A stretch of 64,000 nucleotides of DNA, from assembly GCA_016875095.1 (NCBI GenBank), contig VGSG01000010.1:1-64000 (forward strand), written 5' to 3'. Numbering within the stretch: position 1 is the stretch's first letter; each line of letters opens with the position of its first letter. The position numbers were made by a program, and so were the translations under genes. Source of the stretch: Deltaproteobacteria bacterium. Its GTDB lineage: Bacteria; Desulfobacterota; Desulfomonilia; Desulfomonilales; Desulfomonilaceae. The notes below the pieces were generated by a model. It searched no databases, had not been told where the DNA came from, and saw only the letters and a program-made list of their open reading frames with translations. This document shows, piece by piece, positions 1 through 64,000 of the stretch.

Positions 1-2
1 CG

Positions 3-2252
3 CCTGGGTCCAATGCGCTTCAGGTGGCCGACGAAGTCCGAAAAAAAATGGACGAACTGAAGACGGATTTTCCGGCAGATGTCGATTACAAGGTCGTCTA
101 CGACATATCGGACTTTGTGCGCACCTCCATCCACGAGGTGGTCAAAACCCTCTTCGAAGCTTTTATCCTCGTCTTCCTTGTGGTCTTTATCTTCCTGCAA
201 GATTGGCGGGCCACCCTGATCCCGGCGGTCACCATACCCGTATCGCTCATCGGCACGTTCGCGGTCATGTCTCTGATGGGCTTCTCCATCAACATGGTGA
301 CGCTGTTCGGCATGGTGCTTGCCATTGGAATTGTCGTGGATGACGCAATCGTGGTGGTGGAAAATGTCGAACGCAACATGACCCAGTTCGGGCTGAGTCC
401 CAAGGACGCGGCGCTTCGAGCCATGGATGAAATCACCGGCGCGATCGTCGGCATTACGCTCGTCCTCATGGCCGTTTTTGTGCCCGCAGCCTTCCTGGGC
501 GGAATCACGGGGCAGTTATACAGGCAGTTTTCCTTGACCATCGCGTTCACGACCCTCTTTAGCGCGATCAATGCTCTGACGTTGAGCCCCGCTTTGTGCG
601 CGCTCCTGCTGAGGCCGCATCACGGTGAAAAAAACGTATTCTTCCGCGCCTTCAACAGCGCCTTCGAACGTCTTTCTGAGAGATACACCAGCCTGGTGAC
701 GTACGGGCTCCGCAAGCTCACGGTCACGCTGATTATCTTCGCGGCCGTGGTCGCGCTAACCTATGTCGGTTTCGTCAGGATTCCTATAGGTTTCTTGCCG
801 GACGAGGACGACGGCCTGATCATGATCAACGCCCAATTGCCGGATGGCGCGTCCCTAGAGCGGACCGTGAATGTGTTGAACCAGGTGGGAGAGATCCTTA
901 GGACCACCAAGGGCATGGGTGACTACACAGTGCTTCCGGGCTTCTCAATCATCGACAATGCGGGCGCTAATCTCGGCGGTGGCTTTGCCGCGCTCAAACC
1001 TTGGGACGAGCGCCTCAAGGAAGGGCGCTCCAAAGAAGTGATTATGCGGGAACTCTTCTCTCGCTTCTCAAGAATTCAGGATGCGATTATTTTCCCCTTT
1101 TCTTTGCCGCCAATCGTGGGTGTTGGCCAGAGCGGCGGCTTTGAGATAATGGTTCAAGACAAAGGCGCGGTGGGTGTGAATGCGTTGGCGCAGGCCGCGG
1201 GCGAATTGGCTCTCGCCGCCAATGCGGAAGGGGAAGTCCATGAGGTGAACTCAACGTTCAGGGCTTCGGTTCCGACCCTTTTTGCGGATGTGGACCGTGT
1301 AAAGACCATGAACATGAAAGTGCCCCTCCAATGGGTGTTTGACACCATGCAAGCGTATCTCGGCTCGGCTTATGTGAATGACTTCAACAAATTCGGACGG
1401 ACCTGGCAGGTGAAGGTCCAGGCGGACAGCAAGCACCGCGCCAGGCCGGAAGATATTACCAAGCTACAAGTGCGATCGCTTGAAAACAAAATGGTCCCGT
1501 TGGGAACCCTCGTCAAAGTAGAGGAATCTGTAGGCCCGCAACGGATAAACCGTTACAACATGTTCCCTTCCGCGCGTGTCGCAGGGGAGCCGGCGCCCGG
1601 GATTAGCTCCGGTCAGGCGATCCAAGTCATGGAGAACCTTGCGCGAGAGAAACTCCCGCCCGGCATGGGGTATGAATGGACGGGCATGGCGTTTCAAGAG
1701 AAACGAGCGGGCGGACAGATCGTTATTGTGTTCGGCCTGGCCGTCTTGGTCGTTTTGCTGCTGCTCTCGGCCCAGTATGAGAGCTGGATCGACCCGTTGG
1801 CGGTGGTTCTGGTGGTTCCCCTTGCGGTCCTGGGGGCTGCTCTGGGTTTGCTCATCAGGCATTTGGACAATAATCTGTACACCCAGGTGGGCCTGGTATT
1901 GTTGGTGGGGCTCTCAGCCAAGAATGCGATCCTGATAGTGGAATTTGCCCGTGCGATCATGGCCCAGGGCAAGAGCGCGTTCGAAGCGGCCGTGGAAGGC
2001 GCTCGATTGCGCTTCAGACCCATACTCATGACCTCCTTCGCGTTCATCATCGGTGTGCTGCCTCTCGTGGTAGCCGGCGGCGCGGGCGCTGCGAGCCGGC
2101 AGTCGCTTGGCACGGCAGTCTTTGCCGGAATGCTGGGCGTAACCTGCCTTGGCGTCATCTTTACCCCCCCGCTTTACGTGGCTATGCAAAAGGTCCGCGA
2201 GGCGCTTCGGAACAAGGTCCGGACAGGAAAAGATCGGTCAGCGGCAGCTTAG
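3..2252 (+). CDS. RND efflux pump inner-membrane permease (HAE1 family), 5' truncated by the window edge
   Basis: This is the C-terminal ~750 residues of a proton-driven RND transporter that exports drugs or other amphiphiles through a tripartite pump. The reading frame is open to the left edge (first residues PGSNALQVADEV), so the gene begins outside the window. Visible family marks are the TM4 motif GIVVDDAIVVVENVERNM with the paired proton-relay aspartates, two clusters of hydrophobic segments around a periplasmic porter domain, and the closing GLSAKNAILIVEFA and RFRPILMTSFAFI segments typical of AcrB/MexB homologues. The adaptor and outer-membrane partners are not in view and may lie upstream. 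The Lon-like gene follows after 15 nt, so the two may be co-transcribed. The substrate cannot be inferred. Confidence 0.93.
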   Translation, partial: PGSNALQVADEVRKKMDELKTDFPADVDYKVVYDISDFVRTSIHEVVKTLFEAFILVFLVVFIFLQDWRATLIPAVTIPVSLIGTFAVMSLMGFSINMVTLFGMVLAIGIVVDDAIVVVENVERNMTQFGLSPKDAALRAMDEITGAIVGITLVLMAVFVPAAFLGGITGQLYRQFSLTIAFTTLFSAINALTLSPALCALLLRPHHGEKNVFFRAFNSAFERLSERYTSLVTYGLRKLTVTLIIFAAVVALTYVGFVRIPIGFLPDEDDGLIMINAQLPDGASLERTVNVLNQVGEILRTTKGMGDYTVLPGFSIIDNAGANLGGGFAALKPWDERLKEGRSKEVIMRELFSRFSRIQDAIIFPFSLPPIVGVGQSGGFEIMVQDKGAVGVNALAQAAGELALAANAEGEVHEVNSTFRASVPTLFADVDRVKTMNMKVPLQWVFDTMQAYLGSAYVNDFNKFGRTWQVKVQADSKHRARPEDITKLQVRSLENKMVPLGTLVKVEESVGPQRINRYNMFPSARVAGEPAPGISSGQAIQVMENLAREKLPPGMGYEWTGMAFQEKRAGGQIVIVFGLAVLVVLLLLSAQYESWIDPLAVVLVVPLAVLGAALGLLIRHLDNNLYTQVGLVLLVGLSAKNAILIVEFARAIMAQGKSAFEAAVEGARLRFRPILMTSFAFIIGVLPLVVAGGAGAASRQSLGTAVFAGMLGVTCLGVIFTPPLYVAMQKVREALRNKVRTGKDRSAAA

Positions 2253-2267
2253 AAGTGGAGAGCCGCC

Positions 2268-5200
2268 ATGATTCCTATTGAATTCGACCATACAGTCCTT
2301 GAATCACTGCCGCTGCCCAGCGAAAGTGAGGCAAAGAGGGTCGTCGAAATCCTCAAGATTATTCTTGCCAGACGTGTATTGCCCCATTTCCGGCGCCACA
2401 GAGGGACCGATCCCATCGTGATCAGACAGGTGAGCGACAATCTGAAAATCACACGCATGGAAGACAGCGACAACCGGGTCCGCGCAGTGTGCCTCCTGGC
2501 CCGAAAAGACGCCTCCTGGGAGATCCTGATACATGAGCGGATTTTCGACTTTCTCGCATTTGTTGTTCCCGGACAACCGGAAGCAAGAATCGGCGACGGC
2601 ACGCCCGGCGAACGCAAGATGGTCGCGTTTGCGGAGTTCATGCTGCGTCACCAGGTGGAGCATATGCTCTATCCGGGAGCCTGCGAACGTGACGTAATAC
2701 AATCGGACGTCGACTTTGCTATGCAGAAGCGGACGGACGATCCCACGTTCTACAGGGCCTTAAGACACTCTCTCACCGATGAATTGAACGGTCTGAAAGG
2801 ACAGCCGTACATTTCACTCTTCGACTGCATAGAAGAGGGCAAATCCTGCGACGCGTTGATACGACGCATTTTGAGCGCATTTGTTTTTGTGCTGGCCGAC
2901 ATGCCCGAACGGCTCGTCCGGGGGGTTTTTTCGGCCTTCTGCGCGGAGACCAAGACCAAGGTGCTTGGCGTTTGCTATCGTCGCAGTCAGGACATGTACT
3001 ATCCCCTACTCCGAAGAACAGCATATTTCGAGGAACTGTTGAGGCTTTTCATTCTTCAGCTCGAACTGGACGAAAAGGAAGCGCGGGCCGTTTTTGATTC
3101 GTTCACAGAGAATTGGGGCGTGGTTTACATATTTCAGGAACTGGGCTTACCTGAGGCGATACTCGATGACAAAAGCCCGGACGATATTTTCGATGATTTC
3201 AAACGACGCCTCATGGAGTTCGCTGAAGAGTTGGGAGAGCTTCCGCCGCTCCTTCGCGCGCCTTCCGTGGAACCTGTGGCGCCGGTTGCCAAGGAGCCTA
3301 CAAAGAGCCTGAAGGACCGCATAGAGGAAGTTCGCGGCGACCCGACGTTTCCTCGCCAGGTCACGGAGGTCATCGACAAGAACAAACTGAACATCGCGGG
3401 TGTCAGCGGATACAAATACAGCGAGCTTATTGAGACGCTCCTGGCAATCAATTGGGGCAAAATCCAAAAGATTACCGTGACGCCCGAAGCATTTGAGGAA
3501 GGCCTTAACAGAAGTCATTACGGATTGGAAAAGCCCAAACAGATCATCTGCGATTTCTTCACGAATCTCATCTGGCGTTATCGGCAATTTGACGAGAAGG
3601 ACGCGGCGTCATGGAAGCGAAACGGCAGCGCCTTTCTGTTCGTGGGCCCCGCGGGTGTGGGGAAGACCTCTCTTGCCATTTCAATAGCAAACAACCTTGG
3701 AATACCGTTCCACAAACTATCTCTCGGCGGCATGAAGGACGAGGCGGATCTGCGGGGTCACGGATTCACCTATGAAGGCTCCAAGCCGGGCGCGATCGTC
3801 CAGGGCATTATCAAGATGGGCGTCATGAACGGAATGTTTATCATGGACGAGGCGGACAAAACCGACAAGGTGGCTATTGCCACGCTCCTTGAGATACTCG
3901 ATCCCGAACAGAATCATCTTTTCCACGACAAGTATACACAAACCACTATCGACATCGATCTCTCCAACTTTCATTTCATCCTCACCGCCAATACGCTGGA
4001 AACCGTCCCCCCTCCTGTGGCGAACCGCTGCGAAGTAGTGATGCTGGACCATTACAGCATCGAGGAGAAAATAGCTATCGCGCAGGAACATCTCATCGAT
4101 CGGGTGCGCAAGCGATACCTGATCAGCGCGGACCAGATCTTCATCGATCCTGAAGACGAGGCGCCGCTCTTGCGCCACCTCATCTCAACATACACCCATG
4201 AAGCCGGCGTGCGCGAACTGGAGAGGATCATCCGGCAACTCTTCCTAAGAGTGTTCCGAAAGGAAATCCTCACCGGCGCGGAAACGTCGGTTCGCATTAC
4301 CAGGGGTTCGCTCAAACGCTATCTGGAAGCCCCCACGAAGCCCCGCATGATCAATAATGACGACCGAATAGGAGAAATGATGGCCCTCGGGGTCAATGTG
4401 GAGCGGGGTATCGGTTCGGTGATTCCCGTGCAAGCCACTCTCATTGAAACGGGCGTGGAACGCGGAGACCGGCATGGGTATGTAAGTATGGTGCATGCCA
4501 CGGGAAATATCGAGCGAGTGATGGACGAGAGCCGGAGGGTGGCCACCACGGCGATTTTGCATTGGGCCGATCAGTTGGGAATAGATCTGGAGCAGGCGCG
4601 GCAGCCGATTCATTTGCATTTTATGGGAGGGTCCACCCCGAAAGACGGGCCTTCGGCCGGAGGCGCGATTGCCCTGGCCCTTGCTTCGGCGCTTTCAGGG
4701 CGTGTGATTCGGAGAGACGTTGCGATGAGCGGCGAAATCGACACCCACGGACGCATTACCGCGATCGGCGCCCTGGTCGCCAAGCTGGAAACCGCCAGAG
4801 ACGCGGGGTGCCGAACCGTCATCATCCCGAAGGAGAACGCGGAAGGTCAGGAAGGCATAGATCGATTGCCCGACGCGCTCAAACGGGAACTCCAAATTCT
4901 CACGTACGAAGAATGGGAGGCACCTCACCAGCCATTTGATTATGGACATCAAGTGCTTCAGATCGTTCTGGTGGACCATGTCCTGCAAGCCGCAAAGGTG
5001 ACCTTCATTTACGAAGAAGAACTGAAACAAATCGAAGACGTGTTTACATCCCATGCTCTGTCGCTCGTACAAAGAGGAACTTGGACGCGTGGAACGCGTG
5101 ACGGAAACTTATGTCTCATTTATGCGAAGAGCTGGGGCGAGCTTGCTCTTGAGGGTCTGAAAGATACGTTTTGGAATGATCATGAATCGAGTTTCCTGGT

Positions 5201-5720
5201 ATTGCATGAGGCCGAAAAGGAGTTGAGAGAAGCCTTTCCTCATCTGCAAGCAGACGGTCGATTTCATGATTTCGATCCCTCAACCGCGCATATACCTTCT
5301 CTGCTGGAGTCCATCACACGGTCGTGGAAGCAACTTTGCCCTTCCACTATGCGCCTGTCACTTGTCGCGCCGTTCTTCGCAATAAAACGAGATCGCGATC
5401 TCTTGGAGCAATTTTCGAGCGCCCATGCGATTGAGCAACTGATGCTCTTTGCCAACAACTATACGGCCCAGAGTTTTAAGGTAAAGAGCCTGAAAGCGAT
5501 CCTCAACCGGGCATATTGGTGGCTTTCCCAGTTGGACCATGAGGAATTGGCGTCCTGTCCTTTTCTTGCCCAAAAGGATGGAGTTTATATGGTGGATTGT
5601 TCTCTCATACCGGAAAAATATCGTCTCGATGTTGCGCGGGCGGCGGATTTGCTAAATTGGGGTTTGGTGAAGTGGCTGAACATAGTAGAAACGCAAGCGA
5701 CCGCTCAGCCTGTCCGATAA
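2268..5720 (+). CDS. Lon-like ATP-dependent protease (AAA+ plus S16 domain) with unusual N- and C-terminal extensions
   Basis: A 1150-residue cytoplasmic AAA+ protease. The Lon core is clear: a LAINWGK/HYGLEKPK linker near residue 400, Walker A GPAGVGKTS at about 459-467, Walker B FIMDEADK near 527, and an S16 peptidase domain at about 700-890. Catalytic Ser796 lies in KDGPSAGG and Lys839 in GALVAKLE. Their 43-residue spacing equals the Ser679/Lys722 spacing of E. coli Lon. The first ~350 residues do not resemble the usual Lon substrate-binding domain. About 250 residues follow the protease domain where ordinary Lon (about 780-820 aa) ends. It is probably a divergent Lon paralogue with its own substrate-recognition parts. 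A start 15 nt after the pump gene suggests linkage. Substrates are unknown. Confidence 0.9.
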   Translation: MIPIEFDHTVLESLPLPSESEAKRVVEILKIILARRVLPHFRRHRGTDPIVIRQVSDNLKITRMEDSDNRVRAVCLLARKDASWEILIHERIFDFLAFVVPGQPEARIGDGTPGERKMVAFAEFMLRHQVEHMLYPGACERDVIQSDVDFAMQKRTDDPTFYRALRHSLTDELNGLKGQPYISLFDCIEEGKSCDALIRRILSAFVFVLADMPERLVRGVFSAFCAETKTKVLGVCYRRSQDMYYPLLRRTAYFEELLRLFILQLELDEKEARAVFDSFTENWGVVYIFQELGLPEAILDDKSPDDIFDDFKRRLMEFAEELGELPPLLRAPSVEPVAPVAKEPTKSLKDRIEEVRGDPTFPRQVTEVIDKNKLNIAGVSGYKYSELIETLLAINWGKIQKITVTPEAFEEGLNRSHYGLEKPKQIICDFFTNLIWRYRQFDEKDAASWKRNGSAFLFVGPAGVGKTSLAISIANNLGIPFHKLSLGGMKDEADLRGHGFTYEGSKPGAIVQGIIKMGVMNGMFIMDEADKTDKVAIATLLEILDPEQNHLFHDKYTQTTIDIDLSNFHFILTANTLETVPPPVANRCEVVMLDHYSIEEKIAIAQEHLIDRVRKRYLISADQIFIDPEDEAPLLRHLISTYTHEAGVRELERIIRQLFLRVFRKEILTGAETSVRITRGSLKRYLEAPTKPRMINNDDRIGEMMALGVNVERGIGSVIPVQATLIETGVERGDRHGYVSMVHATGNIERVMDESRRVATTAILHWADQLGIDLEQARQPIHLHFMGGSTPKDGPSAGGAIALALASALSGRVIRRDVAMSGEIDTHGRITAIGALVAKLETARDAGCRTVIIPKENAEGQEGIDRLPDALKRELQILTYEEWEAPHQPFDYGHQVLQIVLVDHVLQAAKVTFIYEEELKQIEDVFTSHALSLVQRGTWTRGTRDGNLCLIYAKSWGELALEGLKDTFWNDHESSFLVLHEAEKELREAFPHLQADGRFHDFDPSTAHIPSLLESITRSWKQLCPSTMRLSLVAPFFAIKRDRDLLEQFSSAHAIEQLMLFANNYTAQSFKVKSLKAILNRAYWWLSQLDHEELASCPFLAQKDGVYMVDCSLIPEKYRLDVARAADLLNWGLVKWLNIVETQATAQPVR

Positions 5721-5845
5721 TTTAAAAAAGGTGGCCGATTCGACGTTGAAAAGTCCCCCAGTAGGACATCGGAGAATATGCTGTTTCTCGGCGCGGCTGA
5801 GACATAGTCTCCCGCGCTCTCACCGCTGAAGGAAGGGAGTTTGTC

Positions 5846-6409
5846 ATGGATAAGCCACTGTATCGAGTAGCCCGGATCGTGAACGAACAAACACGCGTTG
5901 GACAAGGCGGATCTGCTCCGGCTCCCGGCGCAATCGCAAAGATTATCGGCCAGAACTTGTTTGTGGGGATTCTCGCGATCTCGTTGGTCATTGGGGTCTA
6001 CCAGCTCCAGGCGCAGGCGCATTCACCTAAGGTATCGAAAGAAGACGTTCGCAAACTGGAGCAAGCGTGGGCAGACGCCGTGTTCAAGGGTGACGTTGAG
6101 GCGCTTGAAAAGCTTCTCGCGGACAATATCAACTATATTCACGGTACCGGCCTGGTGGAAACCAAAGCGCAGTTTATCGAACAACTCCGGTCGGGTAACA
6201 GGAAATTCCTTGCTCCGATTGTGCCGGAAGAGATCAATGTGCGCACCTTTGGAGACACCGCGATTGTTACGGGTAAGTTCACTCTGAAGGTTTTATCCCG
6301 AGGGAAGGAAATAACAGGCGTAAACCGCTTCACGCATGTGTTTGCCAAGGTCGGCAAAGAATGGCAGCTCGTGGCTCATCACGCGACGCTCCTGCCTGCC
6401 GAGAAGTGA
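5846..6409 (+). CDS. Membrane-anchored SnoaL/DUF4440-type (NTF2-like) protein
   Basis: 187 residues. A hydrophobic segment at about residues 36-54 (LFVGILAISLVIGVYQLQA) looks like an uncleaved signal anchor. It is followed by an NTF2-like alpha+beta barrel of the DUF4440/SnoaL type: KLEQAWADAVFKGDVEALEKL, then DNINYIHGTG, then a GKEWQLVAHHAT C-terminal strand. Such domains bind small ligands or act as simple isomerases, and the substrate is not predictable. The ATG is supported by a purine-rich AGGAAGGGAG a few bases upstream. The gene is isolated: 125 nt after the Lon-like gene and convergent with the flavoprotein gene that follows. Confidence 0.75.
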   Translation: MDKPLYRVARIVNEQTRVGQGGSAPAPGAIAKIIGQNLFVGILAISLVIGVYQLQAQAHSPKVSKEDVRKLEQAWADAVFKGDVEALEKLLADNINYIHGTGLVETKAQFIEQLRSGNRKFLAPIVPEEINVRTFGDTAIVTGKFTLKVLSRGKEITGVNRFTHVFAKVGKEWQLVAHHATLLPAEK

Positions 6410-6479
6410 ACGCGCGAGCCTGGCGCCACCCCACCGCCGGTGAGTAAGTGAGGGCCTGAACCAAAGGGCTTGCCCGGCG

Positions 6480-6494
6480 GCTCTTTTCAAGAGC
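6480..6494. terminator. Small hairpin between convergent genes
   Basis: GCTCTT and AAGAGC form a 6-bp stem with a 3-nt loop just beyond the stop of the minus-strand flavoprotein gene and after the plus-strand SnoaL-like gene. There is no clear U-tract. It may be a weak bidirectional terminator, but that is a guess from position. Confidence 0.3.
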
Positions 6495-8210
6495 TCACTT
6501 TTGAACGGACTGTGCGTCCATATCGAGGCCCAAGGCGCCTCCAGGATTCATAATGTTGTTCGGGTCGAAATGATTCTTCAACGCGCGGAGCACGTTCATC
6601 TGTGCGGACCCCATATGCCGTTCCATCCAAGGAGCCATCAATCTGCCCACGCCGTGGTGGTGGCTTAGCGACCCCCCGCGCCGTTCGATATGATCTATGA
6701 TGCCGGCGTGAAACTTTCTGTATTCCTTCAAATCCTGCGCCCGCGTGATAAAGATAAAATAAAGATTCGTCCCTTGAGGATAAAAGTGAGACGCGTGCGT
6801 CATACAGATGGTATCAGGCCGGCTCTTGACAAACGCCCTCACGCCTTGATGGACCTTGTGGATGGTTTCCCAGGTGACTGCGGTTTCGAGGGTATCGATG
6901 AGTATGCCGTAATCGTTAAGGTCCTCGCGCATGTACGGGTCGGTGTATCGCCCGTGTTCCCAACGACGCACAGGGTAGCCGGTGAGATACATGCCTCCAA
7001 AGCGCCGACATATTTTTGTGACATTACGTTTCACATTCTTCGCGAAACTTCGTTCGCCTTGGCTGCGACCAATGAAAAGACACCGTTCAGACGGCCGAAA
7101 GCCACGTAGGCGCAAGAATTTGTCTATGATCGACCCTTCGATGCCGTATAGTCTTAACGCCACGTCGGTCTCTTCCGCGTCGGAGATCCTGAATACGGAA
7201 GGCATACCGAATTCACCCTGGCTGATCTCCCGCGATGCGGCCACGGCAGCTTCCCAACCAGGGAACATGAATGCAAAGTTTTGATCGTTTTGGGGACAAT
7301 ACCTGAATACTTTCAGCGTCGCGCTCACCAGAACACCGAATGCGCCTTCGCTGCCTTTCATAATGTCGTTGATCTTCGGTCCGGTGGCGGTAGCGGGAAA
7401 ATCCGCGGTTTTGAAGCAGCCTGCCGGGGTCACATATTCCTGACTTACGACAAGATCGTATACATCACCATAGTAAGACGATTCCTGGCCTGAGCCAAGG
7501 GTGACAATCCAGCCACCCACGGTGGAATACTCGAAAGATTGGGGAAAATGACCGCAGGTGTATCGTCGTTCGGCCTTGTAAAGCTCAGGGGCCCGGTTGA
7601 GGGCTCGTTCGTAATCCGGGCCCATGATCCCCGGCTCAACTGTGATAGTCTGATTGATTTCACTGAAGTTGAGCACGCGATTCATATGTGTGCTCATGAC
7701 TAAAGTGACGCCGCCCTTAGTCGGCCTCAGGCCCAATGTTACCGAAGAACCTCCCCCGTACACATAGATAGGAATCCTTTGTTGATCGCAGTATTCCACC
7801 ACTTTGAGCACATCTTCTTTGTCGCGCGGATGCAGAACCAGATCAGCTACCGGGCCTACGACGCCTTCCCGCAGCATCATCGCCTCTTCGGTTGTTTTCC
7901 CCGTCGCGAATCGGACCCGTGAGTAATCGTCCGTATCAACATTTTCGGCTCCCACCAGGTCACGAAATGTATCGATCCGCGCGTTGGAAAGGCGCACTGA
8001 TTGGGCGATCCGAACTTCGGCATTCCCCGTCTGTCGCTTGTGTTTGAAATCGTCGTCCGTCAGGTGTAATTTCTCTTTCAACAGCGCATACAGTTTGCGG
8101 TTCGGGTGCTTGAAACCGTGAGGGTCTCCCCACTTGAATATGGAACGATAAGATTTTTCTTTTGGCGGCTCGTTGGTCCAGTCGGGATAGAAAGCGCCGT
8201 CTTGTTTCAT
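6495..8210 (-). CDS. FAD-binding oxidase of the alkyldihydroxyacetonephosphate synthase (AGPS) type
   Basis: A 571-residue flavoprotein of the VAO/FAD_binding_4 superfamily. The FAD PP-loop is at about residues 149-160 (YVYGGGSSVTLGL), with a second FAD region around CGHFPQSFEYSTVGG. A C-terminal SHHHGVG motif (His517-519) matches the triple-His motif of alkyl-DHAP synthases. In eukaryotes AGPS swaps the acyl chain of acyl-DHAP for a fatty alcohol, the committed step of ether-lipid synthesis. Related bacterial proteins may instead be 2-hydroxyacid or other oxidoreductases. The start codon abuts the stop of the FGGY kinase gene (TAGATG), so the two are certainly one operon, and a GlpD-type dehydrogenase lies divergently. 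That context supports a glycerol-phosphate or DHAP-based substrate. The ether-lipid role is inference. Confidence 0.85.
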   Translation of the reverse strand: MKQDGAFYPDWTNEPPKEKSYRSIFKWGDPHGFKHPNRKLYALLKEKLHLTDDDFKHKRQTGNAEVRIAQSVRLSNARIDTFRDLVGAENVDTDDYSRVRFATGKTTEEAMMLREGVVGPVADLVLHPRDKEDVLKVVEYCDQQRIPIYVYGGGSSVTLGLRPTKGGVTLVMSTHMNRVLNFSEINQTITVEPGIMGPDYERALNRAPELYKAERRYTCGHFPQSFEYSTVGGWIVTLGSGQESSYYGDVYDLVVSQEYVTPAGCFKTADFPATATGPKINDIMKGSEGAFGVLVSATLKVFRYCPQNDQNFAFMFPGWEAAVAASREISQGEFGMPSVFRISDAEETDVALRLYGIEGSIIDKFLRLRGFRPSERCLFIGRSQGERSFAKNVKRNVTKICRRFGGMYLTGYPVRRWEHGRYTDPYMREDLNDYGILIDTLETAVTWETIHKVHQGVRAFVKSRPDTICMTHASHFYPQGTNLYFIFITRAQDLKEYRKFHAGIIDHIERRGGSLSHHHGVGRLMAPWMERHMGSAQMNVLRALKNHFDPNNIMNPGGALGLDMDAQSVQK

Positions 8211-9785
8211 CTACACTCTGCTCCTAGGTTCCTCAGTTCTTTCAGGGTACCCCGTGATTTCACGGATCTCTTCGTACAAGGGCCTGAGCGCGGCGTATAT
8301 TTTATGATACACGCGCTCGTACAACTCCCGATAGATAGTGACATTTTGAGGATTGGGCTCGAAGGTCCTCTGATATTTCACCATCTCCTTTATGGCCGAA
8401 TCGAAGGACGGGTGGATACCAAGCCCTACCGAGGTTACGATTGCCGCTCCCAAGCCGGATGTTTCGTATGTGGCGCCTCTCACCAGGGGCAGATTAAAGA
8501 TGTCTGCGGTAATAGCGCATATTTCATCGCTCTGAGACGCGCCGCCGGAAACCGCAACTCTTTCGGTCCGATGTTTGCCCGCCTTCTCGATGCGGCGCAG
8601 ACCTTCCAGGAGCGCATAGCCCAGCCCTTCTATTACTGCGCGATACACATGAGGCTTTCGGTGCACATCGCCAAAACCGATCATTGCGCCCTTTGCTTCA
8701 GGATGTTTCAAGCCGGGCCCCCAGTACGGTTGCACGAGCAGACCCATCGAACCCGCGGGAACCTCTCGGAGCAGCTCGTCAAGCGCCTGTTCCACCGGCA
8801 CGCCTCGTTGTTGCGCTTCAAGCGCTTCTTTGTGAGCAAACTCGTTCTTGAACCACGTAATCATCCAGTAGCCGCGGAATATTTCCACCTCCGCGTTGTA
8901 ATGACCCGGAATGGGCGCGGGATATGGCGGCATGAACCGTAGGGGCTCAAAATATCGTCTGGTGGTGGTCTGCGCTGTGGCGGTGGTGCCGAAGCTAAGG
9001 CTTGCCGATTTTTCATTCACCACGCCCATCCCGATGGTCTCGCAACCCTTGTCCGATCCGCAGGCTATCACCGGAGTTCCCGCCGAGATGCCGGTTTCGT
9101 CCGCGGCCCGCTGCGAGACCACACCGATCCGTTCCCCGGGCGTAATAACCTCAGGCAGCTTACTCCGTTCGATGGGGAAGAGCTTGCTGGTCAGTTCACG
9201 TTTTGACGCCCATTGCATCCTTTTGTAGTCAAAAGGGATGTGTCCGATTTGAGATGCGATGGAGTCTTTGAACTCCCCGGTCAATCGGTAGTTCAGGAAG
9301 CCGGACACCTGAAGGTATTTGTGCGTTCTTTCCCAAATTTCAGACTGGTATTGTCTGATCCAATTGCACTTTCCGTCGGTCTGCCCCTTGCTGATCGCCT
9401 CATACATTCCGACCGCTCGGAAAGCCAGCCTCATCAGTCGCCCCGGAACATAAACACTCTGGGCCTTTCGCTGATCAAGCCAGGTGATAACGGGTCGCAG
9501 GGGCGCGCCGTCCGCGTCCACGTTGACCATACTGTCTCTCTGAGAGGTTACCCCGACTCCGACAATTCGCTCGAAAAGGGCTGGGTTGCGCTCTTTAATA
9601 GTCCGGCAGGTTTCGCACACACCTCGCCAGAATATCTCCGGATCCTGTTCCGCCCATCCGGGTCTTGCGCTGAAATAGGGCTCGTACTGTGATTGAGCCT
9701 TATCGAGTAGCTCTCCGGCGGAGGAAAAGAGTAAGGAACGCAAACTCTGCGTGCCGCAATCGATGGAGAGAATCACGTCCTTCAC
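8211..9785 (-). CDS. FGGY-family carbohydrate/polyol kinase
   Basis: An ATP-dependent sugar or polyol kinase with the two FGGY (actin-like fold) domains. The N-terminal phosphate-1 loop SIDCGTQSLRSLLFS comes at the very start. GWAEQDPEIFW follows, then the central GSDKGCETIGMGV, and the C-terminal AVSGGASQSDEICAITADI loop. I chose the GTG at 9785 (524 aa), which has AAAGGGGG six or seven bases upstream. An ATG 63 nt further upstream would add a 21-residue tail not seen in the family. The substrate may be glycerol, glycerone or another polyol. Linkage to an AGPS-like flavoprotein and a glycerol-3-phosphate dehydrogenase points to glycerol or DHAP chemistry, but FGGY specificity cannot be read from these motifs alone. 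Confidence 0.88.
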   Translation of the reverse strand: MKDVILSIDCGTQSLRSLLFSSAGELLDKAQSQYEPYFSARPGWAEQDPEIFWRGVCETCRTIKERNPALFERIVGVGVTSQRDSMVNVDADGAPLRPVITWLDQRKAQSVYVPGRLMRLAFRAVGMYEAISKGQTDGKCNWIRQYQSEIWERTHKYLQVSGFLNYRLTGEFKDSIASQIGHIPFDYKRMQWASKRELTSKLFPIERSKLPEVITPGERIGVVSQRAADETGISAGTPVIACGSDKGCETIGMGVVNEKSASLSFGTTATAQTTTRRYFEPLRFMPPYPAPIPGHYNAEVEIFRGYWMITWFKNEFAHKEALEAQQRGVPVEQALDELLREVPAGSMGLLVQPYWGPGLKHPEAKGAMIGFGDVHRKPHVYRAVIEGLGYALLEGLRRIEKAGKHRTERVAVSGGASQSDEICAITADIFNLPLVRGATYETSGLGAAIVTSVGLGIHPSFDSAIKEMVKYQRTFEPNPQNVTIYRELYERVYHKIYAALRPLYEEIREITGYPERTEEPRSRV

Positions 9786-9902
9786 AGGCCACCCCCTTTC
9801 CGGCTTCTTGGACCCATGCAACGCGGTGGAGAGAAGTGAGGCAGACATAGCACAAAGACCATCCTTAATCCACGATTAGGCTTCGAGCCTTTGCACATTG
9901 GT

Positions 9903-9931
9903 TTGGAAATTCTCAAGACGCGCTGTACAAT
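9903..9931 (+). promoter_or_regulatory. Candidate sigma70-type promoter for the glycerol-3-phosphate dehydrogenase gene
   Basis: TTGGAA (9903-9908) and TACAAT (9926-9931) are separated by 17 nt in the divergent intergenic region. A start of transcription near 9938 would place the ATG at 9939 at or next to the 5' end of the mRNA, that is, nearly leaderless. The match is good but rests on consensus only. Confidence 0.4.
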
Positions 9932-9938
9932 GCGGGCC

Positions 9939-11528
9939 ATGAGCACTCAAAACGAAAATCAGAAGAGCCTCAAGGACATAGACCAGCATTGGGATCTCAT
10001 CGTGATCGGCGGGGGCATAACCGGCGCGGGCGTTCTGCGGGAAGCCGGCCGGATGGGCCTGAAAACGCTGCTTGTGGAGCAGAAGGATTTTGCCTGGGGC
10101 ACGTCGAGCAGGTCCGCGAAGCTGGCGCACGGCGGCCTCCGATACTTGAAGGAGGGCAAATTCTTGCTGACCCGCGAATCGGTCATCGGTCGGGAACGCC
10201 TGCTCAAAGAGGCTCCAGGACTGGTGGAACCGTTGGAGTTCCTCATGCCCTTGTACTCGGGTCGTGGACCCGGCAAATGGGCCATGAGAATCGGGCTCAC
10301 CGTGTACGACCTTATGGCGGGCAAGAAACGCCACAACTTCCGGTCGGCCGAGCAAGTCACGGCGCTGGTTCCGGGAATCAAGAAAGATGGTCTTATCGGG
10401 GGCTTTCGTTTCGTGGACGCGCAGGTGGATGATGCGCGGCTCGTGTTGCGGCTCATACGCGAATCAATCAGATCGGGCGCGTGTGCGCTGAATTACACAT
10501 CCGTGGCGCAGGTTATGCGCGACGCTCGAAATCGGGTGGTCGGCGCAGTCCTGGAGGACACGGAGACGCATGAGACCAGGGAGGTCTCAGCTCGCGCGGT
10601 GATCAACGCCACAGGCGCGTGGGCCGAGCGCTTACACTCTTCACCGGAACCGGGGAAACATTTGCGGCCGCTGCGCGGGAGCCATCTTGTCTTTCCTGCA
10701 GCCGTCTTGCCGTTTGACCGAGCTGTCGCTTTGACGCATCCCACGGACAGGAGGCCCGTATATGTGCTGCCGTGGGAAGGCGCGGTCCTTTTCGGCACCA
10801 CGGATGTGGATCACTCCCAGGATATCTCCCACGAGCCTGCCATAACCTCGGAGGAAGCCGCGTATCTGATGCACGCGCTGGAGGTCTTTTTCCCTTCGCT
10901 TCGGATCTCATTGGCTGACTGTCTATCCACATTTGCGGGAATAAGAGCGGTGCTCAGCGAAGGCAAACGCGCCCCTTCCCAGGAATCGCGTGAGCACGTG
11001 GTTTGGGTGGACAATGGGCTCGTGACGATCACGGGCGGTAAACTCACGACATTTTATCGGTTGGCCTGGGACGCGCTCGCGGCTGCCAAGCCGTTCCTTA
11101 GAGACGCGTCTGCCGAACCGTCAAAAGGACCTCTGTTCATGCCTGCGCCCGAAACGATTCCTGGCTCGGAAGGACTTCCCCGACAAATCAAAACTCGGCT
11201 CTTCGGCCGCTACGGGATGGACACCCTGGAGCTCCTTCAGATAGCCCATCCCAATGACCTGCAACCGATACCAGGGACCCATACCTTGTGGGCCGAATTG
11301 CCCTTTGCCGCGAGATTTGAGCAGGTTCGACACCTCTCCGACCTGCTGCTCCGCCGCGTGCGTATCGGTCTGCTCACGCCTCACGGCGGCAGAGACATCC
11401 TGGAACGAATCCGAGCGCTCTGCGAGCCGGCGCTTCCGTGGGTCACAACCCAGTGGGAACAAGAGTCAAAAGATTACCAGGAACACTGGGACAGAGCCTA
11501 CGGGGCGCCGCCCGAGACTGAGCGGTGA
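9939..11528 (+). CDS. glpD: FAD-dependent glycerol-3-phosphate dehydrogenase/oxidase (GlpD-type)
   Basis: Oxidises sn-glycerol-3-phosphate to dihydroxyacetone phosphate and passes electrons to the quinone pool from the inner face of the membrane. The Rossmann motif VIGGGITGAG is at about residues 22-31, followed by the family block GTSSRSAKLAHGGLRYL, a central NATGAWAE, a DVDHS segment, FAGIRAVLSEGK and ITGGKLTTF, and a helical DAO_C domain at the C terminus. At 529 aa the length is normal. In-frame starts at TTG 9891 and ATG 9930 exist, but ATG 9939 fits the family N terminus and the promoter spacing best. It is divergent from the FGGY/AGPS-like operon, with which it could form one pathway (glycerol to G3P to DHAP to an alkyl or acyl product). 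Confidence 0.92.
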   Translation: MSTQNENQKSLKDIDQHWDLIVIGGGITGAGVLREAGRMGLKTLLVEQKDFAWGTSSRSAKLAHGGLRYLKEGKFLLTRESVIGRERLLKEAPGLVEPLEFLMPLYSGRGPGKWAMRIGLTVYDLMAGKKRHNFRSAEQVTALVPGIKKDGLIGGFRFVDAQVDDARLVLRLIRESIRSGACALNYTSVAQVMRDARNRVVGAVLEDTETHETREVSARAVINATGAWAERLHSSPEPGKHLRPLRGSHLVFPAAVLPFDRAVALTHPTDRRPVYVLPWEGAVLFGTTDVDHSQDISHEPAITSEEAAYLMHALEVFFPSLRISLADCLSTFAGIRAVLSEGKRAPSQESREHVVWVDNGLVTITGGKLTTFYRLAWDALAAAKPFLRDASAEPSKGPLFMPAPETIPGSEGLPRQIKTRLFGRYGMDTLELLQIAHPNDLQPIPGTHTLWAELPFAARFEQVRHLSDLLLRRVRIGLLTPHGGRDILERIRALCEPALPWVTTQWEQESKDYQEHWDRAYGAPPETER

Positions 11529-11569
11529 AGACCCCGAATGGCCTTCACTCAAGCAAGCGAGGAGGTTCC

Positions 11570-12016
11570 ATGATCAACCAAGCGTTGTTGGCGCCATGCG
11601 GCCTTTACTGTGGTGTGTGCGGGATTTACGTAGCGCACCGTGAGGGAAACGAGAAATTCAAAGAGAAGCTCGCTCCGGTTTATGGGTGCGGTCCTGAGGA
11701 GATCGCCTGCGAGGGTTGCCTTGGAACGGTGCGATTCAAGTATTGCCGGACTTGCCCGATAAGGTCGTGCGCGGAGGGAAAGAGCTACGAAGGCTGTCAC
11801 CAATGTGGCGATTTCCCATGCCAGTTCATCGAAACCTTCCCCATTGAGGTAGGCAAACAGGTGATCATGCGGGCCGTTCCTTTCCGCCGATCCTTCGGAA
11901 CTGACAGGTGGGTCGAGGAAGAAGAGAAACGGTACAATTGCCCTGAATGCGGAAACAACCTCTTTCGGGGCGCCAAGCGGTGTCGTTCCTGCAAGACCCC
12001 TGTCAATCCGGATTGA
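11570..12016 (+). CDS. Cysteine-rich DUF3795-type protein
   Basis: 148 residues beginning MINQALLAPCGLYCGVCGIY, the typical start of DUF3795 proteins, with many CxxC pairs. Cys-rich blocks are CGLYCGVC, CEGC, CRTCPIRSC and CHQCGDFPC, plus a C-terminal zinc ribbon CPECG...CRSC. The cysteines suggest a zinc or Fe-S binding protein. The function of the family is unknown, and it is common in strict anaerobes. GGAGG six bases before the ATG decides the start. It lies 41 nt after glpD on the same strand and could be co-transcribed with it, although no functional link is evident. Confidence 0.8.
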   Translation: MINQALLAPCGLYCGVCGIYVAHREGNEKFKEKLAPVYGCGPEEIACEGCLGTVRFKYCRTCPIRSCAEGKSYEGCHQCGDFPCQFIETFPIEVGKQVIMRAVPFRRSFGTDRWVEEEEKRYNCPECGNNLFRGAKRCRSCKTPVNPD

Positions 12017-12035
12017 GCCGATAGCAAATTCTTGA

Positions 12036-12080
12036 GTAGGATGTCGTGAGTCCCGCGTTCCGCGCGGGACGAACCGCATC
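12036..12080 (+). repeat. REP-like element, GTAG head plus palindrome (left member of an inverted pair)
   Basis: GTAG (12036-12039) is followed by an imperfect palindrome that opens GATG and closes GCATC. It encloses a perfect 8-bp stem, GTCCCGCG/CGCGGGAC, at 12050-12070 with a 5-nt loop. A GTAG tetranucleotide beside an imperfect palindrome is the hallmark of REP elements mobilised by TnpA-REP (RAYT) transposases. The last 10 nt, GAACCGCATC, recur inverted in the partner at 12169-12199. Confidence 0.6.
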
Positions 12081-12168
12081 TGTCGCGGCTTTACACGTTG
12101 TCCACGGCAAGATGCGATGACCCAAATGTTCCGGGGGGGCCGCATCCGAGAGCAAGGAGGCCTCCACC

Positions 12169-12199
12169 GATGCGGTTCATTTCATTCACCGCATCCTAC
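12169..12199 (-). repeat. REP-like element, inverted partner
   Basis: Read on the minus strand this is GTAG followed by GATGCGGT, an 11-nt loop and ACCGCATC, a perfect 8-bp hairpin with the GTAG head. It faces the element at 12036-12080, giving a BIME-like inverted pair in the 292-nt gap between the DUF3795 gene and the thiolase gene. No RAYT gene is in the window. Confidence 0.65.
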
Positions 12200-12308
12200 G
12201 TTGCTGTGTCCATGTCGCAGCCGTTGCTTTACACTTCCAGCCTGCTCGCGTAGTATTCAGGAACCACTGCATACACCTGAGAATTTGTACGTCTGTCGGA
12301 GGTGCGCC

Positions 12309-13574
12309 ATGAAGAGGCCCAGAAAGCTGGGACGAGGGGTAGCGCTCGTCGGGGTCGGCATGTCGAAGTTCGGCATGTTCCGGGACAGGGATTCCAAGGA
12401 TCTCTTTGCGGAAGCCTTCCGGAACATGATTGCATCGGTGGACAAGGGAGCAGACCCTCAGGACATCGATGCCCTTTACGTCGGCAATTTCTCCAATGAC
12501 TTTTTCATCCATCAGGCGCACTGGGGCCCGATTGTATCCGATTTGATCGGGCACGTGCCCAAGCCCGCCACTCGCACGGAAGGCGCGTGCGCGTCGAGCG
12601 CGCTTGCCCTGCGTGAGGGCATCTTTGCGATCGCATCCGGCTTCTACGACATGGTCCTGGTGGGCGGGGTCGAGGAGATGTCCAAGCGCTCCACCGAGGA
12701 AGTAGCTGAAGGTTTGGCTTTAGCCACGGCGCCCTACGAAGGGAGGGCGGCCTTCACCTTTCCCGGGGTGTTCGGAGCGGTTGCCACGGCTTATTTTGAC
12801 CGTTACGGGGCCTCCCGTGAGCACTTGATGAACGTCACCATCAAGAGCCACAACAATGCCGCGCTCAATCCTCGGGCTCAAATTAAAGCCACCATTCGAT
12901 CCATGATGGAATCCAAACGTCGCCGCGCAAGTGAAAAGGGCCTTCCAGAACCTACTTGGCAAGACGAAAAAGAGTTCCTGCGGGATCAGGATGCCAATCC
13001 GGTCGTTGCGTGGCCCATGCATCTTTTTGATTGTTGCCCTATCAGCGACGGCGCAAGTTGCGCTCTATTGGTCGGGGAAGAATTGGCCCGGCGCTTCACC
13101 GATGCTCCGCTCTACGTGGTCGGCATGGGGCAGGGGAGCGGCAGCGGCTTCCATGCGGCGGACGATCTGACCACATTCCAGGCGACCAAATACGCGGCTG
13201 AGGAAGCCTATTCCATGTCAGGGTTGAAGCCTGAGGACGTCCAGTTTTCTGAAGTGCATGATTGTTTCTCCATAGCCGAGCTGATCCACATGGAGGATCT
13301 GGGCTTCTTCAAGCCGGGCCAGGCCTACAAGGCCGTGGAAGAGGGCGCGACGAGGCGGGATGGTTCCAAACCGATCAATACATCGGGGGGTCTTAAGTGC
13401 AAAGGGCACCCGGTCGGCGCCACAGGCGTGGCACAGCTCATGGAGGTTTGGGAACAGTTGCGGGGTGAAGCCGGCGAGCGGCAATTGCCCATCAAGGGCC
13501 TGCGCATCGGGGCCGCGCACAACCTGGGCGGCACAGGCGGCACGTGCACGTTCACGATCTTCGAGCGGAGGTGA
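12309..13574 (+). CDS. Thiolase-family protein (SCP2/archaeal acetyl-CoA acetyltransferase type)
   Basis: A 421-residue condensing or cleaving thiolase that transfers an acyl group from CoA to or from a second acyl-CoA. The nucleophile is Cys94 in EGACASS. The other conserved elements are HDCFSIAE, the GLKCKGHPVGATG histidine loop, and a C-terminal GAAHNLGGTG where classical thiolases carry their second cysteine. That last feature marks the SCP-x/archaeal subgroup, whose members usually act with a DUF35 partner. The partner is encoded 5 nt downstream, followed by an acyl-CoA synthetase. The ATG is preceded by GGAGGT. An upstream in-frame GTG/ATG would add an unrelated tail drawn from the REP region. 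The likely role is beta-oxidation-type cleavage or acetoacetyl-CoA formation; the substrate is unknown. Confidence 0.9.
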   Translation: MKRPRKLGRGVALVGVGMSKFGMFRDRDSKDLFAEAFRNMIASVDKGADPQDIDALYVGNFSNDFFIHQAHWGPIVSDLIGHVPKPATRTEGACASSALALREGIFAIASGFYDMVLVGGVEEMSKRSTEEVAEGLALATAPYEGRAAFTFPGVFGAVATAYFDRYGASREHLMNVTIKSHNNAALNPRAQIKATIRSMMESKRRRASEKGLPEPTWQDEKEFLRDQDANPVVAWPMHLFDCCPISDGASCALLVGEELARRFTDAPLYVVGMGQGSGSGFHAADDLTTFQATKYAAEEAYSMSGLKPEDVQFSEVHDCFSIAELIHMEDLGFFKPGQAYKAVEEGATRRDGSKPINTSGGLKCKGHPVGATGVAQLMEVWEQLRGEAGERQLPIKGLRIGAAHNLGGTGGTCTFTIFERR

Positions 13575-13579
13575 GGATC

Positions 13580-13996
13580 ATGGAAAAGAAACCCTTCAAC
13601 GATATTTCGTATGAGGCGTTCCTCCGAGAAGAGAAGCTGATGGGTTCAAAATGCCGCTCCTGTGGGGAGCTTTTTGTGCCGCCCCGTCCGATCTGCGTAA
13701 AATGCGGCGCGTCTGAAATGGAATGGGTCGAGATGAAAGGCGTGGGTAAGCTCAGCGCGTTCACGTGTATCGCCGTGGGACCGCCGTTCATGAAACAGGA
13801 GGGCTATACCCGCGATCATCCGTACTGCACGGGGGTGATACAGCTCGATGAGGGCCCGCGGGTGACGGCCCGCATCGAGGATGTGGATACAAAAAAACCC
13901 GAGGAGATTAAAGTGGGCGCGGCCATGAAGGTCAAATATCTTCACAGAGGGGAAGGCGACCGAGGCGCCACCTTCCTGGCATTCAAGCCTGTTTAG
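13580..13996 (+). CDS. DUF35 zinc-ribbon/OB-fold partner of thiolase
   Basis: 138 residues: an N-terminal helix, a rubredoxin-like zinc ribbon (CRSCGELFVPPRPICVKCG at about residues 27-45), then an OB fold. In structurally known archaeal complexes DUF35 proteins form a scaffold that channels acyl-CoA between thiolase and the next enzyme. A strong GGAGGTGAGG site overlaps the end of the thiolase gene, so translation is tightly coupled. It is almost certainly a subunit of the preceding thiolase. Confidence 0.9.
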   Translation: MEKKPFNDISYEAFLREEKLMGSKCRSCGELFVPPRPICVKCGASEMEWVEMKGVGKLSAFTCIAVGPPFMKQEGYTRDHPYCTGVIQLDEGPRVTARIEDVDTKKPEEIKVGAAMKVKYLHRGEGDRGATFLAFKPV

Positions 13997-14017
13997 ATTC
14001 GCTCCCGCGAGGTGACC

Positions 14018-15667
14018 ATGCTCAAGCCCTCAAAAACACATGACGAATGTCGCCAGGCGTTTCGTTGGGAGGTGCCGCGGTCATACAATATTGGCGTGGA
14101 TATCTGCGACAAATGGGCCTCTGACCGATCGCGCGTCGCCCTGATCTCGGAAGTCCCCGGCGAGGGCGTGGAGCGGTACACCTTCTGGGACTTCAGGAAT
14201 TTCTCGAACAAGCTGGCAAACGGCCTCACGGCTCACGGCATCCAGCGCGGCGACCGCATCGGGATTTTGCTTGGTCAGAGCCCTGAAACAGCGATCGGTC
14301 ATATTGCGGCGTACAAGATCGGCGCGGTTGCGATTCCTCTGTTCACGCTATTCGGCGTGGACGCGCTCCAGTATCGGCTGTCAAACAGCGGAGCCAAGGT
14401 CGTTATCACCGATCGGGCGAATTACTCCAAGATCGAGGAAATAAGGGCTTCCCTACCCAATTTGAAAGCGGTCATCGTAGTCGGCGGCGAAAAAGGCTCC
14501 GACGCTTTCATCGACTTCCGGGGCCTTGTAGAAAAGGGTTCCAGCCAATTTGAGCCTGTGCAGACCGACGCGGAAGATCCCGCGCTCATCATCTACACGT
14601 CCGGCACCACGGGGCCGCCCAAGGGCGCGCTGCACGCCCACAGGGTGCTGTTGGGGCATCTCCCCGGAGTGGAATTTCCCCATAATTTCTTCCCCAGAGA
14701 AGGTGACCTCTTTTGGACCCCGGCGGACTGGGCATGGATCGGGGGGCTGATCGACGTGCTCCTTCCGAGCTGGCATCACGGCGTGCCGGTCGTCGCATAC
14801 CGAGCCAAGAAGTTCGATCCGGAAGAAGCTTTCCAACTGATTGCGAAACACAACATCAAGAACGCGTTCATTCCGCCCACCGCGCTTAAACTCATGCGTC
14901 AGGTTTCCCATCCGCGGGAACGCTACTCGTACCAGATGCGCACAATCGGCTCCGGCGGAGAGACACTGGGCGAAGAGCTACTCGAATGGGGCAAGGAAAC
15001 CTTCGGGTTCACCATAAACGAGTTCTACGGCCAGACCGAGTGCAACCTCGTGGTGGGAAATTGCTGGGAGGTCATGGACATAAGGCCGGGGTCAATGGGC
15101 AAGGCTGTCCCAGGGCATACGGTCGCGCCTGTGGACGAAGCGGGCGAGCCTGTGCCGCCCGGAACCGTGGGTGAAGTGGCTATCAAGCGCCCTGACCCGG
15201 TGATGTTCCTCGAATATTGGGGTAACCCGGACGCCACACGGGAAAAATTCGTCAATGACTGGCTCCTGACGGGAGACCTAGGCCGGCAGGATGACCAGGG
15301 TTATCTCTGGTTCGTTGGACGAAAGGACGACGTGATCACCAGCGCGGGATACCGCATCGGCCCTGCGGAGATCGAAGACTGCATCCTCAAGTATCCGGGT
15401 GTGAGCATGGTTGCGGTGATCGGCAAGCCGGACGAGGTAAGAACCGAGATCGTGAAAGCCTTCATAGTTCTCAAACCGGGGACCGAGCCTTCAACCAAGC
15501 TGGGAGAAGAGATCAAGAAGTTCGTCAAGACCAAACTTGCCGCTCACGAATACCCCCGCGAAGTGGAGTTCGTGAGCGAACTGCCGCTCACGGCCACGGG
15601 CAAGATCATGCGCCGGGAACTGAGAAAGCTTGAGGAACAGAGACTGGCTAAGAAAAAGAGCGAGTAG
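14018..15667 (+). CDS. Acyl-CoA synthetase (AMP-forming, medium-chain/acetyl-CoA-synthetase-like)
   Basis: A 549-residue adenylate-forming ligase that activates a carboxylic acid to acyl-AMP and then acyl-CoA. Motifs in order are the P-loop-like YTSGTTGPPKGALHAH near residue 195, TPADWAWIGG, NEFYGQTECNLVVGN (A5), LTGDLGRQDDQGYLWFVGRKDD (A7/A8) and the C-terminal lysine motif LTATGKIMRREL (A10). ATG 14018, with AGGTGA seven bases upstream, is preferred over the GTG at 14012. It is the third gene of the thiolase/DUF35 operon and presumably supplies the acyl-CoA. The chain length or aromatic nature of the acid is undetermined. Confidence 0.9.
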   Translation: MLKPSKTHDECRQAFRWEVPRSYNIGVDICDKWASDRSRVALISEVPGEGVERYTFWDFRNFSNKLANGLTAHGIQRGDRIGILLGQSPETAIGHIAAYKIGAVAIPLFTLFGVDALQYRLSNSGAKVVITDRANYSKIEEIRASLPNLKAVIVVGGEKGSDAFIDFRGLVEKGSSQFEPVQTDAEDPALIIYTSGTTGPPKGALHAHRVLLGHLPGVEFPHNFFPREGDLFWTPADWAWIGGLIDVLLPSWHHGVPVVAYRAKKFDPEEAFQLIAKHNIKNAFIPPTALKLMRQVSHPRERYSYQMRTIGSGGETLGEELLEWGKETFGFTINEFYGQTECNLVVGNCWEVMDIRPGSMGKAVPGHTVAPVDEAGEPVPPGTVGEVAIKRPDPVMFLEYWGNPDATREKFVNDWLLTGDLGRQDDQGYLWFVGRKDDVITSAGYRIGPAEIEDCILKYPGVSMVAVIGKPDEVRTEIVKAFIVLKPGTEPSTKLGEEIKKFVKTKLAAHEYPREVEFVSELPLTATGKIMRRELRKLEEQRLAKKKSE

Positions 15668-15736
15668 ACATCTTCTTAATTTCGGCCATTGACACACAGT
15701 GGGTGCTCGCGACGCGAATAACGTCTCGAGGCTGAA

Positions 15737-16237
15737 ATGACAATGTTCCTGCCCGAAGCTGCATTGCGGATAGTTGCTTCCGCGCCATCCAACGTTGACC
15801 GGCCACTCTACTTCGATCCAAGCGATCCGACAATAACTGTCGGTTTGATACTAGGGGGACTCATTCCATATTTGATGCTGGCAACCCTTGCCACAGTCAC
15901 CAAGTCGCTGATTCTTCGGCTAATACTGCACAAAGAAGCTCGACCGACCGTGCGACGATTAGTCGCGGTGGCAGTGATTGAGGTAACTTATGCCTTCGTG
16001 GGAACAGCCTCGCGGGTGTCGGTCGCGATAGAGGCACTCTCACCCTTTCCCATGTCATTAGTGCCTCTTCTCGTATTAGGCATGCTTTGCAACCTGCCTC
16101 TTCTCCCGGGGAGGAATCAGCCTACCGGCGCGGCTTACACGCTATGGAAGAGGGCCCTTCTTGCGTTCGGTTTGGGTCTCATCTACTGGGGCTACTTGGT
16201 TGTCATAGCCGTTTCGGTTCATCTGGCTTTGCACTGA
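15737..16237 (+). CDS. Hypothetical multi-pass membrane protein
   Basis: 166 residues with about four hydrophobic segments (roughly 33-58, 75-95, 105-122 and 140-165), the last one ending the protein. I do not recognise a family and see no catalytic motif. It follows the acyl-CoA synthetase by 69 nt on the same strand, with only a weak ribosome site. It faces the NIL-ferredoxin gene convergently across a repeat-filled gap. Confidence 0.55.
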   Translation: MTMFLPEAALRIVASAPSNVDRPLYFDPSDPTITVGLILGGLIPYLMLATLATVTKSLILRLILHKEARPTVRRLVAVAVIEVTYAFVGTASRVSVAIEALSPFPMSLVPLLVLGMLCNLPLLPGRNQPTGAAYTLWKRALLAFGLGLIYWGYLVVIAVSVHLALH

Positions 16238-16344
16238 GTAATTGACTGACGGAAAGCCGCCGGCAAGGCGCTGATACTGATGCGCATTCAAAGAGGCAAG
16301 ATCGAGGAAATCTTCTTTGTGAGAGAGGTACTCCACGGCTCAGG

Positions 16345-16423
16345 CAAGAAATTCCCACGGTTTTCGGAATGCTCATTTCCTCGCAGGAGAAATGAGCATT
16401 CCGAAAAATGGTGGAAGTTCTTG
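16345..16423. repeat. Long inverted repeat with a 19-bp perfect stem
   Basis: Two 35-nt arms (16345-16379 and 16389-16423) match at 30 of 35 positions when inverted. The inner 19 bp are perfect and the loop is 9 nt. It lies between convergent genes. The outer part of the right arm (GTGGAAGTTCTTG) recurs, nearly unchanged, inverted in the repeat at 26506-26588, so this is a member of a dispersed non-coding repeat family. Confidence 0.75.
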
Positions 16424-16433
16424 GGGAGGGGGT

Positions 16434-16467
16434 CGGGGAGGACCTTCTTACAAGAAGGTCCTCCCCG
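16434..16467. terminator. 16-bp perfect hairpin, possible bidirectional terminator or second repeat module
   Basis: CGGGGAGGACCTTCTT and its exact complement are separated by 2 nt. It sits about 40 nt past the stop of the minus-strand NIL-ferredoxin gene. No T-run follows on either strand, so it may be a structural repeat module rather than a classical rho-independent terminator. The same design (GGGCCCTTCTT arms) is seen in the element at 26506-26588. Confidence 0.55.
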
Positions 16468-16504
16468 ATGCTTACCTCTCTGAAAGCGAAGAGGGATCAC
16501 GGTA

Positions 16505-16957
16505 TTATTGATACTGTTGCCCGGTGCGGCCTTCTGCGAAGGGGTCGAAGAGGGTTATATCCCGCATCGCGCCGAAGGGACATGCCAGGCCGCACATGCC
16601 GCAGGCCACGCACTTGGTCACGTCGAAGGCCACCCGCATATTAGGTGAGGTGATGCTAAGAGCGTGAGTGGGACAGAGCCCTGTGCACGCGCCGCAATGA
16701 ACGCAGCGATCTTCCTCCCGCCAGACTTTGTCCGCAAGACGCTCGACCACGACCTCGTGTTCCTCCAGAAACTTGATCCCCTGATCGATCTGGCCCTGGT
16801 CGCCTCTGAGCTCCAGAAGTATCCTTCCTTCACGACGCGGGAGTATCTTGGCTTCCAGTATGTTAAAAATCAGATCGAAGTCCCTGGCCAAGCGATAGAT
16901 CACCGGCTTGTACATAATATTGGACTTAAATATGAGAAGCACATTGTCTGACTTCAT
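16505..16957 (-). CDS. NIL-domain ferredoxin, 2x[4Fe-4S] (homocysteine-forming system)
   Basis: 150 residues: an N-terminal NIL substrate-binding domain (about 1-75), then two [4Fe-4S] motifs, Cys85/88/91/95 in CVHCGACTGLCP and Cys116/119/122/126 in CVACGMCGLACP. The same architecture occurs in the Methanosarcina protein MA1822, which together with DUF39 protein MA1821 supports homocysteine synthesis from aspartate semialdehyde and sulfide. It presumably donates electrons to the DUF39 enzyme. Its start overlaps the end of the UPF0280 gene by 4 nt (ATGA), so it is the last gene of that operon. Confidence 0.9.
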   Translation of the reverse strand: MKSDNVLLIFKSNIMYKPVIYRLARDFDLIFNILEAKILPRREGRILLELRGDQGQIDQGIKFLEEHEVVVERLADKVWREEDRCVHCGACTGLCPTHALSITSPNMRVAFDVTKCVACGMCGLACPFGAMRDITLFDPFAEGRTGQQYQ

Positions 16958-17724
16958 TTGCTCATCTCCTTGTCCTGCGTGGAAAGATCAACCAGCTCCA
17001 CGTTACCTTGCGCCGCGATACGGTCGCGGATAATTGCCAGCGCGCCGTCCACTCCAGGGACGCTCACTGCCCATTCCACCGCCCTTTGCAGATCGGAAGG
17101 CTTCTTCACTTGATTTCCAAGAGCGGTAGCCACCGCGTCGGCCAGCGGCGTGTCTCGTGAAATCACCGTTGCGGCATCGGCCTTGCCCAGGCTGAGGGAG
17201 TGCCCCACACTCGCAGACGATGTGCAGAGACCCAAGCCCAACAACGTCGGCTCGATGCGCAACCCGATCCGATTGGTAAATGGTGATGTTCCTGCAAAGA
17301 TGCCCGCCACCATAGGCTCGTCCACCTTGAGGAAGATATCGCCCCCATTCTCGACGATCACTTCCGGAGACCATTGCATGAGGCCCTGGCCGACAAAATC
17401 GGCCACCGCGCCTGCCACCGCGGCCATGGGGCCCGTTCCTGCCTTCTTCCCCGCTTGAACCATGCGCGCGGCCACAGGGCCGTCCCGCGGATCCTCGTCA
17501 AGAGGAATGAGACTCGTCAGGAAGTCTTTCCGTCGGGCAATAGCGTCTTCCACCTGAGCCCGACATTCACAGAGGAGTTGGTAAGTCTCCTTTTCCAGCT
17601 TCCGGTGAGCCTTTACGTACAAGTCGGATTGTTCCACGACCACGCGGAAAGCCTCAAAACGGCCGCTCTTGCCAAAGTCCCGATAAGTTTTCGGTTCAAA
17701 GAAAGTGATTCCCGTCACGCTCAA
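16954..17724 (-). CDS. UPF0280 (COG2122) family protein, sulfide-assimilation partner
   Basis: 256 residues of the ApbE-like UPF0280 family. Marks are the opening YRDFGKSGRFEAFRVVVEQSDLYV, the GPMAAVAGAVADFVG helix, NGGDIFLK, and the ending DGALAIIRDRIAAQG. The family is distantly related to FAD:protein FMN transferases. The methanogen homologue MA1715 has been reported to improve sulfide use in the DUF39/NIL-ferredoxin homocysteine route. Here it sits between those two genes, which is strong contextual support. Its biochemical reaction is unknown. Confidence 0.88.
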   Translation of the reverse strand: MSVTGITFFEPKTYRDFGKSGRFEAFRVVVEQSDLYVKAHRKLEKETYQLLCECRAQVEDAIARRKDFLTSLIPLDEDPRDGPVAARMVQAGKKAGTGPMAAVAGAVADFVGQGLMQWSPEVIVENGGDIFLKVDEPMVAGIFAGTSPFTNRIGLRIEPTLLGLGLCTSSASVGHSLSLGKADAATVISRDTPLADAVATALGNQVKKPSDLQRAVEWAVSVPGVDGALAIIRDRIAAQGNVELVDLSTQDKEMSK

Positions 17725-17794
17725 TCAGTCCTGCTTTGGGCCGGTCTTGCTCCGTAGGATCAGGCGCAACCCCGGTGCGCGGGAGAACCGTAGA

Positions 17795-17870
17795 CCGGCA
17801 GGGACGCCGGCGCTACCGTCCTCGGGCGCGCTCGCGGCACGGGGGGGAACCGTCCCGCGATACGCGGGAC
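17795..17870. repeat. REP-like palindromic modules in the gap between the DUF39 and UPF0280 genes
   Basis: The 265-nt gap holds two compact palindromes. CCGGC-AGGGAC-GCCGG lies at 17795-17810 and GTCCCGCG-ATA-CGCGGGAC at 17852-17870. The second has exactly the same stem as the REP-like element at 12050-12070. The first shares the 13-mer CAGGGACGCCGGC and a following TACCG with 60719-60731. They appear to be modules of dispersed repeats. They could also modulate expression between the upstream DUF39 gene and the two genes that follow it. Confidence 0.55.
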
Positions 17871-17989
17871 TCCAGGTCTTTTCCGGAGCCATAACGTTCG
17901 CTGCGGTCACGGTATCCTACCCGATTTGCCCCCTCGGAGCTGGAACAATTTATTGAAGCGCCGGCAAGTCCAGCGCGATCGCCACGATG

Positions 17990-19165
17990 TCACCGAGGAA
18001 CCGACGGGAGTGTCTCTTGCGGCTCGCCAAGGAGGAAGCTCCCGGACTTTATCCAGCTCTTCAGTGTTTCGCAAATCTCCAGCGCGACCGCATAACTCGA
18101 AAGGGGCGCTGTGGTGACTTTGCGGCCGTCAACCTCTATTTCCCCTGACCGGAGTTGACCGTAGGTCACATACGTAATCGGCGATCCACCGCCGTCAGGA
18201 TAATCCAAACCGTACTCCACAACCGGGACCTGAATCTCGTCGTCCGAGACGCCCGTGCGCCGGGCCAACTCTTCGTTGAGGATCGGAATGGGGATGCCGA
18301 TTCCCACGTTCATGGAGGTTCCGTACCCGGTCATGGAAGCCCCGCGCAGGTATTTCGCGGACATGCCGTTCAAATCGCCGCGCACCGCTATGGTCCCGGC
18401 CCCTCCCATGACCACGCCGTTCTCCGATCTCCTGACCCCCGGATTGTGTTGGGTCCCTGCCCCGATCACGTATCCTACGCCTCCACCAAGGAAAATCCGG
18501 GTCCCAATGCCGATGGTCTGGTAATAGGGATCGTTCAGCAGCGGACTCAATTGGCCGGAGGTGGAATAATTGGCGTTCATGCAATCCGGCCTGAGTATGC
18601 CCATGTACGTGTAGATGGTCTTTTTCGAGAAGTTTACCGCACAATTATAGTTCTGATACGCGTTCCGAGGATTGAGCAGCCACGCGTTGGGAAAGTCTTT
18701 CAACGTCATGGTTACCTCGTAAGAACGCCGCGGGTAACAGTCTGTGCCGTAGGATTTGGCCGTCACTTGGATTTCTCGGCCTGCCACCAGATCCTCGATT
18801 ACGTGGCCTCCGCCATACCGGAAGCGACCGGGGAAAACCTTGTTCAGGGGATCGTCTTCGCGGGTCTGTGTCACGCCGATGTAGCAATCCACCGCCGCCA
18901 CTCCGGCATAGGCCTCCACGCCGTTCAGGAAGACTTTGCTGGCTCGAATGCGTGGTTTTGTATGCCCGAAGTTCAGAAAAGCTCCGGAAGAGCACATGAT
19001 TCCGAACGTCCCCGTGGTGACCACATCAACCTTGCGCGCTGCTTCCACAGGGCCCACTTCTCTGGCGATGCCGATCATTTCTTCCGCGGTGACCACAACG
19101 GCCTCGCCGTCCTTAATCTTTTGGTTGATCTCGGCAATCGTTTTGTTAACCTGGAAATCGGCCAT
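17990..19165 (-). CDS. DUF39 homocysteine biosynthesis protein (aspartate-semialdehyde sulfurtransferase type)
   Basis: A 391-residue DUF39 protein, the family linked genetically and biochemically in methanogens to direct sulfurylation of L-aspartate semialdehyde to homocysteine. Conserved cysteines fall in TFGIMCSSGAF (Cys58) and SYGTDCYPRRS (Cys143); the family is reported to depend on conserved cysteines. Glycine-rich blocks such as FLGGGVGYVIGAGTQHNPG are typical. No C-terminal CBS domains are present, unlike MA1821. The ATG at 19165 has GGAGGTT just upstream; an in-frame ATG 39 nt earlier is less likely. It is first in the operon DUF39-UPF0280-NIL ferredoxin, so all three known parts of the pathway are together. 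Confidence 0.92.
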   Translation of the reverse strand: MADFQVNKTIAEINQKIKDGEAVVVTAEEMIGIAREVGPVEAARKVDVVTTGTFGIMCSSGAFLNFGHTKPRIRASKVFLNGVEAYAGVAAVDCYIGVTQTREDDPLNKVFPGRFRYGGGHVIEDLVAGREIQVTAKSYGTDCYPRRSYEVTMTLKDFPNAWLLNPRNAYQNYNCAVNFSKKTIYTYMGILRPDCMNANYSTSGQLSPLLNDPYYQTIGIGTRIFLGGGVGYVIGAGTQHNPGVRRSENGVVMGGAGTIAVRGDLNGMSAKYLRGASMTGYGTSMNVGIGIPIPILNEELARRTGVSDDEIQVPVVEYGLDYPDGGGSPITYVTYGQLRSGEIEVDGRKVTTAPLSSYAVALEICETLKSWIKSGSFLLGEPQETLPSVPR

Positions 19166-19318
19166 GCTGAACCTCCGGCGCGGGGTATTCCCGTATTGCG
19201 GCATGGAGAAAAAGCTTACTCTTTCTTAGTCGATCGGTCAAGAATATCAACTTATACAAACAACTGTATTCGCCCGGCATATGCGCCGTAACATGCCGTG
19301 AGCAGAGGAGGCCGACCA

Positions 19319-19678
19319 ATGGAGGGGCGACTCTTACGGTTCGATGACATCCGTCAGGCCACAGTAGCCATTGACGAGGTTGGCTCGGGGAACAGCGCTT
19401 TCATGGCGACGCGCGCGGTTTACATGAACGTGTTGATTCGTAACGTGCCCGGAGAGAAGGCTCGGTCCCTGAAACGGGTTTACAACGATATCGGCGCGGA
19501 GGTCGCTATCAGCAGCGACGCATACCAGGAACGGGAAGGCGCCGTCACAGACTTGATCGTCATGGGCGCGCTGTATCACCATCGGGAAGCGCGGCGCATC
19601 CTGGCCGGCCATTCTGAGACACTCCCCTTGGTGCATTTGATTGAGTCGATCACCGAGAACGCGCCGGAAATCGTGTAG
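19319..19678 (+). CDS. Conserved hypothetical protein, 119 aa
   Basis: A small soluble alpha/beta protein with no signal peptide or membrane segment. It begins MEGRLLRFDDIRQATVAIDE and ends ETLPLVHLIESITENAPEIV. I do not recognise the family. GAGGAGG seven bases before the ATG supports the start. It is divergent from the DUF39 operon (153-nt shared upstream region) and could be co-regulated with it. It converges with the HtrA-like gene. Confidence 0.6.
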   Translation: MEGRLLRFDDIRQATVAIDEVGSGNSAFMATRAVYMNVLIRNVPGEKARSLKRVYNDIGAEVAISSDAYQEREGAVTDLIVMGALYHHREARRILAGHSETLPLVHLIESITENAPEIV

Positions 19679-19733
19679 AAGTCCGTGCAAAGTGAACGAG
19701 CTTCCCCACCCTCCGCTTGCCTCCAATGAGTTC

Positions 19734-19750
19734 CCCCGCGCTCCGCGGGG
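19734..19750. terminator. GC-rich hairpin between convergent genes
   Basis: CCCCGCG-CTC-CGCGGGG, a 7-bp perfect stem with a 3-nt loop, lies between the converging 119-aa gene and the HtrA-like gene. No U-tract is visible on either strand, so terminator function is only suggested by position. Confidence 0.35.
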
Positions 19751-19768
19751 TCGCCAAATTCCACGGGA

Positions 19769-20788
19769 TTACAGTACACTGCCTCCTGGGGGCCTTCCGG
19801 GAGGATGGATCTGCCTCATGGGATCCTGCGGCGCGCGGGGAGCTTCCCGTTGCGAAGGTCTCTCGCCGAAACCTCGCGGGGTCGCGTTTTGCGGCGCGTG
19901 CTTGCCTGCCATGATTGCTTCAGCAGACTTCTTGACCGCGTTTATGGGTATGGCGAACCCGATGCCGAGGAACCCCCTGCTGTCATTGTCGGTGACGATG
20001 GCCGTATTCATACCGATCACATGCCCATCGATGTTGACCAATGGCCCTCCGGAGTTACCCCGATTTATGGCCGCGTCCGTCTGAATGAAATCCTCCTCTT
20101 CCAAGATGCCCATTTTGGATCGGCCCTTCGCGCTGACGATCCCTGCGGTGACGGTTTTTTCCAAGCCAAAGGGATTGCCGATGGCGAGCACCCAGTCGCC
20201 CACTTCAAGCGCGGTGGAATTGCCCAGCTTTGCGGAGGGAAGGTTCTGACCGTCAATCTTCAGGACCGCCACATCGGTCTTCGGGTCCGCGCCGATGACC
20301 CGAGCGTTGTACTTCTTGTCTCCTGCAAGGGTGACTATTATCTGATCCGCTCCTCTAATCACATGCCGATTTGTCAGAATGTATCCGCGGGGATCAAAAA
20401 TGAAGCCTGACCCCAGCCCTTGTTGTCGAAACTCACGGGGCTGTGTCCGCAACTGAAAGAACCGCCGAAGGAGCTCGTCCTGGAAGAAATGCCTGAAGAA
20501 CGGGTCATTCATGAAAAAAGGGTCTTCTTCCACACCGGACCCGCGCGTTGTGATGGTTCGAACCGCGGAAATATTGACCACGGCCGGCTTGACCCCGCGT
20601 GAGATCTGGCGGAAAGAATCTTGGAGACTCCGAAGCCCTCCAACAGGGCCGGCTTGCCCGAACGCATCGGCAGCCTGCAAGGCCAGTCCGACTGCGAAAA
20701 CGGCGCTGAACAGCCACACTGCGCCGATTACTGTGGGTCTGTTTTGAATGAGATGGTTCGTGGTAACTCGGTGTGCGATCAAAGCCAT
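19769..20788 (-). CDS. HtrA/DegP-like trypsin-fold serine protease lacking PDZ domains
   Basis: 339 residues. A hydrophobic stretch at about 17-42 (TVIGAVWLFSAVFAVGLALQA) would export the protein to the periplasm. The S1C catalytic triad is intact: His142 in TNRHVI, Asp172 in KTDVAVL and Ser246 in RGNSGGPL. The linker after residue 80 carries a Phe-rich block (DPFFRHFFQDELLRRFFQ) resembling the LA loop of DegP, which controls oligomerisation. The protein ends about 45 residues after the last protease strand in a Pro/Arg-rich tail, where DegP has one or two PDZ domains. Only 90 nt separate it from the next gene, so a frameshifted PDZ is not hidden downstream. It is probably a quality-control protease with altered substrate gating. 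Confidence 0.85.
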   Translation of the reverse strand: MALIAHRVTTNHLIQNRPTVIGAVWLFSAVFAVGLALQAADAFGQAGPVGGLRSLQDSFRQISRGVKPAVVNISAVRTITTRGSGVEEDPFFMNDPFFRHFFQDELLRRFFQLRTQPREFRQQGLGSGFIFDPRGYILTNRHVIRGADQIIVTLAGDKKYNARVIGADPKTDVAVLKIDGQNLPSAKLGNSTALEVGDWVLAIGNPFGLEKTVTAGIVSAKGRSKMGILEEEDFIQTDAAINRGNSGGPLVNIDGHVIGMNTAIVTDNDSRGFLGIGFAIPINAVKKSAEAIMAGKHAPQNATPRGFGERPSQREAPRAPQDPMRQIHPPGRPPGGSVL

Positions 20789-20916
20789 TCGTTCACCTTC
20801 TCCATAGAGACTTACTTCGTATTACTCGCCGTTGTTCCGCCTCACGCGCGGGCAGCCTCACCGATCTCTCTGACTATAGACAGCGAACCTCTTGGTTTGG
20901 ATCTTCCGCCCTTCAA

Positions 20917-23868
20917 TCACGTTCCGGCATACCAACCCGATCTCTCCCCGAATAGTGTCGGGGAGAATCTTTCATTTCGTTGACCAAGATAGATCCGCTC
21001 GGCTTCTGGGGAGAAACAGGCCGCCACATGCGGGTGGCAGGTGAAAAAGAGGATCTGAACTCCTGTGCGCTGGGAGAATGCTTCCAGTTCAATGACAGAA
21101 CGCTTCACGCGCTCGGGATCGAAATTGACGAGCACGTCGTCCATCACCAAAGGCGCAGGGGCTTCACCCACTCCGTAGACTTCGATATGCGCCAGTCTGA
21201 GGGCAAGATAGAGCTGTTCGAGAGCGCCACGACTCAGGCATTCTTCCGGAACGATTGTTCCGTCGGCTCGTTCCGCGGTCACGCCACTTCCATCAAACGA
21301 AAAAAGTATCCGGTCAAATGAATCGCCGGTAATCGCTCTGAATATTTCCGAACCTCGCTCCAGAATTCGAGGGCGTCTCTCCGCCTCGTAGATCGACACG
21401 GTCTTGCTCAACAGACGCTCAGCGAGCCTCAGCACTATCCATTCCCGCGCCACGTCATTGAGCCGCGCCCGAAGCCGCTCTCTTTCAGCCAGCAACCTAT
21501 CGGTGTCGTCACCGGATTCCAGAGCGTTCATTTCCCCGATCACCCGACCCCGCTCTTCAAGGAGCCCCCCAAGCTCTTCCTTGAGGAGAGCAATTCGCTG
21601 CTCAAGTTGCCCAGCCTCAGCCCTGGATTCGGCCCAGTGTATCGAGGTCGCCCAATGGAGCGGGTCTTCCTCCGCCGGTCCGCAGCGCTTCAGCTTTTCA
21701 ACCAAGAAAGCTCTCTCCTGCTCCAGCGCCCTGAGCCGATCGTGTCGAACCGCTTGCTTTCTGAACGAATCTTCATCTTCCACTCCGCCCGCCTTCAGCA
21801 GAGACGTCATACGAGCTTCCAGGTCGGCGATCATCCGCTGCTCACCACGCGCAAGCAGGTCATGCTCGGTCCGAAGTTCGGTGATTCTCCTTAGATCCTT
21901 CTTGAGACCCATCAGATGGCGATTCAGTTCCGCGGCTTCTTCCGGCTCCAAGTCCTCATCGATCCCTTTCTCACGCAGGAACCGGTGCCATTGGGCTTCT
22001 AATTGGACACCCTCATCCATGCGCCGGTCCAATGTCCTCTTCTGGGCCGCCATACGAATTCGTTCGGCGTCCAATTGCGCTTTGGTCTGTCTCAATGATT
22101 CCTCAACGCCCTTTCTTTTCCTGACCGCATCTTCTGCGATTACAGATCGCTGAACGGCAGCCGTGATTTCCTGCGCGCGTGCGGAAGGATTTCCAAGAAC
22201 GGTCCCAGCGATCGCCGCCATTCGCGCTCTAGACTCTTTCCATTTTCGAAGCGTCTCCTTTTGGAGTCGCCGCACGGCTCTCATTTCCTTGGATACCCCG
22301 GCAATGCGGTGCTTCGCCTTTTCTTGTTGGCGCGAGACTCGTCGTTGTTGGGCTCGCCTGTTACCGAGGGTCGCGAAAGCGCCCGCGGGGCCCGCAATGG
22401 CCATGAAGAGCCCCACAGCGCGGAAGAGCCAGTTGTAGGACTCCGACCAAGAATCGGCCACGAGGACGAGCAATAAGCCCCCTGCAGTGGTAACAAACAA
22501 TAGGATGGCGACTAGAATCCATGCCCATCCAGCTCCGCGGTCATGGGCAAGCGCTTCAAGCATCTCTGTGAGCCGCTTTGCCTCGTCGTCAAGTCTTGCC
22601 ATCGCAGCCTTGCCCTCCGAAAACCGAAGAGCCCGATGCCTCGCGGTGGCCTGGTGATCTTTCCATTCGGAGACCAACGCACGCTGTTCAGGCGTCAGGA
22701 AATCGCGACAGGATTCACTCAGTTCGCGAGCAGCGTTCTCCCGGGCATCAATCGTAGCCGCTAATTGCTTGCATTTCTCTTGAGCCGCCGCCACCTCCCG
22801 ATTCGCCCGGCTCAATGCTTCGCGGCAAGTAACCCGTTGTTGACTGAATCGGTGGAGATCCTGGTCCGGAACAAGGGATGGGTCAAATGCTTCCAACCGT
22901 TCCCGAGTCCAGGCGGGCCCAAGCTGGGCCAGCTCATCATCAAGGCCCTTCAGCGCCTGCGCTATGCCCGTGGACCGATTCCTAGCGCCCTGCGCTGCTT
23001 TCCTGGCTTCGTCGAGCCTCTCGATGAGCTGTTCCAGCTTGACCAGACCCTGGGCAGGGAAAGCCCGAGCGTCCGACAGCGCTGAAATCTCCCTGTCTAC
23101 GGCAGTTAGTCGAGCGCATTCCTCTTCGTGGCGGAGCACATCGCACAGGGACCGAAGCTTCGCTTCCGCGTCCTCAATCTGATCGGAAAGCTCTTCCGCG
23201 CTGCGCGCGAGCTTCTCAAGGCGATTGACAAGTTCGTTGTGCCTCTTCGGTCTTTGGCAGCGGACCTTCATTTCTCGCTCCACCTCGCTCAGGCGAGTCA
23301 TAACTGAAGCGACGGGACCGAGATCGCCGCTCGGTCGCGCGGTCAACGCCTTCATGCTGAGGCGGATCCGTCTCACGATCTCCAACGGATTCACCTTGGA
23401 GAAGCCCAAGGAAGTCCCCACGATCCTGCCCCGGAGCGTGGCACGGTCGAGATCTCGCAAGCCATCCAAATCGAATGCGAAAAGACGTTCGTCATTCGCG
23501 TTGGTTTCGTCTAATGAAATAGTCGAACTCAACGCGGAGGCCGCCGGGACCCCATATTCGTCCCAAACGGTGAGAACGCCTTCTCGACGCTTCGGGGCCT
23601 CTTTTCTTTCGATGCGGAATCGACGACCGTCGCTTGCGCAGGCAGTGAGCCAGCCCGATCGAGGAAGCCCATCGGAACTCTCGTACACGTTGCTCGCTGC
23701 GTTTCGACGGCGGAAACCAAAGAGCACGCCGCGCGCGAACTCAGCCACCGTGCTCTTGCCGGCCTCGTTGGGGCCCACGATGACATTGGTCCCCGGTCCA
23801 AAGCCGTCTACGGTCAGATCTCGGCACGCGCCGAAACGTTCTATGTGGATCCCTTCAATCCACGCCAC
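20917..23868 (-). CDS. YhaN-like AAA ATPase (SbcC/Rad50-type)
   Basis: A 983-residue SMC/Rad50-like ATPase. The N-terminal Walker A is VGPNEAGKST (about 31-40). Long coiled coils at about 170-800 are interrupted near 445-505 by two hydrophobic segments (AWILVAILLFVTTAGGLLLV and AVGLFMAIAGPAGAF), a YhaN hallmark that may tie it to the membrane. The C terminus has the ABC-like signature ECLSRGALEQLYLALRLA and Walker B PLVMDDVLVNFD. The start is GTG. It works with the nuclease encoded 50 nt upstream (YhaO type), like SbcC with SbcD, in processing DNA ends or structures. A CTCCCCGA/TCGGGGAG hairpin lies inside its last codons. Confidence 0.88.
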   Translation of the reverse strand: MAWIEGIHIERFGACRDLTVDGFGPGTNVIVGPNEAGKSTVAEFARGVLFGFRRRNAASNVYESSDGLPRSGWLTACASDGRRFRIERKEAPKRREGVLTVWDEYGVPAASALSSTISLDETNANDERLFAFDLDGLRDLDRATLRGRIVGTSLGFSKVNPLEIVRRIRLSMKALTARPSGDLGPVASVMTRLSEVEREMKVRCQRPKRHNELVNRLEKLARSAEELSDQIEDAEAKLRSLCDVLRHEEECARLTAVDREISALSDARAFPAQGLVKLEQLIERLDEARKAAQGARNRSTGIAQALKGLDDELAQLGPAWTRERLEAFDPSLVPDQDLHRFSQQRVTCREALSRANREVAAAQEKCKQLAATIDARENAARELSESCRDFLTPEQRALVSEWKDHQATARHRALRFSEGKAAMARLDDEAKRLTEMLEALAHDRGAGWAWILVAILLFVTTAGGLLLVLVADSWSESYNWLFRAVGLFMAIAGPAGAFATLGNRRAQQRRVSRQQEKAKHRIAGVSKEMRAVRRLQKETLRKWKESRARMAAIAGTVLGNPSARAQEITAAVQRSVIAEDAVRKRKGVEESLRQTKAQLDAERIRMAAQKRTLDRRMDEGVQLEAQWHRFLREKGIDEDLEPEEAAELNRHLMGLKKDLRRITELRTEHDLLARGEQRMIADLEARMTSLLKAGGVEDEDSFRKQAVRHDRLRALEQERAFLVEKLKRCGPAEEDPLHWATSIHWAESRAEAGQLEQRIALLKEELGGLLEERGRVIGEMNALESGDDTDRLLAERERLRARLNDVAREWIVLRLAERLLSKTVSIYEAERRPRILERGSEIFRAITGDSFDRILFSFDGSGVTAERADGTIVPEECLSRGALEQLYLALRLAHIEVYGVGEAPAPLVMDDVLVNFDPERVKRSVIELEAFSQRTGVQILFFTCHPHVAACFSPEAERIYLGQRNERFSPTLFGERSGWYAGT

Positions 23869-23918
23869 CTAAAGCCTCTCACCACTGGATTTCGTCCACG
23901 CATAATCGGCATTTTGCC

Positions 23919-25211
23919 TCACGAAGCCTCGTCTAGGAACATGCGGGCGGCTACTCGTTGCGTCTCGACAAGGATCTCCTCGAAAGCATGGGGATCATCG
24001 CGCCAGCGTTGGGGATCCAAGTCCGGAGCAAGGTGGCGTTTCCACTGCCTCTTGGAAAGCTCCACTTCCAGATCGCGGAGCAGATCCTCCGCCAGATCCG
24101 GGTCTGACACTGCGCTACCGCTCAATCTGAGGAAACGCCCTAGCGCTCCCTTTTCCTCGGCCAGCCCATCCAGATCCAGGGCCATCCGCGTCCGGTCACG
24201 GAGAGACTCCAAGAAGACCGGCCGCGAGAGCTTTTCCAGACGTTCTGAGAGGGCCTGGCCGAACTCTTCCATCTCGTCCGGCGAGGAATATTTCCGGGAA
24301 TCTCGTTGGCCCACGAGGTTGATCCTTACCACGAGCGCCTCCGCGTGCTCGTGATCATTGAGAAGGCCGATACATGCTTGTTCCGCGTTGCGAACCAGAT
24401 CTACATCAGTTTCCAAGTCGCTCGCGTCCAATTCAAGCCTGTCCCACACCACCGGCGCGACAGCCGCGAATCGTTCCACGGGCTGACTGTTCGGCTCAAT
24501 GGAAACCACGGAGCAACCTCCCATGCCGGCCTCGTTCACGCTCGCGGGTTGACTGGCCCCCGCGTAAAGCGCCAAAGGGTCCCGGCAAAGAACCCCGTGT
24601 CTGTGCACATGCCCCAGACACCATACATCCATGCCCGCAGCCCGAAGATCGTGGAGCGAACAGGGCGCATAATCATCGTGGCCGGTCATTCCCGAAACGT
24701 TTGCGTGCAGAAGACCGATTGCCAGGGTCACTCCCGGCTCCCTTCGAAAGCTCCGTGCCAGGTTCACTTTCACCACGGGCGTGGGAAAGCTGGCGCCGTA
24801 GACCTTCACTGTCCCTCGGAGACCGGGTCGGTCCGGAGACACTCCGGAAGGCTCCGGGCCGAAAATGTGCAGCCCCGGCGCCTGTCGGAGATTCTCCGGA
24901 AAGGAGTCCAAAGGATCGTGATTCCCCAGAGCCATAAACATCGGTATTCCCGCCTCTTGAAGCGCTTCGACCCCTTCTTTGAACGCGAGCCGGGCCCTGA
25001 GAGGCGGGTTCGGACCGTGGAACACATCCCCACCCAAAGTGACGAAATCTGCCCGTTCATCGATCGCAATCCTCACAATCCTTTGCCACGCGACATATCC
25101 CGCCCGCAGACAGAGATCTCCCAGGGCCGGGCGAGAAGTCCGCAAACCGCTGAAGGGTCTACCAAGGTGAATATCGGCGGCATGAATGAATTTGATTGGA
25201 GACATGGTCAT
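23919..25211 (-). CDS. YhaO-like DNA repair metallophosphoesterase (SbcD/Mre11-type)
   Basis: A 430-residue Mre11-type nuclease. Phosphoesterase motifs in order are HAADIHLGRPF, GGDVFHGPNPP, LGNHDPLD, GLLHANVSG and CLGHVHRHG, which supply the metal-binding Asp, His and Asn residues of a two-manganese site. The C-terminal half is the capping and partner-binding region. It is first in a two-gene operon with the YhaN-like ATPase. Two in-frame ATGs (25211 and 25205) are possible; neither has a strong ribosome site. Confidence 0.9.
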   Translation of the reverse strand: MTMSPIKFIHAADIHLGRPFSGLRTSRPALGDLCLRAGYVAWQRIVRIAIDERADFVTLGGDVFHGPNPPLRARLAFKEGVEALQEAGIPMFMALGNHDPLDSFPENLRQAPGLHIFGPEPSGVSPDRPGLRGTVKVYGASFPTPVVKVNLARSFRREPGVTLAIGLLHANVSGMTGHDDYAPCSLHDLRAAGMDVWCLGHVHRHGVLCRDPLALYAGASQPASVNEAGMGGCSVVSIEPNSQPVERFAAVAPVVWDRLELDASDLETDVDLVRNAEQACIGLLNDHEHAEALVVRINLVGQRDSRKYSSPDEMEEFGQALSERLEKLSRPVFLESLRDRTRMALDLDGLAEEKGALGRFLRLSGSAVSDPDLAEDLLRDLEVELSKRQWKRHLAPDLDPQRWRDDPHAFEEILVETQRVAARMFLDEAS

Positions 25212-25377
25212 TGAAAGACGGGCATTTTCAGAAATAGAGCCACTGCAGGGCGACCGCGCTCAGTCGGACATCCTCTTTGACGGGGGAAGTTGTATCCTTC
25301 CACGTTGAGCTTGTCCAGAGGTGAAAATCGTATTAGGCTCAGGACCACCCAAACTTCATCCTTTGCTTGGAGGCGCA

Positions 25378-26478
25378 GTGGCCAGGTTTGTTACCCTATT
25401 GGCCGGCCTTTTCATAGCCTGCGGGCTGTGCGTGGCTATGGGTCAAGAGTTCGAATTCGCCAGAGCCGTTCCCGGTCGAACTCTGATCTTTCCTCAAGAT
25501 CACGGGAAGCATCCCGATTTCCAGACTGAATGGTGGTATTTCACGGGCAATCTTGTGTCAAGTGAAGGTCGACGCTGGGGCTTCCAGCTCACATTCTTCA
25601 GGCGAAGCATGTTCATCGACACGAGACAGCGGCAATCCCGCTGGGCGGTTCGAGACGTTTATCCGGCCCATTTTGCCGTTTCCGATTTGACCAACAGCCA
25701 ATACTTCCACACGGAAATAATCTCGCGGGAAGGTCCGAACCTTGCCGGCGCGGCCCCGGATAGGCTGCAGGTCCGAGTCAGGGGATGGAGCGCGGAAGAA
25801 AAGGATGAAAAGATCCAACTCAGGGCGTTGGAAGCGGGTCATGGCGTTAATTTGACTCTTGTTCCGGTCAAACCGCCGGTTCTTCACGGACAGGGAGGTT
25901 ACAGCAAGAAGGCTGATCGAGAGGGCCAGGCGTCGCACTACTATTCACTCACGCGGCTGGCAGCCACGGGATCGATCCTGTTCAGGGGTACCGCGTATAA
26001 GGTGGAGGGTTTGGCCTGGATGGACCACGAATTCGGGTCCGGTTTGCTCCAGCCGGACCAAGTCGGCTGGGATTGGTTCAGCCTGCAACTGGATGACGGA
26101 ACCGAGCTCATGATCTTCTACCTGAGGAGGAAAGACGGCGCCCGCGAGCCCGTGTTCGGCACCTTTGTAGAAACGGACGGTCAGTCGCTGGACCTGCAAG
26201 GGCGTGAGATCGTGGTGACTTCTACCGGCGCATGGCAGAGCCCCCACACCCGCGCGACCTATCCATCGGGGTGGCGAATCCGGATTCCGAGTCTCGAACT
26301 GAGCCTCGATGTCGATCCCGCGCTCAAAGATCAGGAGTTCTCCGGCGAGCAAACTACAGAAGTCTCTTATTGGGAAGGCGCAGTCACAGTACGTGGCGCT
26401 CGTGCGGGAAAGGCAATTGGAGGAAGAGGTTACACGGAGCTGACCGGGTACGCCAAGCCGATGGCCGGTCAGCTCTGA
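25378..26478 (+). CDS. Secreted lipocalin-like / carotenoid 1,2-hydratase-family (CrtC/AttH-type) protein
   Basis: 366 residues starting from a GTG with GGAGG four bases upstream, giving a clean signal peptide (MARFVTLLAGLFIACGLCVAMG). An earlier GTG at 25321 would bury that signal behind 19 residues. The mature part carries AttH/CrtC blocks: HPDFQTEWWYFTGNL, FQLTFFRR, a central AWMDHEFGSG and QVGWDWFSLQLDDG, and a closing GGRGYTELTGYA. The family forms two lipocalin-like barrels. Some members hydrate carotenoids; most exported ones are uncharacterised and often accompany ABC exporters, none of which is seen here. Enzymatic activity is uncertain. Confidence 0.82.
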   Translation: MARFVTLLAGLFIACGLCVAMGQEFEFARAVPGRTLIFPQDHGKHPDFQTEWWYFTGNLVSSEGRRWGFQLTFFRRSMFIDTRQRQSRWAVRDVYPAHFAVSDLTNSQYFHTEIISREGPNLAGAAPDRLQVRVRGWSAEEKDEKIQLRALEAGHGVNLTLVPVKPPVLHGQGGYSKKADREGQASHYYSLTRLAATGSILFRGTAYKVEGLAWMDHEFGSGLLQPDQVGWDWFSLQLDDGTELMIFYLRRKDGAREPVFGTFVETDGQSLDLQGREIVVTSTGAWQSPHTRATYPSGWRIRIPSLELSLDVDPALKDQEFSGEQTTEVSYWEGAVTVRGARAGKAIGGRGYTELTGYAKPMAGQL

Positions 26479-26505
26479 TGCAGGCCATGAAAGCGGCTTC
26501 AAAGC

Positions 26506-26588
26506 GTGGGAGTTTTAGTCGGAGTTTCCAAGGAGGGCCCTTTTTGCAAGAAGGGCCCTTCCCAGATCCCTCCCCCAAGAACTCCCAC
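26506..26588. repeat. Dispersed inverted-repeat element, second copy (opposite orientation)
   Basis: The ends GTGGGAGTT (26506-26514) and AACTCCCAC (26580-26588) are exact inverted repeats. They flank an inner hairpin with GGGCCCTT/AAGGGCCC arms. Read on the minus strand it runs GTGGGAGTTCTTGGGGGAGG and then a GGGCCCTTCTT hairpin, closely paralleling 16411-16467. It fills most of the 209-nt gap before the glycosyltransferase gene. Confidence 0.7.
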
Positions 26589-26687
26589 CTTATGTAAGCG
26601 CTCCCAGCGCCTGCGAGACAGGACATCAGGAGCAACCCTCAGATTACTTAACGCAATCCCGAAAAAGACCGTATGTCCGAATAACTG

Positions 26688-28094
26688 GTGTCCGAGATGG
26701 GCGATGCATCCCACCCCAGACAGATGGGCCTGCTTCACTTGCCGCGCTCCGATTGGATCGTTCTACTTACATGTGTGCTGACAATAAGGGCGCCGTTTTG
26801 GATCTGGGCGCGATCCGCGCCGTTCACCAACGATGAACATGGCTACTGGTCGATCGCGCAGTCATTCCTTGAGACCGGAGAGTTCGATATCTCGTGGCCT
26901 CCGATCACCAGCGCCTTGTTGGCAGCCATATCAAGCTGTGGCGGGAGTCTCCATGATGCGCGTCTGATCTGGACTTTCATTGACGCGGCCAATATCGGTC
27001 TGCTCTATACCCTGCTGTCTCGTTTCCTTGAGCGGCCGGCTCCCCTAATCGCAAGCCTTCTCTACACCATATACGTGCCTGCGATTTCGTTTGCCTCCTT
27101 TGCCACCAGCGAGATGCCCGCGATGCTCCTTTTTCTTGCGAGCGCATGTTTGATGATCGATCCGAGACGGTCGATCGGTTTCGGGCGCATTCTAGTAGGC
27201 GCCATAATGATCGGGCTTCTGGTCCTTACCCGGTCGTCTCTCGCCGTATTGGCGGTCTGGATCGCGTTCATGGCATCGCCGGCGTCAGTCGGCGCAGGCA
27301 AGAAGCCCAGCCGCGCGTTATCAGTTTGTGTGGCCTTAGTATTGGGCGCGGGTGTGGTCGGCCTCTGGGTGACGCGGAATTATTTGGCGCACGGGGAATT
27401 CATCATTGCCGAGAACGTTGCGTACAATCTATACCTTGGCAATCAGCCTCATTATTCTGAAGATTTGAACTTGTTCCATCCCTTTCCGACGCAAGAACAA
27501 ATTCAAGATCGAAAAGAGTTGCTCAAAGAAGAAGTGGTCAGGGACCGGGAATTTCTTTCCGACCACGAGATGCGGTCCCGCGCCGTAGCATTTATTGCGG
27601 AAAACCCTTTCTTGTTTGCGAGGCGTGCCCTGGGCAGGCTCGCTCGGGTCTTCGCACCCAAGACCGCTCAGCTCCAGGCGCTCGGGAGCGAACGCGACAA
27701 TCCTTGGTTCACGGCTCCCAGCCTCGCTCTCCTAATCTCTGCCAATCTACTTTACGGTTTGGCTCTCTTCGGAGGATGGGCGGGAATCATCTTGTGTGGA
27801 CCGTCCGACCGGGAAAAGAAATTCCGTTTGATTGCCCTGGGTGTTTTGGTCGGAACGTCCGCGCTCTGCACGGTTGCGATTGCTAAGCCGCGGTACTCCT
27901 TCCCCAGCGACCCCATACTCATCGCGGGCCTGGCATGGTTGCTGGTCAATACCCGGCAGGCCGCGCTTCGGGTGAACAAGAAAACGGTCGCAGCCATCAT
28001 GGGAGGATGGGTGTTCTTGGCCTGGAGCTGGGCGGCTTGGTTGATCTGGTCGTTCATGACGCGGGCAGCGGTCTATGCGGGCAATGTCGGCTGA
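26688..28094 (+). CDS. GT-C fold membrane glycosyltransferase-like protein (ArnT/PMT type)
   Basis: Up to 468 residues with roughly ten to eleven predicted membrane spans. The first periplasmic loop carries NDEHGYWSIAQ, equivalent to the acidic DE...Y motif where GT-C enzymes bind a polyprenyl-phosphate sugar. A long soluble loop at about 250-310 and clustered basic residues (RARRALGRLARV) fit the same superfamily. Such enzymes move a sugar from undecaprenyl phosphate to a lipid, glycan or protein on the outer face of the inner membrane. The acceptor and sugar are unknown. The start may be GTG 26688 or ATG 26697; no good ribosome site separates them. Confidence 0.68.
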   Translation: MSEMGDASHPRQMGLLHLPRSDWIVLLTCVLTIRAPFWIWARSAPFTNDEHGYWSIAQSFLETGEFDISWPPITSALLAAISSCGGSLHDARLIWTFIDAANIGLLYTLLSRFLERPAPLIASLLYTIYVPAISFASFATSEMPAMLLFLASACLMIDPRRSIGFGRILVGAIMIGLLVLTRSSLAVLAVWIAFMASPASVGAGKKPSRALSVCVALVLGAGVVGLWVTRNYLAHGEFIIAENVAYNLYLGNQPHYSEDLNLFHPFPTQEQIQDRKELLKEEVVRDREFLSDHEMRSRAVAFIAENPFLFARRALGRLARVFAPKTAQLQALGSERDNPWFTAPSLALLISANLLYGLALFGGWAGIILCGPSDREKKFRLIALGVLVGTSALCTVAIAKPRYSFPSDPILIAGLAWLLVNTRQAALRVNKKTVAAIMGGWVFLAWSWAAWLIWSFMTRAAVYAGNVG

Positions 28095-28135
28095 TTCCGA
28101 CATGGCGCCGCTCCTCGTTCAAACATGAATACGCG

Positions 28136-29212
28136 CTAGTGCGCTTTATATTCCAGGTCGGAGAGGAACCGCGCGATTTCATGGTCCGGAAGCATCCTTT
28201 CCACTGGGCCTTTTTCGAGGACTGCGAGGGGCATGGAAGGATCGAGGCAGTTGTTCACAGCCTGAATAACCGTGGTTCCGCCTGCGTTCCGGATGGAGTG
28301 AATACCGTCCGCGCCGTCACACCCTGCGCCGGACAGGACCACCCCCACGCTCCGGCCGCCGAGGGTTTCCGCTAGGGATCTAAACATGAGATCGACGCTG
28401 CCCTCCCGTCCAGGATCATTCCCGGCCGGGCTAACACGCAGAGCTGTCACGCCGCTGTTGTTCTTGGCAAAGCTCACGCGGTCATCGGCGGAACAGAGGT
28501 AACATACGCCTCTGTGAGGAATCTCATCCTCTCTAAGGAACGTGACGGGGATTGAGGCGTGCTCCGCGAGGTACGTTGCGAAGAAGTCCAGATACTTGGG
28601 TGTGAGCAATACCACAGCAACCAGCGCATGCCTGAAATCAGGAGGCAAGCCGGGCACGATTCTAAGCAGAGAATAATACCCGCCTATTCCCGCGGCTACG
28701 CCGATGAGACGAGACGAGGAGTCTAACGGGCCCCTGTCCGTATTGGCAGGAACAGCCCGATCGGGCATTCTGACGTATCGGGCCTTTCCGATCCTGATGA
28801 CCGCGGCTCGCTTGACTCTCGCAATTATGTCGTCCTTTTGCGCTTCGAGGCTCTCATCCGCTCGACGAGAAGGCTTTGCTATCACGTCAACCGCGCCGTA
28901 CTTGAGAGCGTCGAAAGTGATTCTGGCGCCTTCCGTGGTCAGCGCGCTGATCATGACCGTGGGAATGCCGTATTTAACCATGATATGCTTAAGCGCGGTG
29001 ATGCCGTTCATTCGGGGCATTTCCACGTCTAAGGTTATAACGTCGGGTTTGAGTTGCTCGACCTTCGCCAGCGCTTGTTCGCCGTCCAGAGCGTGGCCCA
29101 CCACCTGCACGCCGTCCGCTTCTCGCAGGAAAGCGGTGATTTGGCGAACCATGAGAGGCGAATCATCGACCACGAGGACTCGGATGTCGTGATTACTTGG
29201 CGGGTGGTTCAT
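28136..29212 (-). CDS. CheB-like response regulator with a degenerate methylesterase domain
   Basis: 358 residues: a receiver domain (about 10-125, phospho-acceptor Asp62 in ITLDVEMP, Lys113) and a CheB methylesterase-like domain (about 168-355). The nucleophile motif GASTGG is replaced by AAGIGG (Gly175 at the Ser position). The histidine of VQHMP is replaced by leucine (VLLTP, Leu203). The aspartate of GxxCDG is kept (Asp299). As read, it cannot use the standard Ser-His-Asp mechanism and may act as a binding or adaptation module. Its ATG overlaps the ParA stop codon (ATGA), so it is the last gene of the chemosensory operon. Confidence 0.85.
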   Translation of the reverse strand: MNHPPSNHDIRVLVVDDSPLMVRQITAFLREADGVQVVGHALDGEQALAKVEQLKPDVITLDVEMPRMNGITALKHIMVKYGIPTVMISALTTEGARITFDALKYGAVDVIAKPSRRADESLEAQKDDIIARVKRAAVIRIGKARYVRMPDRAVPANTDRGPLDSSSRLIGVAAGIGGYYSLLRIVPGLPPDFRHALVAVVLLTPKYLDFFATYLAEHASIPVTFLREDEIPHRGVCYLCSADDRVSFAKNNSGVTALRVSPAGNDPGREGSVDLMFRSLAETLGGRSVGVVLSGAGCDGADGIHSIRNAGGTTVIQAVNNCLDPSMPLAVLEKGPVERMLPDHEIARFLSDLEYKAH

Positions 29213-30003
29213 TGAGGCGATCTCTGAAGGTGGGCTCCTCCGGTGAGAATTTCTTTCGCTAACCGAATGTAGGCTTTGGCCCCGGGCGATTCAAGTTCGT
29301 AGGCCAGGATGGGTTCCCCGCGTTTGGGGACTTCAGCCAAATAAGGATCACGCGGTATGACGGTCTTGAAGACGCGTTCTTTTAGGTACTGGCGCACTTC
29401 CTCAATGATTTTGATGGTGAACGACGCCCGCTTGTCCGCCATAGTAATCAGGAAGCCGTAGATCCCCAACAATGGATTGATCCTTCGTTTGACTTCCAGC
29501 GCCGCGCGCAGCACTCTTCCCACCGTTGCCATAGCCGCGTATTCGCATTGAATAGGCACCAAATAGAAGTCCGAGGCCACCAGCGCGGTGGTGGTGGGGT
29601 AGTCCAACCGCGGAGGGCAGTCGATAAATATGTAGTCATAGCCCGTTGCAAGCTGGTCCAAGGTCTCGGTGAACAGATCTCGCCGTTCTCGGAGCAAGCC
29701 GACGAAAACCGCCTCATCCGCCGACGACTGGACGTTTGCCGGGATCACGTCCAGGTTGGGCAATCGTCGGTGACTGAGATAAACCACTTCCGAGGGCGCG
29801 GCCCCGTCTCTGAGGAGATCGAGAAGCCCAAACTGGACATGGGGCGCGTCCAGGTGAAAACAACGCGCAAGGCCACACTGGGGATCAAGCTCCAACAGGA
29901 GCACTTTCTGCTTCATGGCCGAGAGGCACGCTCCCAGATTCGCGGCGGTCGAGGTTTTTCCCACGCCGCCTTTCTGGCTCACTATGGATATCACTTGGCC
30001 CAT
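29209..30003 (-). CDS. ParA/ParC-like ATPase positioning the chemosensory array
   Basis: A 264-residue deviant-Walker ATPase. The P-loop KGGVGKTST is at about residues 11-19, with switch motifs LELDPQ and FIDCPPRLD. It dimerises on ATP and binds DNA or a partner to set the position of cargo. ParA paralogues inside che operons (ParC in Vibrio, PpfA in Rhodobacter) segregate chemoreceptor clusters at division, the best guess here given the location between cheA and a cheB-like gene. No ParB is nearby, which argues against a chromosome or plasmid partition role. Confidence 0.85.
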   Translation of the reverse strand: MGQVISIVSQKGGVGKTSTAANLGACLSAMKQKVLLLELDPQCGLARCFHLDAPHVQFGLLDLLRDGAAPSEVVYLSHRRLPNLDVIPANVQSSADEAVFVGLLRERRDLFTETLDQLATGYDYIFIDCPPRLDYPTTTALVASDFYLVPIQCEYAAMATVGRVLRAALEVKRRINPLLGIYGFLITMADKRASFTIKIIEEVRQYLKERVFKTVIPRDPYLAEVPKRGEPILAYELESPGAKAYIRLAKEILTGGAHLQRSPQ

Positions 30004-30023
30004 TGAGCGTCAGCGCCTTTCAG

Positions 30024-33000
30024 TCATGGGTTCTTTGGCGACTTCCGGCCACCGGCTTCATGCGTGTGATTCTTGGCTTGGCCGGCCTGTCGCTGCCTCG
30101 CCACGATCTCTTCTACGAGCTCACCCACATCCATCACCAGCGCAATCGTGCCATCGCCAAGGATTGTGGAGCCTGCCAGCCCTCGACCTCGAAACACGTG
30201 CTCGGCCAGCGGCTTTATGACCACGTTCTGCTCTCCGATAAGCTCTTCGACTAACAGCCCGACTGTGCGCGCTCCGCTCGTGGCCAGCACAGCGAACGTG
30301 GGTTCACGCCCGCCGGGTCTCCGGGGCAAATTCATGATTTCCCGCAGGCGGAGGATCGCGATAGTCTCATCACGGAATTTTATCACTTCAAAGCCTTCAA
30401 TGGTGGAGATCTCCTCGGGAGCAATCTGAATAATTTCCCGCACCGCCACCAAAGGTACGGCAAAAATATGTGTCCCGGCCCGGATCAAGAGCGTCTGAAT
30501 GATCGCCAGGGTCAGCGGGATCTTGATCGTTATTCTGGTTCCCTCATCTTTCCACGACTCCAGTTCGATTTGGCCGTTTATCTTTTCCACGTCCTTCTTA
30601 ACGACATCCATACCCACGCCACGTCCCGACGTGCGAGTAACCCGTTTGCTGGTGGAGAAGCCCGGGATAAAGAGGAATGAGTGGATCTCTTCCGCGCTCA
30701 GGCTGCGCGCCTCCTCAGATTCCACCAGACGGCTTTCCACGGCTTTCCGCAGGACCGCATCCGTGTCGATCCCTCTTCCGTCGTCCTCGACCTCTATTAT
30801 GACCTGGCTGCCTTGAGAATACGCGCTGAGACGGATGACGCCTTCAGGATTCTTGCCGAGCCGCTTCCTGGTTTCCGGATCTTCGATACCGTGATCCACA
30901 GCGTTTCGAACCATATGGACCATGGGATTGTAGATCTGTTCTATTACCCGCTTATCTACTTCGGTATCCCCTCCCTCAACTTCCAGATTGACGATTTTCC
31001 CTACTCTGTGCGAGAGATCCCTGACCAGGCGCGGCATCCGGTTAAAGAGCTGGCCCACCGGGAGCATGCGCAGCTTCATGACTCCTTCCTGGAGGTCCGA
31101 TGCCACTCGACCCAGAGAAACACTCGCTTCGGCAATTTTTAGATTAATGCTCTTAACCGACTGGAGTTCTTTTTTGCCGAGCCGACCGACGGCGGCGAGG
31201 TCTCTCTGGAGGTTCCGTAATTGCGTGGAGAGCTGTTCCACGTATGAACGGTTGACTACAAGTTCCCCCACCTGATTTAGGAGCGTATCCACCTTGAGCG
31301 CATCCACCCGCATGGTGCGGACCACCGGCCCTACCTGGTGCGGTTCACCGGCGAGATCTCCCTCGGCGGTCGCGCGTCGAGTGGCTGAACCTTCCATCGG
31401 AGCCGCCTTTTCCGGTGGCGGGATTTGAGCCGGAGGCACGGGAGGGATTGGCTCAGGGCGCTCCGCCACGTGTGGGATAGGACCGGTCTCAGGGCGTCGT
31501 GGGGGCCTCTCAGGCGGCGCAGCGGCCGCCGGTTTCATCACGGGCGGCTTAGCCGGACGAGGGGGCGCTTGCGCATCCTTGAGGGCTGGTATCTCGCCGG
31601 GTAGCTGAGCCTCGACTTCCTCCTTCCCGGCCGGCTGGACTCGGCCCACGGCAGCGCGCCTGCGCACGGTCGCGTCAAGCATCTTGAGGAATTCCTCAAA
31701 TCGCCGCGTGCGCTGCCCCATGAAGGCGAGATCCTCCGCCCCCAGCGAGTTCAGCCGTTGCGCCGCCCACGCTGTCTGCTCATGCCACTCGTCCAGAAAT
31801 GTGGCAAGCTTCTGGTAATCCATATACGTCGAGGAGGCGCGAACAGCCTTAATCGATTCAGCGCACTGTTCCAAATCTTTGCGGTCTGCGCTGCCTTCGC
31901 GTAGCTTGCTCAGCACTGGTTTGATCCGGTCCAGGATCTCCCATCCGTACGACACGAAAATCTCCACAAGCTCCGCGTCGGTCTCTTCAGCAACCTCTTC
32001 CAGGTCTTGCAGGAGGTCGGTTTCCATCGCGGATACTGCGATTGGGACTTCGACCGGCGTTGCCACCTCCTCCAGGAGAATCTCGTCCCCGAAGATCCCC
32101 TCGAACTCGCTGAGCAGCTCGTCGTCCACGTCGGCGAGAAGCGATTTCTCCCTTGCCGGATGCGGTTTAGGCGGCGGAGGTTGCTTGGTCGGCGCAGGCG
32201 GCGGCGCCTGCGCAGCTTTGAGGATCGCATCGGCAATGCTAGGGGTCAGGCCGGAAATTGACTTGAGTGTCACGGCGTCCGCGCGCAGAAGGTCGTCCAG
32301 CGAGAAAAAGCCTGCCTGATAGATGGCGTCAATGACCTGTCGGCTCATCCCGGGAACGTCCCTCAGAACCTCGGCCAGCGCCAGTTTCTCCCGGGGTGTT
32401 TCGTCGACGGGTGTAGGCTCGGGCTCGGGCAGCGTAGGCTCCTCCAGAGGGAAGGTGTCAGGAGGATAGAGGTCCTGTACGCTGCGTAAGACAGAACGGA
32501 GGTCGCGGATGTCGTAGAACGGAACCCGTCCTTCGCCACTGAGTAGAGACTCAAGCTGTGTCCGCATTTGCTCGAGTCTTTCAACTCCTTCGCTGATCCC
32601 AATGTACTCAAGGGATCGTGCGATATTGCCGATAGTCTCCAGGAGAGCGGGCCGGACCATGTCAACGCTCACCCCGTCTTCCAGATCGTCCAAATAGAGG
32701 GATATGCTGAGCACATGAGGCGCCGTCTCTTCGAGAGTGGAACCTGCAATCAGCTCTTCTCCCGTAGTGGCGGTGGTCTCGGGTGCAATCACGCCGGTTG
32801 GCTCAGCCGGAGGAGTGACCGGTTCAAGTTCGGACTCTATGGCCTCACTCTCTTCTTCTCCTGAATCCGCCGCCGGCATCGACGGTGGCTCCGAGGCTTG
32901 AGCAGCTTGTGGATAAGGGGCTTGCCCAAGAACTCCTTCCAGTTCCTTCATCAGATCGACAATGTCTGAGGTCTCCATTTGATCTGTCGAGACCTCTTGT

Positions 33001-33299
33001 ATGAGCTTGGCCAGGCGGTCCTTTGAGCGGAAAAGCAGTTCGACGATGGGGCGTTCCAACTGGATTACCCCTTCTCTCAGACAATCCAGAAGGGTTTCCA
33101 GTCGGTGGGTGAGCGAGCTCGATTGTTCCAGCCCGATATACTCGGCAGAGCCTTTAATGCAATGCACCGAACGGAAGAGATCATTGAAAAGCTCCGGTGA
33201 TCCACCTTCCTTTTCCAGCCGCATCAAGCTCGCGTCCATCTCTTCAAGAAGCTCTCGAGCTTCGATGCCGTAATCTAGAAGGATATCGCTATCTACCAT
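30024..33299 (-). CDS. CheA-type histidine kinase with an extra degenerate HPt and a helix-hairpin-helix segment
   Basis: 1091 residues from ATG 33299, which has AAGGGG seven bases upstream. Order of parts: an HPt with phospho-His46 (RSVHCIKGSAEYIG); an acidic linker; a helix-hairpin-helix-like segment at about 305-360 (VPGMSRQVIDAIYQAG...ISGLTPSIADAILKAA); an HPt-like bundle at about 441-505 in which the His position reads SIKAVRASSTYMDY and lacks His; a Pro-rich linker; the dimerisation helix near 675; the kinase N box HMVRNAVDHGIED and GRGVGMDVV; and a C-terminal CheW-like domain from about 945. It autophosphorylates and passes phosphate to CheY and the CheB-like receivers of this operon. 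It is longer than the canonical ~650 aa because of the linkers and extra modules. Confidence 0.93.
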   Translation of the reverse strand: MVDSDILLDYGIEARELLEEMDASLMRLEKEGGSPELFNDLFRSVHCIKGSAEYIGLEQSSSLTHRLETLLDCLREGVIQLERPIVELLFRSKDRLAKLIQEVSTDQMETSDIVDLMKELEGVLGQAPYPQAAQASEPPSMPAADSGEEESEAIESELEPVTPPAEPTGVIAPETTATTGEELIAGSTLEETAPHVLSISLYLDDLEDGVSVDMVRPALLETIGNIARSLEYIGISEGVERLEQMRTQLESLLSGEGRVPFYDIRDLRSVLRSVQDLYPPDTFPLEEPTLPEPEPTPVDETPREKLALAEVLRDVPGMSRQVIDAIYQAGFFSLDDLLRADAVTLKSISGLTPSIADAILKAAQAPPPAPTKQPPPPKPHPAREKSLLADVDDELLSEFEGIFGDEILLEEVATPVEVPIAVSAMETDLLQDLEEVAEETDAELVEIFVSYGWEILDRIKPVLSKLREGSADRKDLEQCAESIKAVRASSTYMDYQKLATFLDEWHEQTAWAAQRLNSLGAEDLAFMGQRTRRFEEFLKMLDATVRRRAAVGRVQPAGKEEVEAQLPGEIPALKDAQAPPRPAKPPVMKPAAAAPPERPPRRPETGPIPHVAERPEPIPPVPPAQIPPPEKAAPMEGSATRRATAEGDLAGEPHQVGPVVRTMRVDALKVDTLLNQVGELVVNRSYVEQLSTQLRNLQRDLAAVGRLGKKELQSVKSINLKIAEASVSLGRVASDLQEGVMKLRMLPVGQLFNRMPRLVRDLSHRVGKIVNLEVEGGDTEVDKRVIEQIYNPMVHMVRNAVDHGIEDPETRKRLGKNPEGVIRLSAYSQGSQVIIEVEDDGRGIDTDAVLRKAVESRLVESEEARSLSAEEIHSFLFIPGFSTSKRVTRTSGRGVGMDVVKKDVEKINGQIELESWKDEGTRITIKIPLTLAIIQTLLIRAGTHIFAVPLVAVREIIQIAPEEISTIEGFEVIKFRDETIAILRLREIMNLPRRPGGREPTFAVLATSGARTVGLLVEELIGEQNVVIKPLAEHVFRGRGLAGSTILGDGTIALVMDVGELVEEIVARQRQAGQAKNHTHEAGGRKSPKNP

Positions 33300-33383
33300 A
33301 TCCATTCCCCTTGGACGCCCTGTGGTCCCGGAATGGCCCACCCGCGCCGCAAGGCGAAGATGGGGCGGAAAGTCCGCGGCCCG

Positions 33384-34034
33384 CTATCGGTCCTTCGAAC
33401 GGGCCGTTCGAACCACTTTCCTTCCATCGAAATGCGCTTGAAAGAAGCGAAATTCCCGAACCAGCTCCGAAAGGAGATCGAGATTGTACCGAAGGATGTG
33501 GATCTCATCCCGGAGGTCGGGATCAGATCCCGCCGCGGATGCCTGGTCAACTTTGGCCTGGATCCTATCCACCGCCTCAAGCGACGCCCCGACCCTGGCG
33601 CCGGTAACCAATATGAATTCCTGATAATTCGCAGCGATGTCATTTAATGTGTGGCTCAACTTTCCAACCGATCCATCGGCCGCGGTCTGCGCCGAAACGC
33701 TGAGGTTGCCCCTGGAGATCTCGTTCGCAGTTTGAGCCACAATGTCCAGAGGTCTCAAGACTCTCGTGATGGTAAGGCGAAGCATCATGCCTAAGCACAA
33801 GGCCAGCAGACCGATTGTCACGACGGCGCGAGCCCCCAAGCCCGGGAACGCCTCAAGAAGACCGCGGCTCGGTGTCGAGGCGTTGGATGACGACTGCTCG
33901 GCCGGCTTTTCCGGGCTTTGGCGGCTTGAAGCGCCGGCGGTCAAATCCAGCGCCAGAAACACGCCCAGAGCTATCGCCGCCACCGCGAGCAAAACCAAAG
34001 TTGTGGTTATGTGCTTACCTACCATGTTCCTCAT
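33384..34034 (-). CDS. Two-TM stand-alone HAMP-domain protein
   Basis: 216 residues: TM1 at about 9-30, a short Ser/Pro-rich periplasmic loop, TM2 at about 67-91, a HAMP domain (about 88-142, LRPLDIVAQTANEISRGNLSV), then a helical coiled-coil tail ending RTARSKDR. There is no MA signalling hairpin, kinase or other output domain. It may join receptor trimers as a membrane accessory or be a shortened receptor that passes conformational signals to CheA. It lies between cheY and cheA in the operon. Confidence 0.7.
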   Translation of the reverse strand: MRNMVGKHITTTLVLLAVAAIALGVFLALDLTAGASSRQSPEKPAEQSSSNASTPSRGLLEAFPGLGARAVVTIGLLALCLGMMLRLTITRVLRPLDIVAQTANEISRGNLSVSAQTAADGSVGKLSHTLNDIAANYQEFILVTGARVGASLEAVDRIQAKVDQASAAGSDPDLRDEIHILRYNLDLLSELVREFRFFQAHFDGRKVVRTARSKDR

Positions 34035-34108
34035 GAGCGCCGCGACCGTCTCTGAAAAAGAGCCGATCTTTCTCTCCCCGGGGCGGCGCGGCCCGAGCTA
34101 AGCTCTCT

Positions 34109-34474
34109 TCACTTCCGCTGTTCCATTCCACGAATCATATCGGCAATGGAGACCGGGCCGGCCTTGTTGAAAAACCCGACTGCCCCCAGCCTTTCGGCTT
34201 CAGCCTTGTACTTGTCCTCCTTCAGTATGGTCAGGAAGATAATCTTGGCGTTGGGGTCCTCGTTGAGTATCTCTTTTGCCGCAGTGATCCCGTCCATGTC
34301 CCTCATGGTGATATCCATGGTAACCACGTCGGGCTTGAACTTTCGGTACATGCGGACCGCTTCTCCACCGCTCTTGGCCTCTCCGACCACCGTATGACCT
34401 TCACCCTGGAGTTCCTGCACTATCCTCTTGCGCATGAATCCAGAGTCATCAACCACAAGGACCCGTAATGTCAT
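34109..34474 (-). CDS. CheY-like response regulator (single receiver domain)
   Basis: 121 residues making up one receiver domain: acidic pair DD at residues 9-10, phospho-Asp in VTMDITMRDMDG (about residue 56), the Thr of FLTILKED, and the switch Lys in FFNKAGP. It would take phosphate from the adjacent CheA and bind a motor target: flagellar switch, type IV pilus machinery or other. It lies between the MCP gene and the HAMP gene. Confidence 0.92.
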   Translation of the reverse strand: MTLRVLVVDDSGFMRKRIVQELQGEGHTVVGEAKSGGEAVRMYRKFKPDVVTMDITMRDMDGITAAKEILNEDPNAKIIFLTILKEDKYKAEAERLGAVGFFNKAGPVSIADMIRGMEQRK

Positions 34475-34535
34475 GCCGTACCTCTCAACACGCTATGGGT
34501 TCCTGATTTGACGGGCCCAACCTGAAGCCCCGATC

Positions 34536-36944
34536 TCAGGCCCCGATCTTAAACTGCTGGACCAGCGCGCCAAGCTGATGCTGCATCTGATCCAGCTCTC
34601 CCACCGTCGCGGACGCCGTGCGGGCCGCATCCGCGTTCCTGGTGGCAACATCCGCCATCTCTTGCATGATCTGTTGAAGGGCCGCGGATCTTTCCCTTTG
34701 AAGGGCCGTCAACTTGGTGACGTTGTCGGCCCGTGCGATCACCTCACTCATTTGCGTGGTGGCCTCCGCGGAAACCTGCACCTCTGAGCCGGCTCTCTCG
34801 AGGATCAGACGACTCAGCTCTCGGAGCTGCCCCATAATACCGGCCGCGAGGGTTCGCCGTTCGGCCTGCTGGGCGGTGAGGCCGATAATCTGTTGCGCAT
34901 CTGCGGTCAAGCGCTCCATAGCTTCCTGCACGGAACGCGCTTCCTGGGTCTGACGAACGGTTCCTTCCGAGATCGCGGCGATGAGCTGGTTGGTTCGAGC
35001 CACCGCGTCCTGAATCTGGACGAGAGCTTCTCGACTCGTCGCAGCCAGCTTTTCTCCTTCGTCCACCCTTTTGTTACTTTCTTTGATCAAGTCACCGATT
35101 TCGTTGGTGGACTCGGCCGTTCGCTCGGCGAGCTTCCGCACTTCGTCCGCGACCACCGCGAAACCCTTACCGTGTTCGCCTGCTCTCGCTGCCTCAATGG
35201 CAGCGTTGAGAGCCAGAAGGTTCGTCTGCTCCGCGATGGATGAGATCACGACCATGATTTCGTTGATCTGCTCGGAGCTGTCGGCGATGGCCCGCATACC
35301 TTGCACCACCTTTTCAACCGCTTCGCGCCCCTCTCTGGCGAATCGGTCCGAAATCTCGGACTGGCGGGTGGCCTCTCGTGAACCTTCAGCCACTTGCTCG
35401 ATGTCTTTCGCCATACGTTCAACCGCCTGGCTCACGAGCTGCGCATCGGAGAACTGTTCGTCGGCTCTCCCGGAAACCGTCCTGGCCGTCTCACCCATAG
35501 CATCGACGATCTTATTGCCCTCTTCGGACTGTCTGTCCTGGTCCTGTGCGCTCTTGGCCATGTTCTGAAGGTCTTCCGCCATGCGCTGCAGATAACCGGA
35601 AGTGAGCTCCGCGGAGGTGTGCGTTTCGGCAACGTTCTGAGAAACTTCTCCGGCCGTCGCGCCCATCGCAGCAACTCTGTCGAGCACCGCGCGTGCCCGT
35701 TCAGCCTGAGCGGTGGCGTTTACCACAATGTTGCGCGTGAGTTCATCCACCTGAACAGAAGACGCGCGGAGGGTTTCCGTAGCCGATCGAACCGAGACCA
35801 TAACCTCTTCAACCCGTTCCAGCGTGGTATTGAACTCCTGGGCCGCAGTTCCGGTCTCGTCCCTGGTGGTCACCGGGGCCCGCACGGTCAAGTCAAGGTT
35901 TTCACCGACCTGGGTAATGGCTTGGGAGAGATGCACGATGGGTCGCACAATGGAACGTGTCACCAAGATAGCTGCGATTATAACCGCCAACATAACGATC
36001 AAACCGATGATCGTCTGCTCGAGCACCACTTCGTCCACATAACCCATGAGTTCGGGCTTGTCCGCCCCTGCTCCAACGACCCATCCCAAGCCTGGGAAGT
36101 TGCCAAAGCCTTTGGGATAGACGATCCCGACGATCTTATGATCCAACTTGCCTGTCTTCACATTCTTGAACTCGTAGATACTGAACGATTTGCGAGCTTT
36201 GATATCCGTGTCCAGACTGGGCAGGTTGATAGCGGGCCCACTCACAGTTTGATTATAGAGCGCAGGGTTGGGATGAATGACGACGTGCCGGTCTTTGTTC
36301 GTCACCCACACGTAGCCCGTCTTGCCAACCGGCACCGCGTTCATAAGGTCCTGGATAGGTTGCCATCGCAAGAAGGAGATGAGCACGCCCGAAATCCTGT
36401 CGCCTATCTTTATCGGGGCGGCAAGAGCCGACGACCACCCCTTGGAGGGGGGATCGATTCGTTCAACAATCTTGGAAAAAGAGGGGTCCGTGACCTGTAG
36501 TTTGCCCGCGAGAGCCCCTTTGAAGGCCGGAAGATCAGAGAGGTCGGCGCCGGATAAGCCCGGCCAACTTGCCGCCAGCACCTTGCCGGCTGTATCGGTG
36601 AGGGCGACGGCATGGTACGCGCCGTACGCCCTGACGAACTCCTTCAGGGTAGCAGCGGTGTCTTCACGGATTTCGGCGATTTCGACACCTTCCTTGATGA
36701 CCCGCAGCTCTGACCAAGCCAATTGGTCACTCGCGCGTTCGTTAAAGAACTCGTTGACCGTATCAGAGGCCGATTTGGCGATAGCCGTCATCTCTCGTAC
36801 GGCCGATTCCTGGGCTGAGGCGACGATCGTCCTGTAGGCGAAGTATGCCGTTATCCCAAGGGGAACAATGGCGATCGCGAGGAAGTAGAAGATCATCTTG
36901 TTCCTCATGCGTCGGCCCAATGCCAGTCTTTCGAAGATTCTCAT
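34536..36944 (-). CDS. Methyl-accepting chemotaxis protein with an extracellular Cache-type sensor
   Basis: 802 residues: TM1 at about 17-37, a large periplasmic region (about 40-300) with double-Cache features ([40 protein letters not shown]), TM2 at about 310-332, HAMP, and the cytoplasmic MA coiled-coil hairpin whose tip is [21 protein letters not shown] with [10 protein letters not shown]. dCache sensors usually bind amino acids, organic acids or other small metabolites directly. The C terminus (QQFKIGA) has no NWETF-type CheR-binding pentapeptide. It is the only receptor in the operon, so it probably feeds the CheW/CheA pair beside it. Confidence 0.95.
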
Positions 36945-37076
36945 AACCCTGCCTCCTGCGAAGATGGGTGGTTATCCGTATCGGTGTTGCATCCGCGCAT
37001 ATCCGTCAGTTGTTCCCTGATTGCCGGGACCCGCCCGGACAATCGGCGCTGAGTTCACCCTTGCCCGGTGAGGCTG

Positions 37077-37622
37077 TTAGATCTCCACAGCTTCCGTCTC
37101 TTCCGGCAGCTCTCGGGCAGCCCTATCCAGGCGGTCCTTCTCGTCCAAAGTCAAAACTTTCTTAAAATCGAGCACCACCATAATGCGCTCGTCCAGATGC
37201 ACGACGCCGCTGATGTACTGGCTCTGAATTCCGGCCACCAAGATGTCCGGGGGAGGCATGATCTTAGAAGCGGGCAATGTGAGAACGCGGGATACCCCAT
37301 CAACAATGAATCCCGTCACATTCTCGTCAATCTCCACAACCAGTATCCGCGCGTTGGATTTGGGCGCGTTAGCGAGGGGTCGCCCGCGAATCCTCAATCT
37401 CTTGCGAAGGTCCAACACAGGAATAATATTCCCCCGCAGATTGATGACGCCCTCCACGAACTCCGGCGCGTTCGGGATGGGCGTGATATCGGACATCATA
37501 ATGATTTCCTGGACGGCCAGAATGCTCACTCCGAATTGCTCAGATCCGATTGAAAAGCTGATCATCTGAGCCACTTCTTCGGATTCGACTGTCGGTTTCC
37601 TCGGCTGTCCCCTACGGTTCAT
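37077..37622 (-). CDS. cheW: CheW coupling protein
   Basis: 181 residues with the CheW fold: ISFSIGSEQFGVSILAVQEII, PNAPEFVEGVINLRGNIIPVLDLRKRL, ILVVEIDENVTGFIVDGVSRVL and a final VHLDERIMVVLDFKKVL. It links the receptor tip to CheA. About 25 extra residues precede the core and about 20 charged residues follow it. Encoded between the PATAN-CheB gene and the MCP. Confidence 0.93.
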   Translation of the reverse strand: MNRRGQPRKPTVESEEVAQMISFSIGSEQFGVSILAVQEIIMMSDITPIPNAPEFVEGVINLRGNIIPVLDLRKRLRIRGRPLANAPKSNARILVVEIDENVTGFIVDGVSRVLTLPASKIMPPPDILVAGIQSQYISGVVHLDERIMVVLDFKKVLTLDEKDRLDRAARELPEETEAVEI

Positions 37623-37668
37623 GAGCGTGCTCCTCTTCGGGATGTCGAGGCTAGGCCTCCCATCAATG

Positions 37669-39477
37669 TCATTTGATCAGCGTCTGAAGAGTTCCGGCCA
37701 TTTGGCCCGCTTGATGGGTCTGATCCACCAAACCTGCTTTCAACGCAGCCTCCGCGAATCGCGGGTCCAGGCTCCAGGCCGGATCTTGAGCCAGCACCAT
37801 TCCTCCTGCCTGCTTGACGGCCCTCAATCCCGCCAACCCCTGTCCGTGGTCTCCGGAGAGAATGGCGGCCACAAGCCTGTCTCTCAAGCAAGCTGAGGCC
37901 GAAATGAGGAAACGGTCTGAAGGGTCTCTCGACGACGTCCTCGATGGCAGCGCAAAAACGAATTGAGTTCCTCGACGTTGCAGTTCCATCGGGATAGCGC
38001 TCGGATGGAGATAGCAGACCCCGTCCGTGAGCACGGTTCCGGGTTGCGGAGCGCCCACGCCGACTGAACTCCTCGCGTTCAGATATTCCGCCAGAGGCTC
38101 CAGGGCCTCCCTTTGCATATTGTGAAGACAGACAACCGCGGCAGAAATGGTGTCGGGAAGCTCGGGAATGATGCGCATAAGATCCGCGCTACCGCCCGTG
38201 GAAGATATAAGGACGATCAGGGAGCGACTGGGTTGCGGAGAACGCCCTTTCGATGCAGTCTCCGTTATGATCGCCGGAATTCTGACCCGGCGCACCCGTT
38301 CCAGCTTGATTTGGCACGCTTTTTTGATACGCATGATCATGTCTTCAGCACGGCCGTCTCGGCGCCAGTTGCTCTGGGGCTTTCGCATGAAGTCCGCCGC
38401 CCCAAGGCATATCAAGTCAAAGGGGTTCGCGCCCACACCGCCCACAAACCCGCTCAATATGACGACCGGGCATGGGCTCTTGATCATGATGTGCATCAGA
38501 GCAGTGCTCCCCTTCATCACAGGCATGTCCCAATCAAGGAGGATGAGATCCGGTTTGAGCTCGTCGATCTTCGCAAGCGCTTCCTGGCCGTTTGACGCGT
38601 ATCCCACCACCGTGAGTTCAGGGTCTCCCTGAACGATCTCATGGACTATCTTGCGAATAAAACGGGAGTCGTCCACGATCATGATTCTTTTCTGAACCGG
38701 GGACTGATCCCGCTGGTCGGTGAAAGTTTCGCTCCCGGGCTGTTGCAAAGGCTCCCCAAAAGATGTGGCCAAGGGCGCAGGGCCCAGGGCGTGCCGAATC
38801 TCGTCCCGGTCCCGCAATCCTTCGATCAGCAGGCTCTGCCAGTCCATAAAGATCGTCTGTTGGGGGAGAGCGAGCACCATCTGGGAGTGAAATTCGCCGT
38901 CAGGCCAGCTCATGATCTCGTAGAACGCTTCGACCCCGGAGAGCGCTCCGACCTCGGCGTGCACGATCTCCCCGTTGTGGATATAGATAGATCCCCGCGT
39001 TCCATTCTTGGCGATGGACACGAGCGTGCTGTCTCTGCGGTAGCAAAGCATCTGGATTACATCTTCCAGCCTCATGCCGACAAGGCGGCCGCTGAAGCCG
39101 TGATCGGGTCGTAGCATCTTTGCGACGAATTCACACAGCTTCTCCACCGAGAAGGGTCGCGTCAAGAAACTGTCGCATCCGAGGGAGAGCGCCTCAAATC
39201 GCTGATTCTCCATGCCGCGATCGGCGACTATCACCACCTGAGCGGGCAGGTCCGATCCCTTGACGCTACGCAAGAACGCGAGACCGTCCCACGCGCCCGG
39301 ACCGCGATGTTCCACAATCGCCACCTGCACGTCGGGCCGTGCGGCCATCCTGGCTCCATCCGCCATGGAGCCTATCCAGAAAACCTCGCACGAGGAGTAG
39401 ACGCGTGCCAAATACACCTTGACGGACTCCGCCAAGCTGTTGGTTTCACCAATGACCAGTATGCCTGCCGGCCTCAA
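37669..39477 (-). CDS. Multidomain CheB-like protein: degenerate receiver - PATAN (DUF4388) - receiver - methylesterase-like
   Basis: 602 residues. REC1 (about 4-122) has Glu56 where the phospho-Asp should be. A PATAN/DUF4388 domain follows (about 130-205; GSIYIHNGEIVHAEVG). REC2 (about 263-385) is intact (DD269-270, Asp315 in LLDWDMP, Lys366). The CheB-like domain (about 420-600) keeps the nucleophile Ser426 (ISSTGG) and His452 (LHNM), but the catalytic Asp of GxxxDG reads GDHGQG (Gln546). It therefore complements, residue for residue, what the other CheB-like protein of this operon has lost. PATAN domains are found in regulators of gliding, predation and development in delta-proteobacteria. 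Its output is unknown. Confidence 0.85.
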   Translation of the reverse strand: MRPAGILVIGETNSLAESVKVYLARVYSSCEVFWIGSMADGARMAARPDVQVAIVEHRGPGAWDGLAFLRSVKGSDLPAQVVIVADRGMENQRFEALSLGCDSFLTRPFSVEKLCEFVAKMLRPDHGFSGRLVGMRLEDVIQMLCYRRDSTLVSIAKNGTRGSIYIHNGEIVHAEVGALSGVEAFYEIMSWPDGEFHSQMVLALPQQTIFMDWQSLLIEGLRDRDEIRHALGPAPLATSFGEPLQQPGSETFTDQRDQSPVQKRIMIVDDSRFIRKIVHEIVQGDPELTVVGYASNGQEALAKIDELKPDLILLDWDMPVMKGSTALMHIMIKSPCPVVILSGFVGGVGANPFDLICLGAADFMRKPQSNWRRDGRAEDMIMRIKKACQIKLERVRRVRIPAIITETASKGRSPQPSRSLIVLISSTGGSADLMRIIPELPDTISAAVVCLHNMQREALEPLAEYLNARSSVGVGAPQPGTVLTDGVCYLHPSAIPMELQRRGTQFVFALPSRTSSRDPSDRFLISASACLRDRLVAAILSGDHGQGLAGLRAVKQAGGMVLAQDPAWSLDPRFAEAALKAGLVDQTHQAGQMAGTLQTLIK

Positions 39478-39676
39478 AAACTACTCCTCTGCGCTTGCCC
39501 GTGCGCCGCTCCGGCCTCTCCTTGATCGATGGTCCGCGCCCGCGTGTGGGATACGCGTGTATGATAATCTTTCACGGCGAATCGAGTCCCGCGGTCGGAG
39601 GGTATTGACCCTGTCATTCTGAGACGCCCGACGCCGGTTCTTAATCTCCCGATCTCACCACGCAGAAAGCGCGGCT

Positions 39677-40027
39677 TCACTTCGACACGCCCAGCATTTC
39701 AAGAAGCACCTCGGTAGGGATGCGGATGTTCTTTTCCGGGACGTCGGTCTGAGGAGCGTCGGTATGGACCGCGTTCTCCCACGAAAGAATGGCGAAGAAC
39801 CCTTCGTCACCCAAACCTTCTGAGGTCTCCGCGCAATAGATCTCTCCCCCTTTGATGTAAATCGACCCTTGGCGAGAGCCTTTGCGCACGTCAATCCGCC
39901 TCGACTCTCCTGCTGAAACGATCAGGTGTATGGTCGTGGGCAAGTCGTACCTGGAATAATCCATGACCTCCGCCAAGTCCTCAGGGGACTCTTGTTCGGA
40001 AGATGGATGTAACGTTTGAGAGGTCAT
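39677..40027 (-). CDS. Stand-alone PATAN (DUF4388) domain protein
   Basis: About 116 residues from ATG 40027, or 137 from ATG 40090; neither has a convincing ribosome site. The DUF4388 core is visible in LIVSAGESRRIDVRKGSRQGSIYIKGGEIYCAE with DEGFFAILSWENA after it, matching the PATAN segment of the downstream CheB-like protein. These domains are thought to mediate protein contacts in signalling. It is probably the first gene of the chemosensory operon, 199 nt before the next gene. Confidence 0.75.
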   Translation of the reverse strand: MTSQTLHPSSEQESPEDLAEVMDYSRYDLPTTIHLIVSAGESRRIDVRKGSRQGSIYIKGGEIYCAETSEGLGDEGFFAILSWENAVHTDAPQTDVPEKNIRIPTEVLLEMLGVSK

Positions 40028-40452
40028 ACCGATACCCACCACAAGGGATCTCTTCCGGGCAAAGACATTTTGGGCGCGGAGAGTCCGCATCCCGACATGA
40101 TAAGCCTTTTCTCTCCCGGAAGTAACCCGCTACCCGCGCCCAACGGGGAACCCGGATGGCTCATGGCAAACACCCGCTCGCGACCCGTGCGGTGAAAGCC
40201 GAGAAAAGCTCAGTTAACTACCGATTTCGCGTCTAGCTGTTATGGACTGAGTCTAAATCTAAGTTACCATATCACGTACAACGAGCCGAAATCAAGATCA
40301 ATTAAATTGAATTGTGGGCTTGGGGTACGACTCAGCCGCGTCCACTCAGGAGAGGCTCGGCGAGACGCGGCTGCGGCAGAAAAGAAGAGTCTCGCAAAAC
40401 AAGACAACCCATTGTAATCAAAATGAAGCTGTATTTCCAGACGCGCGGAAGA
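40028..40452. promoter_or_regulatory. 425-nt intergenic region, likely holding the chemosensory operon promoter
   Basis: On the minus strand TTGATT (plus-strand 40290-40295) and TATGGT (40266-40271), 18 nt apart, form a fair sigma70-like promoter facing the DUF4388 gene and the chemosensory operon. The region is AT-richer than its surroundings. A CCGCGTC/GACGCGG inverted pair near 40337-40370 lies on the LptF side and might terminate that gene. I see no convincing coding region here. Confidence 0.35.
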
Positions 40453-41655
40453 CTAGAATTTGGCGCCTCTCAGGAAACGCGCCCCTCTCCCGAGAAACAG
40501 CAGCGGGGTAGTCACACGTTCCAGTCGCACGCAGCGGATAAAATACGCGGCCGCTGCCACAAAGATAGCGGGAGGCGCCATCAATATGGGTTCAGGCTGA
40601 ACTAGGCCGGATCGGGCCAATCGTTCCGTGGCAAGAGCCAGCGCGTAATAAACGAAAATCGCGACGAGTCCTAGGGCAACATTGTTGAGTCGGCTCTTGC
40701 CCATGCCAAGCGTCCCAAGAGGAAAAGCCATGAGCGCGAGCGCCATGCAGGCCAGTGGATGTGTGAAACGCTGAGTGAGGAAGATGCGGCCCAACCGTTC
40801 CTCTCGTTGGTAGAGCTCGCGCTCCTGGCCCGTTGTGGTCTGCTGTTTCAGCCGGGCCGATCTTACCCGTTGAACGATCTCGGAAACCGAGTTCTCTTCC
40901 AAGCTCTTGCGAGTCGCTCCGAGACCTGTATCAGGCAGGGGATAACGGAAGACGTAGTTCTTGAATTCAATAGCAGGCTTTGAATCTCCCAAACGATCTT
41001 CCCTCAGGATGGCGCCGTCGCTCAAGTTCAGCACCAGGTCCTTCCCCTGCGGATCCGGGGCAACCTTTCCTTGCCGGGCCAGAATAGTCTTCACATCGTC
41101 CGGATCGGAGGATTCCTGAATGAAGACATTCTTCATGATCCCCGTGCCCGGCTCGATTTTCTCCACATAGAGGATGAGGTCTTTGAAGTTGTCGTGAAAG
41201 GTTCGCTCCTCAATCCCGGCATGCGGACGCGCGGTGAGCGCCTCGCGCATCAGCTCATGTCCACGGGATATCCCGGCCGGAATTAAGACCAGTGTGCACG
41301 CGAGGCTCAGGGCAAAACCGACGAACCCGAGTAACATCACCGGTGGAAGCAAACGGACCACCGAGATTCCGGCGGATTTCAACGCCGCGATCTCGTTGTC
41401 CGCGGACATCCGACCCAAGCCGAGCAGAATGCCGATCGTAATGGAAAGCGGCAGCACCGACACCAGCGTGCTGGGTAAGGCATTAATCAACACCTGGAAT
41501 AGGATCATGGTGAGGGTGAGACCGTGTTCTATGCCCTTCTGTAAAAGAGGTAAGAAACCGGCGATGAGCCCTGTGATAAGAAAGATCGCCAGACAAAAAA
41601 AGAAGGATGCCGCCAACTCCCGAAACACGTAACGATCGATTATGCTCAAACGCAT
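40453..41655 (-). CDS. LptF/LptG-family permease (LPS transport)
   Basis: About 400 residues. The N-terminal membrane helices begin RYVFRELAASFFFCLAIFLITG, a central periplasmic beta-jellyroll runs about 130-270 (TFHDNFKDLILYVEKIEP; DGAILRE), and further spans close the protein (HPLACMALALMAFPLGTLGMG). With its paralogue and the ATPase LptB it extracts lipopolysaccharide from the inner membrane. It most resembles LptF by order and the DRYVFREL start. The partner permease is not adjacent, so it must be encoded elsewhere. ATG 41655 directly follows an in-frame GTG. Confidence 0.88.
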   Translation of the reverse strand: MRLSIIDRYVFRELAASFFFCLAIFLITGLIAGFLPLLQKGIEHGLTLTMILFQVLINALPSTLVSVLPLSITIGILLGLGRMSADNEIAALKSAGISVVRLLPPVMLLGFVGFALSLACTLVLIPAGISRGHELMREALTARPHAGIEERTFHDNFKDLILYVEKIEPGTGIMKNVFIQESSDPDDVKTILARQGKVAPDPQGKDLVLNLSDGAILREDRLGDSKPAIEFKNYVFRYPLPDTGLGATRKSLEENSVSEIVQRVRSARLKQQTTTGQERELYQREERLGRIFLTQRFTHPLACMALALMAFPLGTLGMGKSRLNNVALGLVAIFVYYALALATERLARSGLVQPEPILMAPPAIFVAAAAYFIRCVRLERVTTPLLFLGRGARFLRGAKF

Positions 41656-41896
41656 CACGTGGACCGCAACCTCCGCTCCTTAATGGACAAACGGGTGAAA
41701 AGACCATGCCGCTATTACTCCCGGCGCGCGCATGAGTCAAGCGGTCGGGAGGAAAGACCAAACAAGCATAGCATCGGTAAGCCGCAAATGAGAAGAGCGG
41801 CTCGGTTTCAACCGCTCTTGATTCTTCACCGGGCAATGCGCATTAGAAAACGGTAGAAGACACTTCTTTGTCCGGCGCCTGCAAAAGGAGAAGCAT

Positions 41897-42241
41897 ATGA
41901 CGTCGTGCTCGATGACAAGTTCCCAAGAGGCCGCACAGTGGCCCGAAGGAATTATCTCAGCGAAGATAACAATGAATCCCTATCTTTTCGCTTACGCGGA
42001 GGACCAATCGTATCGGCTCGGCATGAAGCCGTGGGAATTCGTCAATGTGGCGCTATGGGAAAAGCTGGGGAAACCTGACAGTCGAACTCTAACGGAATTC
42101 GCCGCGAACCTCGAACTGGACGAAGAGGACCCCAAGTGGAAGAAGCGTCTCAAGATCACCGCGCGCCACGAGCTGGCAATCGACGCGGCCAAGAAAGAGC
42201 GGCTGGGCGCATCCCCGCCCGCGGATGGGGACGGGACTTAA
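41897..42241 (+). CDS. Hypothetical protein, 114 aa
   Basis: A soluble protein with an acidic middle (ELDEEDPKWKKR) and a Lys-rich helix; no membrane segment or recognised domain. The ATG has AAAAGGAGAAG at the right distance, so it is very probably translated. It lies divergent from the LptF-like gene and 28 nt before the zinc-ribbon gene, with which it may form an operon. Confidence 0.6.
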   Translation: MTSCSMTSSQEAAQWPEGIISAKITMNPYLFAYAEDQSYRLGMKPWEFVNVALWEKLGKPDSRTLTEFAANLELDEEDPKWKKRLKITARHELAIDAAKKERLGASPPADGDGT

Positions 42242-42269
42242 CAGTGGGCCGGGTCACAAGGAAACAGCC

Positions 42270-42500
42270 ATGCCTATACTGAAATACCGATGCAGCGTCT
42301 GTGAAAAGGAATTCGCGAAGATCTTCTTTAGGCCGGAAGCAGCCCCCCGCGCGTGCCCTGTTTGCGGAGCGAAAGATCCGATCGAGATGGGGCCAGCCTT
42401 CGATTCCGGCGAACAATCGATAGCGAGAGCCATGTGCGGGTCGTGCGACGCCTGCGGAGGCGACGACGCCTCGTGCGACCACGGCGCAGGGAGCGCCTGA
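42270..42500 (+). CDS. FmdB-type zinc-ribbon protein
   Basis: 76 residues starting MPILKYRCSVCEKEFAKIFF with a second pair CPVCG, the putative regulatory FmdB ribbon, and a Cys-rich tail CGSCDACGGDDASCDHG. FmdB-like ribbons occur widely in anaerobes without a proven role. The extra C-terminal cysteines could bind a further metal. AAGGA precedes the ATG by about eight bases. Confidence 0.75.
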   Translation: MPILKYRCSVCEKEFAKIFFRPEAAPRACPVCGAKDPIEMGPAFDSGEQSIARAMCGSCDACGGDDASCDHGAGSA

Positions 42501-42631
42501 TAAGAATCTGGCGGAGAGGTCTTTCTCCGTTGACTCTTCAAAAGCGGTCCGGGCTGGGTTACCATTGGCCGCGCCCTCGGTGACCGCAGCGCCGGCTGCG
42601 AACACTTCATTTGCCGAGCCTGGTCTTTATC

Positions 42632-43378
42632 ATGCGATCCACGTGGCTCATCCCGGCCGCAGTTATCCTCTTGATCACACCGGCGCTCCTTGTGTTTCCG
42701 GATGAGCGCGTAACTGCGCCCGACTTTCAGGCTCAGTTCGAACTGCCCCAAGATCCGGACATAGCGCTCAAAGAGGTCCTGGAACGCTCCGAATTTCGAG
42801 AAAAGCCGGAAGTTCCTTTGCTTACGAGCCTCCGGGAGTGGCTGAACGAGGCGATCAAGCGGCTGCTCATCTGGCTCCTGGAACGCTCCCCTCGGCCTCG
42901 TGCCATAAAAGGTCCTCCCGATCGAGCAATCGCGGTGGTGAAAATCGTACTTGTCGCTCTGGCCGCGGCTGTTTTTGTTGCGCTTGCGATTTGGTTTGCT
43001 TACCTGTTCCGGGGAATGTCGTTCAGATCGCGGTGGGGATCAGTTCCCGAACCGGAAACAATCGCGGCCGGGAATGATGCCCGCGGCCTGTGGGCAGAGG
43101 CCACGCGACGCGCAGAAAGCGGGGAGTATGCCTTCGCGCTGATTCTGCTGTTTCGGTCCGTGCTCGCTCAATTGGATGAGAGAGGCGACCTGGTGTTGCT
43201 CCCTGAAAGAACCAATCGGGAAATCCTGGAACAAGTCCGTTCTGAAGGGCATCTTCGACGCATTCTGGGAGACATGGTTCGATCATTCAATCGGGTGCGC
43301 TATGGCCGGGGTGACTGCTCCCGCGCCGAGTACGAGGACTTCTTGTCGCTCTGCCGAAGGGCAACCCGGGTGACGTGA
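42632..43378 (+). CDS. DUF4129 membrane protein of a MoxR/DUF58 cluster
   Basis: 248 residues: an N-terminal signal or TM (WLIPAAVILLITPALLVF), a second TM at about 98-122, and the DUF4129 C-terminal module (ARGLWAEATRRAESGEYAFALILLFRSVLAQLDERG ... FNRVRYG). First of four genes (DUF4129, DUF4350, MoxR, DUF58) that recur together in bacteria. The function is unsettled; the clusters are tied to envelope or chaperone-like roles. Its TGA shares one base with the next ATG (TGATG), which shows translational coupling. Confidence 0.82.
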   Translation: MRSTWLIPAAVILLITPALLVFPDERVTAPDFQAQFELPQDPDIALKEVLERSEFREKPEVPLLTSLREWLNEAIKRLLIWLLERSPRPRAIKGPPDRAIAVVKIVLVALAAAVFVALAIWFAYLFRGMSFRSRWGSVPEPETIAAGNDARGLWAEATRRAESGEYAFALILLFRSVLAQLDERGDLVLLPERTNREILEQVRSEGHLRRILGDMVRSFNRVRYGRGDCSRAEYEDFLSLCRRATRVT

Positions 43379-44607
43379 TGTCCATAACGAGACGAGGCTG
43401 GATCGCTGTTGCGTGTGGAGCGCTCTTCGTGGCTGTGACGGCGGTCTCCACGCTCGTGAGCGGCTCGTGGGCGGCGAGAGATACGGCGGCTTCCACGTAC
43501 TCGGCGGAAAGCGCGGGCTGTAAAGCGCTCTACCTGGCGCTGGAGCAACTGAAGCTTCCGGTGAAGCGCTTCCGACGATCGTTCAGTGAGCTGCGGCGCC
43601 ACGAGGGGGTCCTCCTGGCGATTCAGCCGCGCCGGGTGGAGTTTTCCGAGCGCGAGGCGGCGAGATTGAAGGAATGGGTTCGCGACGGAAACCGCTTGAT
43701 TATCGCGGAAGGCCTGCCACCCGTTCCGCCCCCGAAAAGCCTGGACGAGGAGCTTATGAAACGGTTTCCCGCTCTGAAACTCGACAATGGAAAGACCGCG
43801 CTGGCCGGCCGCTTCGGGCTCCGCTTGAAAAGGGGCGCGTCGGAAGGCAGGCGAACCATACGACTTACCGATATGGCGGTTCCGCACGTCCGACAGATAA
43901 GCGCATCAGTCGTTGCGCGCTGGGAAGAGACACCCACCGGATGGAAGATCATCGCGGCCGACCGGGACGGGCCTCTAATCTTATCCACGCGTTTTGGCCG
44001 CGGCCAAGTCGTGGCCATCAGCGATCCCAGTCTCCTGAGCAATAGACGCATTAGCGAGGAACAGAACCTGAAGCTGGCCCTGGCGTTGATGCTGCAAGAC
44101 CCGCGGCCCTCGGCCATTCTATTTGACGAATACCATCACGGTTACATTCAGCCGGAAACGGTCTGGCGCTACGTGGTCACGTCTTCGTTTGCCTGGATAT
44201 GGGTACAAGGACTGGTCGGATTGGGGCTCTTCTTTTATTCCCGGCGGGCTCATCACGCGGGAAGGTTTCGATCCATGGCCGCGCCCACGGGGCGATCGAC
44301 GCTGGAATACGTTGACTCCATGTCGGGCATCTTTCGCTCCTGTGACGCTGCCCCGGTTGCGCTGGCAGCGCTGTTGAAACGGTTTCAGAACCAGGTGTCC
44401 CATAAGACGTTCCGGGGTTCGGCGGAGGATCAATCGGCCGCGAGACTTCGGCTTCAACGGTGGGCCGTTACTGATGACCGTGACGTAGATCGGCTGATAA
44501 GGGACTGTGAACGAGTCGCCGAAGCTGGAGGGACGGCAAACGAATCCCTGGACCTTGCCCACCGTCTTGCAATAGCAAGAAGACGACTCTTGCAAGGACG
44601 TTTCTGA
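43378..44607 (+). CDS. DUF4350 domain membrane protein
   Basis: 409 residues: TM near the N terminus (GWIAVACGALFVAVTAVSTL), a DUF4350/GATase-like exported domain (YSAESAGCKALYLALEQLKLPVKRFRR ... LLAIQPRR), a second TM at about 265-285 (WIWVQGLVGLGLFFY), and a basic cytoplasmic tail. DUF4350 proteins regularly accompany MoxR/DUF58 genes. A specific reaction is not known. Coupled to the DUF4129 gene by stop/start overlap; the MoxR gene follows after 140 nt. Confidence 0.8.
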   Translation: MSITRRGWIAVACGALFVAVTAVSTLVSGSWAARDTAASTYSAESAGCKALYLALEQLKLPVKRFRRSFSELRRHEGVLLAIQPRRVEFSEREAARLKEWVRDGNRLIIAEGLPPVPPPKSLDEELMKRFPALKLDNGKTALAGRFGLRLKRGASEGRRTIRLTDMAVPHVRQISASVVARWEETPTGWKIIAADRDGPLILSTRFGRGQVVAISDPSLLSNRRISEEQNLKLALALMLQDPRPSAILFDEYHHGYIQPETVWRYVVTSSFAWIWVQGLVGLGLFFYSRRAHHAGRFRSMAAPTGRSTLEYVDSMSGIFRSCDAAPVALAALLKRFQNQVSHKTFRGSAEDQSAARLRLQRWAVTDDRDVDRLIRDCERVAEAGGTANESLDLAHRLAIARRRLLQGRF

Positions 44608-44747
44608 TTCAGCCGCGTGCAATGAAGTTACGGATATCCTTTCGTGCGAGCGTGCGAGCCTGCGCGTAGGGTGTCCGAAAATGACGTTTCGTTTAATTGA
44701 ATGAAACCGGCAAGGCCGTTGAAGCGCGATCCCAAGGGAGACGATGT

Positions 44748-45707
44748 ATGGACGGAGTTGAGATCATTCAGCGGAAGACGGCTGTCCTTCGACAGGCCAT
44801 AGGTCGTGTCATCCTGGGCCAGGAGGCGGTCCTGGACCAACTGCTCTGCTGTCTTCTCGCAGGAGGACATGTTCTCGTGGAAGGGGTCCCCGGGCTCGGC
44901 AAGACCCTTTTGGCTCGGACTCTGGCTCGGGTCGTGGACGCGGATTACGGCCGCATCCAGTTCACCCCGGATCTCCTCCCCAGCGACATAGTAGGAACAT
45001 CCCTGTTCAATCCCAAGACCGCGGAGTTCGTCCTCCGGAGAGGACCCATATTCAAAGAAATCCTGCTCGCGGATGAAATCAACCGCACGCCGCCCAAGTC
45101 CCAAGCTGCGCTTTTGGAAGCAATGGAAGAGGGGCAGGTCACGATCGACGGGATCCGCAATTCACTCCCGGAGCTCTTCTTTGTCATAGCGACTCAGAAT
45201 CCGGTTGAATACGAGGGGACGTATCCCCTCCCGGAAACGCAGCTCGACCGATTCATGATGAAGATTACCATCGATTATCCTTCACCCGAGGCCGAACTTG
45301 CGGTGATGAAGAGCTACGCTGACGGCGTCGAGCTCAAGGATGTGGAGTCCCAACTTCCAAGCCCGTTGATTGCGAAAGGAGAGATCCTCGATTTTCGAAA
45401 GGGACTTGTTGCGATTGTGGTTCGCAGAGAGACGCAGGAGTATATTAGGCGCATCGTATCCGAAACCAGAGATCCCATTTACGTTCAGCTCGGGGCATCC
45501 ACCCGGGCCGCGGTGGCTATGCTCAAGGCCGCGCGCGCTCTCGCGGCGCTTCGCGGCATGGACTTTGTCACACCCGAGGACATCAAGGACGTGACGCTCC
45601 CCGTGCTCCGCCATCGTGTGATACTCAAACCGGAAGCTCTTATCGACGGGCTCACTCCCGATCACTACCTTGACGCCGTGCTGCGCCGCGTGCCGGTTCC
45701 CCGCTAG
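44748..45707 (+). CDS. MoxR-family AAA+ ATPase
   Basis: 319 residues from ATG 44748, preceded by AAGGGAG. Walker A is GVPGLGKT (about 45-52), Walker B EILLADEINRTPPKSQ (about 107), sensor 1 VIATQNPVEYEGTYPLPE, then the lid. MoxR ATPases act as metal-insertion or assembly chaperones on VWA/DUF58 partners. The partner gene (DUF58) is 56 nt downstream, and DUF4129/DUF4350 genes lie upstream. A residue-level client cannot be named. Confidence 0.92.
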   Translation: MDGVEIIQRKTAVLRQAIGRVILGQEAVLDQLLCCLLAGGHVLVEGVPGLGKTLLARTLARVVDADYGRIQFTPDLLPSDIVGTSLFNPKTAEFVLRRGPIFKEILLADEINRTPPKSQAALLEAMEEGQVTIDGIRNSLPELFFVIATQNPVEYEGTYPLPETQLDRFMMKITIDYPSPEAELAVMKSYADGVELKDVESQLPSPLIAKGEILDFRKGLVAIVVRRETQEYIRRIVSETRDPIYVQLGASTRAAVAMLKAARALAALRGMDFVTPEDIKDVTLPVLRHRVILKPEALIDGLTPDHYLDAVLRRVPVPR

Positions 45708-45763
45708 CCAGCCACGACCTCAGTCGGTGGTCCTAATCTCCTTCAAAAGAAGAAGAGCGCACG

Positions 45764-47119
45764 ATGCGGAGCGATTCTCCACCAAACCAAACGCTGAGGA
45801 GCCTGCCTTTTTACTTCTCCCGCAATTTCTTTTTGCTCTTTTCCTTGGTTTCAGCCGGGCTGGTCTGGACATCAGTCACTTATGGCGCGCCCCTGTATCT
45901 CTTGGGAATCGCAGACGCCGCGATGGCGCTTGCGGCGCTCCTGGACTTTTTCCTCGCGCCTCATCCGAGAGAGTTGGAACTCCTGCGGGTCCTGCCTCGC
46001 GCGTGCGCCGTGGATCGGCGACACGCGGTCTCCATCCAGATTCGGAACCGAACCAAGAGGCCGATCTCTCTGATCATTACGGACGATGTCCCGCAGCACG
46101 CGACCGTGGAAGGTCTTCCCGTTTCGTCAACAGTACCTGACCGAGCTTCAGCGAAAGTCGAATACGGGATTAGGTTCGGGGAGCGGGGGGACGCTCGGTT
46201 CGGCCTGCTTCATTTCTGGATTCCGGGGCGGCTTGGGCTGGTGTGGAAGCGCGGTGAAGCGGGTCCTGCGGCAACGGTGCGGGTCTATCCGTGGCTTTCC
46301 GCAATCGAGAAAAGAAAAATAGGGCTATGGCGGTCCACGGTCGCACATGCCGCGCTCCGTCAACTGAAGAAAGGAGTCGGCACGGAATTTGACGGTTTGC
46401 GAGATTACATGGCAGGAGACGATCCCAGACTGATCCATTGGCCCACCAGCGCGCGGACCGGGAAATTCATGGTGCGTGAGAACCGTGTGGAACGGAGCCA
46501 GAACATCCTGTTGGTCTTGGATGCCGGGCGAATGATGACCGCACGGGTGAAGGGCAAGACCAAGTTCGATCACGAGCTCAACGCGGCCCTCATGATCGCG
46601 TACAGCGCGCTTGAGCTGGGTGACAGGGTCGGGGTTATCGTATTTGCTCATGACTTGGTCTGTTTCGTTGCCGAATCAGGCGGGCCGACGCAATTCGGAC
46701 GCATCCTGGACGCGACGCACGGAGTGGAACCGAAGATGGAAGAGCCCCGATTTCACGTTCCGTTCTCTCTCATCGCCGCCCGCATAAGGAGACGGAGCCT
46801 CGTCATAATCTTCACCGACTTGATTGACGAACGCGCATCGGCAGGTCTGATACGCCATACTGTGGGGCTGCTCCCCAGGCATCTCCCGTTGGTGGCGGCC
46901 ATATCGGACAGCGAGGTGGTGGAAATCGCGGACTCTGTTCCCGAGAGCGTGCAAGATCTCTACCGCCAGGGCGTTGCCGCGGAAATACTGACACGACGGG
47001 AGCAACTCCTGGCAAAGCTCTCCTCAGCCGGTGTGATGGCGCTGGATGCGCCGCCGGAGCGCTTCTCGGCGGGCGTGGTCGAACAGTATCTCCGGGTGAA
47101 GAGGAGGGCGCTTCTTTAG
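45764..47119 (+). CDS. DUF58 (VWA-related) membrane protein, MoxR partner
   Basis: 451 residues. Two N-terminal membrane segments (about 20-55), a beta-sandwich region, then the DUF58 motif GVGTEFDGLRDYMAGDDPRLIHWPTSARTG and a VWA-like fold beginning NILLVLDAGRMM with later FTDLIDE. The MIDAS aspartate-x-Ser is changed to DAGR, so metal binding may differ from true VWA domains. It is the likely client or effector of the MoxR ATPase. Confidence 0.87.
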   Translation: MRSDSPPNQTLRSLPFYFSRNFFLLFSLVSAGLVWTSVTYGAPLYLLGIADAAMALAALLDFFLAPHPRELELLRVLPRACAVDRRHAVSIQIRNRTKRPISLIITDDVPQHATVEGLPVSSTVPDRASAKVEYGIRFGERGDARFGLLHFWIPGRLGLVWKRGEAGPAATVRVYPWLSAIEKRKIGLWRSTVAHAALRQLKKGVGTEFDGLRDYMAGDDPRLIHWPTSARTGKFMVRENRVERSQNILLVLDAGRMMTARVKGKTKFDHELNAALMIAYSALELGDRVGVIVFAHDLVCFVAESGGPTQFGRILDATHGVEPKMEEPRFHVPFSLIAARIRRRSLVIIFTDLIDERASAGLIRHTVGLLPRHLPLVAAISDSEVVEIADSVPESVQDLYRQGVAAEILTRREQLLAKLSSAGVMALDAPPERFSAGVVEQYLRVKRRALL

Positions 47120-47121
47120 CC

Positions 47122-47805
47122 CTATTCCTGATATATCACCCGATTGTCCTCTCTGTGGTCCACCATGTAGAGCAGCTTGGCTTTCTCTTTGAGTTCCTGC
47201 TCCAAGACGGGAAGCGAATTTCGGTCTATGTGGAACGCTCGCACATAGACGTGGCGGAATCCTTCCGGCGCGTTCTCATAGGAGCTGAGGATGCTCACAA
47301 GGCGGGCCCGGTGCTTTCGGATGATATCGGTGACCTCTTTGATGGAACCCGGGCGATCCTCCAGCAAGAAACCGAACTGCACGCCCCGTTTCCTCAGTCC
47401 CGTAAGGGCAATGAAGGCCTTGAACATATCGTTCTTCGTGATAATACCGACGATCGCGCCGGTCTTATCCAGCACCGGCGCGCCGGAGATGTTATTGCGC
47501 AGGAGCGTTTCCGCAGCCTCTTCCATCGTGAAATCAAAAGGCACGGTGATCGGGTTGCGGCTCATAATGGCTTCGCAGGTGAGCCGCGTGATGTGATAGA
47601 GAATTTGCCGCACATCCATAACAGCCACGTCGGAAGGCGCGGCCCTTCTCAGATCGCGATCCGTCAAGATACCCACGAGCTTGCCCTGGTCCATTACGGG
47701 CGCCATGCTAATGCGATGGTCCATCATAAGATTGATGGCGCGTTGCATGGTGTCGTTTACGTCAACCGTCACCACATTCTTGCTCATCCAATCCTTTACG
47801 AGCAT
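47122..47805 (-). CDS. CBS-pair plus ACT-domain regulatory protein (AcuB-like)
   Basis: 227 residues. CBS1 starts VKDWMSKNVVTVDVNDTMQRAINLM and ends GILTDRDL; CBS2 is EAIMSRNPITVPFDFTMEEAAETLL and ends GIITKNDM. An ACT-like domain follows (GVQFGFLLEDRPGSIKEVTDIIRKH). CBS pairs bind adenosine nucleotides and ACT domains bind amino acids, so the protein may sense both. It converges with the DUF58 gene, only 2 nt away. Its target is unknown. Confidence 0.85.
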   Translation of the reverse strand: MLVKDWMSKNVVTVDVNDTMQRAINLMMDHRISMAPVMDQGKLVGILTDRDLRRAAPSDVAVMDVRQILYHITRLTCEAIMSRNPITVPFDFTMEEAAETLLRNNISGAPVLDKTGAIVGIITKNDMFKAFIALTGLRKRGVQFGFLLEDRPGSIKEVTDIIRKHRARLVSILSSYENAPEGFRHVYVRAFHIDRNSLPVLEQELKEKAKLLYMVDHREDNRVIYQE

Positions 47806-48008
47806 AAAGCCACCTCCAGGTCAGCGGAAAAGTTTCAGAAATCGGATAACTCACCACTCGCGTCGCCTTGGTCTGTTGTTGACACGGTCTGCTCTCACAT
47901 AGCTGAAATCACGGAGGGATCGTCTTACGGGGATTTTCCCCCTCATTTCTTCAGGAAGCCTTTGGCGCCCACACCTTAGCATGGATCGCAGGCTGCCGAC
48001 AGCGATCT

Positions 48009-49004
48009 TCACTTCATGCCGGAAACGATCTGGTCCATGCGCTCTCCGTCCCGAATCAAGCGCGCATCACGGAAACCGGCGCGTTGCAGATCCTCCTTGA
48101 CTTCACTCAAGGTGTACGAGTCGCCGCCCGCGGTTGCGGCCAACATGTTCACCGCGAAGATCGCGCCTTCGGGCGGCAACGTGCGACTGTCATCCATGAA
48201 GAAATCTCGCAGGAGAATGGTTCCCCCGGGTTCGAGGCATCGGTGAATCTTTTGGTATAGCCGCAGATTTTCCTCGCGGGCGTTGCTGTGAATGATCGCG
48301 GAGAGCAACGCCACGTCATGTCCCTTGGGCAGATCGTCCAGTAGGTAATCCCCCTCCACTATCTCGATACGATCCCGCACAGGGCTGCCGGCAAGAAACT
48401 CGCGGGCTATCTTGCAGACCCGCGGCAAATCAAAAAGCGTCGCGGTAAGATGCGGGCCGGCCTTGAGGAAAGCCACAGAGTAGATTCCGGATCCGCCGCC
48501 CACATCCAGCAGACGCCGATAGGCTGAAAGGTCAAGCGAATTGGCGATCCGGTCGGCAACCATGCGGCCGACCACCTGCATCGCGCCGATAAAGGACTCC
48601 AGATCTTCTTGCGGGCGATCTTCCAGCGGTCGCACGTTGGGATTCTTTCCGGTGATGACGATTTCTCTCAAGGCAGACCAGCACCGCCAAAGATGCGTGC
48701 GATGAAGAATCATGGGCAGCACGGTTTCTTCGCCTTTATGTGAGAGCAAGCGTGCGACGGTTTCATCAACCGAATATGCATCATTAGCCGCTTTTTGGAT
48801 CAGCCCCATCGACGCGAGCGCGTCGAGGAGGATTCGCAGAGCGCGAGGGTTCCAGCCCTCCGGTGCGCAGAGCTGCTCCACGGTGTATGGACCGCCACGT
48901 AACTTGGTAAAGAGGTCCAGCTCGGCCGCGGTGAGAAAAATCCGTGGCCGAGAAAAACCGGCTCCCAACTCAAGCAGCTTTTCCTTGCTCCATAGCTCTG
49001 CCAT
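48009..49004 (-). CDS. SAM-dependent O-methyltransferase family 2 (acetylserotonin OMT-like)
   Basis: 331 residues: an N-terminal winged-helix dimerisation domain (AAELDLFTKLRGGPYTVEQL ... LRILLDALASMGLIQ), then a Rossmann methyltransferase. The SAM motif I is LLDVGGGSGIYSVAF, followed by LFDLP, EGDYL and GGTILLRDFFMDD. Such enzymes methylate hydroxyl groups of small aromatic or polyketide-like compounds; in bacteria some belong to bacteriochlorophyll or menaquinone-related routes. No partner genes indicate the substrate. The gene is isolated, with about 200 nt of featureless sequence on its 3' side. Confidence 0.83.
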   Translation of the reverse strand: MAELWSKEKLLELGAGFSRPRIFLTAAELDLFTKLRGGPYTVEQLCAPEGWNPRALRILLDALASMGLIQKAANDAYSVDETVARLLSHKGEETVLPMILHRTHLWRCWSALREIVITGKNPNVRPLEDRPQEDLESFIGAMQVVGRMVADRIANSLDLSAYRRLLDVGGGSGIYSVAFLKAGPHLTATLFDLPRVCKIAREFLAGSPVRDRIEIVEGDYLLDDLPKGHDVALLSAIIHSNAREENLRLYQKIHRCLEPGGTILLRDFFMDDSRTLPPEGAIFAVNMLAATAGGDSYTLSEVKEDLQRAGFRDARLIRDGERMDQIVSGMK

Positions 49005-49173
49005 GGCTCAGCGCCTCCGAGGAATGGTCTCCGCCGCGTGTTCGATCTTATCAGCCTTCACTATCATAGCCGGACAGAATCACGCACTGAGATTTTTCAG
49101 GAACGCGTACCCGGTTGACATCCGCCTAACTGCATCATCATACTAGGGCAATCATGACTGAATCGAGGACGCA

Positions 49174-49329
49174 ATGAAATACTTAGTGGGAGTCCTGTTG
49201 GGCGCTCTGGTCGGCTTCGGCTTGTACCTGGCGAGTTCTCTGACAGGCTCAGGATGAATGCTCTGGTGCCATCCGGTGGTCGCAGTGGGACTCGGCTCCG
49301 CCATCGGACTGGCCCTGGCCTCAGTGTGA
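49174..49329 (+). CDS. Candidate selenoprotein: 51-aa DUF6132-like membrane protein with an in-frame TGA
   Basis: ATG 49174 has GAGGA just upstream. 27 codons (MKYLVGVLLGALVGFGLYLA then SSLTGSG) lead to TGA at 49255-49257. The same frame then continues as MLWCHPVVAVGLGSAIGLALASV to a second TGA at 49327. Reading the first TGA as selenocysteine gives two transmembrane helices joined by TGSG-U-MLWCHP. From memory, DUF6132 proteins have GF-12 residues-C-4 residues-NP-then GALLG; here U takes the Cys place with the same spacing and HP for NP. Just after the TGA a hairpin (49261-49287) with a 5-nt loop UCCGG resembles a bacterial SECIS. The alternative is two adjacent miniproteins or a decayed gene. 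The Crp/Fnr gene follows. Confidence 0.5.
49261..49287 (+). promoter_or_regulatory. Putative SECIS-like hairpin after the in-frame TGA
   Basis: Pairs C61-G87, C63-G85, T64-A84, G65-C83, a 2x2 mismatch, G68-T80, C69-G79, C70-G78 and A71-T77 (last two digits of 492xx) close a loop TCCGG that begins 15 nt after the TGA. Bacterial SECIS hairpins sit in this distance range and use a G in the apical loop. The stem is short and interrupted, so this is suggestive only. Confidence 0.35.
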
Positions 49330-49410
49330 GGCCGTCTCCACAAGGCTTACGCTTTCAGTGTGAGCGCTCCCGCAATTTTCTGCGAATCGCATAACGAATG
49401 GGTAGTTTCC

Positions 49411-50079
49411 ATGCCGGATATCGACATCATGTCCGCGCTTTCTCCGACGCAGCGAGCCTCCCTCGAAAAAGATGCGGTTAAGAGAACGCACCGGAAGGGA
49501 ACAGTCATAAGCGGCCCCGACGACGAAAATGATCGGGTCAACTTGGTGGTGTCGGGAAGGGTCAAGATTTACAGCCTCTCCGCCTGTGGTAACGAGATCA
49601 TTTTCCGATTCTGCGGGCCGAATTCCTTTTTCGGCATAGCCGGGCTTTTCGGAGCCGGGCAACGAAATGTTTTTTCTGAAGCGGTAGAAGACACTGAGGT
49701 GATGAGTATCAGTAGCGCCAGTGTCGAGCGAGTTGTCTCAGAAAACCCGGCGCTGGCCATGTCTCTCATTCGAGTCCTCTCCAGCCGCATCAGACAAGCT
49801 CACGAGGCGATCAGGGAATTTGTGTTTTGCGACGCTCGTTCGCGAGTTGCCCATCTGCTAGTCAAGCTTGCCGAGATCGAAGACGACGCCAACCCCGGAG
49901 TTCCTGTCCGACTCAAGGGCAAGATGACTCACCAGGACATTGCGGACATGATCGGCGCGACCCGCCAAACGGTTACGGAAATCATCAATGAATTCAAGAG
50001 ACAAGGATACGTCAAATCTGAAGCGCGGGCAATTGTTATTCTGGATTGCCAACGACTGAGAGATCTCATAACAGACTAA
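49411..50079 (+). CDS. Crp/Fnr-family transcription regulator
   Basis: 222 residues from ATG 49411 (239 from GTG 49360). An N-terminal cyclic-nucleotide-binding beta-roll (GTVISGPDDENDRVNLVVSGRVKIY ... FFGIAGLFGAGQRNVFSEAVEDTEV), a long dimer helix, and a C-terminal winged helix with recognition segment MTHQDIADMIGATRQTVTEIINEFKRQG. There is no N-terminal FNR-type Cys cluster, so it is not an obvious Fe-S oxygen sensor; the ligand could be a nucleotide, heme or none. It may control the neighbouring small membrane protein, sulfotransferase or SLC13 genes. Confidence 0.9.
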   Translation: MPDIDIMSALSPTQRASLEKDAVKRTHRKGTVISGPDDENDRVNLVVSGRVKIYSLSACGNEIIFRFCGPNSFFGIAGLFGAGQRNVFSEAVEDTEVMSISSASVERVVSENPALAMSLIRVLSSRIRQAHEAIREFVFCDARSRVAHLLVKLAEIEDDANPGVPVRLKGKMTHQDIADMIGATRQTVTEIINEFKRQGYVKSEARAIVILDCQRLRDLITD

Positions 50080-50361
50080 CCGGGCCATTGCCGAGTCGAT
50101 CCTGCCTGAATACGTTCCGCGTTTCCGAGGAAAGGCGTTTGGCCGAGAAATGGCTCGCGCCTCCCTTACTTCGAAATAGCCGGCATCCCCCATTTGTGGC
50201 CGAAACCCCGCGGGAGGCGGCGGCAAAGGATTTTTCTGAGAGCACGCTGCCTTTCAGTACCCTCTTCCATAAAAAAAAGCCTGTTGTCGGCCGGCCGACA
50301 TTCTTCCGGATTGCCGGTTCGGTATGATCTGCCGGAAACGCGCGGCAGAGAGGAGAAAGAA

Positions 50362-51504
50362 ATGGCAATAGAGATGCCGGAGCGCCCCGTATTTGTGATC
50401 GGGTACGAACGGTCCGGCACCACGCTTCTCATGGCAATGCTGGCCTGTCATCCGCGGATAGCATTCCCTGAAGTGGGTTGGCTTTTTCCGCGCATCTACC
50501 CCTGGAGATATACGTACGGAGATCTTAGCATCGCCGCAAACTTCCGCACCCTGGCGGCTGAGATGATCTTCGGATTAAACCAGCCTATGTGGGGTATGAG
50601 GCTGAGCCCCATGAACGCAGTGGACATCATCACATCGCTAGCGCCCGAGAGGAGTTTTGCCGGAATTTACTACGCGATGCACTATCGATATGCCCAGGAG
50701 TGCGGAGGCAAGCCTCGCTGGGGGCAAAAGACTCCCAACAACCTCTTTTTCGTTCCTCAGATCCGGGAAAGTTTCCCGAACGCCCAATTTATTTTCATTG
50801 TGCGCGACGGCAGAGATGCGAGCGCAACGAGTCTCGAGTCCGCATTCGGAGCCGGTCACATCTATAGCGCGGCCCACACGTGGAATTTGGCCAACGGCTT
50901 TGTGAAGCCGTTCAGGAACGGGCTCGATTCGTCAACATGGCTCGATGTCAAATACGAAGATCTCGTCCGAAAGCCGGAACAAGTTCTCAAAACCGTATGC
51001 GACTTCTTGGGCGAAAAATATCACGCAGAAATGCTTGAATTCCACCGCACGCCGCTGGCCCGCGCGCGTGGTAAGCAGCGCGACCATGCGCCTCTGGGGT
51101 ATCCGGTGTCAGACCGATACGTAGGCATTTATAAACACTTGCTCAGTGTGAGAGATCAGCGGATTTACGCGGGAGTCGCGGGACAAACGCACAAGGAATA
51201 TGGCTATGACTTGGACGTGGAACCGATAGAGATATCGGAAACCGATCGCACGCTTTGGATCGAACTGGACGGCAGGATTAGAGCAGCACGCCTCGACGGG
51301 CCCGGGGGACACATTGTCTTTGACAGCTTTCGTGACTGGCTCGTGGATCAAAGAAAGGAGCGCAAGCAGAAAGGAACCTGGACGGATCAAGATGTCACCC
51401 ACGAATTCCCCGAGGGACATCCTAATGAAGAATATATCGTCGGTTTTCGCGCGCCGAAGAAATGGAAAGAGCATTTTTGCATCAAACGGCGGTATGAGAG
51501 CTGA
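50362..51504 (+). CDS. PAPS-dependent sulfotransferase family protein
   Basis: 380 residues from ATG 50362 with GAGGAGAAAG at ideal distance. The 5'-phosphosulfate loop is GYERSGTTLLMAMLACHP (about 13-30) and the 3'-phosphate motif is FIVRDGRDASATS (about 148-160), followed by LDVKYEDLVRKPEQVLKTVCDFLG. It moves sulfate from PAPS to a hydroxyl of a glycan, lipid or small molecule in the cytoplasm. The acceptor is unknown. An anion carrier gene of the SLC13 family follows after 204 nt. The 282-nt upstream gap holds a 14-bp palindrome GTCGGCCGGCCGAC. Confidence 0.87.
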   Translation: MAIEMPERPVFVIGYERSGTTLLMAMLACHPRIAFPEVGWLFPRIYPWRYTYGDLSIAANFRTLAAEMIFGLNQPMWGMRLSPMNAVDIITSLAPERSFAGIYYAMHYRYAQECGGKPRWGQKTPNNLFFVPQIRESFPNAQFIFIVRDGRDASATSLESAFGAGHIYSAAHTWNLANGFVKPFRNGLDSSTWLDVKYEDLVRKPEQVLKTVCDFLGEKYHAEMLEFHRTPLARARGKQRDHAPLGYPVSDRYVGIYKHLLSVRDQRIYAGVAGQTHKEYGYDLDVEPIEISETDRTLWIELDGRIRAARLDGPGGHIVFDSFRDWLVDQRKERKQKGTWTDQDVTHEFPEGHPNEEYIVGFRAPKKWKEHFCIKRRYES

Positions 51505-51708
51505 GCATGTTCAGGTCCGCGCTGACCGGGGCGTGCTCAGGCGACTACTTCATGTGGAAGCCTCCTATCGGCTTCCACTCTTCAGGGAGATCGCTCAACT
51601 CCTGACCGCGTGTTTCCGACGCGAAGGTGGCTCCGAGGCTCGCCGAAATATCATGAATCATCCAATGGGGTCGTTTCTCGTAGAAGAGGATACAAAGGGA
51701 GGCCTGAC

Positions 51709-53235
51709 ATGGAAGAAACAAAGACCATCAGCACGGAGGCCGAAATTCTTTCAGGGAAGGGCGCGTTAAGCTATTGGCTCGAAAACATTCGAACCCAAGG
51801 AACGCACCCCAACAAAACCGTCATCGGGTACGTGACGGCGTGGGCAGCCTGGGCCGCCATCCTTTGGTTGATAGATTTCGGACGAGCGATTCCTTCTTAT
51901 CCTGCTCAGGCAACTCTTGCAGTGGTCGTTTGGGCATCGATCATGTGGGTGAGCGAAGCCATGCCCGTTGGCGTGACAGGACTCATGATTCCGATGCTTC
52001 TCGTCGTCACGAAGGCTATTCCAACGATACCCCAGGCATTTGGAGGGTTCGTGCTGGACGTGACCTTTTTGACCCTCGGCGCGTTTCTCTTTGCAGCGAT
52101 CTTGTCTGCTGCGCGACTCGACACGAGAATTGCCTTGACCATACTCTCCAAAATGAAGGCTACGCGAGCCAAGCAAATCATAATGGGGCTATTCGCAACG
52201 AACATGGTCCTCGGATTGGTGGTCCCCGCTGCAAATGCGAGATCAACTACCGTCCTGCCGATCGTCAATGGCGTTATAGGCCTGTTTGGCGATACTCCGG
52301 CCGAACAAAACGCGAAAAAAGCTATCGTGATTTCCTGTATCGTCTACGCAACGATGGTGGGAGGCATTCTGTTCCTCACAGCCCACTTGCCGAACGTGCT
52401 TATGGTCGGGCTCTTTGACAAACAACTGGGCGTACGGATCTCGTGGATCCAATGGCTCTGGTTGCACCTTCCCATAATCGGTCTATACCCGATCATGTAC
52501 TGGATTGTCAGCTCCGTTTTCCGGTGTGGTGCGGTTGAGGTCCCTGGAGGACTCGCGAGAATATCCAAGGAGAATGACGAGCTTGGCCCCACCAAGCCTC
52601 ATGAATGGGTCATTCTCGTGATTTTCGGATTTGCCGCGGTCATGTGGGCGCTGGAGGATTTCCACAAAATAAAGACCGGAATGGTGGCCCTCATTGCGGT
52701 AGGGGTCTTTTTCATACCTGGTGTATTTCCGTTCAACTGGCGTCTGATTCAAAGCAAGACAATTTGGGGAACGTGGCTCCTGCTTGGAGGCGCGCTGTCG
52801 TTGTCCGCCGCGATGGCTTCCACAGGCCTGGCTAAGCATGTGGCCTTAATGCTTCTTCCTGCGGTTCAGGGCCACGGGTGGGTCGTCGTTCTGTTCATAA
52901 TGATGGCTGCCACACAGTTCATCAGACTGGGAATGCTAAGCAATATAGCGGCCATCGCTCTGCTTGCCCCTATTCTCATGGAGATGGCGCCCCTCCTCGG
53001 AATGAATACCGTCGCTTTTACTCTACTCGTTGCAAATGTGGACACGTTTGCCTTTGTCATTCCGACGCAGGTGGTCGCAGGTGTTGTGGCCTACAGCACC
53101 GGCGCTTTCAACATGTCGGACTATATGAAGGCGGGTTTTCCCACAATGGTGGCTGCAATACTCTGGAGCGTCCTGGTAATGGCGCCCTGGTATGCCGTTA
53201 ATGGATTCCCGGTATGGGAACCTTTGGTGAAGTAG
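51709..53235 (+). CDS. SLC13/DASS-family anion transporter
   Basis: 508 residues with about 11-12 membrane segments from ATG 51709 (GGGAGG upstream). Family features include VWASIMWVSEAMPVGVTGLM, a first re-entrant block with TNMVLGLVVPAANARSTTVLP, and a second with LGMLSNIAAIALLAPI. The DASS family brings in di- or tricarboxylates, or sulfate, usually with sodium. The classical SNT motifs are altered (AAN, LSN), so the substrate cannot be assigned. It might supply sulfate for the upstream sulfotransferase or take up dicarboxylates for anaerobic metabolism; both are guesses. Confidence 0.88.
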   Translation: MEETKTISTEAEILSGKGALSYWLENIRTQGTHPNKTVIGYVTAWAAWAAILWLIDFGRAIPSYPAQATLAVVVWASIMWVSEAMPVGVTGLMIPMLLVVTKAIPTIPQAFGGFVLDVTFLTLGAFLFAAILSAARLDTRIALTILSKMKATRAKQIIMGLFATNMVLGLVVPAANARSTTVLPIVNGVIGLFGDTPAEQNAKKAIVISCIVYATMVGGILFLTAHLPNVLMVGLFDKQLGVRISWIQWLWLHLPIIGLYPIMYWIVSSVFRCGAVEVPGGLARISKENDELGPTKPHEWVILVIFGFAAVMWALEDFHKIKTGMVALIAVGVFFIPGVFPFNWRLIQSKTIWGTWLLLGGALSLSAAMASTGLAKHVALMLLPAVQGHGWVVVLFIMMAATQFIRLGMLSNIAAIALLAPILMEMAPLLGMNTVAFTLLVANVDTFAFVIPTQVVAGVVAYSTGAFNMSDYMKAGFPTMVAAILWSVLVMAPWYAVNGFPVWEPLVK

Positions 53236-53410
53236 CCTGATCCTGGATTTCAGGTCGCCGCCCTACCTGGCCGGTGTCTTCTGGTCAGCTCTCTCCACTC
53301 AGAAATGGTCTCACAGGTCTCTCCGCCGTGGAATCCGCCAGCGTCGTAATCCGCTCTCAACCAAAGTAGAGACATTACATGAACAAATCTACCTTGTTGC
53401 CCGATGTTGC

Positions 53411-53439
53411 TTGACATTCATCCCACGAAAGACTATTTT
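53411..53439 (+). promoter_or_regulatory. Strong sigma70-like promoter upstream of the TrmJ-like gene
   Basis: TTGACA (53411-53416), a 17-nt spacer and TATTTT (53434-53439). Transcription from about 53446 would begin after the earliest in-frame GTG (53442), supporting a downstream start for the methyltransferase gene. The rest of the 377-nt gap (53236-53612) shows no further structure I can support. Confidence 0.55.
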
Positions 53440-53612
53440 CCGTGGCGCCGGACAGCCGCCTGATCGGCCCTCCGATCGCATATTGGCGGGCTCTGACCTC
53501 ATACTCAAGCGCGCGGGATCGGATTGGCGCCATTAGCAGCGCAAGAAAAGTCGCATGGGGCAGAGGCCGGCCGCTGTATCGTTTGAATAGGGGCACGAGA
53601 GCTACTCCTCAT

Positions 53613-54449
53613 ATGGGTGCGTCGAAAAAGGTTCAGCGTGGCTTCGCGGTTCATCCTGACTGGGCTGTGGCTCTAGGGAATGTGCGGATCGTCCTGGTGG
53701 GAATCACTCATCCCGGGAACATCGGGTCGGTGGCCCGTGTCATGAAAAATATGGGATTGAGAAACCTTGTTTTGGTTTCTTCAACCGATTGTGGACCTGA
53801 GACCGATGCCCGCTTTATGGCATCCGGAGCCTATGACGTGGTGGAACAGGCCCAGAGGAGCTCAGATCTTGCGGAAGGGCTAAGCCAATGCCTCATGGCG
53901 GTGGGAACCTCGGCCAGGCTGGGTCGAAAGAGGTCGAGCGCGCGCACGCCCGATGAGGCGATTCCCGAACTTATGGAACGAGCTCGGTTAGGCCCCGTCG
54001 CCTGCGTCTTCGGCAGGGAAGCTCGGGGCCTCACCAACGAAGAAATCAAGCTGTGCACCCATCACATGGTCATCCCCACGGACGCGGAATTCGCGTCCAT
54101 GAACATCGCCCATGCGTGCGCGATCACAGCCTATGAGATTTTCAAGCGTGCCTGCCGTCCTCGGGGCATACAGATCCGCTCCTTCCAGCCGGCTTCGGTT
54201 GAAGAGCGAGAAGCGATGTTTGAACACATCCAGACTGTGCTAACCCGGGCCGGATTTCTCGAAAAAACCGGTCCCCTGCGCATGATGCGGGATATTAGGC
54301 GCATCCTGAACAGCGCGCAGATGGATAATCGAGACGCAAAGATTATCCGAGGCATTTTCCGCAAGATGGGCAACATGGTCCGTATCGCGGACGAAAAAGC
54401 CCGCACACTGGAAAGACTGCTCCAGGAGAAGCAACTCGGGCGCTCTTAA
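53613..54449 (+). CDS. TrmJ-like SPOUT RNA 2'-O-methyltransferase
   Basis: About 278 residues from ATG 53613, a more usual length than the 335 aa from GTG 53442. SpoU/SPOUT motifs are HPGNIGSVARVMKNMG (motif 1), VFGREARGLTNEE (motif 2) and IPTDAEFASMNIAHA (motif 3), which make the knotted SAM site. The helical C-terminal extension (REAMFEHIQTVLTRAGFLEK ... LRMMRDIRRIL) is the one TrmJ uses for tRNA position 32. Lgt is encoded 100 nt downstream. The RNA target is inferred from the family. Confidence 0.88.
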   Translation: MGASKKVQRGFAVHPDWAVALGNVRIVLVGITHPGNIGSVARVMKNMGLRNLVLVSSTDCGPETDARFMASGAYDVVEQAQRSSDLAEGLSQCLMAVGTSARLGRKRSSARTPDEAIPELMERARLGPVACVFGREARGLTNEEIKLCTHHMVIPTDAEFASMNIAHACAITAYEIFKRACRPRGIQIRSFQPASVEEREAMFEHIQTVLTRAGFLEKTGPLRMMRDIRRILNSAQMDNRDAKIIRGIFRKMGNMVRIADEKARTLERLLQEKQLGRS

Positions 54450-54550
54450 GCCGTTGCGGAGCCGGCTCGGCGTCTGAGGCGGAAAAGGGATCTCTTTGAT
54501 GAATTGGAAAGGGTGCTTGCACACCGAAACAGCCACAATCGGAAAACCGC

Positions 54551-55381
54551 ATGAGTCCATCTGACACGCCTTATCATTTCATCGATCCTGTGCTGTGGCG
54601 GATCGGACCGTTGGAACTCAGGTGGTACGGGCTGATGTACCTGATCGGGTTCATTGGGGCCTATTTCATTATTCGATCCGAGCTGAAGCGGAAGCAGGGG
54701 CCCATTCCGGTGGAGGCCGCGGACGACTTCCTGTTCTACTTGATACTGGGTCTGCTCATCGGCGCGCGCGTCGGGTACGTGCTCATCTACAATTTCCGGG
54801 CTTACTTGGAAGCGCCCTGGGAAGCGCTCGCTCTTTGGCGCGGCGGGATGAGCTTTCATGGGGGGTTGGTAGGAATCATCGTCGCGGGATTCCTCTTCAT
54901 GCGACGGTGGAAGGCCCCGTTCCTTGCCCTCACGGATATCGCGGCCGTGGCCGCGCCCATAGGTCTCATGTTCGGGCGGATTGGGAACTTCATCAACGGT
55001 GAATTGTACGGAAGGGTAACGGACCTTCCTTGGGGCGTCGTCTTCCCCGTGGCCGGCCCCGATCCTCGGCATCCATCACAACTGTACGAGGCGTTTCTCG
55101 AGGGCCCTGTGTTGTTCGGGATACTCTGGCGCCTCCGAACCAGGGTTCGTCACACGGGCTATTTGAGCGCGGCGTTTCTCGTTTTGTACGGCGCGTTCAG
55201 ATTTTGTCTGGAATTCCTACGCGAACCCGACGCGCAGTTGGGCTATTTCTTTACCTGGTTCACCATGGGCCAGCTCCTGTGCTTGGGGATGATCGCGCTT
55301 GGTGCCGCGATCTTCCTCCGTACAAGCCTTGGCGCGGAGACGAGGCCCTCGCAAGAGGACCGTCAGGGATCCGACTCGTAA
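54551..55381 (+). CDS. lgt: Prolipoprotein diacylglyceryl transferase Lgt
   Basis: 276 residues, seven predicted membrane helices. The signature GRIGNFINGELYGRVTD is at about 141-157; ELRWYGLMYLIGF near the N terminus and MSFHGGLVGII carry the conserved His and Arg region. It transfers diacylglycerol from phosphatidylglycerol to the lipobox cysteine of prolipoproteins, the first step of lipoprotein maturation. The TPR-CHAT gene starts 84 nt downstream on the same strand. Confidence 0.96.
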   Translation: MSPSDTPYHFIDPVLWRIGPLELRWYGLMYLIGFIGAYFIIRSELKRKQGPIPVEAADDFLFYLILGLLIGARVGYVLIYNFRAYLEAPWEALALWRGGMSFHGGLVGIIVAGFLFMRRWKAPFLALTDIAAVAAPIGLMFGRIGNFINGELYGRVTDLPWGVVFPVAGPDPRHPSQLYEAFLEGPVLFGILWRLRTRVRHTGYLSAAFLVLYGAFRFCLEFLREPDAQLGYFFTWFTMGQLLCLGMIALGAAIFLRTSLGAETRPSQEDRQGSDS

Positions 55382-55465
55382 ACGTCCACACATCCGGGCC
55401 GGCGGGGCTCTCGGCGCCGGTTCCGGACAATGACGAACGCGCTTTCCAGCGAGGGTGAAAGCACG

Positions 55466-58400
55466 ATGAACCAAAACGGAAAACAGCCGAGCGCGGCGAA
55501 CTTCTTTCTGATCGCAGTGTTAGTGGCGTTGATTCTTGAAGCTTTGTGGGCAATACCGGATCTCGCCCGCGCGGAGCCGAATGAGGCGCGGCCTCTTGGC
55601 GGCGCGCGTATTGATGCGCTTCTGAGCGGCGGCCGAGCAGCGAACTTGGCCGCTATAGACAGTCCGCGGAGCGCCGAACCGGATGTGGGGCCACCGCCTC
55701 AGTCAAGCCAAGAATTGAAAGAGAGGGACGCGAAACCACCGATTGTGGCGCCGCAAGCGCCGGAAGCGTCCCCGGCCGACGCCTCTCACAAGAACAGCGC
55801 CGCATCCTCGGGAAAACCCGCGCTACAGCCCGAGCCCAAACAGGCAGACCCGAGTGACGCGGGAGACTCGCTCAAGAGCGCTCGAGGGCTTTTTCAGAAG
55901 GAAGAATACACCCAGTCTCTCGAGGCATTCCGGGTCGCTCTCTTCAAGAGCGAGAAGGCCGGTGATCAGAAAACCGCGGCCATGGCGCTATACGGCATGG
56001 CGCAGGCGCTCAATAAACTTAGCCAAGACGAGGAGGCCCTCAAGAGTCTCCAGCGCTCGATTCAGATAAACCAGACGCAGAAGAACGCGCGGGCCAGGAG
56101 CCTGGACCATCTGCTCATGGGCCGCATCCTGATCGGGCAAAGTCGCTACCAGCCGGCGATGGAAGCCTTTCAGGAAGCCCTGAAGCTTTTGCCGGAGTCC
56201 GAGGACGCCGAGCGTCCGCGTCTGCACCAGGACATGGCCACATGCCATTTGCGGCTGAATCACTTTGCCGAAGCTGTCGGCGAGTACAATCGTTTGATCG
56301 CGTTCTATGTGAAGAAGGGCAATGAGAAGGAGGCCGCGCGCATTCACGTTCTGATAGGAGACATGAAGGTCTCCCGATCTGATTACCAGAATGGGAGAGC
56401 GAGCTATCAGAAGGCTGAGGCCGTTTACCGCAGGTTGAACCGGCGCAAGGAGCTGGGAGAAACCCTGTTCAGACTTGCGTACGTGAGCCAGCTCACCAGC
56501 GATCTCAAAGCAGCGCAGGACGAGGTGAAGGAAGGGCAATCCTTTCTCAGCGGCGAGACAGAGAGCGATTTCGACGCGCTTCCCCTCCTGGTGAACGGAC
56601 AAGTCGCTTTCAACCGAGGGGACATGGCAGCGGCGTTCAAAAGCGTTTCCGCCGCGCTCAATTTCTACAACCAGGCCGGGGATCGCATCATGGCCGCTCG
56701 CGCCTTGCTCGCCTTGGCCAGGATCGAGGAGGCGCGCGCGCGTTTCAGCGCGGGCCTGAGACTGGCGGGCAGCGCATTGAACGACTTCCGGGCGCTCTCG
56801 GATCCCGGTGGCGAGTGCGCGGCGATCCTTTTGATCGGCGAGGTCTATTTCCAGCAGGGCTATGCCCAAAAAGCCCTGGAGTATGCCCAAGAGGCCCTTG
56901 CCCTTGCCAAGAAGATCAACGACGCGACTCAAATGATCGAATCGCGCATTCTCGTCGCGGATATACACGCAATCATGGGGGACGTGGATTTCGCGTGGAA
57001 GCTCCTCAAAGAGGCTGCACAGGACTCCTCATCAAACGTGAACCGCAGAACCAGGGCTCGGGTGCGGCTTGCCGTAGCTCGTTTCCGGCTTGCCAGGGAC
57101 GCGTCAGAACCGGTGCTCAAGGCTGCAGAGTCGGCTCGGAAGCTCTTCGAGGAGATAGACGACACGCGCGGCGCGGCCGATTGCGACCTCGTGATCGGAC
57201 AGGCGCTGGAACTGCGCGGGGAACGTCAAAAGGCTCTTGCCATGTTCGAGCAAGCTCTTCGGGCTTATCGGGCCACATGGGACAGACTGGGGGAAGGCAA
57301 GGCGCTGACGGCGTTTGGAATCCACCACAAGAACGCGGGTGATTACGAGCAGGCTCTAAAATTCTTCGGCGAAGCGCAAGATCTTCTCCAGGGTATTCAG
57401 GATCGAAGGGGATACGCGGCGAACCTGACCAATATCGGCAACATCCTCAAACACAAGAATAGCATTCCCGAATCGGTGCGAAACCTGGAGCAAGCGCTAC
57501 AAGTCTATCGTGAACTCTCCGACAAGAAAGGCGAGGCCGACATCCTAACCAATCTTGGGAATGTCCTTGCGGCCCGTGGATCTCAGTCCGAGGCCCTGGA
57601 CAAGCTCTCCAGCGCGCTTGCGCGGCACCGCGAGATCCAGGATCTGCGAGGCGTGGCCACGGACCTTACCGGCATGGGACGCGTCCATCTTGGCAAGGGA
57701 GAGTTGCAGAGCGCGGCTTCCTGTTTGGAAGAAGCATGGAAGGTCAACAGGCGGATCAGTAATCCCAGAGGCGACGTGGCCATCCTTTCGGAACTGGCAA
57801 TGCTGGAACGGGCTAAGCGGAACACTGCAAAGGCAATGGAATTGTTGAAAAAAGCCCTCAAGCTCTCCCAGGAGATTGACGACTCCCGCTCGGTGTCCGC
57901 GGTCAGACTGAAGATGGCCACGGTGCTCCAGGAAGCGGGTCAATACGATCAGGCGCTCTCCATGCTCGTGCAGACCTTGGAGATCATGAAGGCCCAGGGA
58001 GATCGGAAGGGTGAACTGTGGGCTCTGGGTGAACTGGGCATTACCCAGGCTAAGATGGGTGATTACGAAAACGCCCTCACGAATCTCCGCAGGGCCACGG
58101 AACTGCGCACCGAGCTTGGTCTTCCCGCGTCCCTTGCTCGTGACCTTGATTTTCACCTAGGTGAGATCCATGAAGGCTTCAAGGACTATGAACAGGCCCT
58201 GGAGCATTATCAGAAATCTCTGGCAATGGCTCAGGTCGCGGGGACCAACAGCACGCTCGGACGAGTTTATCATCGGATCGGAAGCGTTTACTACCAACTG
58301 GAAGAATATACGAAGGCCCAGGAATTCTTCGAAGATGCCCTGAGAGTTCATTCGGAGATTCGCAATCCCCATATGCAGCAGAGTGAACTGATCCAGCTCG

Positions 58401-60541
58401 GGGACATCCTCAGCAAGCTGGGAGACCCTGAACAGGCTCTCAAGCGGCAGATGGAGGCGCTTGCCATCACCAAGAAGACCCTGGACGCAAGAGAGGAAAC
58501 CCGGGTGCTCACCCGCGTCGGCACACTCAACCAGATGCTCGGACGGCCGCGGGTCGCGCTGGAGTATTACAAGGAAGCGAAGGAAAAGCGCTCCAAGATA
58601 GGGGACAAACGAGGCGTAAACGAGAACTTGCTCCAGATCGCGCTGGTGACCTCCATTCTCGGCAGTTTTGAGGAGGCTGTGGAGCACCTCAAAGAAGCGC
58701 TGGAAATATCCCAGTGCGGGGAAGACCGGGGGATGCTCTGGAAAGCATATTTTATTATGGGCCGAGCCCTCCAGAGCAAGAAGCGGTACGGCGAAGCCCT
58801 TGAATCGTACCGCAAAGCCATAACCATCCTCGAATCCACGGAGGCGGACATCGCTGAGGAGTCGGAAGAGGACAACTTCATTTTTGGCGGCAAACGGGCG
58901 TTGTTCGAGACGACGCTGAAGGTTCTGATGCAGCTCGCGCGCAAAGATCCCGAAGGCGCTTACGACAACCAGGCCCTGAGAATTGCGGAACGGCTCAAGG
59001 CTGCGTCCTTCGAAAACACACTCTCTCGCATCAATGTAGAGAGCTTCTCGGACTTGCCTCACGAGCTGTTGATCAGGGAAAAGAGCCTACGACTGACCCT
59101 CCGGACACTTGACAGTAAGCTGGTGACGGAACTCTCCGCAGCGAGTCCCGATCAGGGACAGATCGACAAACTCCTTGAGGAGCGGAGGGGAAAAGAAAAA
59201 GCATTCAGAGAACTCAAAGACCGTTTTACCAAAGAGTTCCCTGCCTATGCCGGTTTACGTTATCCGAAGCCCGTTTCCGTCCATCAGCTCCAGAAAGAAA
59301 CCATAGATCCTCACGAAGCCGTAATAGCATTCATGGTGACCCGGAGTAACACGTACATCTTCGCAATGGACAAGACTCGGTTTCACACCTTTTCCGTGGA
59401 TTATTCCGAGAAAGACCTGGAACGTGACGTCGGCGCGCTCATCAAACCTCTTCACAGGTCCGATACCCAGGCGAACTGGGACGTCTCCGTGGCCTACAGG
59501 CTCTATGATCGACTGATACGTCCGGTGGAGTATTTTTTGGCGACAAAGAAGACCGTAACCATAATTCCCCACGGGGCGCTGGCGTCGCTCCCCTTTGAAA
59601 TGCTCGTGTCATCCAAAGAGCACGCAGGGAAACGCTTCTGGTCACCCACAGACCAGCCGAGTTACCTCCTGGAAAAGTACGGGTTCTGCTATGCGCCATC
59701 AGCGTCGGTTCTGTCGTGGCTCCGCACGAGGCAGCGGGGCAGGGACCCGGGATGGAGCCTAGTTGCCTTTGGGGACGCTGTATATCAAGATCCGGAGCAC
59801 AAAAAGGAATTGAATAGCGGCGCGGACAGACTTTTGGCCGCATTCAGCGTCAGATCCGAGGCGGCCCGGAACAGCAACTTACGGCCGTTGCCCGGCGCGC
59901 GCAAAGAAATCTCCGAGATCGCACGACTCATGGGGGGGCCGGTTCAGGTCTACCTGGGAGCTGACGCTACGGAAAGCCTCTTCAAGAAGGCGGATCTCGG
60001 GCGGTATCGGTACGTGCATCTGGCTACACACGGAGTGCTCCTCAGTGGCCTGAGCAAATTCTGGCAGCAGCCTGCCATCGTATTTTCTCTGTATGGTGAC
60101 AAGGACAACGACGGTTTTCTCCAGCTTGGCGAAGTCTTTGGCCTCAAGCTCAACGCGGACCTGGTTGTGCTCTCCTCCTGTCTCTCTCCCACGGATCAGG
60201 AGGCGGTCATCAATAACGGATTGGAAGGTCTGGCGCGAGCATTCCTCTTCGCCGGCGCGGATTCGGCGATTCTGAGCATGTGGCAGGCAAATGACGAGAG
60301 CACTGCCAATCTCTTTATCGAGATGTACAAAGGGCTCAAAGAAGGCTCTAAGGCCGAGGGTCTCCGACAGGCCAAGCTAAAGCTGCTCAAAGACAAAGCC
60401 ACCAGCCATCCCTATTACTGGGCCCCTTTCGTCCTCGTGGGAATGTGGAAGGTCAGGGTTCCCCCTCGACCGGAAGAAGTTGATCCTGCAAACCTTCGAT
60501 TCCAGGGACTTTCCACCTGGCGGAAGTTGCTCAGCAGATAG
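55466..60541 (+). CDS. Giant exported TPR-CHAT protein (putative caspase-like protease)
   Basis: 1691 residues. A signal sequence or anchor (NFFLIAVLVALILEALWAIP, about 11-30) has no lipobox. A low-complexity Pro/Ala linker follows to about 130. About 25 tetratricopeptide repeats with Rapsyn/LGN-like spacing cover about 133-1150. A helical spacer precedes a C-terminal CHAT domain from about 1285 to 1670. The caspase-type dyad is present: His1522 in VHLATHG and Cys1572 in VVLSSC, 50 residues apart as in CHAT/separase peptidases. The end WAPFVLVGMWKV is typical. CHAT proteins cut specific partners once their TPR region is triggered; known cases include Csx29 and gasdermin activators. Its export and its position after lgt set this one apart. 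The substrate is unknown. Confidence 0.9.
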   Translation: MNQNGKQPSAANFFLIAVLVALILEALWAIPDLARAEPNEARPLGGARIDALLSGGRAANLAAIDSPRSAEPDVGPPPQSSQELKERDAKPPIVAPQAPEASPADASHKNSAASSGKPALQPEPKQADPSDAGDSLKSARGLFQKEEYTQSLEAFRVALFKSEKAGDQKTAAMALYGMAQALNKLSQDEEALKSLQRSIQINQTQKNARARSLDHLLMGRILIGQSRYQPAMEAFQEALKLLPESEDAERPRLHQDMATCHLRLNHFAEAVGEYNRLIAFYVKKGNEKEAARIHVLIGDMKVSRSDYQNGRASYQKAEAVYRRLNRRKELGETLFRLAYVSQLTSDLKAAQDEVKEGQSFLSGETESDFDALPLLVNGQVAFNRGDMAAAFKSVSAALNFYNQAGDRIMAARALLALARIEEARARFSAGLRLAGSALNDFRALSDPGGECAAILLIGEVYFQQGYAQKALEYAQEALALAKKINDATQMIESRILVADIHAIMGDVDFAWKLLKEAAQDSSSNVNRRTRARVRLAVARFRLARDASEPVLKAAESARKLFEEIDDTRGAADCDLVIGQALELRGERQKALAMFEQALRAYRATWDRLGEGKALTAFGIHHKNAGDYEQALKFFGEAQDLLQGIQDRRGYAANLTNIGNILKHKNSIPESVRNLEQALQVYRELSDKKGEADILTNLGNVLAARGSQSEALDKLSSALARHREIQDLRGVATDLTGMGRVHLGKGELQSAASCLEEAWKVNRRISNPRGDVAILSELAMLERAKRNTAKAMELLKKALKLSQEIDDSRSVSAVRLKMATVLQEAGQYDQALSMLVQTLEIMKAQGDRKGELWALGELGITQAKMGDYENALTNLRRATELRTELGLPASLARDLDFHLGEIHEGFKDYEQALEHYQKSLAMAQVAGTNSTLGRVYHRIGSVYYQLEEYTKAQEFFEDALRVHSEIRNPHMQQSELIQLGDILSKLGDPEQALKRQMEALAITKKTLDAREETRVLTRVGTLNQMLGRPRVALEYYKEAKEKRSKIGDKRGVNENLLQIALVTSILGSFEEAVEHLKEALEISQCGEDRGMLWKAYFIMGRALQSKKRYGEALESYRKAITILESTEADIAEESEEDNFIFGGKRALFETTLKVLMQLARKDPEGAYDNQALRIAERLKAASFENTLSRINVESFSDLPHELLIREKSLRLTLRTLDSKLVTELSAASPDQGQIDKLLEERRGKEKAFRELKDRFTKEFPAYAGLRYPKPVSVHQLQKETIDPHEAVIAFMVTRSNTYIFAMDKTRFHTFSVDYSEKDLERDVGALIKPLHRSDTQANWDVSVAYRLYDRLIRPVEYFLATKKTVTIIPHGALASLPFEMLVSSKEHAGKRFWSPTDQPSYLLEKYGFCYAPSASVLSWLRTRQRGRDPGWSLVAFGDAVYQDPEHKKELNSGADRLLAAFSVRSEAARNSNLRPLPGARKEISEIARLMGGPVQVYLGADATESLFKKADLGRYRYVHLATHGVLLSGLSKFWQQPAIVFSLYGDKDNDGFLQLGEVFGLKLNADLVVLSSCLSPTDQEAVINNGLEGLARAFLFAGADSAILSMWQANDESTANLFIEMYKGLKEGSKAEGLRQAKLKLLKDKATSHPYYWAPFVLVGMWKVRVPPRPEEVDPANLRFQGLSTWRKLLSR

Positions 60542-60892
60542 GAACACCGGATCAGGGCCTGCTGATTGAATCACCTGCGTAAGGGCGGTAGGCAGGAAGT
60601 TGGCCGGCTCCCTGCACTATCGCAAATGCCACTGATAATGTCCGATTGCGAAAGGGCGCCCGTCGGGTATTGGTAGGCGCTGGCGCATCTTCCAAACAAA
60701 TCGAGTAGATCGGGCCCCCAGGGACGCCGGCCCTTACCGGTGTTCTCAGAGCGCGAGCGGCGCACGAGACCAAACATTGCGGCAACTGCTAAGGAGATTG
60801 CTCTTCACCACCCAGCTTACTTTTGGCAAAGACTATAGTCGGGACTTAATGCTATAGTGCCGGCCACCGGGAAAAGGAGGTCGGCCGGATTG
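60542..60892. repeat. 351-nt non-coding gap with a REP-like module
   Basis: No gene is supported here. CAGGGACGCCGGC at 60719-60731 followed by CTTACCGG copies a module found at 17799-17811. GGGCCCCC just before it may extend the palindrome. A separate 10-bp palindrome GACTATAGTC (60831-60840) lies near a possible TATAGT -10 box (60853-60858), about 35 nt before the next gene. Confidence 0.45.
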
Positions 60893-61165
60893 ATGGCAAA
60901 GCCATTCGTCGTCATCGCGCTGCTCCTCATGGCGGTCTCCGCGCACGCCACAGAGAAGAAGAGCTGCGCGGCCATGCAAAAGGAACTCAGCCGTCTCCGG
61001 ACCGAGTACCACGAATACGCTTCAGGCCAAGTTAGAGCTTCGGGGGAGATCTCCTTCGACAGGCTCTGCGAGATGCTCGACGGAATTATCAAGCTGAAGC
61101 AAGAAATGCGCGATTCAGACTGCAAAATAAGACAGCGAAAACAGGATATTAAGACAAAGCGATAG
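60893..61165 (+). CDS. Small exported coiled-coil hypothetical protein
   Basis: 90 residues: a signal peptide (MAKPFVVIALLLMAVSAHA) and a mature helical, highly charged part with cysteines in KKSCAAMQKE, DRLCEMLDG and RDSDCKIRQ. The strong AAAAGGAGG is about 12 nt before ATG 60893; a TTG at 60890 is also possible. No family is recognised. It lies downstream of the TPR-CHAT gene but 351 nt away, and 55 nt before the sirtuin gene. Confidence 0.6.
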   Translation: MAKPFVVIALLLMAVSAHATEKKSCAAMQKELSRLRTEYHEYASGQVRASGEISFDRLCEMLDGIIKLKQEMRDSDCKIRQRKQDIKTKR

Positions 61166-61220
61166 AAGGTTTCCGTGGCGGGAAATCTTTGAGAAGTCGT
61201 TGTCGAGATCGGAGAGAGGG

Positions 61221-62024
61221 ATGAGGGAGGAAGATATTCTCACCGCGGCGCGTGCGCTCCACGAAGCCCAGAGGGTCGTGGTCTTTACCGGCGCGGGAAT
61301 CTCCACCGAATCCGGCATTCCCGACTTCCGATCTCCGGGAGGCATCTGGTCGCGGTACAACCAAGACGATCTGACATACCAGAAGTTTCGCTCCCACGAG
61401 AAGTACCGGAAGCTCTATTGGGAATACGATCGGGCCCGATACCCTGCGATGCGGGACGCGGAACCAAATGCAGCCCACCGCGCGGTCGTTGAGATCGAGA
61501 AGACAGGCAAACTTGCAGCCCTGATAACCCAAAATATAGACGGACTGCACCAGAAAGCAGGCAGCTCGCGAGAGAAGACCTTCGAGCTACACGGCACGGT
61601 CAAGGAAGTCACGTGCCTCGATTGCCATCGCCGCTGGGACCGGGATGAGATCACCGGGAAGATGGAAGCGGAAAGGATCGAGGTCCCATACTGCGAGCAC
61701 TGCGGTGGTCCGCTCAAATGCGCCACCATCGCGTTCGGTCAGACATTGCCTGCGGAAGTGCTGGAACAGTCGTTCTTACATGCTCGAAATTGCGACCTTT
61801 TCCTCATCATTGGCTCCTCCCTGGTAGTGCAGCCCGCGTCCATGTTGCCGATAGAAGCCAAACGCAGCGGCGCGCGGCTCATTCTGATCAACCTTTCCGA
61901 AACCCCCTACGACCGGCTCATGGACGTAATCCTGCATGGCCTGGCCGGCCCCACAACCGAAGCGGTTATGCAAGAATTCCGAAAGCTTGAACAGTGTCAG
62001 GCTGGCGTTGTTCCAGCGGAATAA
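61221..62024 (+). CDS. Sir2-family NAD-dependent protein deacylase
   Basis: 267 residues from ATG 61221 (GGAGAGAGGG upstream). NAD-binding GAGISTESGIPDFRSPGG at about 29-46, TQNIDGLHQKAG, catalytic His in FELHGTV, a zinc ribbon with CLDCHRRW and CEHCGGPLK, then FGQTLP and GSSLVVQPA. It removes acyl groups from lysines, consuming NAD. The Tyr/Arg pair that marks CobB-type desuccinylases is not evident. No acetyltransferase gene is nearby. Confidence 0.93.
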   Translation: MREEDILTAARALHEAQRVVVFTGAGISTESGIPDFRSPGGIWSRYNQDDLTYQKFRSHEKYRKLYWEYDRARYPAMRDAEPNAAHRAVVEIEKTGKLAALITQNIDGLHQKAGSSREKTFELHGTVKEVTCLDCHRRWDRDEITGKMEAERIEVPYCEHCGGPLKCATIAFGQTLPAEVLEQSFLHARNCDLFLIIGSSLVVQPASMLPIEAKRSGARLILINLSETPYDRLMDVILHGLAGPTTEAVMQEFRKLEQCQAGVVPAE

Positions 62025-62048
62025 GGCTTTCGTGAGGCGGACGAGATT

Positions 62049-62083
62049 GCCCCTTTCTCCTCGTTTCCGGGGAGTAAAGGGGC
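62049..62083. terminator. Stem-loop between convergent sirtuin and rpsI genes
   Basis: GCCCCTTT-CTCC pairs with GGAG-T-AAAGGGGC (8 bp, a single bulge, then 4 bp) around a short loop in the 105-nt convergent gap. It is positioned to end transcription from both sides, but no long T-run follows on either strand. Confidence 0.5.
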
Positions 62084-62129
62084 TATCCGAAGAAATGTTT
62101 TGCGACGGGGTAACTGATTCGAGAAAGGA

Positions 62130-62522
62130 TTAACGTTTGGAGAACTGGAAGCTGGCCCGTGCTCCGCGCTTTCCGTACTTCTTACGTTCCTTAACTCTCG
62201 CGTCTCTGGTGAGAAAGCCCGCGGATTTCAGGACCGAGCGATAGGACGGATCGATTTCCAGCAGAGCTTTGCTGATACCGTGCTTCAAGGCCCCTGCCTG
62301 TCCCGAAAGGCCTCCGCCACGCACCGTTACTGACGCATCGAAGCGACCGGCGGTCTGCGTGAGCTCAAAGGGTTGAAGGATGATCATGCGGGAGGTCTGG
62401 CGGCCGAAGTACTCGTCTACGGGACGCCCATTCACAACTATCTTGCCGTTTCCCGGCTTCAGCCTCACCCGCGCTATGGCGCTTTTTCTCTTTCCGGTCG
62501 CGTAGAAATATTGCTGTTCCAT
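62130..62522 (-). CDS. rpsI: 30S ribosomal protein S9
   Basis: 130 residues. [20 protein letters not shown] at the start, then [21 protein letters not shown] and the conserved basic tail [17 protein letters not shown], whose last residues reach the ribosomal P site. Normal length. Follows rplM by 14 nt, the usual L13-S9 pair. Confidence 0.98.
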
Positions 62523-62536
62523 TCCGCTCTCCAGGA

Positions 62537-62965
62537 TTAGAACCGATGAACTTGAGGCTGTTGGGCCTCATGGGGGTGCTGGTCGCCCGAGTAAACCTTG
62601 AGCTTTTTCAGTTGGGCGCGACCGAGGGAGTTCTTGGGGAGCATTCCCCTGACGGCCAGCCAGAACATGCGTTCCGGCTTGTCCTTGATCATTTTTTCAG
62701 CCTTGGTGGATTTGAGTCCCCCGGGGTAGAAGCTGTGCCGGTAGTAGGTCTTCTGCTGGAGCTTCTTTCCTGTGAGACGCACTTTGGCCGCGTTGATGAC
62801 CACGACGAAATCCCCGGAATCCATGTGCGTTGCAAACTGGGGCTTATGTTTGCCCCTAAGCAACCGCGCGGTTTCGGAGGCGACGCGGCCGAGAACCATA
62901 TCTTTAGCGTCTATGAGCAGCCATTTTCGATCCACTTCCCCTTCGCGCGGGGTCCAGGTCTTCAT
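62537..62965 (-). CDS. rplM: 50S ribosomal protein L13
   Basis: 142 residues. Motifs include [37 protein letters not shown] and the [10 protein letters not shown] loop, then QHPHEAQQP near the end. It is an early-assembly protein of the large subunit. First of the rplM-rpsI operon. Confidence 0.98.
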
Positions 62966-62995
62966 GAGACACCTCTTTGCATACGTAAACTTTGT

Positions 62996-63024
62996 TGTTT
63001 AGCAGCTTCCGAGCCTCATGTCAA
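62996..63024 (-). promoter_or_regulatory. Sigma70-like promoter of rplM-rpsI
   Basis: On the minus strand TTGACA (plus-strand 63019-63024), a 17-nt spacer and TAAACA (62996-63001) lie just upstream of rplM, between it and lptE. The -35 is a perfect consensus, the -10 moderate. Confidence 0.55.
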
Positions 63025-63037
63025 GGTTGCCGCCGCG

Positions 63038-63598
63038 CTAGAAATTCTCGTACAAGGACCGCTGCATATGTATGATAAGGTCGCGGATCATTTCGGATAT
63101 GGCTTTGCGCCTGTTGGTCAAGGTGCCCGCGACCGTGTCGGAAACCAGGTATGTCAAAGATGACGAAAGGGTCTTTTCCCAGAGGACTTTCTTGTTGTCC
63201 GCGCGCTCCAGGCTGCACGCGATATGAAGGGTTCCGTTGCGGGTAAGTTCTTTCCCGTCTGCGGTGTACGCGGCCGGGGTGTCTTCGTATGAAGTGATCA
63301 CGGTGTTCAGAACGGCGTTTCCGCCGCTCCGAACGGGTTTGAGCCTGGTTCCCACGGCAAATTCCGTGCGGAGATCGTTTGTCAGTTCGGTCTCTATTCC
63401 GGTAATGGTTGTCTTATTGAGTGCGCTCCTCACTTCGATGGTCCGAATCTCGCGAGGGAAGGGGGAGTCGTCGGGAGCGCCGCTGAATCGATAGCCACAG
63501 CCTCCCAGCGCCAGAAGGCCGACCAACACGGAATAGAGGAGCTTTTGCCTCGCGTCCCGCCGAGGTTTGGCGCCGGTTCGATTCTTACCTTGGATCAC
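63038..63598 (-). CDS. lptE: LptE-like LPS-assembly lipoprotein
   Basis: 186 residues. A basic start, a hydrophobic core and lipobox LALGGC place the lipidated cysteine at about residue 34 (CGYRFSG), the typical LptE beginning. The rest (REIRTIEVRSALNKT ... GIETELTNDLRTEF ... RRKAISEMIRDLI) matches the LptE/RlpB fold that plugs the LptD barrel at the outer membrane. It lies downstream of leuS, a common order, after a 134-nt gap with no gene seen. Confidence 0.88.
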   Translation of the reverse strand: MIQGKNRTGAKPRRDARQKLLYSVLVGLLALGGCGYRFSGAPDDSPFPREIRTIEVRSALNKTTITGIETELTNDLRTEFAVGTRLKPVRSGGNAVLNTVITSYEDTPAAYTADGKELTRNGTLHIACSLERADNKKVLWEKTLSSSLTYLVSDTVAGTLTNRRKAISEMIRDLIIHMQRSLYENF

Positions 63599-63732
63599 CT
63601 AACGTTCCCCACGCCGGAAACGTCCTTCCTTGACCTCGGCCCCGGTGACCGCGCGTCTTTGTAATGCCAGCCCGTGGCGCTGAAATCGCATTCGGAACTC
63701 CGGTTTGCCCTTGCGCCAAAACGGCCCACACT

Positions 63733-64000
63733 CTAGCCCACAACCAGATTCAAGATCCTTCCCGGCACGTACACGGCCTTGCGCAAAGTCTTTCCTTCGA
63801 CGTATTTCCGGACATTCGGCTCGGCCAAGGCGGTCTCTCTCACCAGGTCCTCCGCGGCGTCCACCGGCGCCCTGATCTCGCCCCTTTTCTTGCCGTTGAC
63901 CTGAACCACGATGAGGATCTCGTCCTCTGTAAGAAAGGCCGGATCAAAGACGGGCCAGGGGATCCGAACCATGCCCGGGTCTCCGCCGAGGGCTTCCCAG
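63733..64000 (-). CDS. leuS: Leucyl-tRNA synthetase, C-terminal end (gene continues beyond the window)
   Basis: The last ~89 residues of LeuRS. The upstream part reads WEALGGDPGMVRIPWPVFD, followed by EILIVVQVNGKKRGEI and the closing YVPGRILNLVVG, the C-terminal domain that contacts the tRNA elbow. The reading frame stays open to the right edge, so the start of the gene lies outside. It charges tRNA-Leu. Confidence 0.95.
   Translation of the reverse strand, partial: WEALGGDPGMVRIPWPVFDPAFLTEDEILIVVQVNGKKRGEIRAPVDAAEDLVRETALAEPNVRKYVEGKTLRKAVYVPGRILNLVVG

Follow-up and report, generated by a model that had tools for sequence, protein, structure and literature searches.

Our comparative data indicate that positions 49174-49329 (forward strand) of the window, by which we mean the whole 64-kb stretch of DNA that was analysed, very likely encode a 51-residue selenoprotein related to the DUF6132 family, in which an internal TGA is translated, and translated as selenocysteine (Sec); no experiment and no detection of selenium stands behind this reading. 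The frame starts with ATG and runs through 27 codons, a TGA, 23 codons and a final TGA, and its product is MKYLVGVLLGALVGFGLYLASSLTGSG-U-MLWCHPVVAVGLGSAIGLALASV. Among the 157 comparable frames of the window (ATG, at least 20 codons, TGA, at least 20 codons, stop) strong hydrophobicity of both halves (GRAVY > 1) is unique to this one. An initial annotation, made from the sequence alone, had described this frame as a possible selenoprotein gene with a good ribosome site and two membrane-helix-like halves. The frame and its start held, a GAGGA-like stretch is present upstream, the helix-like character held in the sense of strong hydrophobicity of both halves, and the selenoprotein reading is supported by the comparisons and by the Sec machinery of the genome, again without experiment. 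The coordinates are collected in Table 1.

Table 1. Features at the locus of the putative selenoprotein gene and the grounds on which each was assigned
Feature	Position	Strand	Basis or remark
O-methyltransferase gene, divergent	48009..49004	-	Pfam Methyltransf_2; conserved neighbour within the same genome family
GAGGA, ribosome-site-like	49165..49169	+	sequence
51-residue selenoprotein gene (very likely), DUF6132-related	49174..49329	+	stop codon included; reading frame, relatives with the same TGA, coding pattern on both sides of the TGA
TGA, very likely decoded as selenocysteine 28	49255..49257	+	one TGA in all confident full-length relatives; genomic Sec machinery
Stretch expected to hold a SECIS; structure not identified	49258..49310	+	folds do not beat shuffled sequence; the subgroup shows no covarying stem
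TGC codon of Cys32, the only partner Cys, at Sec+4	49267..49269	+	Cys count in 45 sequences
Crp/Fnr-type regulator gene, downstream	49360..50079	+	Pfam HTH_Crp_2 and cNMP_binding

The first question is whether the internal TGA is translated at all. A protein search with the 51-residue query against 395 genomes of the phylum returned the window's own gene and 22 relatives, each with one in-frame TGA (one of these relatives, L039, is damaged in its 5' part). A profile built from 22 of these 23 sequences recovered the relatives with E-values down to 3e-25, together with extra members; two matches fell close to the threshold, and membership was verified for L078 but not for L077. Neither search imposed a TGA requirement, and every confident full-length profile match has a single in-frame TGA, always at the same place, the sole TGA-free match in the phylum being a 24-residue fragment. 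In the same genomes the Pfam DUF6132 model, which is independent of our alignment, had 12 hits exceeding its cut-off, and all 12 contain one internal TGA. It is these profile and Pfam searches that provide the unbiased evidence; the presence of the TGA in all 45 inspected sequences is there by construction, since the selection pattern required it. The divergence at the three codon positions is 0.47/0.34/0.67 before the TGA, 0.41/0.24/0.59 after it and 0.72/0.74/0.73 past the final stop, which shows that the protein-coding substitution pattern persists downstream of the TGA and disappears beyond the final stop. Because the TGA-blind searches, the Pfam matches and the codon-position divergence agree, translation of the internal TGA is as good as shown, by comparison and not by experiment.

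One would argue that the TGA is nevertheless an ordinary stop, which either separates two unrelated short frames or marks a decayed gene, and a standard gene caller indeed sees the 27-codon frame only, consistent with the expectation of the initial annotation that software would miss or split the gene. The comparisons contradict this explanation and all but exclude it: protein conservation and the codon pattern run through the TGA in about a dozen genome families, and neither TAA nor TAG occurs at the site in the confident full-length relatives. Close relatives with ordinary stops or frameshifts at this site would have refuted the initial annotation; what the close relatives do is keep the TGA, and the same in-frame TGA is retained by relatives in about a dozen bacterial families.

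As to the distribution of the gene, the profile search found it in 10 of the 18 genomes of the window's own family. In two genomes a pair of different Sec-DUF6132 genes is present (L073 and L105 in one, L074 and L106 in the other). One genus of the window's own family, represented by 7 genomes, lacks the gene in all 7, and selA is present in both genomes of this genus that were tested, so the gene is dispensable there.

The position of the cysteine next to Sec divides the family into two architectures. Exactly one Cys lies within 8 residues of Sec in all 45 inspected sequences: at +4 in 31 of them, as in the window protein, at -5 in 11 and at -6 in 3. The model of DUF6132 (PF19628, curated cut-off 23.2 bits) does not match the window protein at E <= 1 and matches 14 of 22 window-type members weakly (best E 1.3e-4), whereas the -5/-6 sister type scores above the cut-off and has Sec where the model favours Cys. 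When the alignments of the two types were compared, they matched end to end with Sec on Sec (probability 98.9, E 3.2e-17, 53 columns), and the window protein shares the length and the two-helix pattern of DUF6132. It is therefore related to DUF6132 through full-length homology to sequences above the cut-off, but is not a member by score. In one sister sequence, replacing Cys at the Sec site by S, W, R or A costs at least 4.7 bits in the DUF6132 model, and in a second sister sequence replacing it by A costs at least 4.7 bits; replacing the Cys at -5 by Ala costs 4.7 bits. The losses at both cysteines indicate that the model expects C-x4-C. Compared with this motif the -5 sister type reads C-x4-U, whereas the window type has Sec at the second place, has lost the first Cys (-5) and carries one at +4 instead.

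The link to DUF6132 claimed by the initial annotation thus held, weakly in the window type, above the cut-off in the sister type and through the full-length alignment, and its claim that Sec replaces a conserved Cys is supported only indirectly, by the model scores of the two sister sequences. Its claim that a Cys at Sec+4 fits the DUF6132 spacing failed, as the sister type carries its Cys 5-6 residues before Sec. Homologues with Cys at the Sec site, for which the same annotation had proposed a search, were not found for the window type in genome contigs, viral contigs, plasmids or phages by a narrow pattern search, and this counts against the selenoprotein reading. In the control, Bacteroides ihuae matches the DUF6132 model. 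Matches to Romo1 were weak (E 0.05-0.8), and some members weakly match glycine-zipper models.

Within the window's own genome family one locus, L085, places its partner Cys at -5, with Ser occupying +4. It adjoins the same divergent methyltransferase gene (49% identical), and therefore the partner Cys has switched sides at a shared genomic place. L085, around position 1582 on the reverse strand, is an orthologue intermediate between the two architectures.

The second question is which residue the TGA specifies. The window's genome contains selA (1.8e-178), full-length selB (4.7e-117), a tRNA-Sec with the anticodon tca (UCA) and selD, so that the four genes selA, selB, selC and selD, whose presence the initial annotation had proposed as a check, are all there, and the absence of selB or selC that would have refuted it is not observed. 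The family-model match of selD (contig 7, 103502-104416, minus strand) spans one in-frame TGA, and SelD of this genome is likely a selenoprotein itself. The genomes carrying the gene are all in the selA-positive list; this co-occurrence is consistent with our reading but weak as evidence, because 355 of the 395 genomes carry selA. Matches to selB were found on contigs 36 and 73, and a second selB-like stretch lies at a contig end (model positions 1-273, 184 bits, below cut-off); it may represent an additional selB, part of a split one, or a different elongation factor.

The main gap in the selenoprotein case is the SECIS element, for which no support emerged in the window gene or its subgroup, and this counts against the case. 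The initial annotation had pointed to a SECIS-like hairpin starting 4 nt after the TGA. The fold exists, but it failed as evidence, since it is no better than that of shuffled sequence (z = -0.36; 67 of 200 shuffles equally good). The window subgroup yielded nothing convincing when single sequences and alignments were folded, in a SECIS-style scan with codon shuffles or in an exhaustive search for stems, and Rfam has no match at the locus. In the +4 type, one genome family gives a hint of a stem located further downstream. The -5/-6 type carries a hairpin, CCCU[GGUC]AGGG or CCAU[GGUC]AUGG, about 19 nt after the TGA; four of its pairs vary on both sides, and its covariation score was reached by none of 500 shuffles. 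The GGUC loop is similar to the loop of E. coli fdhF.

The lack of a demonstrated SECIS in the window gene itself is the argument for another explanation, namely that the TGA, through read-through or reassignment, specifies a residue other than selenocysteine, for example Trp. We consider this very unlikely. In 11 of 32 such loci the gene itself ends with TGA, so that TGA works as an ordinary stop in these genomes and is not simply reassigned; the covarying SECIS-type hairpin is present in the sister genes; the Pfam model scores Cys above the tested substitutes in the two sister sequences; and selD of the same genome has an in-frame TGA of its own.

The structure model obtained from a 22-row alignment contains helices at residues 2-24, 28-31 and 34-50 (mean pLDDT 80.5) and predicts that Sec28 and Cys32 lie in the turn between two long helices. 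Location in the membrane is inferred from hydrophobicity, and the sidedness is unknown. There is no conserved operon around the gene, and its neighbours are conserved only within genome families. Orthologues of the divergent methyltransferase adjoin it in seven genomes of the window's family (L020, L021, L079, L080, L083, L084 and L085). The downstream Crp/Fnr gene was rejected as a partner, as it is not a conserved neighbour elsewhere; a functional link remains merely possible. In several genome families, redox genes turn up repeatedly close to the selenoprotein gene. Thioredoxin is encoded 19-30 bp upstream of it in six loci and also beside the damaged L039; downstream lie a thioredoxin-reductase-like gene in L072 (at 48 bp), superoxide dismutase in L034, L037 and L038 (at 27 bp) and rubrerythrin in L030 (at 37 bp); and L105 and L106 have a gene for a CGGC-domain protein upstream. 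This recurrence comes without enrichment statistics, and several of the loci belong to one family.

These observations lead us to a mechanism whose steps differ in their support. Translation of the internal TGA is shown by comparison. Its decoding as selenocysteine, with the full Sec machinery in the genome and at a site where the Pfam model favours Cys, is strongly supported. The product is predicted, from the model and the sequence, to fold as two glycine-rich membrane helices in a hairpin, whose short turn, at the membrane surface, holds Sec28 and Cys32. The last step is inferred, and we would hold it no more firmly than its negation: Sec and its single nearby Cys would form a reversible selenenylsulfide, and the protein would be a membrane-anchored thiol/selenol redox element reduced by thioredoxin-type partners, with peroxide or disulfide reduction, or electron relay, as the candidate chemistry. 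The initial annotation had taken the Cys four residues after Sec as a sign of a redox or metal site; between the two we lean, with the same reserve, to the inferred redox role and keep metal binding as a rival. A bolder reading, which is possible and no more than that, sees a minimal membrane selenoenzyme: glycine-packed two-helix hairpins would assemble in the membrane, and electrons would pass between thioredoxin in the cytoplasm and targets that lie within or beyond the membrane via one Sec and one Cys, the latter having changed its side of Sec in evolution.

The rival that concerns metals would leave the protein a selenoprotein. The Sec/Cys pair could bind or carry some cargo, be it a metal ion, selenide or a sulfur compound, and the hairpins could oligomerise into a small transporter or carrier. 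The glycine-rich helices and the weak glycine-zipper matches of some members speak for this possibility, as does the occurrence of Sec in listed transport families. Listed membrane selenoproteins include YeeE/YedE (PF04143), a putative mercuric transport protein (PF02411) and the SO_0444 Cu/Zn efflux transporter (NF033936) (PMC13188914), transport-type bacterial proteins that resemble the window protein in having Sec. However, they are other families with the motifs GUxSG, C/SxxU and UxC, and window-type members do not match their three models at E <= 1. Against the transporter stand the redox genes that recur as near neighbours and the lack of a transporter gene consistently adjacent across genome families, an MFS gene being found in several loci of one family.

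A further alternative holds that both products matter, the 27-residue single-helix peptide under selenium scarcity and the 51-residue selenoprotein under ample supply, in a selenium-dependent switch. The first half is a complete hydrophobic helix with its own start, and low selenium is known to cause termination at Sec codons. However, there is no sign of a separate function of the short form, and the invariant residues are Sec28 and Cys32. Thus the switch is unlikely, and we retain the full-length selenoprotein as the preferred reading.

The selenoprotein status of this DUF6132-related family is absent from the sources we searched. DUF6132 has no entry in a table from 2026 that covers 119 prokaryotic selenoprotein families or subfamilies (PMC13188914), NCBIfam (June 2026) holds no fitting model for either the +4 or the -5/-6 type, and no paper in the literature searched mentions DUF6132 and selenoprotein together; unpublished work and individual GenBank annotations were outside the scope. 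The authors of deep-Sep state that their method may miss selenoproteins without Cys homologues (PMC12013277), and possibly the window type was overlooked for this reason. Like the window protein, the thiol redox selenoproteins with UxxC or CxxU (thioredoxin, glutaredoxin and similar) combine one Sec with one close Cys. However, these are mostly of the thioredoxin fold (PMC13188914), whereas the window family is predicted to be an all-helix membrane hairpin, and its spacing is U-x3-C, C-x4-U or C-x5-U.

These findings would add to the known selenoproteins, most of which have the thioredoxin fold, a widespread, unlisted and very small family consisting of membrane helices only. Every DUF6132 match above the cut-off in the sampled phylum is a Sec form, and therefore ordinary gene callers would truncate the whole family there. 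Since the gene has a cultured carrier, Desulfomonile tiedjei DSM 6799 (identified via a plasmid), the selenoprotein claim is testable. The rule that a single Sec is paired with a single Cys, before or after it, offers a direct handle on the function of DUF6132.
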